64,000 bases of DNA, taken from contig PYIU01000003.1 in NCBI GenBank assembly GCA_003415625.1, positions 4,650,001 through 4,714,000 of the forward strand, given 5' to 3'. The position numbers were made by a program, and so were the translations under genes. This DNA is from Aquanectria penicillioides. Lineage: Eukaryota; Ascomycota; Sordariomycetes; Hypocreales; Nectriaceae. The notes beneath the pieces were generated by a model that saw nothing but the letters and a program-made list of their open reading frames with translations, was not told where the DNA came from and ran no database searches. This document shows, in pieces, positions 1 through 64,000 of this stretch (position 1 is the first letter of the stretch; each line of letters starts with the position of its first letter).

Positions 1-34
1 TTCGCACGCGTAGGTTCGAATCCTGCAGGTGTCG
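1..34 (+). tRNA. tRNA-Ser-like gene, 3' exon only (cut by window edge)
   Basis: The first 34 bases match exactly the 3' exon of the tRNA-Ser-like genes at 418-569, 731-880 and 13695-13841. They hold the variable-arm end, the T arm with B box GGTTCGAATCC, the 3' acceptor strand and discriminator G. A T5 run a few bases downstream fits a Pol III terminator. The 5' exon and intron lie outside the window. It is on the opposite strand from the next two copies. Confidence 0.8.
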
Positions 35-417
35 CTCTCCTTTTTGCTGGAGCTTTATTTTTTAGCACATATTCTTTTGCGCTCTTCGCGTACAAGATGA
101 ATTCCACAGCAAATGGTTCTAAGTAGGTCATAATATGCAGGACAGCCACGGCAGGCAGATCTTAGTAGTTAACTAAAGGTGCCCGTACCTACTACCCACC
201 TTCGTGTCAATTCATAGCGGGACGTCTGTAATAAGGTGTGCCTGCCAGGATATGTGGTACCAACGGCAAACGGGAGGGGCGCGGGCTTCCTGAATGAAGG
301 TTGTCGGTCCCCCTCATACCATGGCGGAAAACACAGCGACTAGGATGATTAACTACTATTGATGATAACGATAAGTGGCAAAAAAATATATTGTCCGAAG
401 AAGGGGCAAAAAGATGA

Positions 418-569
418 CGACACCTGCAGGATTCGAACCTACGCGTGCGAACACAATGCCTGGAGCGCTATGGATAATACTGAATGGGGTGTTAGTTGGA
501 GTTGATGACACGTTGACTACGTAGATGAACTTACGCAGGGCATCGCCTTAACCACTCGGCCAAAGTGTC
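418..569 (-). tRNA. tRNA-Ser-like gene with GT-AG intron, apparent anticodon GCG
   Basis: The acceptor stem pairs over 7 bp, the A box TGGCCGAGTGG and B box GGTTCGAATCC are intact, the variable arm is long (GTG-TTCG-CAC) and the discriminator is G; together these are serine-tRNA features. The anticodon stem is ATGCC/GGCAT. The anticodon loop is split: the 5' exon reads ...CTGC, followed by a non-exon stretch at 460-534 (75 nt) that starts GTAAGTT, has CTAAC (491-495) and ends AG. A conventional intron after position 37 gives loop CTGCGTA and anticodon GCG with U37, odd for any tRNA. Removing the GT-AG segment would leave a 5-nt loop. A T5 terminator follows. The gene is clear; the mature form is not. 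Confidence 0.75.
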
Positions 570-730
570 TTCTTCGGTGGCAAACTTGACTGTTAGCCAT
601 GTATATATTGCTGCAGCCATATTCCTTCGCCAAATAATTGCTTCATGGGCCAAACCTGACCCATCAAATACCGCAAAGATCTTGCGAAGTGGTAGTAGGT
701 AAAAATATAAGAGGCAAAAAGATACTGTAA

Positions 731-880
731 CGACACCTGCAGGATTCGAACCTACGCGTGCGAACACAATGCCTATCGGCTATTTATAATACTAGGGGTT
801 GTTAGCGGAAAACTCCTGAGACATTGAATCATCATGGGAACTCACGCAGGGCATCGCCTTAACCACTCGGCCAAAGTGTC
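731..880 (-). tRNA. tRNA-Ser-like gene with GT-AG intron, apparent anticodon GCG (copy 2)
   Basis: Both exons are identical to the copy at 418-569. The intron (773-845, 73 nt as GT-AG) shares no obvious sequence with it apart from GTGAGTT at its start, GCTAAC (core 801-805) and terminal AG. A T5 run follows the 3' end. Same strand as the previous copy, about 160 bp away. The long variable arm and G73 indicate SerRS charging; the anticodon assignment has the same problem as in the first copy. Confidence 0.75.
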
Positions 881-1182
881 TATTGGTGACGAGCGGTGTA
901 ATTTTGTGTGATCATAACCTCCTGGCAGATTTCCCAACCTTGCAGCGCCTCCGGATTTGTCCATCCTCCCCATGTTATGGGGTTGAGCACCCAGCAGTGG
1001 TTTGTTTTTGCCTTGAATAACACAATGATACCTGTCTTCACCGCTACGACCATCACTACCCTACACCAGTATTCACCATCTCGAGATTTACTAGATAGTT
1101 GGTCCCATATACAAAGGTCGGCTCCCAGTATTCCGACCCTCTTTAATCCACAATGTTGTATGATATCAGATGGAGTGAGCAT
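880..1182 (-). CDS. Small orphan ORF, 100 aa
   Basis: An ATG-initiated frame of 100 codons that ends in TAG on the first base of the adjacent tRNA-like gene. The product has a compact, protein-like composition with several Trp (segments such as GGWTNPEAL and GWEICQE) and no low-complexity sequence. I do not recognise a family. An antisense frame over the same bases is also open, which weakens the case. It could be a young or chance ORF, or a remnant of a longer gene. Confidence 0.25.
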   Translation of the reverse strand: MLTPSDIIQHCGLKRVGILGADLCIWDQLSSKSRDGEYWCRVVMVVAVKTGIIVLFKAKTNHCWVLNPITWGGWTNPEALQGWEICQEVMITQNYTARHQ

Positions 1183-1509
1183 CCTTTAAGGGATACCCTA
1201 TATGCTGAATGTTTTCGTTCTCAGTGGAAAACATCTCATCCTTGACGATAAAAAAAATAAAAAAATTACAACATCGAATTGCTACCAGATATTGTTCAAA
1301 CAATACTGTCCATGTTGAATTTTAGATAGCTTAAACCTCCAACCCAGGCATCTCCACCAATGTAAGTGCTAACTCATTATCTGCCCTTAGTTTCGCCATT
1401 CCTTCTATATAAGGTTCGTATTAGCATGTGAAACGAACCATGCTGTACCGCAAGTAGGTGTAGGCCGTCTCCTAATAAAAAATCATATCTTACAGTCCAC
1501 CGAAAGCCC
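1183..1509. other. Intergenic, nothing recognised
   Basis: About 330 bp, AT-richer than its surroundings, with A-rich runs near 1250. It probably includes the 3' UTR of the methyltransferase gene. No conserved frame or RNA gene seen. Confidence 0.5.
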
Positions 1510-4500
1510 TCACATACTCCCTTCCTCAGGCTCATCACCTTCCCGAAACTTGACTGGCAATCGTCGGTTCCTCATTCCCCTTTCAAGAGAATTTTCATTC
1601 ATGGAGTCACCATATTCCTCATTCTCATAAGAGTCTCCTATCAGACGCTGCATGGCATCATCCCTCGCATCTTCGCTGTCTTCGATTTCCTCTAAGATGC
1701 GCCGCGAGGGTGGAGGTTGCTGGAACGCGAGGCCATCTGCGGCTCCCAACTCAGGGCTAGCGAGTCTGGGACCTCCGAGGACTGCAATACTTGGTTGCAC
1801 GGGGGCAGCAGCATGAACAACAGGAGCCACGGCAACATCGGGAGTGACGGGGATGGCAGTGGTAGTGGCAATGACAGTGGCAGTATTCGCAGCAGCCTTA
1901 GGACCTCTTCGCCGATACTTCTTAGGTCGACCACTGCCAGGTCTAGCCCCCCCTCTTTTGCCACGGGTCTTTGGCTCGCCACGAGCATTGACTGCTTGCT
2001 CAGACACAGACAATTTGGATGGTTCTTGTCGCGCTCGTCTGCGAAGGCGACTGGACGCCGTCAAGGGTTCATCTGAGTCGATAGTTGCTGGCGATTGTGA
2101 ATCATCGAACGAAGCAGTCACATCTGTGGCTGTTGGATGATACTCCTCCTCTTCTGAATCATCCTCATCGTCTCGCTTCCGCTTTCGAGACGGTTTCAAA
2201 GGTGTTGGGTTGATCACCTCAGGTATCGAAATATCCTCCTTCACGGGCTGGATGGATACAGGTTGCGTTGGAGCCGGGGTCTTGGGTTTTGCGGCCTTCT
2301 TTTTCTCCGTCTTGAGTGCCTTTCGGGCAACCCCCTCTCGGTTGTCCGCCTGCTGTGGCCGGCGCCCCTTCTTCTTAGCCTGGCCTGATTTTCCTCCCGC
2401 CTTATCGTCGAGGAGCTTCTTCGTCAGGTTAGGGAAATTCTCGCCATAATTGAAAAAAAGTTCCTCGCCGGCCTTGATATCACGCATAGCCGTGAATTTG
2501 ATTCGATATTCACCATTGACGTATAGGATTCGAGGAGTGATGTTGCATCCCCGTTTGTCGCTTTCAGAGGCGTGGTTAATGTATCGGCTCAAATTGCCGT
2601 ACGTGGCCGCGTCTACCCAGATCCCTTCCTTTTCCAAAAGTGTAAACACATATGAGATGCTGGATTCTTCATCAAAGACATCACCTCGTCTAGCTTCTCT
2701 TCGAACGCCTTCGTCATGGCTAATGAGCTCACCAACATATTCGATGATAAAATCATCCTGGGCGATGTCTTGTGCTGTGAATAGGCCGTAGCCCACGCCC
2801 TCAAGCTGGCTTTGGCCTAGAATAAGAGCCTTTTGTGCACCACGTTGCAACGCGCAATTCTGGCAACCCGTTGAATGGAGAGTCTCATCGTCGGCATTTT
2901 CCGGGTCAGCCCGTTCTAGCACGCCGCAACTACCACATAGCGCTGGGTCGCACTCGCGGTTCAACTGCACGCAAATGCAAGGTCGGTCCTTTTGTTTTGA
3001 GAGACAGGTTTTGCCAAGGGAATGGCAGGCACAGCCGGTGAATTTGTATGCGCATGTATCGACTGTGCAGTGGCAGAATTTTTCACAGAGCAAGCCAGCT
3101 TTGACGCATGAGCAACTATCAGATGTGCAGGGCCCTTCGTGGGAACACGGCTCTAACAGTTCCCGATGCTGGTGCTCATGACTTATGGTGTGATCTTGCC
3201 AATCCCCGATAAGCGTCTTCTTAATACGGTCATACCATGAGACAGTTCTGAAAAGCGGAGCCTTAGGGGTGGGTTGAGGCTGAGGTATCGAGAGTTGTAG
3301 GAGCTCATACTCGCGGTGAACGTCACAACAATCGCGATCGAGGAAATCAGCGACCAGACATAGCGGATCTCGTTTCACCTTGCTATGATCTGCTGTAACA
3401 AGGATCGACCGCAGGACATCGTGCTCATCCTCTGACCATGCTTGGCGTCGGGCATCTTCGCGTGGATAATTGAACTCGCGATAACAATGTCGGTCACATG
3501 GGCTGCTGTGTCCGTTAACGAGACTTTGACCAGATGCTGGGATGCGCCTTCTGCGCTTTAGGATGTCCGAGAGTCGAGGTGTGATCGACAGTGTCCGCCT
3601 GCAGTTGCTTTCATCGTACTCTCCATGTTCGCAAGAATGACTATAGCAAATCAGGCACCCTAGGATGCAATAGGTACCCAGCGTGAATTCCGTTAGCTCG
3701 TCTTCGTCCTTTTGGGAACCGGAACCATCCTTGGCAGTTGGCTTTGAGTCGATGGCGCTGTCGACGGCTTCGTCAAGAATAAGGACATGGCTCAATTTGA
3801 GATGGCGCTCTTCCCGTGGTCTGTCCTTCAGCTGCTTGCCCTTTTGCTGCTTGTCCTTAGGTAGCATGTCCGAAGTAAACAGGGGTAGGGAATCGCGGAA
3901 TGCTTTGTCAAAGGCATCCGTAAACATTTCCGCCGCCTTATTCGCTTCGAATGAGGTTGTGGCGCTGGCTTCGCGGTGTGAATTCAAGATGTCTGTTTTC
4001 TGCCGAGGAGTAATGGCATCGTCGGAAACTTGATGAGTCATGTATCGAATCAAAGTTGACTTGTTGCAACCAGGGATTGCTAGTTTCTCTAACCAATCAT
4101 CGAGGTATAGTGAGACTGTCGCAGCATATTCTGATCTGTGTGTGAGAGGCATTTTATCCTCCTGCTTCATTGGGACGAAGCCGGATTTCTCGTCAATCTC
4201 CTCCAGCTCCGCCAGCCAACTACTGTATTTGCCTTCTTCAGAACTTTCCAGGTCTCTCAAATGAGGGACGAATGTCAGCATAGTGTTTGGTGCAAGCATA
4301 TTCTTTTTGATTTCCACATGATGGAATCGGTACCGAGGAACACGGTCTTCATTAGTTTGAATGCAGACAGCATCGTACCGCCCCTCACGATCTTTCTTAA
4401 ATTTGCTGTGCTGTTTGTGCTGCTTCCATAGCGTTAGCTGATGATTGCCTGAGACTGGGCGAGATGGGGTTACCTTAAACTTGACTCCCATGCTCTCTTC

Positions 4501-5139
4501 TGTCCTCTCAGCCGAAGGCTTGGCCTTGAGGCCAGCAAAGAGGTCAGCACCTGTGTGAACGCGGCGCTCGGTAGCCTCGGTAGAGTCGATTATGTACCCT
4601 GCTAACTGCGCATGTTTCTGCTTGATGTCTTGTTGAAAGACCTTCAGCGAGTCTACGATTCGCGAGACATCCCAATCACCCTTCCGGGGTGTTTGAAGCA
4701 TAGGACTTGCAGCCTTGGTTGGCTGACGGGCTTTGGGGGGATGGGGCTCCAGAGGTGGCGTTACTTGCTGGGAGCCAGTGCTAACCCCGACCCCGGATAG
4801 CCTTGCAATGTCGCGGGCATTGCCGGAAAGTGAGGCGGTCGTGAAAGAAAACGTTGAGGGCCTTGGTTCTGAGGCAAGAGCGAATGGTGGTGGCAGGATA
4901 AATGAAGCCTGCGACTGAGCAGGATTGCTGGAGAGCAATCTGCTCAGGGGAGGAGGGCTGATTGGGGCTCGTGTGTTACTGCCACGATGGCTAAAGCTTG
5001 GGGATAAACGCACAGCCAAAGACTCTGGTCGGGTAAGGAAGATGCCAGCTGCAACGGTTGGGGACTGCTGAGGACGAGAGGAGCCGGCCTCGGAGTCGCT
5101 CGAGGGATCGAGTGTCAGATCAATGTGGTGCACCATCAT
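1510..5139 (-). CDS. KMT6: Histone H3 lysine-27 methyltransferase, EZH2/KMT6 (PRC2 catalytic subunit)
   Basis: Single-exon gene, about 1209 aa from the first ATG (5139); a second ATG follows at once. The open frame reaches 5217 but only through a TTG. Order seen: Ser/Pro-rich N terminus; central conserved region; Cys-rich CXC (pre-SET) domain around residues 655-760 with clustered cysteines (CTSDSCSC, CHCTVDTC); SET domain about 773-900 with GVGYGLF, EYVGELI, SRYINHA and FFNYGE; then a basic, disordered tail with NLS-like runs and an AT-hook-like GRPKK near 1060. CXC directly before SET is the hallmark of Enhancer-of-zeste proteins, which tri-methylate H3K27 in PRC2 to silence facultative heterochromatin. 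The long C-terminal extension after SET is unlike animal EZH2, where SET is terminal. Identification is firm; the exact start is less so. Confidence 0.95.
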   Translation of the reverse strand: MMVHHIDLTLDPSSDSEAGSSRPQQSPTVAAGIFLTRPESLAVRLSPSFSHRGSNTRAPISPPPLSRLLSSNPAQSQASFILPPPFALASEPRPSTFSFTTASLSGNARDIARLSGVGVSTGSQQVTPPLEPHPPKARQPTKAASPMLQTPRKGDWDVSRIVDSLKVFQQDIKQKHAQLAGYIIDSTEATERRVHTGADLFAGLKAKPSAERTEESMGVKFKVTPSRPVSGNHQLTLWKQHKQHSKFKKDREGRYDAVCIQTNEDRVPRYRFHHVEIKKNMLAPNTMLTFVPHLRDLESSEEGKYSSWLAELEEIDEKSGFVPMKQEDKMPLTHRSEYAATVSLYLDDWLEKLAIPGCNKSTLIRYMTHQVSDDAITPRQKTDILNSHREASATTSFEANKAAEMFTDAFDKAFRDSLPLFTSDMLPKDKQQKGKQLKDRPREERHLKLSHVLILDEAVDSAIDSKPTAKDGSGSQKDEDELTEFTLGTYCILGCLICYSHSCEHGEYDESNCRRTLSITPRLSDILKRRRRIPASGQSLVNGHSSPCDRHCYREFNYPREDARRQAWSEDEHDVLRSILVTADHSKVKRDPLCLVADFLDRDCCDVHREYELLQLSIPQPQPTPKAPLFRTVSWYDRIKKTLIGDWQDHTISHEHQHRELLEPCSHEGPCTSDSCSCVKAGLLCEKFCHCTVDTCAYKFTGCACHSLGKTCLSKQKDRPCICVQLNRECDPALCGSCGVLERADPENADDETLHSTGCQNCALQRGAQKALILGQSQLEGVGYGLFTAQDIAQDDFIIEYVGELISHDEGVRREARRGDVFDEESSISYVFTLLEKEGIWVDAATYGNLSRYINHASESDKRGCNITPRILYVNGEYRIKFTAMRDIKAGEELFFNYGENFPNLTKKLLDDKAGGKSGQAKKKGRRPQQADNREGVARKALKTEKKKAAKPKTPAPTQPVSIQPVKEDISIPEVINPTPLKPSRKRKRDDEDDSEEEEYHPTATDVTASFDDSQSPATIDSDEPLTASSRLRRRARQEPSKLSVSEQAVNARGEPKTRGKRGGARPGSGRPKKYRRRGPKAAANTATVIATTTAIPVTPDVAVAPVVHAAAPVQPSIAVLGGPRLASPELGAADGLAFQQPPPSRRILEEIEDSEDARDDAMQRLIGDSYENEEYGDSMNENSLERGMRNRRLPVKFREGDEPEEGSM

Positions 5140-7061
5140 GGGCGACGGATCAACAAGGTTTTCAGGATTGCCCCTCTCCCTCAATCGTGGCAGCTCCCAC
5201 CATTCTCCTCTGATCAAGGGGTCAGGCGACGTGTCGGCGGCAATGTTGCCTCATGAACCGGAGTAGGGAAGGGGATTTGGTGAAGGGGAAGAAGACTCGT
5301 CTGGTCAAATCCGCCAGAAAACGCGTTTGCGACAGGCCCGGAATCCTCAGCCCGAAGAGAAAAAAAATGGCTGCCCTGCCGGAGAAGTGGCAACGACTCG
5401 CCTGCCCGTTGGGAACTACCCAAGAAGGCGCCTTGAGGCAAGCGTGAGATTCGCGAAACGGTGACTTATGCGACGGTTGTTCAGTTGTCGTACTTGGATT
5501 TCTTCGCGAAGTGAATAAACGAGTGAGTGAGTGAGTGAGATGGATACGCGTTGAGGAGTCTGCACGGGGCGGCAGGGGGGCGCGTTACCAACTGAGTTTA
5601 GGCTCGATTGCGCTGCACACGCCTTCCCAGATTGGACCGCCGGAACGACCTGCCATGTTCCAGAGGGTCGTAGTAATGTGAGCCGAGAAACGATCAATTT
5701 CCCAAAAGAAAAAAAGGGCATGAGAAGAAGATGGAAAAATAATGAGAACATAGATTGATAAGAAGAAAAAAAAGAATTCATCGATTTTAATTGATGCCAT
5801 TCGCACAGCACGGAGCTTGGGACCTTCGCAATCCCCCCCCTTTTTTTTTACCCTTCTTTTTTTTTTCCATCTGGATCTGTTAGACTGAGAAATCTCAGCG
5901 AACATCTCATCTCCTGAGAATCTCATCATTGATGCCCTGAGCCAGACCGTGCTTAGCTATGAGCAACTCTCAACCCAACAGAGATGGAGAGAAAAGTAAG
6001 ATACCAGGTACCCGGGAACTTTCCCTGTTCATGTGAATTCGCTATTAAACAACATATAGTTTTCTTATACAGAGATCCAGACACATTCCCAACTTACAGC
6101 CTGTAAACCTAGCTGGGGCCTAGACCTTGCCTATTCCGAGGGGATGAGGCGCCGTGCAAAGCTTTCATGGACCATTCAGGGAGAGAGTATGAATGGAAAT
6201 TGAATACAGCGACAAGGACCAGAATGATGCCACCGGGTGTGGCCTCGGAGGAGGAATAAACATATTTGGTGGCAGGATCAGAATTGATCTGCTGAGATGA
6301 CCCTCCCTGTTCCTGTTTCAATGGCTGACATCAACACCCAGTCCAACGCGGGGGACACACGATCATCCGTGACGTTCTTCGGGCTCCAGGAACTGTTGGA
6401 AGGGCAGCGGATGCACAACCCTGAAAATCTCCGTGGCAGGACCCTGTCTTCATGCTTCAACTCCGTCATTGTCAGACTTAGTGGCAAGCTAGCGCTGCCA
6501 CGGTTCGAAGCTTCGTGGGCTGTGAGCCGCATCTGGGATGGGCGTAACCATCTGAAGTGAGACCAGGACCCAGATGCGAAGGCAAGAATCCTTTGGGCTG
6601 TGGAATTGCACAGCAAAATGCCCATGGCTTGGACCTGAGACAAGCTGCTCAGGATGTACATATACATGACTCGCCACAGAATTTGCATGTTGCTAAATGT
6701 AGCGCAACATCAGCCATGCAGCGCCGTCAGTACCGGTGCCTTGATGAGCTCACCACCCACTTCTAATTATGTGGATCCGCATGACGTCTTCCACAACATG
6801 GTGCCTCCGGGTGTGACGATCCTGTTCTCCGCAACAACACATCTTCTAGCCTTCTTGAACTCCCATAAAACGTTCCCCATCGACCCAGCCTCGACCCGAT
6901 CCTCTCCCACATCTGCCCCTTGTTGCTTCTGCTGCAGCTCTCCATCGAACCGCGTCTAACCCCACTCGCCATTCCCTGCTTATCCGCCTCAAAAGCATTT
7001 TCTGCGCACCGCTTCTTTATAGCCACTGTTGTCAGCCTTCGATCGCATCGTCACCACAACA
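5140..7061. promoter_or_regulatory. Divergent intergenic region between KMT6 and PIL1
   Basis: About 1.9 kb separates two divergent starts. It holds a short tandem GAGT array (5521-5540), poly-pyrimidine runs around 5838-5868 and, just before the PIL1 ATG, a pyrimidine-rich stretch (about 6880-7060) typical of a fungal core promoter or 5' UTR. Open frames here (6109-7026) have unconvincing composition and no recognisable domain. Confidence 0.45.
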
Positions 7062-8405
7062 ATGCATCGCACATATTCTATGCGCCAGACCCGGGCGCCT
7101 ACTGCCTCCCAGCTCCAGGTACGTCCAAGTTCCCGTGATACCCAGGACTAAGCTCCTACGAAGCTTGTATCACGAATTCGAGATTGACCAAACATTTAGA
7201 ACCCTCCGCCACCCCCGTCTACCACCAAGTCCGGACGTCTCTTCAAAACCAGTCTGGGTAAGCAAATAGCCCCGCGCAGCAAACCACCACGATCGCCGTC
7301 GCCTCGATTTATCTTATACCATGATACCGGAAGCAAGGACTAATGTAACACAAAATTTAGGACATGCACTTCGCCGCAACGCGGGTGGTGCCTTTGGGCC
7401 CGACCTGGCAAAGAAGCTCTCTCAGCTAGTGAAGATGGAAAAGAACGTAATGCGAAGTATGGAAACCGTTGCACGAGAGCGCATGGAAGTGGCTGTATGT
7501 CTTCACAAAATCTTGTCATGGTGCATGTCACTGATTATTAATAGCAACAACTCTCTCTTTGGGGCGAGGCTGGTGATGAAGACGTATCTGACGTCACTGA
7601 CAAGCTTGGTGTCCTTCTTTACGAGATTGGCGAGCTCGAGGACCAATATGTCGATCGATATGACCAATACCGAATTACTATGAAGAGCATCCGCAACATT
7701 GAGGCGTCAGTCCAACCAAGCCGAGACCGTAAGACCCGTCCCATCCGAATCTAGTCTACCATATCGCTGACCTCGAAGTTAGGCAAGCAAAAGATCACCG
7801 ACCAAATAGCTCAATTGAAGTACAAGGAACCCAATTCCCCCAAGATCGTCGTCCTCGAGCAGGAGCTTGTTCGCGCCGAAGCCGAGTCACTTGTGGCTGA
7901 GGCACAGCTCTCAAACATCACTCGCGAGAAGGTTAAGGCCGCGTACACCTATCAGTTTGATGCCCTTCGTGAGCACTGCGAGAAGGTTGCCATCATCGCC
8001 GGCTACGGAAAGCATCTGCTGGAGCTGATCGACGATACTCCAGTCACTCCAGGTGAGACAAGACAGGCATACGACGGATATGAGGCTAGCAAGGCTATCA
8101 TCCAAGATTGCGAGGATGCCCTCACCAACTGGGTTAGCTCGAACGCCGTCGTCTCATCTAAGCTCTCCACTCGTTCACGAACTCTCTCCCAGCGTCGCCG
8201 AAACCACATCCGCGCAAGAAACGAGGGTCATGATCTCTCGGGACAAGATGTGCCTCTGAACGACAGCAGCTCTTGGGTGGGACGCGACGCTGAGCTCGAA
8301 AGCGAGGAGGAGGACGAAGAGGATATTCGCGATTCTGTGCTTGGCAGCGACGGCGGCCTGAATGGCGAATCCCGTGGACGCACCCAAGAGGTGGCTGTCG
8401 CATAG
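7062..8405 (+). CDS. PIL1: Eisosome core component Pil1/Lsp1 (BAR-domain protein)
   Basis: Five exons: 7062-7118, 7200-7257, 7361-7494, 7545-7728 and 7783-8405; phases close to 351 aa. The N terminus MHRTYSMRQTRAP is followed by a Pro-rich stretch, then a long helical BAR region with family signatures such as AGGAFGPDLAKKLSQL, MEKNVMRSMETVARER and REHCEKVA. The tail is acidic (ESEEEDEED). Pil1/Lsp1 proteins bind PI(4,5)P2 and scaffold eisosomes (MCC furrows) at the plasma membrane. Three short introns near the 5' end and a long last exon are usual for a filamentous fungus. Length matches the family (about 340-400 aa). Confidence 0.95.
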
Positions 8406-8636
8406 AACACCGGCCTGCTATAATGGACTAGAGAACTAAGGGGAGAGGAAATGACGGAACTTTCAAGATTGAGAGGATGATAATGCTAGGCCTATTTTCT
8501 GATGAGGGAAATGCGGCCTCGGTTGCGTGAGGCGTTGCGGCATGTTGGGATGGACGGTTTCTAAAAGGCTGTTGGATTCTTTCTCTGGTAGCTTTTTCCT
8601 GAACTTTTATTCAATAATTTTTATTTTGCAGCGACC

Positions 8637-9050
8637 TCAGATGACGTTTGAGTTCCTCAATTGGCTGGCAAACTGCTCGACCTCTACCTTGACGATATGG
8701 TGACCAGGAACTACTACCAAACCAAGATACCGCGACGTCATGTCTAAAGTAACCGTCTCGCAGCCAGCCTTCTCTGCTGCTTCGGCGCGTTGCTTTGCGG
8801 TGGGCTGCCGATATTCATAAGTATTCGCCAGGACCAAGTTCTTGTCCTTTGAGACCCCGGAGTTAGCAGCGGGCTCTAGGTTCCAACGACATCAACGAAG
8901 TCGTACAGAAGATACGTTAAGATGAGCAGCTAAACGTACAGGGTCTGTGCATTTGAGAGCCCCCCAGAACAGACGACCGTCCGAGGTATGGACCCGGAGA
9001 TTCTTGTTCAAGATGCTTGAAAGGTACTCTCGGGCCTCATCTTTGTCCAT
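8637..9050 (-). CDS. NAA38: LSM-domain protein, NatC auxiliary subunit Naa38/Mak31 type
   Basis: Two exons, 8940-9050 and 8637-8846, joined in phase 0 across a GTACGT...AAAG intron; 106 aa. The Sm1 motif includes LRVHTSDGRLFWGALKCTD and NLVLANTYEY; the Sm2 part is RYLGLVVVPGHHIVKVEVE. This arrangement, with a loop between Sm1 and Sm2 and a VVPG..I core, resembles the small LSM protein that accompanies the NatC N-terminal acetyltransferase rather than spliceosomal LSm2-8, though the exact paralogue is inference. Its stop lies 231 bp from the convergent PIL1 stop. Confidence 0.8.
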
Positions 9051-9468
9051 TGTGATGAGCGTGGCTATTTCAAGAGCTGGTAGGAAGGAGGCCTTGGAGG
9101 AGAGGGAGATGGAGATTGCTGAGATGTTGTGGTGGCGTGCGGTATCCTGAATTGCAGCCTTCTCAGAGTGGTTGCGTGGGCCAATGGATTAGCGGTAATG
9201 ACCCCACCCTGACGTTTTGGCCGATACTGGCGCAAGCTGTTGTGACTCCAAGGACCGTGAATTCTACATGGCGGCTTCAACTCTCTCCCGCGCCCACACT
9301 CTTGTCCTTTGCCTGCCTCGTAACGCCGTGGCCTAAAAAAAGGTCTTCTCAGTCACCTGGGTACATGCCATGGTTGTGAACATTCTGAAAAGAGGGTAAA
9401 TCCCTTAAACTCATAGACCCTGAGTCTCTATCTGCCCTGCAACGCCCGTACGGACCTCATCGTTCACC
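9051..9468. promoter_or_regulatory. Bidirectional promoter region, NAA38 / RAD2
   Basis: 418 bp between two divergent start codons; any core elements for both genes must lie here or upstream of short 5' UTRs. No specific factor site is claimed. Confidence 0.5.
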
Positions 9469-12400
9469 ATGGGCGTCAACGGCCTTTGGACTGTGGTGCA
9501 GCCATGTGCGCGACCAACGAACCTGGCGACTCTTAACCGTAAGCGACTGGCTGTAGATGCATCTATTTGGATCTACCAATTCCTCAAGGCTGTGCGCGAC
9601 AAAGAGGGAAACGCGCTACGCAACTCCCACGTTGTGGGTTTCTTTCGTCGCATTTGCAAGCTGCTCTGGTTCGGAATCCTTCCAGTCTTTGTTTTTGATG
9701 GAGGTGCCCCAGTTCTCAAGCGACAGACAATTCAGAACCGAAAGCGAAGACGGGAAGGTCGCCGAGAAGATGCCGTGAGAACCGCGGGCAAATTGCTCGC
9801 CGTACAAATGCAGCGCATCGCAGAGGAAGAGGATGATAAGAGGAGAAGAGACAAGAATCGAGATGTCGCAGCCAGAGAAGAAGAACAACAAGAGGAGATC
9901 CCGGATGCAAGTCAGTTTGTCTATGTCGCGGAAGAGGACATGACCCAGAGAGAACGACTGCAAAACAGGAAATTCCATAAGCAAGATGCCTATCATCTAC
10001 CTGACCTTGATGGTGGTGGCATTGCCGCAATGGGCAAGCCAGACGACCCACGAATCATGAGTGTCGAGGAGTTGGAAGAATATGCACGGCAATTCCATGC
10101 TGGCGAGGACATCAATTTATACGACTTCAGCAAAATCGACTTTGATGGTGAATTCTTCAAGAGCCTCCCCCCACCAGACCGATACAATATCCTCAACGCC
10201 GCGAGATTGAGGAGTCGACTGAGAATGGGTCTTAGCAAAGAACAATTGGATGACATGTTTCCTGACCGAATGGCCTTCTCCAAATTTCAAATCGAAAGAG
10301 TAAAAGAGAGAAACCACTTGACTCAACGTCTGATGCTTGAAGTCGGAATGACAGGCACAGACTTGACCCTTGGTGTTAATGGGCGAATTGCTGGAGAAAA
10401 GAATCGAGAGTACATCTTGGTGAAAAATGATGGCGTTGAGGGAGGCTGGGCCCTAGGTGTTGTGAGCAAGGAAAAGGACATTGGCGAGGCTCATAAACCG
10501 ATCGACGTCGATGCAATCCAAATTGAATACCAATCCAAAGAAGCCGATGACGATGACGACGACGCAGACTTTGAAGATGTTCCCATCGAGGGACTGAATC
10601 GATTGCCAAAGCCATCTGCAGCTACTTTGGCTAGTTTGCAAGCGGCCCATGATATCGCAGCGCGACGACAAAACTTTTATGACGGCCATCAAACTGAGCG
10701 TACTGTTGGTGAAGAAGGGTCGCTATTCGTTGGCGATAACCTTGGGGATGTGGATGATCTCATCAATGCCCAGACAGAAGAAAGACTACACGCAGAGGAA
10801 GAGAATGATCTCAACCGTGCCATTGCTCTTTCATTGCAAAATCAACATGGCGTGGGGAGGAAGCTGGAGGTCGAAGAGCAATTGGAGGAAGTTTCACTGG
10901 ATGAGCCGAAATGGAACCAGAAATCTGTCGAGGCCCCCAAGCCCATCGCAAACGCTGGCGGTTCCATGATTGCTCATATTGTAAACAATCGGGCGAATGC
11001 AGCTGTTGCAAAACGTCAGGACCGAGGATATCCTACCGCTGATGCAAGCGACAGCGAAGAAGATATGCAAGCCATTATGGCGAGGTCGAGACGGATAAAG
11101 AAACCCCAGCCGGCACCAATTGTAGAAAACAAGAAGAACCCCTTTGATGGCCCATTGCCTTTCCCCAAGCTTGACTGGGGATCCTCTATCTTCGCAAAGA
11201 AGACCCTCAACAAGGAATCGAAAGGCGCTTCAAATGATACGAAGGCTATAGAGTCTGAGGTGTTTGAAGACGAAATGGCTGGAGGCTTTGAAATGGAGCC
11301 TGAAAGGAACGACGGCCCACAGCCTCTTCCCCCCTGGTTGACCGATGAGAGTGATATCAGAGACTCTTTGAAGAAGCAACAAGAGGTCGAACGAGAAATT
11401 AACGCCGAGGATAGACTTGCCGCTGAGGAAGATGAGAGACTTCGCCAGCGAGCGATGCAAGATCGATTGATCGAGATTGATTCCGGATCAGATGATGAGA
11501 ACGAAATCCAAATCATTGAGATCCCACCATCACCTGAGAAACCTTCCGAGAATACCCCAATAATGGTCAACGATGGGCAATCTGAAACACACTCTTTTTC
11601 AGCTGTTATGTCTGGTCCAGCTCAGCCCCCAACATATGACAGTGCGCGAGGGCCCACGTCAACCGAGTCACCTGAACCAGAATTTGAAGAAGTCCTAGTT
11701 GGTGCCTCCATTTATAGCGAACCTGGTGCCCTGCCAGGTGACAAACAGACATCGGATTCACCCGAGCCTGTGTTTGAAGATGTTACCATGGAACCATCTC
11801 TGGAACTCGCTCGCAAAAGCCTGTCTCCTGCGTTTGAAGACGTTCGGGGCTTGGATATCTCAATAGGGAATGGGATACAGAAAGGCTCTGGTCTCGATGA
11901 CGATGAGCTATTTGGCGACATTGAGGATGATGAATTTAGTGATCCCGGAGATGAAGAGCTTTTGGCTCAAATGGCCGAGGAAGCCGAGGAACATGCTCGA
12001 TTTGCTAGTGAACTGAATAACAAGTCCGCGGTGCAGAACAGAGAGGATTATGAGACGGAACTACGCGCTCTTCGAAACCAGCAAAAGAAGGACCGCCGGG
12101 ATGCTGATGAAGTTACCCAAGTCATGATTACTGAATGTCAGGCCCTCCTCCGTCTGTTTGGTATTCCCTACATTACCGCTCCCATGGAAGCTGAAGCACA
12201 ATGTGCGGAGCTCGTTCACCTGGGGCTTGTTGATGGAATTGTGACAGACGACTCTGATATTTTTCTGTTTGGTGGAACCCGAGTGTACAAGAACATGTTC
12301 AATGGCAACAAATTTGTTGAGTGTTACCTCGGCGTCGATCTCGAGAAGGAGCTGTCCCTTTCCCGAGAACAACTTATTTCTTTGGCTCAACTACTCGGCT

Positions 12401-13122
12401 CCGATTACACCGAAGGGCTCCCTGGAGTCGGTCCTGTCACTGCAGTCGAGATCTTATCCGAGTTTCCGGGTAAGACTGGCCTGGTCAATTTTCGCGAATG
12501 GTGGCAGTCAGTACAATCCCAAAGCCGACCAAAGGAAGCTGACGCGTCATCGACCTTCCGAAAGAAGTTCCGAAAGTCGCAAGCCACCAAACTATTCCTG
12601 CCACCAGGTTTCCCAAACCCGGCTGTCTACGACGCGTACCTCCAACCCGAAGTTGATAACAGTGCAGAGCAGTTCCAATGGGGCGTTCCAGATGTGGAAG
12701 GTTTGCGGCAGTTTTTGATGGCTACGATTGGGTGGAGCAAGGAACGAACAGACGAAGTGCTGGTGCCCGTGATTAAAGATATGAACAAAAGGGATCGCGA
12801 GGGTACCCAAGCCAATATCACAAGGTTCTTTGGGGGCAGCGTAGGGGTTGGCGCAAAAGAAGCATTCGCACCACGACAAAAGGCCCAGGGCAGCAAACGA
12901 ATGGCAGCGGCTGTGGACAGATTGAGAGCGAATGTTGCCGGAGAAGGGTCATCAACTGTTGAGGATGCCGAAGCTGGTACTGGAAAGCGAAAACGAGTGG
13001 CAAGGAGAGAAGGTAAGGAGGCAGACGGAGATGGTGATATTGAAAATGAAGATGACGGGGAAGGAGAGGCACCAACACGAAGAAACCGGGGCAAGGGGAA
13101 GCGAACCAAGGCGACAGTGTAG
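9469..13122 (+). CDS. RAD2: DNA repair endonuclease Rad2/XPG (Rad13)
   Basis: Single exon, 1217 aa, starting MGVNGLWTVVQPCARP. The XPG N-domain fills about residues 1-100 (VDASIWIYQFLKAVRDKEG; FVFDGGAPVLKR). A long acidic spacer of some 750 residues follows, the mark of XPG/Rad2 against FEN1 or EXO1. The XPG-I domain lies near 885-935 (ITAPMEAEAQCAELV; TDDSDIFLFGG), with the conserved acidic metal ligands, then the helix-two-turn-helix (LLGSDYTEGLPGVGP) near 970-985. The spacer carries a ubiquitin-interacting-like segment (LNRAIALSLQ, about 443) and the C-terminal part a PCNA box QANITRFF (about 1113), then basic NLS-like runs. Rad2 makes the 3' incision in nucleotide excision repair and works with TFIIH. 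Length and domain order match the family. Confidence 0.97.
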   Translation: MGVNGLWTVVQPCARPTNLATLNRKRLAVDASIWIYQFLKAVRDKEGNALRNSHVVGFFRRICKLLWFGILPVFVFDGGAPVLKRQTIQNRKRRREGRREDAVRTAGKLLAVQMQRIAEEEDDKRRRDKNRDVAAREEEQQEEIPDASQFVYVAEEDMTQRERLQNRKFHKQDAYHLPDLDGGGIAAMGKPDDPRIMSVEELEEYARQFHAGEDINLYDFSKIDFDGEFFKSLPPPDRYNILNAARLRSRLRMGLSKEQLDDMFPDRMAFSKFQIERVKERNHLTQRLMLEVGMTGTDLTLGVNGRIAGEKNREYILVKNDGVEGGWALGVVSKEKDIGEAHKPIDVDAIQIEYQSKEADDDDDDADFEDVPIEGLNRLPKPSAATLASLQAAHDIAARRQNFYDGHQTERTVGEEGSLFVGDNLGDVDDLINAQTEERLHAEEENDLNRAIALSLQNQHGVGRKLEVEEQLEEVSLDEPKWNQKSVEAPKPIANAGGSMIAHIVNNRANAAVAKRQDRGYPTADASDSEEDMQAIMARSRRIKKPQPAPIVENKKNPFDGPLPFPKLDWGSSIFAKKTLNKESKGASNDTKAIESEVFEDEMAGGFEMEPERNDGPQPLPPWLTDESDIRDSLKKQQEVEREINAEDRLAAEEDERLRQRAMQDRLIEIDSGSDDENEIQIIEIPPSPEKPSENTPIMVNDGQSETHSFSAVMSGPAQPPTYDSARGPTSTESPEPEFEEVLVGASIYSEPGALPGDKQTSDSPEPVFEDVTMEPSLELARKSLSPAFEDVRGLDISIGNGIQKGSGLDDDELFGDIEDDEFSDPGDEELLAQMAEEAEEHARFASELNNKSAVQNREDYETELRALRNQQKKDRRDADEVTQVMITECQALLRLFGIPYITAPMEAEAQCAELVHLGLVDGIVTDDSDIFLFGGTRVYKNMFNGNKFVECYLGVDLEKELSLSREQLISLAQLLGSDYTEGLPGVGPVTAVEILSEFPGKTGLVNFREWWQSVQSQSRPKEADASSTFRKKFRKSQATKLFLPPGFPNPAVYDAYLQPEVDNSAEQFQWGVPDVEGLRQFLMATIGWSKERTDEVLVPVIKDMNKRDREGTQANITRFFGGSVGVGAKEAFAPRQKAQGSKRMAAAVDRLRANVAGEGSSTVEDAEAGTGKRKRVARREGKEADGDGDIENEDDGEGEAPTRRNRGKGKRTKATV

Positions 13123-13388
13123 GAAGCCCTTTAGGTGCATTTCATGTTCTAGATTGAGCTTCCTGTTATGGTAGTCGATTATGAAGAACTAATGATGAAA
13201 TTATTGTGATCGACTCTCTAGATGGTTGGGACGATGGACTGATGTATTGACGACCATCAACTGTGCGTTGGTTCCCTTCATAAGTCGCAGACTAACACAT
13301 TGGCTTATCTACAGTCTCGGGGTCGTACTAGCCTGGATGGACGGCAAAAAGAGTAGCTTCAGTATGTGAATGCTATGCCGTGGGGAAT

Positions 13389-13524
13389 CGACACCTGCAG
13401 GGATCGAACCTGCGCCTCCGAAGAGACGGCCTATCAGACAGTCGACTTGTTCTATCTCAATTAAGGACAGAACGCAAACTGATTCTGTAGCAGGGCCGCG
13501 CGTTAACCACTCCGCCAAAGTGCC
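13389..13524 (-). tRNA. tRNA-Ser(GCT) with canonical intron
   Basis: Acceptor stem GGCACTT/AGGTGTC with discriminator G, D arm GCGGAGTGGTTAACGC, anticodon stem CGGCC/GGCCG, long variable arm with a TTCG loop, and B box GGTTCGATCCC. The loop reads CTGCTA + A with anticodon GCT and A37; the intron (433-487 within 13433-13487, 55 nt) sits after position 37 as expected. It is a normal serine tRNA and the natural comparison for the odd family at 418, 731 and 13695. Confidence 0.88.
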
Positions 13525-13694
13525 TATGTGCTTATTGGTTGCCCAAAGCGCTGCGTATCGGGTGTCATGGGGACCACCTCGCCATTCACTAAACACAGGC
13601 CACTTCTTTCTCCCCAAAAAACTGAAACCAGCAAGAAGAGAAAGGGGACGGATGTATTGGGTTAGAAAAGGCAGCAAAATGCAAAAAGATGGGA

Positions 13695-13841
13695 CGACAC
13701 CTGCAGGATTCGAACCTACGCGTGCGAACACAATGCCTTGATATGCATGATACTGTGTGAGGTTAGTGGGAGTCACTTGTGGATAGTTGGTATGAGAGAA
13801 ACTTACGCAGGGCATCGCCTTAACCACTCGGCCAAAGTGTC
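13695..13841 (-). tRNA. tRNA-Ser-like gene with GT-AG intron, apparent anticodon GCG (copy 3)
   Basis: Exons are identical to the copies at 418-569 and 731-880, 13 kb away. The intervening segment (13737-13806, 70 nt as GT-AG) starts GTAAGTT, has CTAAC (13762-13766) and ends AAG, and is otherwise unrelated to the other two introns. A T5 run follows the 3' end. Neighbours a genuine tRNA-Ser(GCT) 170 bp away on the same strand. Identical exons beside diverged introns imply selection on the mature RNA or recent gene conversion. Confidence 0.75.
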
Positions 13842-14163
13842 TTGTATGAACTGACGGATTGTAAACATCACTATATAGTCAGTCAGCTAGCCAAATTTGC
13901 CCCGCATAAACTGCATAGATTCTATAATGTTGGTTTGTTTACTGACTTATGCATTTCCTTCAATCAGTGCGTCTCTGTGGCCAAACGGTTTGATAACCCT
14001 CTGCTTGACTGATTTGGGAATACAAACACTCGACACACAGTGTGTATTACCAGCCACACATTTTATGTGTATGTCCCTTGCATTCCGCATCATGGCTTTC
14101 CACTTGAACACATAATTGTCGACATTGCCTCATCTAGAAATAGTCACATGATAGGATTACAAT
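13842..14163. other. Intergenic, nothing recognised
   Basis: AT-rich spacer upstream of the zinc-knuckle fragment; no conserved frame seen. Confidence 0.4.
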
Positions 14164-14406
14164 ATGCCCTTGTACGAGCCTCCAGTATGTCGTGGATGCG
14201 GACGAGCAGGCGACGGTCGAAACCATTGCCCTAAATGTCCATGTTCGTGGTGTAACAATACCGCCATCTCATTACGGGTTGCCCCAAAGCAACTCCTTGC
14301 AAAAACTGTGGTGGAAAAGGGCACAAGTTCAACGATTGTTCCAAGACCCAGGTCTTGTCTCGGTTGCCTAAACGAGCATATGGACTCTCAAATAATTCCC
14401 CATCGT
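14164..14406 (+). pseudogene. CCHC zinc-knuckle protein fragment, frameshifted
   Basis: Frame A from ATG 14164 encodes a Cys/His-rich run (CRGCGRAGDGRNHCPKCPCSWC). The sequence then continues in another frame as ITGCPKATPC and the perfect knuckle CKNCGGKGHKFNDC (C-x2-C-x4-H-x4-C). Aligning CSWC with the following H-x4-C needs one more base between them (near 14250-14260), so two knuckles straddle a one-base loss. Zinc knuckles occur in Gag polyproteins and in RNA-binding proteins; no reverse transcriptase, integrase or LTR is visible nearby, so origin is open. It may be a decayed gene or a real gene with a sequencing error. Confidence 0.45.
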
Positions 14407-15583
14407 AAAAACGGCTGCGCAGGCTGGACTTCGAAATGCAGGATCGGATTCTCAACCATCATGGCACGAGATCCTCGAATATCTTGATCTTTTAACCAAA
14501 ACACGATGCTGAAGAGTGGTATTCTCTTGGCACTCAAACCAATGTGAATTTGGTAGCCCAACTCCATTGTCTTGATAACAAGAGGAAGAAGAGCTAGCTA
14601 ACTGAGGATAGGATCCATCGAAGGAATATCAACCTGAGTCACTCATACTTCTTAATCTGGAGATAGAGTGTCACGGACTTTTGGATGATCTCACAGAGCA
14701 CCGACTGTCAGGATCCGAGTATCCCCTCTATAGCAACAAAATCAACGGCTACGCCGACAGAAGGATCTTCGTACGAGAGATTCTCCAATGTATTGACCCT
14801 GGGATAATGGCCCTCCAAGGCAGGCAGCTCAATCAAGAAGTTCTTCATGAGATCAGAGCCCGTCAATCTGCCCCTTGGCTTTCGAGCATAGGCTATTTGG
14901 ACCATGTCACCGATAAACGATGAAGACCCTCTGTGATGCTGTGCAAATAGCTCGTTAGTCGTGAAGTCAAAGTCTCCTAGGCAGCCATAGCCCTAGGGCC
15001 ACGAGGAAGCAAGGAATGGCCCAATTCTTGACTTAAGTGGGGGTTTCAGGCTTTAGGCTGCACAATCTATGCGAAAGTAAGCTATTTATTCTCTAATCGA
15101 GTGTCGATAAAACGACAGAGTCGCCTGGGATGATTGAATCACCTATTTATGCATGTGTGTGTGGGAGATTAATCAGCGGATCAGACGGAAGCCAAATCTC
15201 AGGCAGCCAGCATCCCTGCCAGCTGCCTCCGACGGGGCCCCACAGTCGTAGCTCCAGCCACAGCCACAGTGTGTGATGACGTTGTTGATTTGGTTTGGCC
15301 TTGGCCTGGTGGGAGAAGGAAGGTGCAGCGTAGCGTAGTGCAGCTTCCTGCCACGAAACGCACGACAGCTCGACCAGGCAACTGACCACCTTTTCTCTTT
15401 CGACACCATCACCCAGATCCTGCACTCGCGTTCTCTCTGTCAAACACAAAACCAAGAGAGCTTCCCGCAAACATAGTCCTCTGTCCTTCTTTCTCCTCTC
15501 ACCTCCAGCCGCCGCCTTTTCTTCTACCTCACGATTGTGTGCACTTTTGACCTTACCCCTCCGCACCCCAGCCAGCCGTCAAC
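14407..15583. other. Intergenic / possible remnant region, with 5' region of BAP31-like gene
   Basis: About 1.2 kb. An 80-codon open frame at 14681-14923 has protein-like composition but no recognised motif and may be the tail of the same broken gene as the zinc knuckles. From about 15400 the DNA becomes pyrimidine-rich, as expected for promoter and 5' UTR of the gene starting at 15584. Confidence 0.35.
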
Positions 15584-16406
15584 ATGACGCTCTACTACAC
15601 CCTCGTACGTCGCCGCGATGCCAGCTCTCCTCAAGCTGCAACGATCCTTACGAAGCGCCAGATGCTGACTGCCCGGAACACAGGTTTTCCTTCTGCTCGT
15701 CTTCGAGATGGCACTCTTCATGCTCCTGATCGTCCCCCTACCCTTCAACGTCAAGCGCAAGATCTTCACGTGCGTGTCGCCTCGCCCCCCCCTCCCCCCA
15801 CCACAAGAACACCAGAGCTAACCGGCTGTGAATAGCTTCATCTCCGAGAACCCCGTTGTCGCCAAGATCCAGTACTGGATGAAGATCACCTTCATCTTCA
15901 TCCTCATTCTTTTTATCGACAGTGTCAACCGAGTCTACCGCGTTCAGATTGAGCTCCACGCCGCCACCGAACAGGCCAAACAGGGGGGGTACGTCATAGC
16001 CCGGCATTTTGCTTCAATCACTCGTGCTTGCTAACATTCGCCCTCTATTAGTGCTGCTGTCATGGGCCACGAGCGCCTTGAAGTGCAGGCTCGCAAATTC
16101 TACTCCCAGCGCAACATGTACCTCTGCGGATTCACCCTGTTCCTTTCCCTCATCCTGAACCGCACCTACGTCATGATTATCGACGCCATGCGCCTTGAGG
16201 ACAAGATCCGCGAATACGAGGCTGCCAAGAAGACTGCCACCGGCAAGTCTGACGAGATTGCCGCTCTCAAGAAGGAAATTGAACTTAAGGAGCTGGATCT
16301 CCAGACCCTCAAGAAGCAGAGCCAGCAACTCCACAAGAGCTACGATGAGCTCAGCGACAAGTACGCCGCCACTCAGGAGGATGGCGAGGGCAAGAAGGCA
16401 AAATAA
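15584..16406 (+). CDS. BAP31/Yet-family endoplasmic reticulum membrane protein
   Basis: Four exons: 15584-15604, 15684-15769, 15836-15988 and 16052-16406; 204 aa. Three hydrophobic segments lie at about residues 5-26 (VFLLLVFEMALFMLLIVPL), 48-66 (WMKITFIFILILFID) and 108-128 (MYLCGFTLFLSLILNRTYV), followed by a charged helical coiled-coil tail (about 135-195). It ends KKAK, a dilysine ER-retrieval signal. Proteins of this family (yeast Yet1/Yet3, animal BAP31) act in ER export and quality control of membrane proteins. The first exon codes for seven residues only. Confidence 0.93.
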
Positions 16407-16776
16407 GCCCCACACATTTACGGATTAAAACCCGACAGTTATGAACCTTAAAAATGGAAGATCCGATATGAACCATCTTGGTGCAACAAGTTGGAATGCC
16501 TGGTGCGAAGCGAGTGTTGCAGATAGAGGGGACAGAGCCTCTTGGAGGGAACTAAAAGGAATGGATGTGACAAGTTAGGTCAGGAACTGGCGCATTGTAG
16601 CAACAGTAAATGGATACATTCAACAATTTGTTTGATACAGGATATTGGTTCTTCCCCTTGCCGTGAAGATGCGGCCCAATCTACTACGCTCTGCCAACCA
16701 ATGCTAGATTTCACCTTTTGGTGCTACCGAACTCATCAGCACAAACCGTCCATTTCATTGTCAACCGTGGCTCAAG
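16407..16776. other. Convergent 3' intergenic spacer
   Basis: 370 bp between the convergent BAP31-like and DUF1479 stops; expected to hold both 3' UTRs. Nothing else seen. Confidence 0.5.
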
Positions 16777-18216
16777 TTAGTAGTACCCAGTGTCATATTT
16801 TTCTGGGAATAGGATGCCATTGGCCATCTCCAAAACTGCCTGCTCAAGGTCATCTCTTGCCTCATCCTCATCCCACGGCAGCAAACCCATGGCACGCAGT
16901 CCATCTACGCCTCCGGCCTCGCCAACCTCCTGCACGCCCGTGTTCCCCACACGAGCGCACTCTCCAAAGACGCCGCCAAAATCCGGGCTTGGGTGGCCGA
17001 GCAGGAATGCTTTTCGTTGGCGGGCCAGATACAAGGCATTGGTTTGAGTGAGAGGGCAAGCGGGTAGGTACATGATGGTCGTTCCAGGGAGGTCTGGGCG
17101 GCGGAGGCGGTCGAGGGCATAAACGGCGTCGCAGTGCCAGACCAGATAGTCGCCTGGCTCGAGCCGGGGAATGTGGACCATGCTGCGAGGTAGCTGTAGG
17201 TGCGGGTGCAGGGCCTCGTTGAGTTCCTGGGGATACGAGGGCAGTGCGCCCTGGATGATGGATGACGGGGGCTGCTCGAGGGCCCAGTTTTCGGGAGAGA
17301 GGAAGTCTGGATGGCTTGGAGAAGCTTTGATGGGGGAGAAGAAGGGCCGCAGAAGGAGGTAAGCCGTGGACATGGCGATCATGGGACACAAGAGAAGAGT
17401 GCCCTCGCCGACGGGGAGGTCGCTGAGAGAGACCCAGCCTTGCAGCATGCGGAACATTGTGCATACGCCATCACCGTTGTACAGATCACTCGTTAGCTTG
17501 AGCCGAGTGCTGCTTTCCCAAGGGTCATATCTCTCCCATTCCCCGTCCCAGATGCGTTGGTAAGGGCCTGTCGCCCCGTATCCGTCCAGCTCCCAACGCT
17601 CCACGCTGCCGCCGTCGACATAGACACTCAACGAACAAGTCTCGTCGTCGGGGCTCCTGATGCGGAGCCTGTCGGCGTAGCTGACGGGGAAGTTGGGACT
17701 GACGAGCGCGGCTGGATCCGACGAGTGCCACAGGTTCATGAGGTAGCGCTGGGTGAACAGGACATTCTCATGGGCTCGAGCCTTGATTTGCGCGGGAGAC
17801 CAGTAGACGCCGTAGAGATGCGGATCGTGGGTGGGCAAACGGCGGGCCCGCGGATCCTCATTGAGATATGAGGCCGTGGCCGTCTTCCACTGTGCTGCGG
17901 TATCGCGCGGGATGACGCCTCTTATCACTGCGACACCACGTTCCTTCAGCTGCGACGAAAATGCTTCGGACTTGGGCGCATCTCGAAGGTCGGCGAAAGA
18001 TATGGACGGGAATATGCTGGGCCCTTCCCTGGTAATCGTCTCAATCTCGGCTTTCAATTTGATGAGCAGCCTCTTCCATGACGCTATGATCTGCGTTTCT
18101 TTGCCAGAAATCAAGGCCTCCTTTGCTTTTGCAAACCGCGCCGGGAGAGGGGTGGCCTCCGTTGTCTCAGCAAACATGCTACTGGTCGGTCCATGGCTGT
18201 GGTCCGAGGGTGACAT
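16777..18216 (-). CDS. DUF1479 family protein (YbiU-like, probable 2-oxoglutarate/Fe(II) oxygenase fold)
   Basis: Single exon, 479 aa from ATG 18216; the frame extends to 18261 only through a TTG, so the ATG (MSPSDHSHGP) is preferred. Family signatures seen include RGVAVIRGVIPRD near the N-terminal third, the HDPHLYGVYWSPAQ and RYLMNLWHSSD segments, and GDYLVWHCDAVYAL with a His-x-Asp pair. DUF1479 proteins are common in fungi and some bacteria and adopt a jelly-roll like non-haem iron dioxygenases; the substrate is unknown. Length (about 420-480 aa) fits. Confidence 0.88.
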   Translation of the reverse strand: MSPSDHSHGPTSSMFAETTEATPLPARFAKAKEALISGKETQIIASWKRLLIKLKAEIETITREGPSIFPSISFADLRDAPKSEAFSSQLKERGVAVIRGVIPRDTAAQWKTATASYLNEDPRARRLPTHDPHLYGVYWSPAQIKARAHENVLFTQRYLMNLWHSSDPAALVSPNFPVSYADRLRIRSPDDETCSLSVYVDGGSVERWELDGYGATGPYQRIWDGEWERYDPWESSTRLKLTSDLYNGDGVCTMFRMLQGWVSLSDLPVGEGTLLLCPMIAMSTAYLLLRPFFSPIKASPSHPDFLSPENWALEQPPSSIIQGALPSYPQELNEALHPHLQLPRSMVHIPRLEPGDYLVWHCDAVYALDRLRRPDLPGTTIMYLPACPLTQTNALYLARQRKAFLLGHPSPDFGGVFGECARVGNTGVQEVGEAGGVDGLRAMGLLPWDEDEARDDLEQAVLEMANGILFPEKYDTGYY

Positions 18217-18261
18217 GGTGAAGTTTAGGTTGCAGCCACAAGCTGTGCTGCAGACGGTCAA

Positions 18262-18785
18262 TGTATCAACAACTCAAGAAGCTATCCTCTCAGAAACTAG
18301 ATATTTAGATGAATAGGGGCAAAGTATATCGGCGGTGGGCTGCGACAGCGTCTTCCCATTGTGCCGGGGCAAAGATGAAGACAGAGGCGTGAGGTATAGG
18401 TGGTGGGCATGTGGTCGCGTTTGATTTTTTGGCTGTCCAGGCCCCAAGGTAACCGGTATAAAGTGTCGGACAGCTTACCTCTTACACTTGTTATCGTGAC
18501 GTTCGCTCAGCCCGGCCGTAGACATTCATCTGGCGGAAATTCTTCGGTCGCGGGTGCATATACTTCGGATGTTGGGCGCAATCACGGGCCGCGCAGCCGG
18601 GGTCGGTAGATGTTCAGCTTCCCCGTCCCAATGGGAGATTTTTCGGGACTCGGCCAGGCTCATCTGGGTTTTGTTGGCCCTGACGTGCATCCGGGACATG
18701 GATCACCTGATACATGATGGAACAGGCATATCTTACGCGGCACAGGTGCGCAGATGGCTTCGTCGCTGGCTGGATTGGGGGAAGC
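18262..18785. other. Intergenic, promoter side of DUF1479 gene
   Basis: 524 bp between the DUF1479 start and the stop of the next gene on the same strand. No conserved frame recognised. Confidence 0.45.
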
Positions 18786-19702
18786 CTAAGCCTTGGTTCT
18801 CTTTGATCGTCTGAGAGTGGTGGTCTTGTGTTTGTCATTCTCCATATGATCGCGCTCAGAGACAGGTTCAGAGACGGGTTTCCGCTTGGTTGATGAGGGC
18901 TTGGGATCCTTGGTTGGCTTAACTTCCTCTTTGGATGATGACCCATTCTTCGACGGCTTTGCCTGTTCGGGCTGTTTCATGAGCACGTACGCAACCTTCT
19001 CCACGTCAGTGGCAGAAACCCCAGTCTCTTGGACAAATCCTGGGCGTTGGAGCACAGATCGTGGTATTCCTTTGCGTTGTACTTGATTGGGCTCTTGTTC
19101 CCCCCAGAGCACAGCCAATAGAATGCTTCGTCCGAGAAGAAGATGACCCGACTCGGATCATGGACGGTTAGAAGCAGAGAAGCAGTGGCGGGGCCGATGC
19201 CCTTGAGCTTTGTCAAGATGCCGAGTGCCGCCTGGGCGTCTGACTCTTTGCCGTAGACTTCCAATGCCTGTTCGACAGTGTCCGCCGCGAAGGTTGGGTC
19301 ATTGGAAGAAACGAGCTTCATCAATGTAGGCCTAAACTTGCCATGTCGCCTGATGATGTGTCAGATGGCACCTAGTTTTGGCTCTGGAGACTTACAGCTT
19401 CCACTCGACAAGAGCCTTGACATCATCGATATTCATCGAACGCTTTGGCTTTCCCCCCCAAATACCTTCAAGGCTTCCTTATATCGATAGTCATCTAGCT
19501 CCTGCAGGTTTTTCTGACCATCCTTGGCTGCAGTGCACGTGTCAATTAGGTCGACACCCTCGGAGATATTTCACGGCAGACGCGACTTACCGCCCTTCAA
19601 GTCAGAAATAGACTTGATGAGGTCAGGGTACTGGGACAGGAATCCGACGAATTCGGCTTTGGTTATCTTGTCCGCTTGGACCACGCTCGAATTGGGAGGC
19701 AT
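18786..19702 (-). pseudogene. Helix-hairpin-helix-like fungal protein, two apparent frameshifts
   Basis: Reconstructed from ATG 19702: exon 1 (19591-19702), exon 2 (19396-19529), then a last exon starting after ...CATCATCAG near 19350 and running to the stop at 18786. The readable product has FVGFLSQYPDLIKSISDLK, VEWKLRHGKFRPTLMKLV, a helix-hairpin-helix-like LKGIGPATASLLL, and a basic Ser/Lys tail. Two one-base losses are needed: at a G7 run (about 19452-19458) in exon 2, and at a G4 run (about 19020), where ...DLSKRL must pass into VSATDVEKVAYVL. Both frames are protein-like right up to the joins. The hairpin suggests DNA binding, but no glycosylase catalytic pattern is recognised. Either a decayed gene or an intact gene with homopolymer errors. 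Confidence 0.65.
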
Positions 19703-20373
19703 TCTGAATAGACGCGCGCTGTGTGTTGCTGACGTTGAATAGGATGTATGCACAAACGATCGCGACCCTCGTAGACAGTCGGTCTGGAATTGGGTATGTG
19801 GACTGGTACTGATGGCTAATTTTCTGAGATGAATGTTAAACCAAGCAACTGAAGAAGGCTTTCCACTTTGGTTCATGTGGCTGGAAGAAGAGCTGGCGAG
19901 ATTGGGTGCATTTGGCGGAGTTGTAAAAACTTGGTGACGTTGCCCATTTGAGGCTTGTCTCAAGACGCGACACGCCAATCGCGGGGCGCGCGATACTAGC
20001 TGCTTACTAGGTAGATACCAACTAACAAGTATGCCTCCACGCCACCAATGCTTTTCTGCCAAGTTTTCCAATTGGTGAATATCAATGAGCATGGGCCTTT
20101 CGTCTAATAATGGTTGTAAAATGCTCAAAGTTTATCTTCTTAACCGGAGTAAACTTGACCCGATTTCGCTCGCTTGCTACCTACGAAAGCCGAATATGCC
20201 AAGGGACAAAGAGTATAATGTACCATCATTTGGTTTTGGACCAAACATCAATCTGTTGAGATTTATTGGAACCTATGAAACAATTGAACATGTAGTGTGT
20301 TATAATCATTATCTCCTAGGTCTAAATATATGGCAACTCCTCCCGTTGCGTCTCCTAAATATTGTTCTCGATT
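19703..20373. other. Intergenic spacer
   Basis: 671 bp, AT-rich toward 20100-20360. Upstream side of the helix-hairpin-helix gene and 3' side of the flavoprotein gene. No gene recognised. Confidence 0.45.
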
Positions 20374-21886
20374 CTACAGCTTGCCCCCAAGTTTGTGTGG
20401 TTTGTCAAAAACGTTGTTGGGGTCATACTTCTGCTTCAGTTCTTGGAGCCGCTCGGTATTCGACCCAAAGACGGACTTTGCTGAGATGGTTTCCACGTTC
20501 GTGTAGTTCAAGTACTGGCCAGTGCCGTCCTTGAGCTCCGCGTCATTGTAGCCTAGCTCCCGGATATTCTTCTGAAACTGTCTGTTGTTGTCGCGAATGG
20601 TCTGGTCGAGTGCCTCATTCTGCCATGTCCAAGCAGTTCCTACGTTGTAGTAATTGCCACGGCTGTTGAATGATGTGGCCTCCGGAGCAATTGACTGAGT
20701 AACAGCGGTAGGATAGCACTCGAACATGAACATACTGCCCTTGGCCTCCGGGTTGGCATCGACGAAACCGGTGAATTGATCTCTGATGGTTTCAGCCGTC
20801 GAAAGCTCTAGAGGGGTGGTGAAGTTGCTTCCACCAAATAGGTAGCGTCTGCCGGGAGCCCAGGTCTTGTCTCCTATTTGATTGATGGCCGGATATGGCA
20901 TGCGCCCAACCTGCTTCATCAAGGGCTCCAGCTTCAGCAAGGGAGCAAAGTACTTTGGGCCATCTATCTGCGCATTGGGGCCAAAATGAAAAATATGCAC
21001 AAAAATGACCCAGGGCCGTGCTACGTTAGGGTCGGCGCCTGGAGCGGGAGGCGCCCGAGCAAAGCCAGTGCGGAAAGCTTGGTTGCCGTCGTTGGTCTTG
21101 TCCCAGGTGTTGATGAAGTCGACGATAATTGGGAGGCTGTCAAAAGACACGATGATAGCGCCGCCAAAGACGTCGCCCTGTGGGAACGCTTTACTGGTAA
21201 ACTCAGTCACAACACCAAAACTACTGCCGGCGCCGCGAATAGCCCAGAACAGATCATGGTTCTCCGTCTCCGATGCTGTGACGATGCTTCCATCAGCAAG
21301 CACCACACGGCATGACACCAGGAGATCAATGGAGATGCCATGGAGACCCATCAAGACGCCAAACCCGCCATGCAAGATAAGCCCACCAACACCAGTGTGA
21401 GATACCGTCCCGCCAACTGTGGCAAGCCCATGCTCCCACAGAGCTTCGTCGAGGTCTTTCCAAACGCAGCCGCCGCCAAAGGATACAGTCTGCGCGGATG
21501 GGTCTACAGAGACAGATCGCATTTGGGATAAATCGAGGACCATCCCCTCTGGAGAGGGAGCACTGGATGCCTGTGCGGTACTATGGCCGCCACCCCTGAC
21601 ATTAAAGGCGATGCTGTTAGTTGTCGCGAACTTGACGACGGCGCCGACTTCTTCGGCAGTTGTGGGCAGAGCAACGGCAGCCTAGATCTGGTCAGTTATG
21701 TGGCGATGATGTCGCATCGAGGGCATTTCAACTCGGTGCTTGGGAATTTTAGGAACAACTCACAGCTGGTTTTACACAGGTCAGACTCCATCGTTGCAGG
21801 CTGTCATCGAACCCCTCATCGCCAGGAATCAGAAGGCGCCCACTTGTTAGTTGCTCTCGCAATGCCAAGAACTTTTCCGTAGCCAT
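20374..21886 (-). CDS. FAD-linked oxidoreductase, berberine-bridge-enzyme type
   Basis: Two exons, 21764-21886 and 20374-21681, joined in phase 0 over an 82-nt intron; 476 aa. The FAD_binding_4 (PCMH) fold covers about residues 40-210: VRGGGHSTAQ holds the His (about 74) that usually binds FAD covalently, followed by VSFGGGCVWKDLDEAL, TVGGTVSHTGVGGL and the GAGSSFGVVTEFT motif. The C-terminal BBE segment (GQYLNYTNVE; LKQKYDPNNVFDKPH) is typical. The second, cysteinyl attachment residue of bicovalent members is not apparent. There is no signal peptide (MATEKFLALREQL), so it is probably intracellular. Such enzymes oxidise alcohols, sugars or secondary-metabolite intermediates; the substrate cannot be told. 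Confidence 0.93.
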
Positions 21887-23693
21887 GATGATAAGGTGCT
21901 GTCAAGTCAATCCTGTCTCTACAAACGCGGGGTTTTGTCCAAGACAAGGATTGAGGTGCTCACTTCCCGCTTCTGACTGACATAGAATCCCATGGCCTCT
22001 TCTTAAATGTCTTAGATGTGGATTCGCTGAGAGGGCACACTGGCGGCGCATCTGGCCGTGTCCACATGAGCAGGGCGAAACAAATGAGGGCTAAGCTCAC
22101 CTCAGCTTTGGGACCCAAAGCTGCTAGTTCTGCGCAAGTACTGACGCTGGCCCGACGCATTGAGGGGGGCCATTGTGTCCTCAAAGGGCCGAGATCATGG
22201 GCTAATGCATGGTGGCAAGTCATAGAGCAGCTGAGGCTGGAATTATTGGCTTGCGTTGACTAAAGTTGTGGCGCCGCGTGGCTTCAGCATAGGCGCCGGA
22301 AACACCAATGTCTCTTTATTGGGCCTAGGTAATCTATCAGCTTGAGACGGTAATCAGGTAACTTCAGGGGGGGCTTATTTACTATGTCGAAGGAGGGGTC
22401 AAACAAGGAGGCCATGTCTTTCAGCTGGTAGGTCATCCACTTCCATTTTCCTGAACCATTTTCTGGACGACACTCGTTTGAATATTGGTGTAAAAGGGAC
22501 CAAGTGCTTGCGGGATATTTCGGAACAAGCGAAAGAAGAGCGTAGGCAATCGGAGGAGGGGATTATCTATGTAGGTATGAAGGTCTTTGAACAATTTAAT
22601 TTGTGGATATCTTCGACAACATCGTTTGAAGAAAACGAAGACCATACAACCAATTAACCCATGTTTTAGAGAGCCAGTGGGTGGTCCATAGGGAGTGTCA
22701 TAAACAAAATATTGGTTTAGTGACATGATGCCTCTAGTTTAGAACCAGTAAATAGGCTCTCTAATACCATGCATCTATTTGAAGAGAAAATATTTGTCTA
22801 CTATTCCCAGCATAGGCCCTGTTTCCTCTGTGCGAAAGTGTTGGCACAAATGGACTACTACGTCGGGGATTTCCTGAATAGAACGGTACGTACCGAAACC
22901 TCAACAAGCTTCAACGGTCTCAACTACCTTGACCAGAACGGAGAGCATAAGGCGGAACTGTCGCACAGTATCTGCACTGTTCCATTGTGCTCATACTTCC
23001 AAAGCAAGGCCATATCTTTAAATGACAAGGCTCCAAGGATCAAATAGGGGTTCTTATTCCAATGTGTGTATCAATACTATGTAAAGACAACAGGAGTTTG
23101 ATTCTAACACTTGAGGACTGCCGATATGTCAGCTTGATGATACACCATGAATGTAGATGACACAAAAGAACAAAAGATTTAAGGGGATCAAAAGCTCAAA
23201 TACCAATAAGCACATCAGTCCCAAGATTCGAGATATTTTGGAAGATGTAAGACCACTTGACAATTAACAGCAAAGCATTCTCCTAGCAACAAGAGAAATC
23301 TCGAACATTGTCCAGCATTACTCACAGCGATCCTACACTTGTGAGATTGCAGCACTCTGCAAACTCTTGAATAACAGAGAAAATAGAATAAAGATGAAAA
23401 AGGATTTGGAATTCGGAGAGAAACGGGAAATGCTCCTTCTGTTATTGGCTTTTTCCTCCAGCACCATCACTTCGAAAGAGCGATGCAGTCATGTCAAATC
23501 TCACACTGTGTGCAGTCGAGGCAGGTCCCTGGCCCCACCAAAACGGCCAAGCGAGTCGAAGCCGGGCAGTGTCCGTTTTCTCGTAAATCCATCCTCCCAC
23601 CAATCGCTCACATCCTCGAACTTTGACCATCTGACAGGCACAGAAAAAAACACACACACCTTAAACACCTCATTCTCTCCTCAAACCGCAACC
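21887..23693. other. Gene-free AT-rich spacer
   Basis: 1.8 kb between two divergent genes. AT-rich from about 22300 to 23400. Several short open frames exist but none shows a recognisable motif. The last 150 bp before 23694 are C/A-rich, consistent with a promoter and short 5' UTR. Confidence 0.4.
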
Positions 23694-24110
23694 ATGGGTA
23701 ACGTAAGAGAATCCTGAGGCCTCCAATGTACCGTCGTGGTGTTGACCTCTTCATTCCAGGGCGCCAAGGCTCAGCAGAAGCGCGAGCGCAACCAGAAGAA
23801 CAGCAACACCGCCAAGTCGCAACTCAAGGTGGTAGGTTCTACTCGTCTCCCTACACTCTCTGCTGCGTATGCTAACCAGTCGATTAGAACAAGCAAGCTT
23901 GCGATATCCAGTGCCAGGTCTGCAAGTCGACCTTCCTCAAGACCACCAAGGCTCCCGCGTTCGTACCCCTCCATCCAACCCTTCGGTCGATCCGTTTCTT
24001 ATCTTGGACTCTATGGAACTAATACACCCTTCTTATACAGTCTCGCCGAGCACGCCGCGAACAAGCACAGCAAGACCATTGAGGAGTGCTTCCCTACTTT
24101 CGAGCAGTAG
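23694..24110 (+). CDS. Small SERF/zinc-finger protein (At2g23090/ZNF706-like)
   Basis: Four exons: 23694-23702, 23760-23831, 23888-23958 and 24041-24110; 73 aa. The N terminus MGNGAKAQQKRERNQKN is a basic SERF-like (4F5) helix. The C-terminal half has a C2H2-type finger: CQVCKSTF followed by H and H in AEHAANKH. The first exon has three codons only. The third intron starts GTTCGT, a weaker 5' splice site, chosen because it alone keeps the conserved APALAEHA junction in frame. Homologues are tiny eukaryotic proteins of unclear role; SERF-type segments affect protein aggregation. Confidence 0.88.
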
Positions 24111-24418
24111 GTTTCCCAGCACGGAGGGAAACACTTTTGGAAAATAGAAAGCAAACAGAATGTTCGTGGTGACGGCGTAGTAAGAGGATGAAGGGCAATT
24201 CAGCGAGGCGTCCGGGGAGAGCAGTGGTGCATGTGTGATGCGATGAATGGGAGCGAGGTTGGTGTTGACGATGGATGATTACACGGTCCTTTTTTCATTT
24301 CTTTCTTGCACGCTGACTTTCATTTTATTTGTTACGGGAACGGGGGCTCATTTTTAGATCTGTCTTGCCAGGTCCTAAACCTCCAACCCTTCCATAGACT
24401 TGTCTCATCGATGCCGTC
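24111..24418. other. Convergent 3' spacer
   Basis: 308 bp between two convergent stops; T-rich near 24290-24330. Likely only 3' UTRs. Confidence 0.5.
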
Positions 24419-25675
24419 TCAGTGAGCCTCCACGGTCGCCACCGCCGGCACCTCAACCGGTGCTCCGGCAGCTGCCTCTCCAGAATTCTGCTTGGCCTTT
24501 GCCTGTTCCTCGCGGATCCCCGCCAGAATGTCCGGGTACCAGCGCTCGCCGACATCCGGATGACTCTTCACGCGGTTACGGAGGGTTGCCTCGCCCAGAG
24601 TCGTAGCCACGCCGCCCCGTCGAAACGTAAACTCGACGTCGTCGATGCGCCCGCCGTTGGCCTCGACCACTTTACGTCGTTGTTCCCGCACGCTCTCGGG
24701 CACCTCGCCCACGCCCACCGTCTCCAGGTCCTCAAACTCGGCGTCCAGCTTGACACCTTGGAAGAAAGGAATGGAGAAGCGGGCGCCAGTACCGGCTGGA
24801 GGAGAGAGCACGCGGTGTGTGGTAGACACGCAGACGCCTTGTGTCAACGCCTCGAGGCCCTGTCCGATAGCCACGACGAGGGTCCCCGCGATGGGCGGGC
24901 AGTCAATCCACTCACCCTTGATGTTCTGCACCTGCAAGCCGCGATGCTGCGTGGCCTGCAGCAGGTAACTGGACAACATAGAGTCCTTATGGGGACCGAC
25001 ACCCTGGCCTTGAGCCTCCCCTTCCTTGCCCAACTGCTGCAGGTCTGGGTATCGGACAATCTTCAGCTTGTGCTGCTGATCCTCGTCAAAGTACTTGCTA
25101 AAGGCATTGCTGGGCAGCTCGATGGCCTCCGCAATTAGAGATGTAAAGTAGATGGAGATATTGCCCATTCTGTCCATGTACTCGGAATATGTACTGCGGA
25201 ACCCGGCAGAGATGCTTCTGCGGGCCATTGGTTAGGCGCCAGCAGATTATGATACAGAGGAGAACCCGGTTTGGGAACGGGGTGCTCCGTGGAGAGATCA
25301 ATCTGCTCGCGGTGGTCAATCTCACCGGCCGTGATCTCGGCCGAGAGCCGCGAGTAGCCTAGGAAAGAATTGGCATTTTTCATTTCAATCTTGAGCCTAG
25401 AGGGCGGGAGAGGAACAGAAATAAGTCAGCAAAGGAGGAACAACCTCGCTTGTCGTTCGTGCAAGAGAGCCTCACTTCTCCTCTTCGGGAATGTCGAAGA
25501 ATCCCTTGCCAAGGGCAATGACTCGCTGAAACAAGTCATCCGAAATGCCCACGTTCTTCAGGTAGAGGAAGCCGACTTCCATCAAGGCATGGCGGAGCTC
25601 CTTGAGAAACTCGGGTTTCGTAGCCGGGTCGCTGGCCGAGGCCAGGTCCAGGATCGGGATTGACGTAAACGACAT
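24419..25675 (-). CDS. 2-oxoglutarate/Fe(II) oxygenase, isopenicillin-N-synthase-like (apparent frameshift)
   Basis: Exon 1 is 25476-25675 (MSFTSIPILDLASAS, with the DIOX_N signature GFLYLKNVGI); exon 2 starts at 25396 (LKIEMKNANSFLGYS). Iron ligands are visible as PHKD (H-x-D) and STTHRV, with the 2-oxoglutarate-binding RFS after TGA, all in one uninterrupted C-terminal frame. Near 25200 the frame changes: ...NQWPAEASLPG is in one frame and FRSTYSEYM in the next. Family alignment expects PGF at this point, so one base appears missing in a G3 run. A 43-nt GTATCA-CTAAC-CAG intron would also restore frame but would delete the conserved PNQWP segment. About 395 aa if continuous. The substrate is unknown. 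Confidence 0.85.
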
Positions 25676-26243
25676 GGGTGGATACAACAGAGAAGAAGGA
25701 AGAGCGGGATGAGGATGCTTGGGCGGAAAGGGGACAATGGAGATCACAAGAACCGCTAAGCAATGGCAAGTAGTGAACTCTCTTGATTGAAATTGTAAAC
25801 TGGTATCTTCACTCTCTCGTGCGTAAAATAAACCAAGTCTGGCAGTCGTCGAGTCGAAGACAAGTCTTACTTATCACACACACAGTATGGCGCAATTGCG
25901 CAATGGGTCCACCCACATCCTCTCCCGCCCTACGTCTTTGCAAATGATTCCCGATGCCCAACTTTTTTACTCATTCCCGACACCCTAAATGATTGTCATT
26001 CCCGAGCCTCTGCCCCGCATCGGCAACAACCGATGCATGCCGGGTGGCGTTCGCGATGGCCGTCCATGGCAGCAGCATCCCATTTTGGCCGATTTCGGTA
26101 ACGATGCTACCACCAGAGCCGCGGCGCCTCAACCGGCCCGCCCTGCCCTGCATTGTCGCCTGGATGCATATGTAGTTCCAATCATCCACGAGAAAGCAAT
26201 GTCCGCGATGGATGGTCGCTATTAAGTCTATTGTCCATATTGC
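25676..26243. other. Intergenic, promoter side of oxygenase gene
   Basis: 568 bp between the oxygenase start and the UTP17 stop, both on the minus strand. No gene recognised. Confidence 0.45.
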
Positions 26244-29200
26244 TTACGAGGATGCCGACAGAGGCTTCGTAGCAAGTAGGCTAGTAACCTTGTAGAACAT
26301 ATCCTCAATAGGCGGCGCCGCAAATGCTGGAGCAGCATCGAAGATGTCAGCAAGATGCTGCTGATGGACGACACTCCTCTGCACGTCGTCATCTTCCATC
26401 TCAACATCCTCTGCATCTGGAGCAGCCTCCGTGGCCTCTTCCGCTTCACTCGCCATGTCTTCATCCTCGTCCTCGCCAAGAAGAGAAATCTTCTTGTCGT
26501 TATCGACGCCATCGGAATCCTCAAGGCGCAGGTCCTCAAGGGGCTGGACAGTTGCCAAGGACGAAGGATCAGATCCTTCCGCGACAACCCAAATCTGAGC
26601 GGCGTCATCCAGGGCGATGAACCCGCTGGTATCCGGCGCAGATACAAGGCTGACTACCCTTTGAGGAGTGTTCCGCACCAATAGTGGCTCCGAGTCCTCC
26701 GGTTCAAAGACTCCCAAAGTAGAGCCCTCATTGGATGGCAGGGCCACGGCAAAGTGTCCAGAAGTGTGGTCCACAGCTAGCTGTACCAGGTCGTTGCTGC
26801 CGGCATTCTTGGGGATCAAAACGCCGTAGCGCAACTCATCGCTGACAACATCGTAAACCCGGAGCTCGTCAGACAAGACAATGACAAATGGCGATAGCGC
26901 ACGAACAGAGCGGAGCTGGCCCTTCCATTGGCCTTCTAGTGTCTTGACAATCTCTCCTGATGCCGCATCAATCACGTAGACAGCCCCGACGCCAACAGTT
27001 CCAAAGGCAACAAATAGGGTAGAGCCATCTTCAGAGAAGGCCAGGCTTCCCTGAGGCTCGTGCTTGGCTGTTGGCTCAGGAAGATCCACAGTGCCCTCTT
27101 GAGGAAGGCCATCGCCGACAGCAATTACCTGCGAGCAGCTCCAACTGAAAACCTCTCGTCCATTCGTGCCCTTGACAACAACGCCATTTTGTGATCGAGT
27201 TTTAGGTCTCCACAAGCGAACCATACCGTCGGTTCCAATTGTTGCGAAACATGTGGAGACTGGGTTTGAGGCGAGATCGAGCACCGCCTCGTTGCGGGTA
27301 GTTGCGTGAGGGGCATTGATTCTAGAAGCAAGGGCGATCTGATCCTCGCCTTGTCGGGCCTCCCAGAACTTTAGGTAGACCTCACGCCGCTCCTTGATGA
27401 ACTGATCCTTGAGGTCATTCAAGACATTGTCAACATCTCGTGGCGAAGGCTCCCAAGTATCAACACTGGCGAGCCACTCTCCATCAGCAGAGAAGGCCAT
27501 ATGCGTAATCGCCGGCTCGTCAATGGGGTTTCCCTTGTTCGTTATGTTGACATCAGTTGGTTGAGTGCGAGCCAAGGCCTGCTTGGACACGCTTCGGAAA
27601 GTCTCTAGATCAAAGGTCTGTAGCAAGGGGGCGGAAAAGTCTCCAGAAGAGCTGGCCTGGCTACCATTACCGACACATACGTGCAATCTTGAGTGATCCG
27701 AAGGCCTAATAGCAGCTGGAATGGGCCGTCGAACGGACTGGGGTGCAGTCCAGGTTCGCTGAACGAGCAAATCCTTGGGGCAGGAAACGTGGACTGCAGC
27801 AGACTGAATGCCGGCAATGTATGCCGTAGGCTTCATCTCAGAGGTGGACAGAACCATAGTTGAGTTATCATCCAAATGGACCACATATGAAGATCCATCA
27901 GCGGAAACGACGATGTTCTCTACGCTGCCAGAAAGATGAGGGAGGAAGTCTTTTCTCGAAGTGTCCATCTGCCAAAGAACAAGAGAGTTTTCAGAGCCTC
28001 CAGAAATCATGTAGTGACCTACTCAGGTTAGTTTTGCTTAAAACGTGGCGAATGCAGCACATACCGTCTCGGGACCACTTGAGGGCATGCACAGCTTTTC
28101 TGTGCCAGTGGTACTTTTGGGCCTGGATCAGCTCCTTGTCGGAGCCCACCTTGCCAAGGCCCTGAATTCGGGCAAGAACATCGTGATACAGGTAAATAGA
28201 ACCACGAGCACCGCCAACGATAATGTCAACAACAGGTGTAGGGTCTGATCGTGCCTTCTTGCCGCTCAGTGGTCTTGAGTGCATTCGAACATCGAGTGCT
28301 GTGACGAGATCGGGAACATCGAATGAGTAGATTTCGTACTCGAGTCCTGCCAAAGAGTCGGCTGGTTTTTGTGTCGGAATCCCCATGAATAGACGGTCGT
28401 TGATAGCACCGACAAGAACCTGGCCGTCTTGGCTAGACACCAGCAGCTGCAATCCGTTGCCAGGCTTCTTCATTGCCATGACGACCTTGGGCTCGGTTTG
28501 GGACTGTGTGATTCCATTGTAGGCAACGATTTCGATTCGGCTCGACTTATCAGACTCGGCGACCAGCAAAACCTCTTCCATCTTGTTGGCGATCTTGGCC
28601 TCGAGGACGACTAAAGCCTTAGCCGTTCCAGATCGTGTTTGGAAGGACTCGGGGGACTGGGTAGCTGTCCAGTTGACATGAAATACGCGACCATCTGAGC
28701 AGGCCACCCAGACGAAGTCAGGGCTCTGTTTTGAAAGTCCGGTAGCGACAATGGTCGCTGCTGCTGACGGCTTTTGCGTAGAGGAGTTGACAACGGTTAT
28801 GGGGATTCGACGAACTAACAACGAGTCCGTAGCCGAGTAAACTTGAATCGAAGTGTTGTAGGCCAGGATAAGATATCTAAGGCAAATCAGACCAAGAACC
28901 CTCGTGGTTAGTTCTGTGGGCGCTCACCGTTCATCCTCAGTAAGAATAGGATCAATGTCCAGCATCCTTCCGCCCATAGGCTTCGATACTCTCCATCCTG
29001 CTTCACCATTATCGAATTGTCGAACAATTTCCAGCTCTCGATCTCCAGTAGCTTCTAAGGCTGTTGACAGCCCGTTCGCTTCCGAAAGCGCACCATTCTC
29101 CACGTTCAGAGGATCAGCAACCGATTTGCGCCCATTGGCCTTGTTCTCTTTCCGTTCAGCGCGCTGTCGCTTCGACCTCGAATCCGCTTCCGCAAGGTCT

Positions 29201-29256
29201 CTCTTGCGTTTCTTGTTGTGGTCGTCTTTTGTTCTGAGGCTCTTGGTGCCAGCCAT
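26244..29256 (-). CDS. UTP17: U3 snoRNP t-UTP subunit Utp17/Nan1 (WDR75)
   Basis: Three exons: 28928-29256, 28065-28876 and 26244-28018; 971 aa. A basic N terminus (KKRKRDLAEADSRSKRQ) precedes two WD40-type propeller regions; recognisable blades include WVACSDGRVFHVNW, AVHALKWSRDGHYMISGG, ENSLVLWQ and ATIGTDGMVRLWRP. The C terminus is acidic (GEDEDEDMASEAEE) and ends in a helical segment. The layout matches yeast Utp17 and human WDR75, part of the t-UTP complex that starts 90S pre-ribosome assembly and supports Pol I transcription in the nucleolus. Divergent from RPB10. Confidence 0.9.
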
Positions 29257-29583
29257 GTTTCCTAAACTTCCCTGTGTGCAGCCGACACAAACTCGAGAAT
29301 TGGAGGGCGCGACGAGGCCAAATCGTGTACCTGATCGTCGATCGAGAAAGGTGAGGAACTGCCTGTGCTCTGGGTCGCAGAAATTTTGGTCCCGCTTTGG
29401 TGAACTTTTTTTGCTCTCCGATAAGATAAGCCGGTTGCGGAGAAACTTCGGGATGGAGAATTTATTTTCAACACCAAGGAGGCACCCCATTACCAAGCTC
29501 TGTTTGAGACGATCGGCTGCCTTCTGTCGCAAACCTTTTCGTGAATCCCCGAAGTTGCGCGTACTCCCGCCGTCACCGCCACA
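29257..29583. promoter_or_regulatory. Bidirectional promoter region, UTP17 / RPB10
   Basis: 327 bp between divergent start codons of two growth-related genes, a t-UTP subunit and a subunit shared by RNA polymerases I, II and III. Co-regulation is inferred from position only. Confidence 0.55.
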
Positions 29584-30004
29584 ATGATTATTCCCATTCG
29601 CTGCTTCTCCTGTGGAAAGGTACGCGTCTCCAGAAGCACACCACGCGTCAACCATGCGGACATCCTAACTAACCAACCGCTAGGTCACTGGTGACCTTTG
29701 GGAACGCTATCTCCAGCTGATCGCCGATCCCCGCAAGACTGATGGGTAATTCTCCACGATATACTTGCTGGTTTCGACATAAAACTAACTTTCGGCTTCT
29801 AAGTGATGCTATGGACGAGCTTGGCCTGAAGCGCTACTGCTGCCGCCGCATGATCATGACCCACGTCGACCTTATCGAGAAGCTTCTCAAGTACGCTGAC
29901 ACGGCACACCCATTGTTCTCCAAGAACCTTCGGCTAATTCTTCTGGCAGGTACACTCCCGATGGACGAAACGAGAAGAAGCAGCGATTGAACGAGACCGA
30001 GTAG
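29584..30004 (+). CDS. RPB10: DNA-directed RNA polymerases I, II and III subunit Rpb10 (ABC10-beta)
   Basis: Four exons: 29584-29619, 29684-29745, 29804-29890 and 29950-30004; 79 aa. It begins [12 protein letters not shown] with the CFSC half of the zinc site; the other half is [18 protein letters not shown] is the typical C-terminal helix. Family length is about 65-75 aa, so this one carries a slightly longer charged tail ([11 protein letters not shown]). Introns sit in all the usual fungal positions of a heavily split small gene. The protein binds zinc and helps assemble the Rpb3/Rpb11 platform. Confidence 0.97.
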
Positions 30005-33000
30005 AGCACCTGTGAGACGGAGCAACAACGGGTCATGCATGGTCAGGCGTTTTGGGAAAATTTTCAGTGAAGTGTCTCGTAGATTGGCGTATGGAGGAAT
30101 TCGCATTCAATAAAGTCTTGCTATAGATCATGCGGGCACCCGTATATGTTGCCAATCTGTGCAGACGTGTCTACGACTTGAATCTTGCAATTGCTACGGG
30201 CACTTGAGCAGGCTCAAGATACGAGCTGGCCTTTGGAACAGAAGTTTAGTTCTTGGAGTACTATCAAGCCAGTGTAGATCCTCCAATCGTTCCATATCAC
30301 TCTCTACTTTGGAGACAGCGAAAGGTGGATGCAGAACAACTTCAAGTTGAGCTTGTCCCCAGGGACTATTGGCTACTGTTGGTTCATTTCCAAACGGCGG
30401 TGGGCGCATGGCCAAGGCACACTCAAGAAGACAGGACAGGAACAAACGTTAGGCATTTTTAGACAAGCCCAGAACCAACATGCTCTGCTTTGAAAACAAC
30501 AAAGACCGGGGAAGTCGGACAACACAGCCTCGCATATACCCAGCCTCACCTGACTACTCTGCCCTGCAAACTTGATCTGAGGCTTTGTTTCAAATGCTAG
30601 TTATCATCTTAGTTGGGTCACTCTTCCTGCTTGGGAAATTCAAGCGAAAAGGCGTCCATCCCCTCATGGTTCGACTTCGGTCTGATCGGACGGGTTAGCG
30701 GACCAACAAACAAACCCCATGCAGGCCCAGTCATTTCGTCGACCCAAGCTGTCGGAGCCGAAACTCGCACCTGATGAGGGAACAAGATCGCCTCATTTCC
30801 GCCACCCGGCATTACCAGAGTAATGCTATTGCAGGAGAGTTTTGACCGGGTCCTCGGACTTTTGCGCGGCGTTCGGTGAGGGTTCCTACCAACAGGTGAC
30901 ATCGAGAGCAAGCAAGGGAGCCACGGCGCCCATCTCAGTCCTGGGTCTCGATCCTTTTGAGCGGTCAACAAGAGGTGGCAACCACAAAAAATCAGTGCCT
31001 TGGCAGCACTGCAAACTTGGAAAGTCCATCATGTTGGCTCACTCAGGCTAGGCAATTGAGGCTCAAGTTAGCCAATAAGCCACATGGCCGCCTTTGAGGC
31101 CCGCAATTGAACTTCTTTCCATCCGCCAACCAGTCTTCGGCGAGCCCATCGATCGGGTGGGAATGCCGAAGAATACTACAAAACAACAGAACACATGCGG
31201 CTAGTCGCTTACGCACCTCGCCGCTCGCGTTCTTATGTTGATGTTGGGACGGTGGCTACCTGCCACGACATGGGTGAATGAGGTCTCATCAGATGGTAGC
31301 GGCAGTAATTGCTCGTTTTACGCAGCTAACACTCTCCGAATCCGCTTCGAGGACCCGCGTTGACGAGCTACCAACGGCTCTTTCGGAAGTCCAAAGGCAG
31401 GATTTGCCGCGGGATCAGTAGACGAGTTGCTCAAAGTGGGCATTACCCGCGTACGCAGAACGCAGCCTGTTGCTTTGGTCGATCCGGCCCCATGTCGTTC
31501 ACTAGAGCCAACACCAAAACGAAATGGACCATTAAAGAGAGGTTTGGCTTGGATGCATGCACAGTTGGTATGCGAGAATGGCGCGCCAAATGGCATGGGT
31601 TGTCTAGACCACCCCCGAGGCGCCGGCGCCTATGCAATGCACCCAGGATATTCAGCCAACTTTGGGCTGATCAAGCCGCGTCCATCAATGATAGCGCGCC
31701 GAGGAGGTCCACCGCACCGTTACCCAAGGTTGCTCTGTGTTATCGAGGCTTACCGTCCACGTCGGTTATCCTTTACCAGGGCGTGCCAAACAAACCCTCC
31801 AGGCGACTTGGGTTGGCAAGCACTGATGTTGGATCGATAGGGTGGGATTCGGGTTGGAAACGGCTCAGTCTGTGTGGAACCCTGGATCCGCTCCAGTGAT
31901 GATAGAGGGGTGCGGAATAGCGAGACTTTTCACGTCCCGAACCCTGGCTCGAGCCAGGTCAAAGAAGAATCGAGAAAACAAAACCCCGGCCTCGCGGGAG
32001 AGGAGAGTGTGGTCACGACGAACCCGCGGGAACCACCCTTCGGGGGGCTCATGGTCATTGCTGTCCAACAAGCTGGCGAGGAAGCCTACCCCCCGCCCCG
32101 CTGGCTTGGGATGGGATGGGATCGATGGGGCGGTTCCGACAGTCTGTCTAGCGCTGTGATGGTTAACTATACTGAAACGACGCAACAGGCATCGGGGCTG
32201 TCACCACGCTAAAATGGCCGCTGGGACGAGAATCCTTGGCGAATTGGTGTCCCCGAGCGTGGGATCCAGCGAGGAAACAAGGGATCAAAGGCTTCGCTGT
32301 CATATGACGAGGAGCAAACACCAAGTTAGGCTGGCTTGCCGATAATACCTATATTGGAGATTCTCAGATTCATGATTGCGCAGAGGGTGGGTTACGTACA
32401 TGCCATGCGTGTTGTTTTACAGTACATACTGTCGATGTCGGTCCACAAATTGTGTCTTGAGAGATGGGCCGATCGATCACAATAAGCCACGATGGAGACA
32501 TCCTTGGGGTACAAGGTTTCCTCATTATGTCCTGCTCGTGTCGATACCTGTCATCTGGTCAGGCAAGAAAGAAATTCAAGCCAACAGGCAGCCCGCACCG
32601 ACGGCAGGCGCCATCCTGACTCCGTTAGCACAATTGCACATTGGGAGACAGGAAAAGAAGCGAAAAGCTACTAGAATAACATCATTGGCAGTAAATACAA
32701 TCAGGCTCTGCGTGACCGAGAATTACATGGCTGGCTCCGTGTTTAATCCAGACCGGCGGAGAAAGCAGTTGGGGAACGACAGGCGGCGGGGAGTCATCAT
32801 GGGAAGCACCGGCGACCCAGAGGACGGAGACCCTGAGGAGAGACCTTGACAACCCCCGCCAGGACCGAGAGACAAAGCGAGAACCAAGTTGACGATAGGG
32901 CCCACTCTGCCCGCCCAAGCTACAGAGGATCCAACGCAGTGGGGCCACTGGGTTGTTTTAGCGTCATCAAAGCCGCCGGGACCAGACTGCCGGGTTCAGG

Positions 33001-35373
33001 ACACCGGCCGCTGACTGGCCCGTCCATCAGCCGGGGGCGCTCGCCAGCGGCAAACCCCCCAGCACGTACCAGTTCCCTTCGAGCTCCTCCCACCACAGGG
33101 CGTGGACGAGGACGTGGGTGTTGGTGGGCTGTGCTATGTATGGAAGGAGTCCCAAGCGGATGGGATCCTGTGCTGGGACCTGCGCTGGCTCGGCTGGCCG
33201 GGGCCCTGACCTTCCTGGGGCTTGAGGGGAATAACAAGCTAAGAGACGGTCGCATCTCCAGCGGCCGGAGCAGTCAGAGTGGACTAAATACCAAAGTAGC
33301 ATATCAACACCAAAAACGGCCACACCAGGGCCACCCTCGGATTCAGGTTATGGACAGCGAGGCATTGTTACGCCGTGTGCGCCAGAACCAACCACGGCAC
33401 CGACGACGAGGAGGAGTGCCAGAGGAGGAGAGGGCCAGTGAACTGGCACAGCAATTCGATCGCATGAAGCGGGCTGGGCCGCCGTGGAGGAGACAAGACA
33501 GTGAGACCTTGCCTGTCGTATTTGTCAACTTTTGCAGTTTCAGAGCCAGCCATCCCGATGGAGGGTACGGGTTGCACATTATTGGCTAGCCAGGTCCGCC
33601 AGGATGGGGGGGGAGTCACTGACACTAGCCCTGACAGACCAAGACAGGAACAGAGTAGGACAAAGCAGCCAGACGAAGAAAAGGTCATTCGTCTTGCAGC
33701 GTGCAGAGTGCCCAGGCTGACGGTTCAGGCTGAATGTGCCAAAAATGCAACGACATCACATTCTACGACACAGAGAGAGCTGAGGCATCCAAGCCAAAAA
33801 GCCATAGCACTGACAAGACAGACCAGACAGACTAGACAGGCATCAACAATTCGTTGGTGGAAGCGAGGGCGTGGGCATCATCTCCTCTCTTTGGTCAACC
33901 GATGCAATCCCCCACCTGATTTAAGCGCCCACGCCTGTCCGTTTTGATGCAGCCCCACGGGTTGGGGTGTGCTAGGGCCCGGGGTAGCCCTGAAGGGCGA
34001 TGGAGAAGATTTCCCCATCCTCCACCACCGGGTGCAGAGCGCGGCCGTGATTGGGCCGGTCTCAGGTCGGGCGCCTGGGGAGGTCGGGAGAGGATGGCAA
34101 AGTTACGCGCAGGTGCAGAGAGCGTCTGGCGGGTTTCTCGGGAGGGGGGGTGTCTCTTTTTGTCACGGCGGCGCTGGATCAGGGACGGATGATGGGCGGC
34201 GGGCGATGGCAGGCACCGCGCGTGGCATGATTATGACTGGGCAGCCGGAGACCTCGAGGAGCGCAAGGAGCTAGGGATGTTGACGGCCAGCAGCATGCCC
34301 TACCATGGCGTTTGGTCGTACCCCATACGTAGGGCCGGTACCGAGTGAACAGTAAGCCTGACCAACTCATGGCAGGCAAAGATTGCGAGTCCGGGTGGGT
34401 GTGAAACAGGAGTCGTTAGTACCTACCTAGGGAGGTAGGTTCCTAGGTCCCTACGTCTCTACGTCTCTACAGGTCTCGAGGTCCCCAGGGAGCCAGGCTG
34501 AGTGGGTCACGGGTAGCGCATGCCTTCAGCCATCCTTCCTGCCATCTTCCATCCCATCTGGGCGGCGGGCTTCCGTGCGTCCATCCACACACCACACCCC
34601 TCCCTCCCACCTTCCCTCCCCTCCCCAGGCGTTGTTGGTCTTGTAGGGCGCCCTCCAATCCCCTCGCCCCAACCCAACGCATCGACCATGAGTGATGTTT
34701 GTCGGTGTGTTGTAAGATTCGCATTCGTTGGTTTTTTTAACTGTTCGTGTTTTCTTAATCGCCAGACTCGCGCATTGACTCACCGAGGATGCTGAGTTCG
34801 TGCTTTGTCTTTGTACATGGATTTACCCCAGCCAAGGGTTGTCGGGGCCGAAACTGCTTTTGCCCGTCAATTTAGGTGGTAGGTACCGCAAAAGGCGTCG
34901 TGGTTGCATTGGCCGCCACACCCTGCTAACCCTTCCACCTAGGTGATCACCACTAATGTAGGTTCATACGGTCCGGCTGGAGAGACCTGATGAAAGACTC
35001 GAGCCCAGCCCCAGGGGAGAAACGGCGGTCCGATAATTCCTTGACTAGGGCACGAGCGGCAAGAAACAGGAAACGAGAAACGCAATTGGAAACAGCAGAC
35101 ATGAATCGTAAGTCAGGCAACAATGCAAGATGCAATTGATACATGAGGCATAAGACGCTGTGTTTCCTCATCAATCAATTCCTCTTATCTAGGTATTCAC
35201 ATTTGCAAAGTCCGCGGCCATTTCTGCGGTGTCCATGTAATGACCACACATAAGCCTCCTTTCCTTTCCCTTCCATCCCCTCACTTTCTCACTTGATCTT
35301 GGGGCGGTCACCCAATAAGACTTGTTATGAGATGTGCTACTTTCCTCGGTACTTCATTCGAGGGGTGGGGGAG

Positions 35374-35388
35374 TTTTTTTTTTTTTTT
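35374..35388. repeat. Poly-T tract (15 nt)
   Basis: Uninterrupted T15 in the gene-poor region; simple sequence. Confidence 0.9.
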
Positions 35389-36000
35389 GTTGGTATTATT
35401 TTTATTTGGCCTTCTATTTACCTCTCTTTTTCTTTTCGTTGCACATGGGCAATCTGGTAGGTAGAGCGACTAAAGCACTACCAAAGTAGGGGATGTATGT
35501 AAGTCAAGGGCTTGGGAGTGATGTACAATGACACCTTTCAACCCTCAACAAACCGGTACCGATGCTTTTTCTGCTTTCGTCTATTTAGAATTTTGCTCTT
35601 GGCTTGCGTCTTGTTTTCTCACTTGATCCTCAATCTCATTCCCTACGATTGGGTTGGTTGCGTCTACTTTTTTTTTTCTCTTGCTTACCCACCAACTTCG
35701 TTGTGGTCCACATGTTCCAACGCACAGCTCACCCTCCTTCTTTACATGTTTGGCTGGGACCTGTCACACGGCACAGAGCAAGCCTTAGCCGCAGAGCCTG
35801 CTGGGTCCGTGGCCATTTCGATTGCCCATCAATTATCATTAGTTAGACGCATCTCGCTTTGCATTACACACCTACCCGCTTAGTCTTTCGTCCCTCTTTG
35901 TTCTGTCTCCACGCCCCTCAGCTCACGTCCACACCACCCACACACGCCCGTCGCAGTACCCACCCAACTCACACCCAAACTAACTGCCAACTCCTAAGGC

Positions 36001-36030
36001 AGGTAGGTAGGTAGGTAGGTAGGTAGGTAG
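36001..36030. repeat. AGGT tetranucleotide microsatellite
   Basis: Seven consecutive AGGT units followed by AGGC variants. Related GTAGGTACC-type words recur nearby (34426, 36626). Confidence 0.95.
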
Positions 36031-37420
36031 GCAGGCATGCACAGTATTCCCTTCCTCCAGCTCCTGCTCTTGCTCATGCTCATGCTCATGCTGTCAAGGA
36101 GCCATCCACATCCACATCCACTTCTGCCTCCACGCATCCACGCATCCACACATCACACATCCACTTCTTCCCCGTCCACCGTCTCCCTACACACAGTCTT
36201 TTTTTTTTTTTTCCTTCTGTCTCTGTTCGCACCCTCGAAGCGCCGACAACCCATCCCCCCAAGTGCTGCTTTTGCAATGTTGGCCCTTGTCTCCTTCCAA
36301 ACTCGTCCACAACAACAACACATGCTGCATAGCATCTTGGGAGAATAACGCGGTCCGCTTCGCCCAATCCTTACACAATCCCACCCGAGATAGCGCTTCT
36401 TTGGACGTCCCGCCGCGCCAACTTTTCGCGTCCGTCCCGACAAGCGCTGGTCGCAGCTACGGCCGCCCTCCATCATCCCCTACACACCCGCCTCTGTTGG
36501 ACGCCCATTGCACTTCCACCGACATACAGTAGCTAGGTGCAGCTGTGCAGGTTGTCTGAGCGCCATCCGCAGCCATCTTCCCATCTACCCATCCACCCGT
36601 CCCCTCGTCCACCGGCCTTGTTTGTAGGTAGGTACCTAGTCATCAGCAATCGTTGTACACAGACACAGCGCCAAGGTACCATCTGCTACCTTCCCCGCGT
36701 CCAGCACACAGGCCCCAGTAACAAACGCTACGCCTCCCAGGCACGGACTCGACCGGACTGTACCGGACTCCTGCAGACCTCGACAAGGCTCGACGGGGCT
36801 CGACAAGGGCTCCCATCTTGGCTCTTCTTTGGTACCGACAGGGGACCGCTTGCTCGCCCAACCCCTGTTCTGCCTGCGTCTGCCTCGCTTCAACCGCCGC
36901 CGCCGCTCTCCCTGGCTCAGTCGCTCTTTAAACCTGCCGCCCTCCATTTTCTCTTTCCCTCTATCCGCGTCCCGCGACTTGTGACTTGGAGCTCTCCTTC
37001 AACCTAGCTCGCCTTCCTAACTCTTGGAAGCTTGCCATCCTTCCATCGCAGGCCGGTCCTTTCATCGCCTCTCTTGTCCAGCTGCTGTCAATCTTTTACC
37101 AGTCGACAACGCTTTCAAGCAGCGCTCAGCCGCAGGGCCGCCCCAGCTCGACCCGATTTCACAGCCAGCTCCCACACCATCTGGTCTCACCACCATCGAC
37201 CGCACCATAACCACACTCCGCCGCCGCCCTTTCCCTCGGCACGTGTTGCATCATCGTCGCTTCGCTTTCTGGGCCTGCTGCGTTGGCTCCGCCTCTTGGG
37301 GACCGCAAGGCACTCTTGCCCTCGAGCTGCGACCCGCCATCCAGAAGCATTCCGCTTACACAAAACCATTCGACGGCGACCCCTCGTCGCCGCTCACCAT
37401 ATCTTGTCTGAGCTCCCGCC

Positions 37421-39899
37421 ATGGCCCTCGAAGCTCCCCTAAGGTCATCGACTGGAAACCTTCAATTCCCGTTTCCCTATCAGAGAGATATGGCTGCCCC
37501 CTCAGAAGTTGACCGTCTTCGGTCCCCATTCAGGGTCGTGTATGTTGGCTCGTTTTCAAAATATCTTTTTCTCGGAGCTCTGAAGACTAACTCTTTTGCT
37601 TAGCTCCTCTCCTCCTGCAGTTACCGACTCATCCTTGCGTCCTAATTCCGTCAATCGAATGTCCGCCAACTCTATCAATATTATGAGCCCGAGCGATATT
37701 GTCGGTCCTTCACCGGTGACGTCGAATGGGACTGAGACGACAGAGATTGAGGATGATGTCTCGGAAGATGTTCATCGAGAAACCACAAACGGCCTCACAT
37801 CCCGTCGCTCCGAGGTCAGTAAACTATCCTCGCCATCGCGACAATGAGATTCCCAACTAACATAGCTTGCAGCTTCTGATGCTTTCCACCAACATACCCG
37901 ATAATATACGGCAGGCCAACAGCGAGGAGGCCATCTCTGTTATCCATGCTCCCGAGAGCTTTGCTGCCTGGGTACGATATCATTGCCTCAGTTTATGGAA
38001 TCTCGAAACTGACACCGAGTAGGCCTCGTCCGAACCTATTGTCAAGCAGCATGATCCTAGCCCAAGGTCATCACCTAAGGCAGATCCCGCCAGTCTAGCC
38101 GCACTCAATGGTGCCTCTGATAAAGTAGCTAACCCTCGGGATCTTTTTTTTTTCTCTCTCTCTTTCACTCATCGCTAACTGTTGCCCATCAGTCGTCTGT
38201 ACAGCCAGCACGTCCTCCGATTTCTACCGATGTCAATCCTGTGCGATATAATCTGGACAATTCTACGCCTCGTGCCCAGGATCTGCAGTCTATGCTTGAA
38301 GATGGGGTTCGTCTACGATCAAGCAGTACCAGCAGCCTTGAGAGTAAGTCGGTTCGAGCGTGAACAACGAAAACCTCTACAAGAAGAGCTTTTAGCTAAC
38401 GAGAGATTAGAAATCGAAGAACAGACCGAAGCCGAGGGCGATGACGAAGAGTATGCCTCTGAGATTATGCCAATGCCCCTAGAGCAAGACGAGATCTCGG
38501 CTTTGCGAAGCGCCCTGCAAGAATGTTGGACTTTGTGCAACACGCTTGCCAACTTGAGCTCCATTCACCGGGCCCGAGTATTCAGCACTTCCGGCATTCC
38601 AGATGCCCATGAAAAGGCCTGGAAGACATGTTGGAAGCTGTGCCAACGTCTTTATGACAATCGTGACGAAGATGCAACCTCATTCAGTGTCAGATTGAAC
38701 CTCGATCTTTGTCGAGACTTTTGCCAGGCCCTTTTTGATGTCCGCGAGCGAAAGGATGAGCTTGCAGACTCAGTTTTGCGAGTTAGCTTTGAACTGAATA
38801 ACCAGTAAGTGTGCTCGTTCATCAATTCAGTTGCGTATGCTAACATTGCCACAGCCTATACAGTGCTCAAGACAGCCGGAATCTCCCAGAGCAGTTCAGG
38901 GAGAGAACCTTGGATTTCTATATTACCTTATGCCATCGTCTCATGAAGCAGCGCATCAATTTGGAAGAGGAAACTGATCAACTACTCCGGGCATGTTGGG
39001 CGCTGGCAGAAATGCTCTTCAACATTAGACAAAACAAGCGAGATGGCAGACCCCCAGACGAAGAGCTGCTGGGCTCCGCAGTTCAAGCATGTTGGGATCT
39101 TTGCGACATTTTCAGAGACGGTTGGACCCAAGTTCGACCCGATAGAAACACTCCACGACCCAGCCAGACCAGTTTTCCGCACCATCAAATCGATCAGAGC
39201 GGCCGCCAAAGCCAGGCATCGAACAGATCATCCATTCACTCCAAGCGGGAGAGCGTAAAGAGCGGCCGCCAAGAAGAGAAACCGAGAAAGCCTCTCCCAG
39301 TCCCCGAAACACCAGTGACTGAGTTCGAAGACACACCCATTTCCCCCCAAAGCCACTCACCCCAGATGCCAAACATCCTCGTTCTCGGAACACCAAGTGA
39401 AAATAGCCGAAGTGGACGATGGTCCAGCAGTGCTTCAAACTTGTCTAGTTATTCAAGGGGTAGCACGAAGACATCCAGCACTGCAACAACCACGGCTGCT
39501 TCGGAGGATGCAAATGTGATGAGAGCTAAGGTCCTTGTGGTCCGAGCCGCGATGAACCTCGGATTTGATCGTGACAATATCATTGATCCTAAGTCAGCAT
39601 CGGCGGCCCTTCAAAAGTTTGTACAGGACCTACCAGTCGGGTCCTTTGGAGCATCATCAGCCCATGCAACGCTCCTATCACAATACAAGAACTCGGTCCT
39701 CACGGACGCCATCATCCCTCGCCACCATGCTCTTCCCATTCGGGGAAAGCGAGTCTCGGCTCACGAAATGGCGAAGAGCATCCACACCATGATTAGGAGT
39801 TCGCAGAGGTATTCGTATCTCCGTGAGCTCTTCCGCTTCGTTTTCCAGTTTCCATTGGAGGAGGTGGAGACGCGACGAAATGTTAGCATCGTTGTGTAG
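37421..39899 (+). CDS. Fungal protein of unknown function with repeated Cys-Trp helices
   Basis: Seven exons: 37421-37539, 37604-37814, 37873-37971, 38023-38124, 38193-38343, 38411-38804 and 38855-39899; 706 aa, all phases consistent, introns with GTATGT/GTAAGT starts and CTAAC-like branches. A Ser-rich N-terminal third (about 1-230) and an acidic stretch are followed by a helical core with recurrent units ECWTLC (about 265), TCWKLC (301), LDLCRDFC (326), ACWALA (406) and ACWDLC (437). A Ser/Thr/Pro-rich linker follows, then a conserved-looking C-terminal domain (about 575-706: KVLVVRAAMNLGFD; LRELFRFVFQFP). No signal peptide or membrane segment. I cannot name the family. Preceded by an unusually long gene-free region. 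Confidence 0.85.
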
Positions 39900-40659
39900 A
39901 GAAAATTGCGTTGCAATAGCCTGATCTGGCTGTCTTCTTATTCTTTTCTTCTCCTTCTTCTTTTTTCTTTTCCCTTGGATAACACATGGTTGTTTCTTGG
40001 TTAATTTTCAAATCCAATATGCCTTTTTCTGTCTAGATTTTAGGCGCGATGCGTGGGCGGGGTGGCCTAGCCTTGATTTTGATTACATTTCCTAACAGAT
40101 GACACGACACACATACGAAAGCGCGCGGGAGTGGGTTTTGGAACTTTTAAAGAGAGTTAAGCGGCGGTCTATTCGTTTCTCAATGCACTAGATACCCTGT
40201 TGGAAGGATCAGATGCCAAAGAGGTGGAGCGGGAGAAGGATCAACATGGTGCAAAGGAACAACAGTCAATCGGAGGCCCCGAGGAATGGATACACGGTAC
40301 CATTCCATGTCATTCACTGGTCAACAGTTCATTTTTGTGTTGGATGTCAGGAATCACGGTGGATGGGGATAGGTTTCATGAAGCGAGCACTGATTGATGC
40401 TTGATTATTAGGATTGGTTATCCAAATTTGATGGAATCAGATTTATCCTCGTAAATATGTTGCTGAGAGTATGCCCTTGGTTATCAATGAACCCCAATTA
40501 AACCACCATTCCACTGCGAGATGTTCTCACAAGCACTGTCAACTTGGTTCCCCACGCCAGGAGGATGATGATTAAAAGGAAGACAGGAAATTCGTCGTAA
40601 ACGCAATTCAAAATGAAAGTAAAGAAACGGGATTAGAACACGGTGCGACATGAGTCTCA
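39900..40659. other. Convergent 3' spacer
   Basis: 760 bp between convergent stops, with T/C-rich stretch at 39930-39975. No gene recognised. Confidence 0.45.
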
Positions 40660-42492
40660 TCATGGGACATTTGCCAGCTTGTTCATCATGCCAGGGGTCT
40701 CGGGCTCCTCGTCCGATGGCGTGGCCGTATCTTCCCGTTTCAAAGCAGGAAGAGTATACACGTCCGCCAACAACTTAGGGTCGATGGTGTCAGTAGCGAC
40801 TGTGTTGTTTGTCATTGCCTCTGGCTCGAGAGTCGGGTACAGAGACTTCAGAATCTCTCTGACCTGGTCAGGATGGATGTCGGGGTCTGGGGCGTGGCTG
40901 AGCGATGATGGGTTGGGTTCGCTGCCGTTGAAAAGAGGATATGCGGCGATGTCAAAATTGACTGTTAGTGCATTGTCTGTGAATTCTTGAGGGGCTGACT
41001 TTGGCCCGGAGGTTTGAGTGCTTACGACATTTGCTGCCGGAATAGCTGTTGTTGCATGGTGCGACGGTGTATTGATGGTGGGCAGCACAACCGGAGGCTG
41101 GGCCTTGTTCATAGGTGCAGCAATATTCGCCATGTTGTTTACAACGGTAGTCGACTCTGTGGCAGCTGTCTTAGTACCCGGGTGCAAAGGGGTCACGGTC
41201 ACGGCATGACCTTGTTGTGGTTGCTGCTGTTGCTGTTGCTGATTCTGCTGCTGTTGGAGTATATACGGATCGGATAGCACAAATTGGCTCCAGTCTGTGT
41301 TGTTGGGCGCAGAAGTCGGCTGCAAAACCTGTGCAAGAGGGTCTCTAGGGGAGAAAACAGCTTGGTGGGAACTTCCTTGCTGGTCCAGGCTGAAGTATGG
41401 AGCGGAAGCTTGTTGAGCATTTGTGGGAGAGAAATGGCCCAGGAGAGTGAGTCCACTCTGAGGCTGGTTGGCCATGAAGCGGTTGTGCTGGAGCATCGGC
41501 TGAGCGTTATTAGGTCCCGGGTGAGGATACTGCGGTGATGGTGCCATCTGCTGGCCTTGGCCCATGGGGAAGTTCATGTGAACAGGTCGAGGGACAGTAT
41601 GGAAGCTGAAATTCCTGTTTTGCTGGGTCGTGTAAGTTGAAGACGCAACGGCAGGGTGTTGTTGCAAATTGGCAACACCTCCCAAATTTGAAAAGGCTCC
41701 CATATTGGAGCCATCATTCTCCCAGTGACTCTGCGTCTGTTGGTACCCAGCAGAGACACTGCCCTGGGATTGCTGGTACGTGACGGGCCGACTCACTGGG
41801 GCACCGGTGGGAGAGACGAAGGCCTGAGGAAGGGTCATGCTGTTCGTTTCTGCGACACCCAGTTGCGGATATGCCGGTACCTGAAGTTGTAGAGGTGCCA
41901 TGCCCTGAAACTGGTTTTGAGAAGCGGCTGGTGGCATCTGGGTTGGAGACTTGACGTTCTGAGGCATCGGCTCTGCGATAACGTCAACATTGGGCGCCGT
42001 GGTTTCCACCGTTTTCGGTGACTTGACATCGAGATCCATCTTTCGTCTCTTATATTCGGCAGTAGAAGAAGCCGAGACAATCTCACGAGTCGTCCTAGAG
42101 CAACTGTCGTTAGATAGGACAGAGGAGGGGAGGGCAGGGGAGTGGAGGCGTTTGATAGCATACCCGTCATCTGCTCCTCTCCTTCTCTTCTTACCCATGT
42201 TCGTGTTGATCATGGCGGTACTGCAGCACGAGGAAATTGTACATTAGCTTTGGTGCCCATCAAAACAAGCGAAGGGGGAAGAGAAGCGTATACGGGTTCG
42301 TGGTGGGGCGTCGTACTTGTATTTAGGATCCTTTCCATACTTGTTTCTCACATAGCGCAGCTGGTTCGGTGTCAAGGTTTTTCCAAACTCGGTGTGATAT
42401 TCCTTGGAAATAATTGTCGGCTCTTTGCCATCGATGAACCTTTTGAGAAGGAATTTGATTTCATCAGTCGTGTAGACGTTTTGGCCGACCAT
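40660..42492 (-). CDS. Gln-rich putative transcriptional regulator
   Basis: Three exons: 42317-42492, 42164-42220 and 40660-42094; 555 aa. Exon 1 encodes a compact helical unit (YTTDEIKFLLKRFIDGKEP ... LTPNQLRYVRNKYGKD) that resembles a DNA-binding helical fold, though no family is claimed. It leads into a basic NLS-like KKRRRGADDG, then a long disordered Pro/Gln/Asn-rich region with a Q tract (41210-41255 on the plus strand) and an acidic C terminus (KREDTATPSDEEPETPG). This composition is usual for fungal transcription regulators. The second intron (42095-42163) is 69 nt, has TCTAAC, and is open in frame, so intron retention would give a 578-aa form. Confidence 0.7.
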
Positions 42493-43714
42493 CTTGCAAG
42501 GCGCTAAGCGGAGCAAGAGGCGGAGGGGGGGAGGAAGCTGTGTAGCTTGGCGAGTTAAATGCGGTGCGAAAAAAAAATGTCTCTTCGCAAAGGAAAAAAG
42601 AAGACGATGGAACTGCGAAGGCGATGTCAAAAAGTTTTGTTTTTTTGGTGAAGTGTTTTGTAAGTGTCGAGGGGGGGAAACTGAGTGAGAGTTGGCCAAG
42701 CAAAAAGGGGAGCCTAAAGTATTTGCAAGGAGGGAGAAAGAAGTCGGTGCGATAGCAAAACAATCTCAACCAAGCGGTGAAAACAACAGAGGAAAAAGAA
42801 GAGGAAAGCAGAGAGCAAAAAGAAAGAGAAAAAAAAAAAGGAAGAGGGGGGGGGGGGGGGGGGGGAAACAAGAAAACTCAGGAGCGGAAGAAAGAGTCCA
42901 AGAGTCCTTTGTGCGATGGCCACTTGATTAAGAAGGTGTATTCTCTGCCGACTCCTAATCACTGCCCAGCGCCAATCCTTTCGAGTTGACGGATTAGCAG
43001 TGGAGGTGAATTATAAAAATGCAAATCCAAAACGAAGTAATGGTCAAGATCTTGTTGCGCGCCGAGTGATGTTATGGCGAGATGCGAAAAAGAGGATCAG
43101 GATTGTGACAAAGTCCAAGATTCAAGGGTGAGTAAAAGAAGTGGTCCAGAGTCAAGAACATAAATACCCGGCCTCGAAGTGCAGGTGTAGAGTCGCGGGT
43201 GTCTTCGCAGCAGTGAATCAAGGGCCCCGGCTAGACAATGGGCAGGTGAACACAATAGATGCCGGAGAGGTTGCGGATGTGATGGTGCGAAGAGAACAAT
43301 AGCGAGAAGATGTGATGGGTGAATAGGAGAGAATACTGAGAATAAGCGTGGGCTACTTGGGTTGGCAATAAAATCAAGTGTGCAGTGGGGTATTCATAAT
43401 CTAGAAAGCAGTCCACGCTGGGCGAGCAAGCAAAGGGCTTTGCTTGGGGGGATGACTCGTTTGACCGAGGCTTGTTGTCCAATCTATATCCTGTGACCTA
43501 ACTCAACTGACTCTCCGGATGCTCCTATCCACGCAGTCTTTGTTACAATGGCCTTCTCCTTTTCTATTATTGAGTTTCTATGTCTAAATATCTAAAAGTG
43601 TCAAACCCTGAGTTGTATAACTCATGTCTCGTTCTGTCTTGTGCCCTCATCTTCCGTCATGTCATGGCTCCGTCTCGCCTCACATCAATCATTCAGACGC
43701 CTCGCGACGCACCA
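42493..43714. promoter_or_regulatory. Upstream region of the Gln-rich regulator with polypurine tract
   Basis: 1.2 kb. From about 42690 to 42900 the plus strand is almost pure purine and contains a 20-base G run (42846-42865). The rest shows no recognised gene; T/A-rich near 43540-43620, likely the 3' UTR of the methyltransferase gene. Confidence 0.5.
42846..42865 (+). repeat. G20 homopolymer within polypurine tract
   Basis: Twenty consecutive G flanked by A/G-only sequence. Confidence 0.95.
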
Positions 43715-44873
43715 TCACTGATCGCCGTCTACGGTCCGCGGCGATCCGCCACGCGAGAAAATCCCTAGCCAACACTTGACCTGCCCAGCCTCGTCATCAT
43801 CAACCCAATCATCTTGCCCGGCGAGCTCGTCTTCTTCCTCGCAGAAGAGTGGTGTCTCAAGGTCCAACATGGCTTGCTTGAAAGCCTCAAGGAGGCGGAC
43901 CGTAGTGGCATCTCGCTTAGGCACCATGACCACGGCACGCGATTCAGAGCCTAGAGCGAGGTGCTCGCAAATGGCAGAGGCAAGAAGTGCCGGGTGATCA
44001 TCGTCATACATAGGATCTGCTGCGAGGACAATCTAGAAGGATGAGAGTCAGAAAGGCTTTATACGTTACGATGGACAAGCGTGCGTGATCTTGGGGGGTT
44101 AATGTGCCTGGCGGATAGCTGTAGCATACCTTGAATTGATATGGTTCTCCGAACAGCTCCTGATCGATCTCATCTTCGCTTCCGCCCCAGGTCAATGGAC
44201 CAACCCTTACGGAGCCACCGCGCGACTCGACGAGGTTTGTGTTTTTTTCAACATTCTCTCTGAGATTTGGAACAATATTGGGCAAGTCACTAAGTGCCAC
44301 GGGAACCTTCCAAAGCGCAGCGGCAGCGAGTCCCAGAAGACCCGTCCCAGAACCAAGTTCCACAACATCAGGGCGAGTTTGGCCCAAGGTTTCGTCAAAC
44401 AGTCTAAACAGGGACGTCTCTGCAAGTTTAGGCAGATGCTGCGATAATACGTACGAAGACCCCCAGGTCTTGAATCCGAGAGAGTCGCCGGTGAGGGCGG
44501 GTTCATTGATCACGAGCTCGAAAGGCTCCGCCGCAGCCGTCTCTCCCTTGAAGGGCCACCGACGAAGAAGCTCGCCCATTGCTGTGCGTCCGCACCTCTC
44601 AGACATGCGTTTGCTTGCCTGGGTCCACAGATTCTCTTTCTGGTCATCGTCCTCAATCCAGGCGAGAGGGCTCTTGATGATAGACGAGAGATAGCGGGTG
44701 ACCTCGGCCTTGCGCTGAGTAGCGAGGGACTCCTGCTCGACAACGATATCTTCACGGCGGCTCTTGTGGTTCCAAATAGGCAGGCTCAGCTCAAGGCTGT
44801 TGAGAACATCGACCAGCTCATCGTAGCCAGGACGCTGCCACATCTGGGGGAAATCCTCGACGGCGAAGGCCAT
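43715..44873 (-). CDS. Protein-lysine methyltransferase, Methyltransf_16 (Efm2/Rrg1-like)
   Basis: Two exons, 44130-44873 and 43715-44032, joined in phase 0; 353 aa. A helical N-terminal region (IWNHKSRREDI; RCGRTAMGELLRRW) precedes a seven-beta-strand SAM domain: motif I VVELGSGTGLLGLAAA (about 168-183), then VALSDLPNIVPNLRENV, LTWG, and ADPMYDDDHPALL, where a D-P-x-Y-type post-motif is expected. The overall layout, with FKTWGSSYVLSQHL before motif I, matches the fungal Rrg1/Efm2 and FAM86 relatives that methylate translation elongation factors. Which lysine or factor is modified here is inference. Confidence 0.88.
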
Positions 44874-47605
44874 GATGGTTATGATTGGACCGTCTCAAGG
44901 CGTCCTCGAAGGATTGGAAAAGAGACAAGGAGCAGGGGGATAGAGAGAGCCCGTTCAAGGGTCAAGCGAATAGGGAATAGTATATACGTGATTGAGAAAC
45001 GGGGAAGAGAGGGTACCTCCTTCAGGCGACGATCAACTGTGCTCTTGGGAGAGCACCTTTTAAGCACGCATTTTGGGCGATGATGATCTGATCTGGACGA
45101 GAGAACCTGGCTTGCTACTTGGGCACTCACTCAGCTCGCCGTCGGGTTTGTCAGGCAAGCGAGATAATAGCACACGAATGCACTAAAAGGCTGGCGGTAG
45201 TACAAAGAACGGAGTAGTGTGTGGTGGATGGGGAAGGCGCAAATCTGGGGGAGGAAGCAAGCGGAGAAAAAGCACTTGGATGGGTCCCGTAAAATACTAA
45301 GATTCATTCTCTTACTTATCGGTGAGGTCTCGTTGGGTGCCAGAAAAAATTTCCATAGTCCGTGGGCCCAGATGGCACTAAGACTGGTGGCAACTCGAGG
45401 CCAATAACGACGCCGGTATACATACCGGTAAACAGACAAGAAAAAAAAAAACTCCGTTAGGATAACGGACAGCAATCTGGGAAGCGAGAACGATTCAATC
45501 CATTGGTCAACATGGGGGTGCTCGAGACACAAGCCACAACAGGGCGAGGCGCACCGCCACAAGATTGGGTTCGCCCTGGGTGCAGGGTAGCAAGCAGAAG
45601 CAGGCACAAACGGCAGGCACAAAGCGGGCACAAGCAAGGGCGGGCAGGGGCGGGCAGAGGCAGGCACCTCAGGCAAGCATGGCAAGCAAGGCAAGCAAGG
45701 CCGGGGATCACCGGCGTCACCCACGTGGCGGGTAAGGAACCACAAGGTCCGGCCCCCGTGCGCCCAAGTGCAGTGCAACCAACCCCCACTCCGCTCCCGA
45801 TTGGTCAGCCTTAATGGGGGTTTCAAGGTCGCTTTCACATTATCGTCATCGCCTTCGTCATCATCATCATTACCGTCAGCACCATTTGATGTGTCGGCCA
45901 TGACTTTCGCTCGTTATTTGCTACAAACAGGCGTTGAAATCTTCCATAGCCAGGACCCTTCGCACATACGATCAATCGCGACGATCAACACTTCAACACA
46001 CGCGACCTGAAAAATTATCACATGTCTCTTGGTGTTCATCCAGTCGCGTAGTGCATGTTAGTCCATATGCTTAGTTCCACAACATCCCGTCGTCACATTC
46101 TCAGAACCACGTTGTGGAGATAGACACAATCATCACTTGTTAAATGATATTTTTCCACTTTCATCCCCCTTTTGGGGATGTCTTGGTTTTCTCTTTTTTT
46201 TTTCACCTTTGCACCAAATGATTACCACAACTTCGGTACTGGCAACAATGAGGATCCATCCCTTCGAAGCGACATCAGTTCCGTCTGAAAAGTGGGAAAT
46301 CTTCATAGCGCAGCGCGGCATATTGTGAGCCATCATGTTTTCTCGAGACCCAGAAGATGAAGCTCTCAATCGCTAGCAGCGGCTTTATCATCTTTATGCT
46401 GTAATTGACCAATCCGGTGTGAATCCCGACTTGATCGACTACTTCATCATGGGTGGTGAAGTATTGTTGGATACATATCATCTCAACGACATTCTTGACG
46501 AACAAGCCAAAGCCAGTTGACAATCACAAATTAGTGTTTTTTTGTTTGTTTTAGATGGCTATGGCATTGGTGCAAAAGCACACTACTCCGCCTCGCAACC
46601 ATATCCAAGAGGAACCTTGACAAAAAAAGACTCATCGCCAAGTATTGCTTTGTTGTTGCAACGGCTCCACTTCTCAAACACGTCGTTCAGATACCTACTC
46701 AAACGCCAACCCAGAATAGGCCTCGTGGGAGAACAATGACAAATCACATATTAAAAAGAAGGAAAAAAAGACACATGCCCTGGGGAGTTCAGTCTTTGTT
46801 TGAACTGAATATGAGAATCACAATAGGGCTTTATTGAAACCCTGCTGTCGGAAAATTGATGTGCTCCTCTGCCTCGGCAATCCAGCTCGGAATAGGCAAA
46901 AAGTAAACAAACTTCAGAAAACATCCGTTGCTAGTTGAGTCTCCACAGCAAATCCCTCCCCCACACTAGGCCATTCTCAAAACAGGAAAAAATCCCGGAG
47001 ATCATCAAAGAGCTTGCCTCGGAATTGAGGCCAAACATCAGGAAGCCTGAAAAATCTCGCTGAGTCGATGTCTGTTTTGCCGAAGTAAACAATCATAGGA
47101 AAGAAAAAGAAAAAAACACAAATCGGGGCAATTCTACCCTATACCGAGCTTGATGCCGAGCTTGGGTCAGATCATTCTCGCCCCGCATGTGGGCCTTAAA
47201 CCTTGCAGTCTGCGCCTAACCCCTGGCAACGACCGTCGGCCTCCCTTCTAATGTCGCCTTCCATCACATGCGTCTCACCTCATTGTCACCTCTTCTTGCC
47301 CCAGGCCAAAGGGTAGCAATGTGCCCACACATCCGTTTCACTCAAGTCCCAGGTTTCGTTTTCAAACAAACTTGCTGAATTTCATTGGCTTCCTGCCTAT
47401 TCTAGCCGTTGATCGGTAGTGTGGTATCAAAAGAACCAATTCAAATCACTGAGCTCTGGTATCCTTCCTCAGAAGCTCTTATCCTGTAACATGCAAATCC
47501 CGTGTCCCCTGATGCAAATGCAGACTCAAAGCAATGTTCATGATGCTGTACGCCCTCCCGTCCCTCCAAGTATCCTTTTCCCCACCTTCATTACCACAAT
47601 CGTGT
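44874..47605. other. 2.7-kb intergenic region with tandem-repeat-like stretch
   Basis: The 45131-45901 minus-strand frame (256 codons) is Pro/Cys/Leu-rich and arises from a repetitive plus-strand stretch, so it is not called. From 45900 to 47400 the DNA is AT-richer without a clear gene. A minus-strand frame at 46275-46523 (segment YFTTHDEVVDQVG) is protein-like but lacks an ATG and flanking exons; it could be a fragment of an old gene. Confidence 0.45.
45590..45712. repeat. Degenerate GGCA-based tandem repeat
   Basis: Repeated GCAGGCAC, GGGCGGGCA and GGCAAGCAA units run through this stretch. The repeat explains the long spurious frame across it. Confidence 0.8.
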
Positions 47606-49784
47606 TTAGGCCTTGTCCGGAGGGCACTCCCGGTAAATCTCCAACTTCATTTCCTTCAATCGGTCTCTCATTTGTCTGAGATGACCCAACCTCTCCCTCG
47701 GAGGGTTGTCCAATGCCGACATCTCGTAATGCAATGCTTCGTACTTTTCGTAAAACACCTTGAAACGCTGTGCCTTGTGCACCAAATCGTCAGAAATACT
47801 TGAAATAGTTGGCCGCTTTGGTGCCGGAGCCTTGATATCGGACTCCACTTTGCGCTTCTTCGTCACCGGTGGGGCCACAGGCGCCTCGTTCTCCAGATCT
47901 GAGGCATTGGTTGGTGGCGAGGAGGCCAAAGGCGACGACTTTGCAGGCGATGTATTCTTGCTCTTGAGGGACGACGATGTAGTGCCTGTGCCACGCGAGT
48001 TTTGGCTGGCGTCTGAAGGACGATGCTTCAGTCGTGGAGCTGGCAGCGGTTGCTTGGGTTTGATGCGCTTCGATAGTGGAGTCCCCGAGCTCGAGCTTGA
48101 ATCATCATCCTCGCGAGGTCGCTTCGTGGGCTGCGACTGTTTGATTGGCTCCTTGGCCACTGGGCGAGGCCTGGCAGCAATTGTCTCTTTGGTCTTCGTA
48201 GGGGCAATTGGCTTCGGTTTGACAACAACAGAAGCCTCGTCTCCCGAGGAGTCTGAATTCTCAATAATCTCCTTGGAGAGAATTCTGCCACCATTGGCCT
48301 TGGTGCCTGCTGCGCGACCCTTGGTGGGGGAAGTCTTCGGGGCTGCCGGCTTGGCCTTTGAGTTGCCCAGGAGTCGCTTGACTTGAGCCTCCTGCCCACT
48401 GACCTTTTTGGGCTTGGTAGGCAGAGGGTTCGAAATAGATCTTGCCATGGGCTCCCCTCCAGTCTTTGGTCGGTCGGCATCCGGAGAATCATCGCCGTCT
48501 CGAGATGCTGGGCTACCGTCTGCCTTCTGCACCTTGATCTTGGGGGCAGCCTGGGCAGGACCCTTGGCTAAGTTGGCCTGCAGCCGGCTCAGACACTTGC
48601 CCTTTCCTCGTTCCTCCATGGGAAGCAGCTTCTGCCACTCTCGTTCCGATGACGACAACCTTTGCTTGTCGTATTGTCTAACCGCGTTATCAATCGCCTT
48701 CTGTCGCAATTCCTGGGTATCATAGTCATAATTCCAAACATCAAGCTCCTTCCAGTAAGTCTTCTTCATTGCCCACTTCTTGGTATCTTGGATGTTATCT
48801 GCGACCTTTTCTAGGGTGGGTCGCAAGTCTTCCTCTTTACCAGTCCACTTCTTGGTGAGGTAGTCGAGAGTTCGATCCTGCACAGCGAGCTCGTGCACAA
48901 GGATGACCCTTTGTTCCTTGGCTCGTTCCATGTGCTGCTGCGAAGCAGAGAGGACAGGCGTCGAGGTGGGCGAACCGTGTGAGATATGACCCGGGGAGGT
49001 GGGTATCGATCGAGGAGTCGAGGTATAGCCGGGCAGCAGCTTGCCCTTGGCCTTTACGGTACCTTTCTTCGTCGCTGGCAGCTTGTCGACCACTCGAGCC
49101 CTTTAGTAACAATTGTCAGTAAATTTATTCCAAAGTGAGAAGAAGGTGAGACCGACTTCCCACGCCCGGCTGCAAGTGCCGCCATCTCATTTTGCAGAGC
49201 TTCTCGGTCAGAATCAAGACCGGAGGGGGTACCGCTCTTGTTCGCCTTTGCGCCTTTGGGCTTGGCGTCCACATCTTTGTCGGCTTTACTGGCAGAGGCC
49301 TTGGCAGGTGCGGCGCCCTTGGGCTTCTGGAACAGCGATCCGGTGTGTGGGATCTTTTCGGCTGTTCGAGTCGATTCGAATGGTTGAGTTAGGTAGAGGT
49401 CGTAAGGATAGGAGTCGGTGGGAGGACTGATGGCGTGCGAGCTGGAACCGTAGAGGAAAGTCTGAAGTGAGGCAACCCAAGCGTCAGCAGGTGATGGCAT
49501 AAAAGCACCGAGGCGAGACATCATGTCATGACCCGAGCATCTCGACAAGGAACGCGTGGGCGCTTGACAGAGCCGTGTACAGAAGATGTAGGCGTTAGGG
49601 AGACTTCACTTACAGGAGTAGCTCCAAGGGAGAGCTTGATGCTGTCGCCGTTCTGGACGCACTTGATCATGTCCTCTATGACATTATCACTGAGTGTGAG
49701 GGCGAAGGCCTGGGCCGGCAGGTGAGAACCCTTGCCGGGGCCCTCCAGCATCCACCCGCCATCGGGGACTTTGAGCGAGTTCAT
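47606..49784 (-). CDS. ELL: RNA polymerase II elongation factor ELL-like protein
   Basis: Three exons: 49614-49784, 49157-49461 and 47606-49100; 656 aa from ATG 49784. The N-terminal part (ALTLSDNVIEDMIKCVQNG; SIKLSLG) fits an ELL N-terminal domain. A long Lys/Ser/Pro-rich middle with NLS-like runs (TKKRKVE, KRIKPK) follows. The last ~100 residues (FKVFYEKYEALHYEM; HLRQMRDRLKEMKLEIYRE) form the occludin/ELL homology domain. ELL proteins raise the elongation rate of Pol II; fungal forms are known from fission yeast. The intron 2 donor is GTCGGT, chosen by phase. The gene starts at the edge of the large gene-free region. Confidence 0.85.
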
Positions 49785-52700
49785 ACTGGAGGTTGACACG
49801 AGCCTAGGGCGGCCGTGGGGTGCGAAATGACGCGAGTATAGAGTAGGTGTCGATCAATGCAGGAAGATGTTGGGGAGTCGTGTCGGTCGGTCAAGAGCAG
49901 GTAGTAGTAGTTCGGAACTGTGTGTCAAGAGGTGACGGAGCTCGGAGGTGAATCGAGCAGTCGGTGGAGGGAGAATTTAATGGGTGGTTGAGGAGCGAGG
50001 GCGTCGTCACATTGTCATCCCAAGGTGAGCGGAAAGTGAGGCCGCTGTTGTGATGGGTGGTTGGCTGGCTGGGGGGAAACAGCCAAAGCCAAGGCAAACG
50101 CAAGGCCCTTCCAGTAAAGGAGGACAAAGACAGGAGAAGCCCGGAAAAGTCGTTGTTCCCTGGGGACAATGAGGCAGAACAACAAACCGAATCACAAGGC
50201 AATCAGCACCTTTGAGAGAGGCAACTCTCTTGGATGACAGGAGGAGGAGGAGAGGGAAAGTTGGAGGAGCGGAGACAATGGGGGAACGGGAGCGGCAGCG
50301 GCGAGAAGAGAGAGGAGGGTGTACGAAAGGAAGGTACGGGGTGGGAGTGCGCCAGAGTGGGTGGGAGTGGGAGATGGGAGTGGCAGTACGGAGTAGGTAC
50401 CAGTAGGCATCGTGGTGCCAAACAGGGAAGCAGCCGGGGGCGGCCCCAAAGCCCCAAGGGACCCAGCAAAACACAACACAGAGAGAGCGCTGCACGCAGG
50501 TGAGGATGCACTACAGTGCAGCAGCAGACAGCACAGTAGGGTACAGTACGGGTTTGGGTACAGCGCAGTGCAGCGGACAGCACCAGCACAACACCCACCT
50601 GAGGAGCCTAGCGCCAGTGGATTGGGGGGAGGGGGGAGACACACCCGCCCCGGACGGCCAAGCCTGGAAGGGCTTGAGGCACGGAGTACGGTACGCTCTG
50701 GACGGTCACCCGGGGTGTTGATACCTGGGCAGGTACTTGGGGCCGCAGCGATCGACTGGGGTTCCTCTACAGCGCCTACAGCGCATCTTCGGTGTGGCTT
50801 CGGGGCCGCCGTAGGGCACCAGCATGGCACACGCACAGCCTACAGCGGATCTCTGCACTGCCATCACAGGGCACCAGGATCGCTGCTGGCTGTGTACCTC
50901 CTCATGTACTGCCAACTGCGCTAGCACGCACTGGGGTAGTGGCGTCTGTGGTGGTGCGTGGTGCATCGTGCGTGTGTGCAAGTCTGGAAGGAGAGGTCAT
51001 TTATAGGTTGCTCCAAGGTATTGGCACGGGGCTGCGACCGGGGTTACAGGGGATTATGGGGCTGCTTCAGCGAGTTGATGGGCGTGAGCAGTACAAGCCT
51101 GATACCTCTGACCCACATGGTGGATACGTTATTAGGTACCAGGTACGTATCTTGGGGGCCCCACGACGACGAAGCTGGTGGTGCATGCATGCGAGGCGTT
51201 GTGCTAGTTGAGTAGCACCGCCAAAGGGTTCCTCCCGTCCCGTTGACCGGCCTCTTTTTCTTGTTCGGTTGCAGCCTTTGTCGTCTGCGTCTGCGTCTCC
51301 GTGTGTCTGCGTCTTTTGGTGGGATGGCGTTCGTTGAGGGAGTCCGACCAAACGACAAAGCAAGATAGGATGAGATTGGACGAAAAGAAGAAAAAAAACT
51401 AAATAGAAAAAAAATTAAAGAGATCAATCTTCTTTTGTTTAATCCTTCACCCTGGGCCTGTTGTAATTACCCCTTGTTCCTGTCACAGCCCTCTGCCATA
51501 ATTGGACGCCAGGCGACCGCCCAGGGGACCGAAACGATATGACGGGCTGGATCCGGCGGACAGGTTGAGCTACCTCTAGCGAACGAACCGACGACCGGAC
51601 CCCATCGCCCTTCGTCCAGAGCACCCATCTTCGTCCACCACCCATCATCCATGACCATTGGACCCATGGCGAGACAAACAAGGGCCCGGAATGGAGTCGC
51701 CAGCGGATCTGTCACCCAGAACGTGGTCTCGCTCTGGGGGGTACGTATGTGTGATGCGGTATTGCAGTGCTTTGCTGTGGGTGGGAATCATGTGTGTCGT
51801 CCTGTCCCTCATCTGCCCAACCAAGCCCACGTCCTTGTGGTCGGTGGGTTGGGTACGGTACGACAATGACCTCTCCGCAGCCAGCCCTCGCCCGACGGGA
51901 TGCATTGGCATCGTTTCTTTTTCCTTTGCCTCGTTCGTTTTCGCCGCTTCAGCTTGTGCAGGCGACACATACAGGATACTGGGACACAAGGACACACGAC
52001 ACACGACACACTTCAACTCCCGACTCAAAAAATGAATGGCGCTGCTAGATCACACCGGACGAAAGAGATGAGACAGATCAAGATGGACAAGCCGAGACGA
52101 TCCTCCTGGCGAAGCCTCATCCCTCATCTCATCCCTCACCGGCCGGCCGCCCAGCATCCCTCTCGCTTGCTTCCCCGCCCTTTGACGGACCCTTCAAATA
52201 CGGATACATGGTAATGAACCTGAAGACGACGCTACACCGGAAAGTGAGGTTTGTTATGCCTGCAATAGCAATAGCGTGTCCCGACATCCCAGCATCCCAA
52301 GCACCCCAGTACCCAGCTTCCAACACCCCCGGCGCCGCTTCCCAATCGGCCGGCAACGGATCCATTTTTGCCTTTTCCACTTGTGGAGCTCTGACGCTAT
52401 TTCTAGCTTGACCTGACTGCCTCCTTGGTAATGAGAAGTTGCCTGTATTTTTAAGCACCATCTCATCGCTTCTTTGGCGAGAGAGCCTTATTAATTGCGA
52501 CAGTTTTCTGGAAGCGTCAAGAATGAGGGTGTCCGCCCCAGACATGCAACGTAGTCCACCAGGGCCAGGCTCAGTGAGGCTCACAGGGGTGCAGCTCCTC
52601 CAAACAGCAGTGCCACATGGCAGACAAGTGAGGACCTCGACGGCCAGCGATGACGATGGGGAAACGACGTAGGTCGTATGTATGTACGAATATGTACTGT

Positions 52701-55700
52701 GCTGTATGAACCTGGACGGACGCCTCCTCTTCTCCACAGTCCACATCCCGTGTCCCTAAGGGTCATCGTGCTGTAGGGCAGACTACGAGACAGGGTCATG
52801 ATTGTAAGTGCTGAACATGGGGCATACGGATAGCCGTCTGCCAATTCTCCAGACCATGTCTCTGGAAAGGGCTTTTTTGTGCTACACAGGAGAGACTGTG
52901 TTGACCAAGGGTTCTGCGCCATGTATTTTTTTTTTCTTCTGAGAATCGTTGGCGGCACAGTCATCGTCAGATCAGGACGGGCTCACCATGCGGCCACCTG
53001 GGCCGACGGGTACCCCGGTGGCGGGCTCTGATTGGAAAAGCACTGAACCCACCCAACAACCGTCGAGAACGCTCACACGTACTACGTCGAACAATAACCT
53101 CGCTCGCACGATTGGCTAGCTGCTCGCTGTCCTTCGCCAATTTTCCTACCGAGGACGCAAGCGACAAAACTGCCGAAGACTTGAACCGGACGAGGGATGT
53201 ATGTAGACGACTTTCCGCACCACTCTTGGACTCCCAGGGGAGCAGCAAACCTATTTTTGCAGCTCGATATCCTACTTGCCGCTCTGCCAGAATGCGCCAC
53301 CCTCGTCGTAGGGAATCCAGTTGGATGTGCCCCATCAGAGAGTGGCTCCCAACGCTCCAGACCGGGCGCTGCTGCTTTTACGCGGGAGCACAGGCATGCT
53401 TGTGCTCTGTGCTTTAGCTGAGGAAGACACAGCTTGAGACAGCTCGACACCATTGTCTCAAGGGCTGTGCATAAAAGTAAAGTTATGCACAACCGAGGGA
53501 CGGTATCTTTTCTTGTCCTTGACCACGGCTGTGTTGCTCACCAAAGTGCCCCTTTTGAGGCATGGTGGTGGCTGGTGTGCCTTGGGCGTAGGATGGTCAG
53601 GTCAACAACCTTACCACAGGGCCGAATCAATATTGCGCAAAGCTGAATTCATGACGGACGATGTGTTTCTTTTACAACCGAGATCATTCAAAATATCTCT
53701 TCACAATTGTGATATGCTTTCTGCGCTCCCCTCCCATCGTAGCATTGATCGAGCGTTCACGCTTAGTCATGTAGCTTCTGTGCTCTTCCACCAACTACTT
53801 GCATCCCAAGTGTCGATCATTGGCGGCTACGTATGTCGACCGGGACCTTGCAGGCCGCCTTGTCCAGGACGCCATGGCTACTCTTTGTTCCCAACCACAG
53901 ATTGTTACACAGATGATCGGCTCAGACTTCATGTGGTCGACGCTCTTCTCAGAGCCTGGGCCGCAAACGGGCTGGTGGGCCCATTTGGGCCGCTGACATG
54001 CCCTCCATCTCCCGCCCTCGAGTTTCTGGCCTGCCAATTGAAGCAGTGAAGCAACGATTGCCTCTTTAGGCAACGGCCAAGCACGACTTTTGCATACCTA
54101 CACAACCAACATTGTCATTGGATGCCTAGCGATTTTTCAATAGATGTACGTATGGTCTTGCGTAGTAGAGAAACCTGAAGGTACTTAGCATGCGCACTCA
54201 GGACCGCACCGGTAGTTGAGCGGCGCTCGATCCTCTAGGGACATTCCTCAATACGAAATTCCCTACAAGTTTTATAAGCACCTCAGTCCAAAAGCGGGTG
54301 GCGCATGAAATAAATGAAGATGACGACGCCTTGTAAGATAGTGAGCCCTCTTGATAATAGTAGCTATGGCAATATTATTAGCCTTTTATGATGATACTGG
54401 CAACCAAGGAACCTATCTACGCCACAGGAACCGGAGGCTCTAATGGATAGAAAAGCACCAAGAACGGCCAGCCTCAAATCCACAGGAAGGCATGCGCAGG
54501 CGAGGGCGTGCTGACCACGCAACTTGCGGCGTCTTGGTGGCTGATGCGCTGCGGGCCCCGGTGCCCCCTGTCTCAACCTCAAGGCGCCCAGAGTTTGAAC
54601 ACGCGCCAGAGGTGGGCATGGAACGATTCCCCGATCATAGCTTTCGTTTAAGGGCATGTCCCATCTTTGCTGGGCTGGGAGCAGCCACCTGGCGTCGCGG
54701 ATGGCCAGTGCAACATCCGTCAGGTCAATCCGAGTCTCTTGATCTTTGACGAGGTCGACTTCGTAGATACCCAATTACCAGAGTTGTTGGTATTACACAT
54801 CCCCAACTAGTTTGGGTTGGACTTTGGGTTTCATTCGACGTTTTGGAAATATCTTGAAAGTTTGCACCGACATGTCGCCTAATCCATGTTTCGCAACAAT
54901 TGAAAGACCTTGACCCCAGCTAGATGAGTTTATCCACCTGTGCAAAGAAACGAGAAGGGGGCGGGCCTGCAGTGAATACCCCCCTGGTAGCATGATCTCA
55001 GCATCAATCATGATCGAAATCGAGAATTTTGCCAGACGGAACCGGATTATGATGGCTTCTTGATGCTGCGGTATCTGTCTCTGGAACTTCGCCTGGTGCC
55101 CTTCTAGAAAACGAGGTCAAGCGCGTCTCCAATCATGGACATTGGGTCGACCAAGCATGACACTAATAAAATTACTTCAGCTCAGGCTAACGACATCATT
55201 CTTGATCGGGGGGTTGTGGGAAACCGGGTAATTAACAGAGCGAAATTGGAATTTTAGCCATGGAAATTATCGAGAACCAGCCGCAGCGAGTGCTTCGACC
55301 GGCTTGGAATTTCTTTCTCATGCTTGGTCGTTCCAAAGAGCGTTATGGACAATGCACAAATGCCCGATGCATAATCTCGGTTGCCAGTGAGGGAAGCAAT
55401 TGCGATGAGACGAGACAGGACTCGGCCAAAGCAACACTACCGCCAATCCCAATCTAGAGTAAAAAAATCTGGCGGTATATGAAACCCTGAGAATATAGTG
55501 CCTATTCTTGCACTCGTTGGCACGACCAGCTCCAGTGAATATGACAGCAAACGCCATGGTTGTTTTCGCCAGGGCCCTAAAGCTCCAAGGCCCTGGAGCC
55601 CAGGAGCCCTTGACGCGGGAGACGGCGGCAGACCCTAGTCACGACAGACATGCACATGGGAGGGACATGGGGCGGATAGGATGGGGGGATGTGGATAGGG

Positions 55701-55705
55701 GATGG

Positions 55706-55765
55706 ATGTGGGCGTGGGCATGGGCGTGGGCTTGGACGTGGGCGTGGGCGTGGGCGTGGGCGGGA
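55706..55765 (+). repeat. GGGCGT-type hexanucleotide minisatellite
   Basis: About ten tandem six-base units of the form TGGGCG with point variants (GGGCAT, GGGCTT, GGACGT). Confidence 0.9.
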
Positions 55766-57045
55766 GGTGGGAGAGGTGGGCACAATGCCTCACAACCATG
55801 GCCAAGGCCGGCACCGATGCCAACGCCATCACTGCAAGGCGCCGAGGGACACACGACACTCGGCTCGCTGACATCACCGAATGTCGGCTCGGTATTCCAG
55901 TTCTGGTGGTAGCACAGCAAGAAAAGCCTCCCAAACCAGCGATCTCGCTCTCCCCATCGACGACGTCCGCGCGGGCAGCAACGGAGGGCCGGCATCTCTG
56001 CGACTTTTTCTCGGAGGTGGCAGCCGGATTGTCGATGCACGCCGGGATGGGAAATCCCGCCAGACCCGTCAATCTCTGGAGATTGCATCTGCCCTAAAGC
56101 TCAGCGTGCTACAGTGCAACGTTATGAGCCGCCCGCCGAGTCGAGTCGCTCGGCAAGCAGCCTCCGAGGGGAAAGAAAGAAACGGAGCCTGGAGCGGCAG
56201 GCACAGTCAGCTCGTGGAGAGACCGTCCTCCATCTTTGTTTGACGAACGAGGGTAACAGTGGATGGATTCGACCAGGGACTGCGCTTCTGCTCATGGGTG
56301 GGGCGTGTGTCAGTCACAGATCAAATCCGAACAGGGTCACCTGTTGTCAAGGCCGCCCATCCACAGTTGTGACTGCAACTGTGGTGGTGCACACCAACAC
56401 CCGCGCTGGGCAGGCGCTCCATCAGCCCTTCTCCGCCATCCCGCGTCCCATCCCACGTCGGCCAACCTGATGCCCAAGCCTAAACAAGTTTACGGGTGAC
56501 GCGCTGTGGGACCCGATACCTACAAAGTAGACTCAAGGACCCGGCGCTGTTTAGGGACCCTCTACGGAGTACAACGAGGTCGAACGGCTCTGTGAGCTGC
56601 CCAAGGACCAAGCCCAGGCCACCTGATGTTAAGCAGACCGCCTCCTCCTAAGGTGTCAGGTAGTTCAGTTAGTTGAACGACGTGTGTCTAGCATCGAGCA
56701 TGGGCATTGGAGGGCCTCCAGTGTCAGGCGGCAGGCCCAATGATCGGCAGACATCAGCGGAAGCATTGTCGAAGGTGACAATACAGTCATCGGAGAGCAA
56801 TGGCATCGCCTCGCCTCCCCAAATGGTGCAGCGAGGCGACACGCCGCCTGGTTGCGTAGTTAGTTTGACGGCTATGGCCGACACGAACACTGTCCAAGAG
56901 AGACCCCGATGAGATACACCCAAGGCGGACCCGCCCTGGTTGGCATCTTGCAGGAAGAAGATGCGGTGCTGGCCGGCCGGCGTGCATACATGCATCCAAT
57001 CGAGGCGTCGACACTCGGGCAGTAGTCAGCCGGCGCGGTGCTACT

Positions 57046-57060
57046 GGTGTGTGTGTGTGT
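57046..57060. repeat. GT dinucleotide repeat
   Basis: Short uninterrupted GT run. Confidence 0.9.
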
Positions 57061-57869
57061 ATGGGAAGTACGTCTTGGCAGCCGGGCAGTCTTGAAAAAC
57101 CGACCAGAGCATCCTTGTTTTGCTTTATTTTTTGGATGCTGCCGACCGGGACCAGTCCACGTTGTCGGAGGCTCTGCGCCTCTCCCTGGTTGCGACGACA
57201 ATGAGGCGGTCCCTGGGCCATTAGTTTACAATTCCTCAAACCAGGTAATGCGGGAGCGAGAATGTCCGTAGATCAATGTAGGCTGCAACGACCAGGCCAC
57301 TCGGTCGCCCGAGCTGCGCCGCCGATGATTCACATGGAATATCATCAAGAGGGCCCCTCTACATTGGCTTCGACTTCTCATGTTCAGGGTCCAGGATTCC
57401 CACCACGACGAAGCACATGGATGCACGGCCAGCCCAATCAGGCCAAAGTTGGCGGTACCCGCCTGGACAGCGGCCAGGCCAGGCAGGCCATACCAGACCG
57501 TCTCTGCGCTTGCACTGACAGGACTTCAGGAACATTGGTATATGGGGGACCCATGAGCGCCTGTGCTTTCTTCCTGGGATTGAATTGTCCGTGGGGCCTG
57601 CGTCAAATCTCATCTCATAGACTTTGGTTTCAGCAGACAGAGGCATACATCGTCGCCACGTCGACTTAGCTAGGTACGCACATGTGCAGCACACCAAGTA
57701 GGTTGTCTTGTTGTTGCTCATCAATCCAGGTCTGTTGTTCTGCGAAACTGCCGACCTCAGTGATCGGTCGTACCACGCAGGTCCCAAGACCCGGCGTGCG
57801 TCATATAGTAAGGTTATTGTCTAGGTAGCCGTGCCTTGGCGAAGCGACAATCATTGGAGGAGAAGAAGC

Positions 57870-57895
57870 AAAAAAAAAAAAAAAAAAAAAAAAAA
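57870..57895. repeat. Poly-A tract (26 nt)
   Basis: Uninterrupted A26 in the gene-free region. A retroposed poly-A tail was considered, but no target duplication or coding sequence is seen beside it. Confidence 0.9.
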
Positions 57896-60185
57896 GTCGA
57901 TAGTGGCATAAAACTCATTGAGTGAGTTCATGTGAACGCAGCGGACCCTAGCCCCCCGGCCTTTTTCAATGAGATTCTGTCACAATCGTCACAATTCATC
58001 CGTCCCATTCCTTGGAGTCCTTTTGTTCAATCTCATCCGCCATCTGGATGGGGCGTTCAGCAGGTAGGCGAATGGCGGCGGGGCTCGGGCAATGAATGGG
58101 TACGTGCAGCGTTTCCGCTCGAATGCGGGAACGCCATACCCCATTCACGTGCGCCGCATGTCTTGACGGGATACACACGTACACAGCACTATAAGGCTGC
58201 TGGGATTGCAATACATGATGATGATGATGGAGAACCGTCGCGGCTAGAAGTCGCTGCGTCCGTATGATACATCGGCCAGGCCAGCCTCGATATTGACACT
58301 GATACCTGAGGGGGAGGCTGTCGAATGGGTTGGAACGCAGGTACATGATCAATGTGTCAAACTCTCATGCAGCATGAGGCAACCTTCCCAGCAGCAGAAA
58401 AGGATCTCATTGGGAAACCTAGATACGGTAAGCTGGGCGGGCCATGTCTCACCACGAGCAACCAAAAAGCTAGACACTAGACATATGATTCTCTGAGGAC
58501 ACGGCAAGGATCCAGACTCATTTCATCGACGGCCCCGGGATGTGTGTCACTATCCTTCTCCCGCCCGTATCTGCGGCGACGACGGAAGCCGCGTTTAACG
58601 GGTTGCTGGCTGTCACCACCCCACGAATGAAGATGGCAAAGATGTCATTCAGAGTGACTGGGGGCCAGGGTGATGACCCATGGCGCAGCCGGCGGGAAAG
58701 CTTCCTAGGCAATTCAGCCAACGGCTTTTCGAGATGAAGCGCGGAGGCACCATCCACACCACACAAACATGCTCCGAACACTTGCCAAAGACGCACCACT
58801 TCTCGCGTGGCCAGTCGGGGGTGCCAGCAGAAAGGGGACTAGAACGAGGTAGTTGGAGGACGGGCACCACCACTACGGGCCATGCGAGGGAAATCATGAG
58901 CATAGGTAGCGTGCTGATCCGGATGGGCGGTAGCGCGCCCTTGTAGGTTCGAGGCTGTAAGCCCAAGGCATGCATCCAGCGCGCTGAATTTTGGCCGCTG
59001 GGCTGAGTAACAACGCCAGTAGAGCGGGTTGTCGTATATCACATCAATGGCGACACGGGAAGGGGAAAATGGCTGTACAGTGTGAACTATCCATGGCGCA
59101 AAGTCACTTAAGAGTAATGTCAGGTTCTGAGTAGCATTGAGGCTATTTTCGAGGCCTAGGTCTCTGGTTGCTTACCCAGCAACTGTCGGAAAATGCACCC
59201 TCCCAAACAAGCACTGGCTTTTTGACGACCTGCCGTGAGGCCCAACCATTCAAACCCCAACTCCACGCGGAGATGTCGGCAAAGGCCCAAATTTCATTCT
59301 CGTGCCTTCCATGTCTGCTAAATACTAGAGCGATTGAGAGATACCAGCATTCTCCCACTGTCTGCAAACCACTGTGATCTCCTCGTCCCGTCTCACACAT
59401 CTCAGGTCAGCTCGGTTCGGACAAGCCCGTGTCTCGTCACCGCTCTGCCCCCCCCCGCCCCCCACGGCTCAAAGTCACGGCTCGCGGTTCACGATCACGG
59501 CAAAACAGCAAAGAGAAGAGGAAGGAAGACTTCCTGCCACACTGTCACATCTCAGTTGACAAAGGGGGCTTCTTTTTTTTTTTTCCCTTCTACTCTTCGC
59601 CTTCCTCCATTCACCCATCCCAGCCTATCCCAATCGTCCGTCTCCGTCGTCCGGATAGGCCCGCTGCAAGTCATGCCAATCAGGCATGGCGGGATGCACA
59701 GCAATGGATGCGCAGTGCACTGCAGCTCCGTCAGCCAGCGTTTCCCCAATCCCCTCCCCCATTGTCTTCAATGTCCGCTGCCATGCGATGCCATGCGTAG
59801 ACGTAAAGTTGGGTTGGGTTGCGTACGCAAGTGGCCAAGTCGTGCAGTCATAGACGTAGGCAGGTAGCAATCTTCAACATCCTTTATACGGTCAACGTAC
59901 AGGGTTCGAGGCACGCAGAGTCGGTACGAATATCTCACGCAGGCACGTAGGTTGCTTTGTCGACGGGTTCGCCACCGTCGGGTTCCTGGTCACTGACCCG
60001 GCCCCTCCTTCGCTCGACCATGATGAGATAATGAGGTCTAGCCGGGGTCTGTTTTTCCTCGGCCGGGTCAAGGTCGTACGTCCCTGTGCTGGGCTCGGGC
60101 TGTACGAGTAGGAAGGGCAAAAAAAGTCGTTACCATAGAAAGCAGCCCCGACACCGACGGCAAAAACTGTCAAGACACACTGGGC

Positions 60186-60213
<28 letters not shown>
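60186..60213. repeat. Poly-A tract (28 nt)
   Basis: Uninterrupted A28, similar in length to the one at 57870. Confidence 0.9.
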
Positions 60214-60218
<5 letters not shown>

Positions 60219-61453
60219 CGAGGACTTCCACGAGTTCCTACGGGCTCTCATCGCGGCCCTTGCGTCCTCGGAAGCATTTTTCCTCGGTTCCGGATCCCTT
60301 CAAAAGGGAGACATCCCAGTCCGAAGAACCAACTCGGTGGGTGGGCAACCGGGAGTGGGCTGCGACATGAAGAGCTGGGAGGGGCCATCCATGTTGGGAG
60401 TCCGGACTAGCGCCGGGTCTATTGGGACTGGCGGATTTGGTGCTGGCTTGGTGGAATTGAAGCCGTCGCCAGCAGTACATGAGGAAAGGTGAAATGTGCT
60501 CTGATGCGATCTAGCTAGCCGTCAATAGCGTTTCCCACTGACTCGACCCGGGCTGTCACTCTCGCCGTCAATGTCACTGTCGCATGCTCACACTTGGCTG
60601 AATTCGGACTCGGGACTTGTCTGGGGCGCCTACAGCACTTGTGAGCCACATGATTCAGAGCGAGTAGAGTTCTGGGCTTTGTCAGTTTAGGCTCCGAGCG
60701 CACTCAGTGGCTGCGTGTGTTCCTGGAATGAAACGTCGAATGGGACACAGCTCAACGTTTTGTTCCTGAACCGTTTTTTTCTTCTTCTTTTTCTTTTACC
60801 CCATCACGCTCTCGTGACAGGCGTATAGTAACAGAGAGACCAATTGCTCTTCACCGGTCTAAAAGTCCTTTTGCCCGTTGCATCCGCAGCTCTTCTGCTC
60901 GTCTCATACCGTCATCACATCGTATCGTATCGGCATTGTGCTGTCTGGGTTCCTGCCTCGGCTGAGGCCATTTTCCGTCCATGTTCCCCTCCCGCGCTCC
61001 TCCACGCCCCGCGTGTCACTCATCCTTGTAAACAGCTGCCGCTGCTTCCAGCTTCCACTGGTCATCCGGTTGACTCAACTCCCCAAGTCAAGCCACGAAA
61101 ACCCGACGACCAGATACCCGCCACCACCCTTTTTTCTTTTTGTCTCCTCCCCGCGAGAGGCGTTCTGGGCTCGTCCCAAGACGCCCAAAAAGCGGGGTGT
61201 TAGTCCCCTTCCAACCGGAACCGTCTAGCTTCCCATGGCCGATTACCTTGATCGGCCGGGAGAGCAAAACGCCTCCAAAGAAACTAATCAAGCTAGGCAG
61301 AGCCTGGCGAGAAATCGACAACCAGGCCGACTCGAGTCTCTGTGTAGGAGGCGAGAGAGGCCTGCTACCGTACTGCACATTTGTATGTTGTGTTGGTGCA
61401 GGTTGGTAGCTCTGCCTGATCGTCCAAAATGGTCCAATAGGCAAGGCATGGCC

Positions 61454-61486
61454 GACACACACACACACACTCACACACACACACAC
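61454..61486. repeat. CA dinucleotide repeat
   Basis: CA array with a single T interruption. Confidence 0.9.
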
Positions 61487-62270
61487 TTACTCACATTGAA
61501 AAAAGTGTGCGCACAGTACATCGGACTCACACTGGTCCTCTCAGGATAGCCCGATCGCGCATGTGACATCGGCGTGATACGTACACCTCTCGGGCTCTTT
61601 GAGAATCGGGCGTAAGGACTGACGCATGCTCGTAGTTCCATGTCTCACTGTGCAACACTTCTGGGTTCCGTTGTTGAAGAGACGACTGCCCAATGGTCAT
61701 GGTTCGCGGACGAGGAGATGTGAGGAGAGTGTCGGAATCAGATGAGAGTGTCTCACAACAATCCTGTCACTGTGTCTCAGGAACAGATCCGACACCAGGC
61801 GAAAATAGGCAGCTACGATTGATTCTAGCATCGATATGTCCGACACAATGCCGAAAACAGCAATCAATCGCCACAGCCTTCACCTCGAGAACGGAGTTCG
61901 CCTCATCATGACGTTGAAACAAGGTCACCCGGCATCTACTTTAGAGAATGATAGTCATGATTGTCGACCACGAATGGCGTGGATAGTGTGAAGATGGGAA
62001 TTAATCTGAGCGAGCGGCCCATCATCGGTTTGATCGTGAACCTGGCGCACTGGCAAGCTATAGTACACGGTCTCTCTGCTCACTTGGTTGCTCTCTCGTA
62101 CACGGGGGTCAGGCCGGTTGTAGAGTAATGTGCAATTGCATAGCAGCCTTGAATACCTCGACTTGTGTCCTGTTTTCCTCTCAGGTTTTGACCCCCGTAG
62201 CTCACAGCTTGCACTTCCAATTCCAAGGCCAAATGTCATGCCAGATATCTGCGAGCTCCTTCTCCCATCC

Positions 62271-63016
62271 CTATTGCGTTTTGAACAGTAAGATTGCGCA
62301 GTGGCCGAGATAGAAGTAGATGAAATGCTTGGTCTCTGTATGCGATCATGTTCCACATGTCAGCCCAATTCAACACTTGCGGAACAAATACGACGGGCAT
62401 GAGAACCACCGGGCACTCTCATATCATGTTCCAATGAATTACGTACCGTGGGTAACAAAGCTGCCGAAATTTCGGCCAACAATGCAGTGCCAGGTAGGGC
62501 CCTTTCGCTCATCGAACTGTCGAGATGTTGTTTAGTCAGTCGGATCGGGTCGAAGATACGCGTAGGAAATGTGCCACGAACTGTCCGCTTGATGTGCTGC
62601 GCAATGTCCTGTGAGGTATGTGAGCCTGACTGTTCCGCATGCCGTGCTATGCCTCGTTGGGCCCGCAAACCTTCTCAATGGTGAACTTGGCCATGGCCTC
62701 CTGAGCTGCAGCCTCGTCAGCCTCGTTTGTTGCCTTGGGTGGCAGTGCGCAGTGACGTCGTTATTGACGCCCGAAACAACGTACCAACTTCAATGGACTC
62801 TTGCTGCATATCATCCGTCTTTTTACATTTCATTCGTCAGTGTTCGTGGCCGGGGTGGGTTTTTTTTAGACGGTGCAGCTCACCATATCGGCGGACTTGA
62901 TCTGAGCTGGAGCTTGCGGGTTAGCTAGGAAATCCCAGACGTCGTTGTATCATGGAAGTCCTCCCACCTTCGAGCTTCTCCCGAGGGGGTTGGTCGGCGC
63001 CTTGCTTGTCAGACAT
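62271..63016 (-). CDS. DYN2: Dynein light chain LC8 (cytoplasmic), seven exons
   Basis: Seven small exons: 62968-63016, 62884-62912, 62785-62818, 62671-62705, 62582-62608, 62447-62516 and 62271-62335; all GT-AG and phase-consistent, total 102 aa. The N terminus is [14 protein letters not shown]; then the LC8 fold: [42 protein letters not shown] and [20 protein letters not shown] up to the stop. LC8 is a homodimer hub that binds dynein intermediate chain and many partners. The extra ~14 N-terminal residues against animal LC8 (about 89 aa) are common in fungi. Mean exon length is 44 nt. One intron uses a GTTCGT donor. Confidence 0.96.
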
Positions 63017-64000
63017 CTTGGGTGTGTTGGGGGGGGAGGGCACGGTTTCGGGGGTTATCGGTTTCGCGACTATGCGTGTATCTGGTCAGCCTGGTGCGTC
63101 AAGTCGTGCGATCATGAGGCGGGTTGCGCTCGAGATGCAGTTGAAAGGACTCTGCCTGGCCCCCTTTTTTCTCGGCGACAGCGGCGCCTTGTTTTGCAAC
63201 GTTGGCACGTACATATGGCGGCGCAAGGGACACGGTGTCTACGGCTTTAGTGATGCGAGCGGTTGCGAGCAGTGCAGCGATGAGGGTGTGTTTGTTGCTA
63301 GGACTGGCAAAGAGGCCTGTAGAGTGGGTTGGCGTCGCGAGTCGCGTGGTTGATGTTGGGTCTGGTGTTGGAGGGCCTCGTGGGACGTGCGCAAGAGCGC
63401 CGCGCCGGTAGTTGGGTTACGCGAGACGGGCCGTTAAACTGGCCCCGCCCTACCCTAGACTTTGTCACATTGGTGAGGTAGCTCTGCGTGTGATTCATCA
63501 TACATCACGATGAGTGAATCATTTCAGGATAATACCGGCTTACAATTGGTTTAAATGTTCTGATTCATGAGTATATTTACCTCTTTTGGTCGCACGGCGG
63601 TTCATCGGAGGGGAGGGGAGGGGTTGGTCCCGGAACGACAAATTTGCCATCGTCTTGACGATTCGACCCGATATCGTTGTATGCCCAACTTGAAGAAATA
63701 CAAACAAAAACACTGCCCTCATAACCAATACAATCATCTACAACCAAGGAATAGATGCGCGATGACATTAAATGACCAACATGTCTCATTTATAAGCCAA
63801 GAAGGACCCCCCACAGCCTGCCACGTAAGTGGATGACTAGGGTATCGTGAATCACAGCGACTAAAAATATCGGACAAGTCATTGAAGCATCACGAGAGCA
63901 CCAAAAGGGATTTACTAGACAGGGAATGACTCATTATTCACTAAAATTTTCATGTAGGCCACCTGTAGAGTCATAGATCCCAGTGAACCCATGTCGTCTC
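63017..64000. other. Upstream region of the dynein light chain gene
   Basis: About 1 kb to the window edge. A G-rich stretch with three G4 runs at 63609-63625 is present. No other gene recognised. Confidence 0.45.

Follow-up and report, generated by a model that had tools for sequence, protein, structure and literature searches.

Four tRNA-Ser genes are split inside the anticodon, and very probably their transcripts pass through two splicing machines. Specifically, the spliceosome would remove an intron of 52–55 nt to give tRNA-Ser(GCU), and the tRNA endonuclease would then remove an intron of 12–16 nt after position 37. A tRNA-Arg(ACG) gene of the same genome has an insert with GT-CTAAC-YAG signals in its D loop. 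The sequence is best read as showing natural tRNA genes that contain spliceosomal introns, at two positions and in two tRNA families, with a tRNA-type intron in addition in the serine genes. The split serine genes had been noticed in an earlier sequence-only reading. That observation is confirmed and proves stronger than stated, while its interpretation as an abnormal GCG isoacceptor is most likely wrong.

Results

Organization of the split tRNA-Ser genes

The window, namely the whole 64-kb stretch of DNA that was analysed, contains three complete copies on the minus strand, which are matched by the Rfam tRNA model at 418–569 (copy 1, 42.2 bits), 731–880 (copy 2, 42.4 bits), and 13695–13841 (copy 3, 42.7 bits). 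Searches with each exon as query, allowing up to three mismatches, found four copies in the 53.8-Mb genome, each with 0 mismatches. Copy 4 (G000:C7:4649890-4650034, plus strand) ends in the window, where its final 34 nt, the end of the 3' exon, occupy positions 1–34; the remainder lies left of the window. The Rfam and exon searches agree with the sequence-only reading, which had listed two full copies, a third at 13695–13841, a 3' exon at 1–34, and identical exons. The genome-wide count that it had proposed comes to these four copies, and GTRNGT, CTAAC, and YAG are found in all of them.

The exons are 35 and 43 nt long and are identical at 78/78 nt in the four copies. The 3' exon contains the long variable arm and G73 of a serine-type body, as had been described, together with the B box. 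Seven genes with this serine 3' end were found, four split and three ordinary (window, C3, and C10). The ordinary tRNA-Ser(GCU) gene of the window (13389–13524, minus strand, Rfam 41 bits), used for comparison, is located 170 bp from copy 3, within the cluster of split genes. Its loop is CTGCTA/intron/A, and its tRNA-type intron of 55 nt is the longest among the 25 ordinary tRNA introns examined, which span 10–55 nt.

Between CTGC and GGCAT, the four copies contain 74, 72, 69, and 67 nt, respectively. The insert had been given as 75, 73, and 70 nt in the window copies; it is real, with one base fewer in each, because the earlier intron was ended at the last AG. The sequence after C35 consists of two inserts. 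The first, between positions 35 and 36, is 55, 54, 54, and 52 nt long in copies 1–4; the second, located at 37/38 by position in 4/4 copies, is 16, 15, 12, and 12 nt long.

In copy 1, the 5' exon (535–569; positions 1–35, ending in CTGC) is followed by a predicted spliceosomal intron of 55 nt (480–534; GTAAGT...CTAAC...CAG), by the anticodon base U36 together with A37 between both introns (478–479), by a predicted tRNA-type intron of 16 nt (462–477), and by A38 with the 3' exon (418–461). Copy 2 has the same arrangement, with the 5' exon at 846–880, a predicted spliceosomal intron of 54 nt at 792–845 (GTGAGT...CTAAC...TAG), U36 and A37 at 790–791, a predicted tRNA-type intron of 15 nt at 775–789, and A38 with the 3' exon at 731–774. 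The corresponding elements of copy 3 are located at 13807–13841, 13753–13806 (54 nt; GTAAGT...CTAAC...CAG), 13751–13752, 13739–13750 (12 nt), and 13695–13738. All of these elements are on the minus strand.

The A box TGGCCGAGTGG and the B box GGTTCGAATCC are intact in the split genes, and a T5 stretch is located at most 15 nt downstream of all four. Copies 1, 3, and 4 have a TATA-like sequence some 30 nt upstream, which copy 2 lacks. Because the A and B boxes are intact and T5 terminators are in place, the split genes are probably transcribed by RNA polymerase III.

Spliceosomal signals in the first insert

The first insert begins at the exon junction with GTAAGT, GTGAGT, GTAAGT, and GTACGT in copies 1–4, so that GTRNGT describes the donor in 4/4 copies. 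The GTRAGTT start reported earlier holds for the three window copies and fails for copy 4 (GTACGTT). A CTAAC branch site is present in 4/4 copies. Its earlier placement 25–31 nt from the 3' end had been counted to a later AG. The first AG past CTAAC is a YAG (CAG or TAG) 10–12 nt after the branch A, and it is followed by TA in 4/4 copies.

The probability that a GTRNGT start and a CTRAY...YAG/TA end occur by chance is 4.5 × 10⁻⁴, 1.3 × 10⁻⁴, 3.7 × 10⁻⁴, and 1.7 × 10⁻⁵ for copies 1–4, each value being the product of two rates from 20,000 dinucleotide shuffles each, with the first base kept; the copies are incompletely independent in these odds because copies 3 and 4 have the last 20 nt before GGCAT in common. 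Copies 1 and 2 share TTATNNATAGC. Other than that, the statement that the inserts share almost nothing is nearly correct. For the six copy pairs, 10–42 of 300 shuffles equal the real likeness of the intron interiors, which is near chance level, and any residual likeness is therefore slight. The 100-nt flanks align at an identity of 0.49–0.57, likewise near chance level.

The two signals, GTRNGT and CTAAC/YAG, are found together in 4/4 split genes versus 0/25 ordinary tRNA introns of the same genome, the latter being those among the loci cut out, for which the boundaries were assigned manually according to the standard positions of the loop. The earlier description of the insert as spliceosome-like, and as unlike the usual endonuclease pattern, stands. 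The idea that a likeness to GTRNGT and CTAAC is usual for tRNA introns in this genome was rejected on the same count.

The ITS region of the genome (L074) looks like that of Nectriaceae (Hypocreales). A benchmark is provided by 2022 mRNA introns from four species of Fusarium, another genus than the host. According to PMC5677156, they have a median length of 57 nt, the donor GTAAGT with A42/C32/T22 as the +4 base, a CTRAY branch site in 91%, and a pyrimidine before the acceptor AG in 93%. The length of the first insert, 52–55 nt, fits this median. The exon bases are less typical by the same source: the base before the donor is C, which is not preferred (17% in Fusarium), and the base past the acceptor is T, where Fusarium prefers a purine.

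A scan of the window with the Fusarium frequencies gave 20 candidate introns per 64 kb, versus a mean of 8.0 (range 1–13) in 30 shuffles, and three of the 20 are the tRNA-Ser introns. Two others are candidate mRNA introns that link long open frames. The one at 28019–28064 (46 nt) links frames of 286 and 591 codons, with its acceptor 9 nt after the branch A, and the one at 38805–38854 (50 nt) links frames of 208 and 348 codons, with a distance of 11 nt. The window also contains an open frame of 1232 codons at 9424–13122 on the plus strand, the N-terminal part of which we take to resemble XPG/Rad2-type nucleases.

By its donor, its branch site and YAG, its length, and the exact restoration of a functional sequence, the first insert has the features expected of a U2-type intron and is probably one.

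It might be argued that the genes form a dead or dying tRNA cluster, without expression and with intron signals that are remnants or accidental. The load could be borne by the three ordinary Ser(GCU) genes, and standard finders miss or misread the split copies. However, the four copies agree at 78/78 exon bases, whereas their introns and flanks are close to chance level, and for this reason the mature RNA looks as if it were under selection or homogenised. In addition, the A box, the B box, and the T5 terminators are intact and the splice signals are present in 4/4 copies, whereas loss would be expected in dead copies. We consider a dead cluster highly improbable.

Restored anticodon and predicted mature tRNA

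Removal of the first insert joins CTGC to TA, which gives C32, U33, G34, C35, U36, and A37, followed by the residual 16, 15, 12, and 12 nt and then by A38 and GGCAT. When both inserts are removed, all four copies give one 81-nt RNA, which ARAGORN reads as Ser(gct). The predicted mature loop is CUGCUAA, with anticodon GCU and A37, as in the three ordinary Ser(GCU) genes. The predicted mature RNA has the same length as these and is identical to them at 67–69 of 81 nt, and its ARAGORN score of 119.2 is close to their 119.6–120.7. Judged by body, length, G73, and the GCU and A37 of the predicted mature RNA, the split genes appear to belong to tRNA-Ser(GCU).

Standard gene finding gives a different picture of the unspliced genes. 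ARAGORN reads copies 1–4 as Glu, Arg, Asp, and Asp, the Arg call on copy 2 being gcg, and its bacterial mode finds 0 genes in the 64-kb window.

The call on copy 2 corresponds to an alternative in which the whole insert of 67–74 nt is one endonuclease intron after position 37. The product would be a serine-type tRNA with GCG and U37, and CGC/CGU would be read as serine; the abnormal GCG isoacceptor of the sequence-only reading rests on this one-intron reading. Site 37/38 is the usual site of nuclear tRNA introns, and the GCG product has a good fold and a high score (ARAGORN 115.1). On the other hand, an ordinary endonuclease intron should be free of splice signals, and here they are present in 4/4 copies versus 0/25 ordinary introns; the one-intron reading gives no role to GTRNGT, to CTAAC, or to the first YAG/TA, whereas use of this internal acceptor yields CUGCUAA, GCU, and A37. 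ARAGORN calls the other three unspliced copies Glu, Asp, and Asp, the A-I pair is missing in 3/4 copies, U37 is unusual in tRNA, and four expressed copies would be expected to cause wide mistranslation. The insert of the Arg(ACG) gene is also left unexplained. Taken together, this makes a single endonuclease intron very unlikely.

Least probable of all is a spliceosomal intron that extends to the last AG and leaves a 77-nt non-decoding tRNA-like RNA whose loop has 5 nt. In 4/4 copies, an AG before GCAT does close the insert, but an earlier YAG lies 10–12 nt past the branch A, comparable to the distances in both mRNA controls (9 and 11 nt), and the product lacks a normal loop, is read with a four-base anticodon, and has the lowest ARAGORN score of the three readings (102.2). 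The suggestion of a tRNA-derived non-decoding RNA, made together with that of the GCG isoacceptor and likewise based on a one-intron reading, loses its ground with it. A third suggestion, that of a tRNA processed by an unexpected route, agrees with the GT-CTAAC-YAG signals and the restored Ser(GCU) loop, which point to removal of the first insert by the spliceosome.

The residual intron at 37/38

With the first insert taken out, copy 1 is read by ARAGORN as Ser(gct) with a 16-nt intron, and in total the program agrees on a residual intron at 37/38 for 2/4 copies. Once-spliced copies 3 and 4 are not read as Ser; ARAGORN calls them Asp(atc).

The residual introns of copies 1 and 2 begin with TTAT, like the intron of L039, the ordinary Ser(GCU) gene on C10. 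They also contain ATAGC, which is complementary to the restored GCUAU and not to the unspliced loop; ATAGC is absent from the residual introns of copies 3 and 4. The A-I pair, formed by C32 with intron base −3, is present in 1/4 residual introns, that of copy 2, versus 22/25 ordinary tRNA introns. Three of the 25 ordinary introns are without the pair as well, one of them in an ordinary Ser(GCU) gene. In L039 (G000:C10:1315104 region), the intron ends in AAA before A38, and the A-I pair is accordingly missing, as it also is in three split genes.

The second intron is thus not a fully typical member of the endonuclease introns: it has the 37/38 position, and the A-I pair is missing in most copies. 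According to a review (PMC4090602), the eukaryotic endonuclease finds its site by measuring from the tRNA body and does not strictly depend on helices formed by the loop with the intron. The genome contains two tRNA_int_endo domain matches. Judged by these features, removal of the second intron by the endonuclease is plausible, and it is the weaker of the two proposed steps.

An Arg(ACG) gene with an insert in the D loop

That the GT-CTAAC-YAG inserts of tRNA genes are genuine introns in this genome is supported most strongly by a tRNA-Arg(ACG) gene, L049 (about G000:C1:7582864-7582990, minus strand). It counts as independent support because it needs no reading of the serine loop. Its D loop runs GGTCGCGTGGCCCAATGG, then 55 nt (7582918–7582972) with GTATGT...ACCAACTAACAGCTCTCACAG, and then continues with CAAGGCGTCTGACTACGAATCAGG. 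The insert has the signals GTATGT...CTAAC...CACAG, and the A box ends just before it. The D loop is not a site of ordinary nuclear tRNA introns.

A pattern search gave ten Arg(ACG) genes, and the nine besides L049 are uninterrupted. Without the insert, L049 is identical at 72/72 nt to seven of these nine; the other two differ at 2 and 3 positions. A T6 stretch is located downstream. ARAGORN reads the spliced gene as Arg(acg), with a score of 117.4, and misses the unspliced gene, or calls it Cys when introns are allowed. Rfam misses it at the curated cut-off of 29 (25.1 bits). The border of the insert is ambiguous by one base, with a G on either side, so that GT-AG is one of two choices, and the chosen YAG, 12 nt past the branch A, is preceded by an AG directly after CTAAC.

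The genome was screened with a pattern that places CTAAC 25–86 nt, or CTGAC 25–55 nt, before an exact GGTTCRANYCC box. A first CTAAC screen gave 34 matches, of which 30 loci were tested for a donor and a first YAG and four were judged by eye; in a further CTAAC screen, 8/8 loci were tested. Among these 38 tested CTAAC loci, the four Ser genes, L049, and one more locus, L106, passed. L106 lacks an A box and is taken to be an mRNA intron. The CTGAC screen gave 11 matches, for which the matched stretch alone was inspected visually. In the genome-wide Rfam search, 63 of 2343 candidates were scored.

Discussion

Proposed order of the two splicing steps

In the proposed pathway, RNA polymerase III would make the split tRNA-Ser precursor, and the nuclear spliceosome would remove the 52–55-nt intron, which joins G34-C35 to U36-A37 and completes the anticodon GCU. 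The tRNA endonuclease and ligase would then remove the 12–16-nt intron after position 37, and SerRS would charge the product, which would read AGC and AGU. SerRS recognises the tRNA body and the long arm, not the anticodon. The spliceosome would have to act before the endonuclease, because a first cut by the endonuclease would fall within the 5' splice site (CUGCGU/RAGU) and leave the anticodon GCG. Such an order would fit a spliceosome that works in the nucleus and an endonuclease that acts later. As three ordinary Ser(GCU) genes exist in the genome, the four split genes may be dispensable.

Relation to known systems

Like nuclear tRNA introns of the Sen/TSEN type, the residual intron of 12–16 nt is located at 37/38; unlike genes with these introns, the split Ser genes have an extra GT-CTAAC-YAG intron within the anticodon, at 35/36. 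Reviews describe tRNA splicing as independent of the spliceosome. In the literature searched, which lay mostly outside subscription journals, spliceosomal introns were not reported for any natural nuclear tRNA. Scans of prokaryote and viral contigs with the exact pattern gave 0 matches, as expected, and are uninformative on fungi.

Koehrer, Vogel and Domdey (EMBO J 1990) reportedly found that the spliceosome can splice an engineered yeast tRNA precursor with a pre-mRNA intron. That precursor was a construct, whereas the genes described here form a natural family with a second, tRNA-type intron.

According to the authors of tRNAscan-SE 2.0, a eukaryotic tRNA gene has at most one intron (PMC8450103), though two or three are known in nucleomorph tRNA genes (PMC4090602). 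The split Ser genes resemble the multi-intron tRNA genes found in nucleomorphs, red algae, and archaea in having more than one intron and unusual positions. In contrast, the introns of those genes are credited to splicing of the endonuclease type, and the parts of PMC4090602 consulted mention no spliceosomal signals.

A small structured RNA that is transcribed by polymerase III and has an mRNA-type intron is known from fission yeast, namely U6 snRNA, and the intron of its gene is thought to come from reverse splicing (PMC10484740). U6 is a part of the spliceosome, whereas the hosts here are tRNAs, with two families and two positions. Both U6 matches in the genome analysed here look uninterrupted.

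Implications

If the proposed pathway is correct, the spliceosome would complete the anticodon of a natural tRNA, the product of the split Ser genes. Splicing capacity would then limit how much of one serine tRNA is supplied, and a polymerase III transcript besides U6 would be a natural substrate of the spliceosome. L049 and its seven intronless paralogues, which are identical to the spliced form, are a clean case of an intron in a single member of a non-coding gene family, in which intron gain via reverse splicing could be tested.

A further-reaching model can be proposed, although we regard it as unlikely. In it, 4/7 Ser(GCU) genes and 1/10 Arg(ACG) genes would need the spliceosome, and the order of the two machines would set the meaning of the serine product, either a GCU tRNA-Ser or a Ser-charged GCG tRNA acting at CGC/CGU. 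Splicing capacity would then tune the decoding of AGC/AGU together with a switchable Arg-to-Ser mistranslation.

Genes of this kind fall in a blind spot of annotation, as the Rfam cut-off misses L049 and the unspliced Ser genes are assigned incorrect isotypes by ARAGORN.

Two minor observations concern other RNA-like loci of the genome. At G000:C13:2564182-2566098, six tRNA-like sequences are clustered within less than 2 kb on both strands; on visual inspection they read as Glu(CTC), with short variable introns. At G000:C1:2946650-2946770 (L075), a second and shorter match to 5.8S rRNA, at 85.6 bits versus 171.5 for the main one, is located on a different contig from the latter, and it is perhaps a degenerate piece of rDNA.
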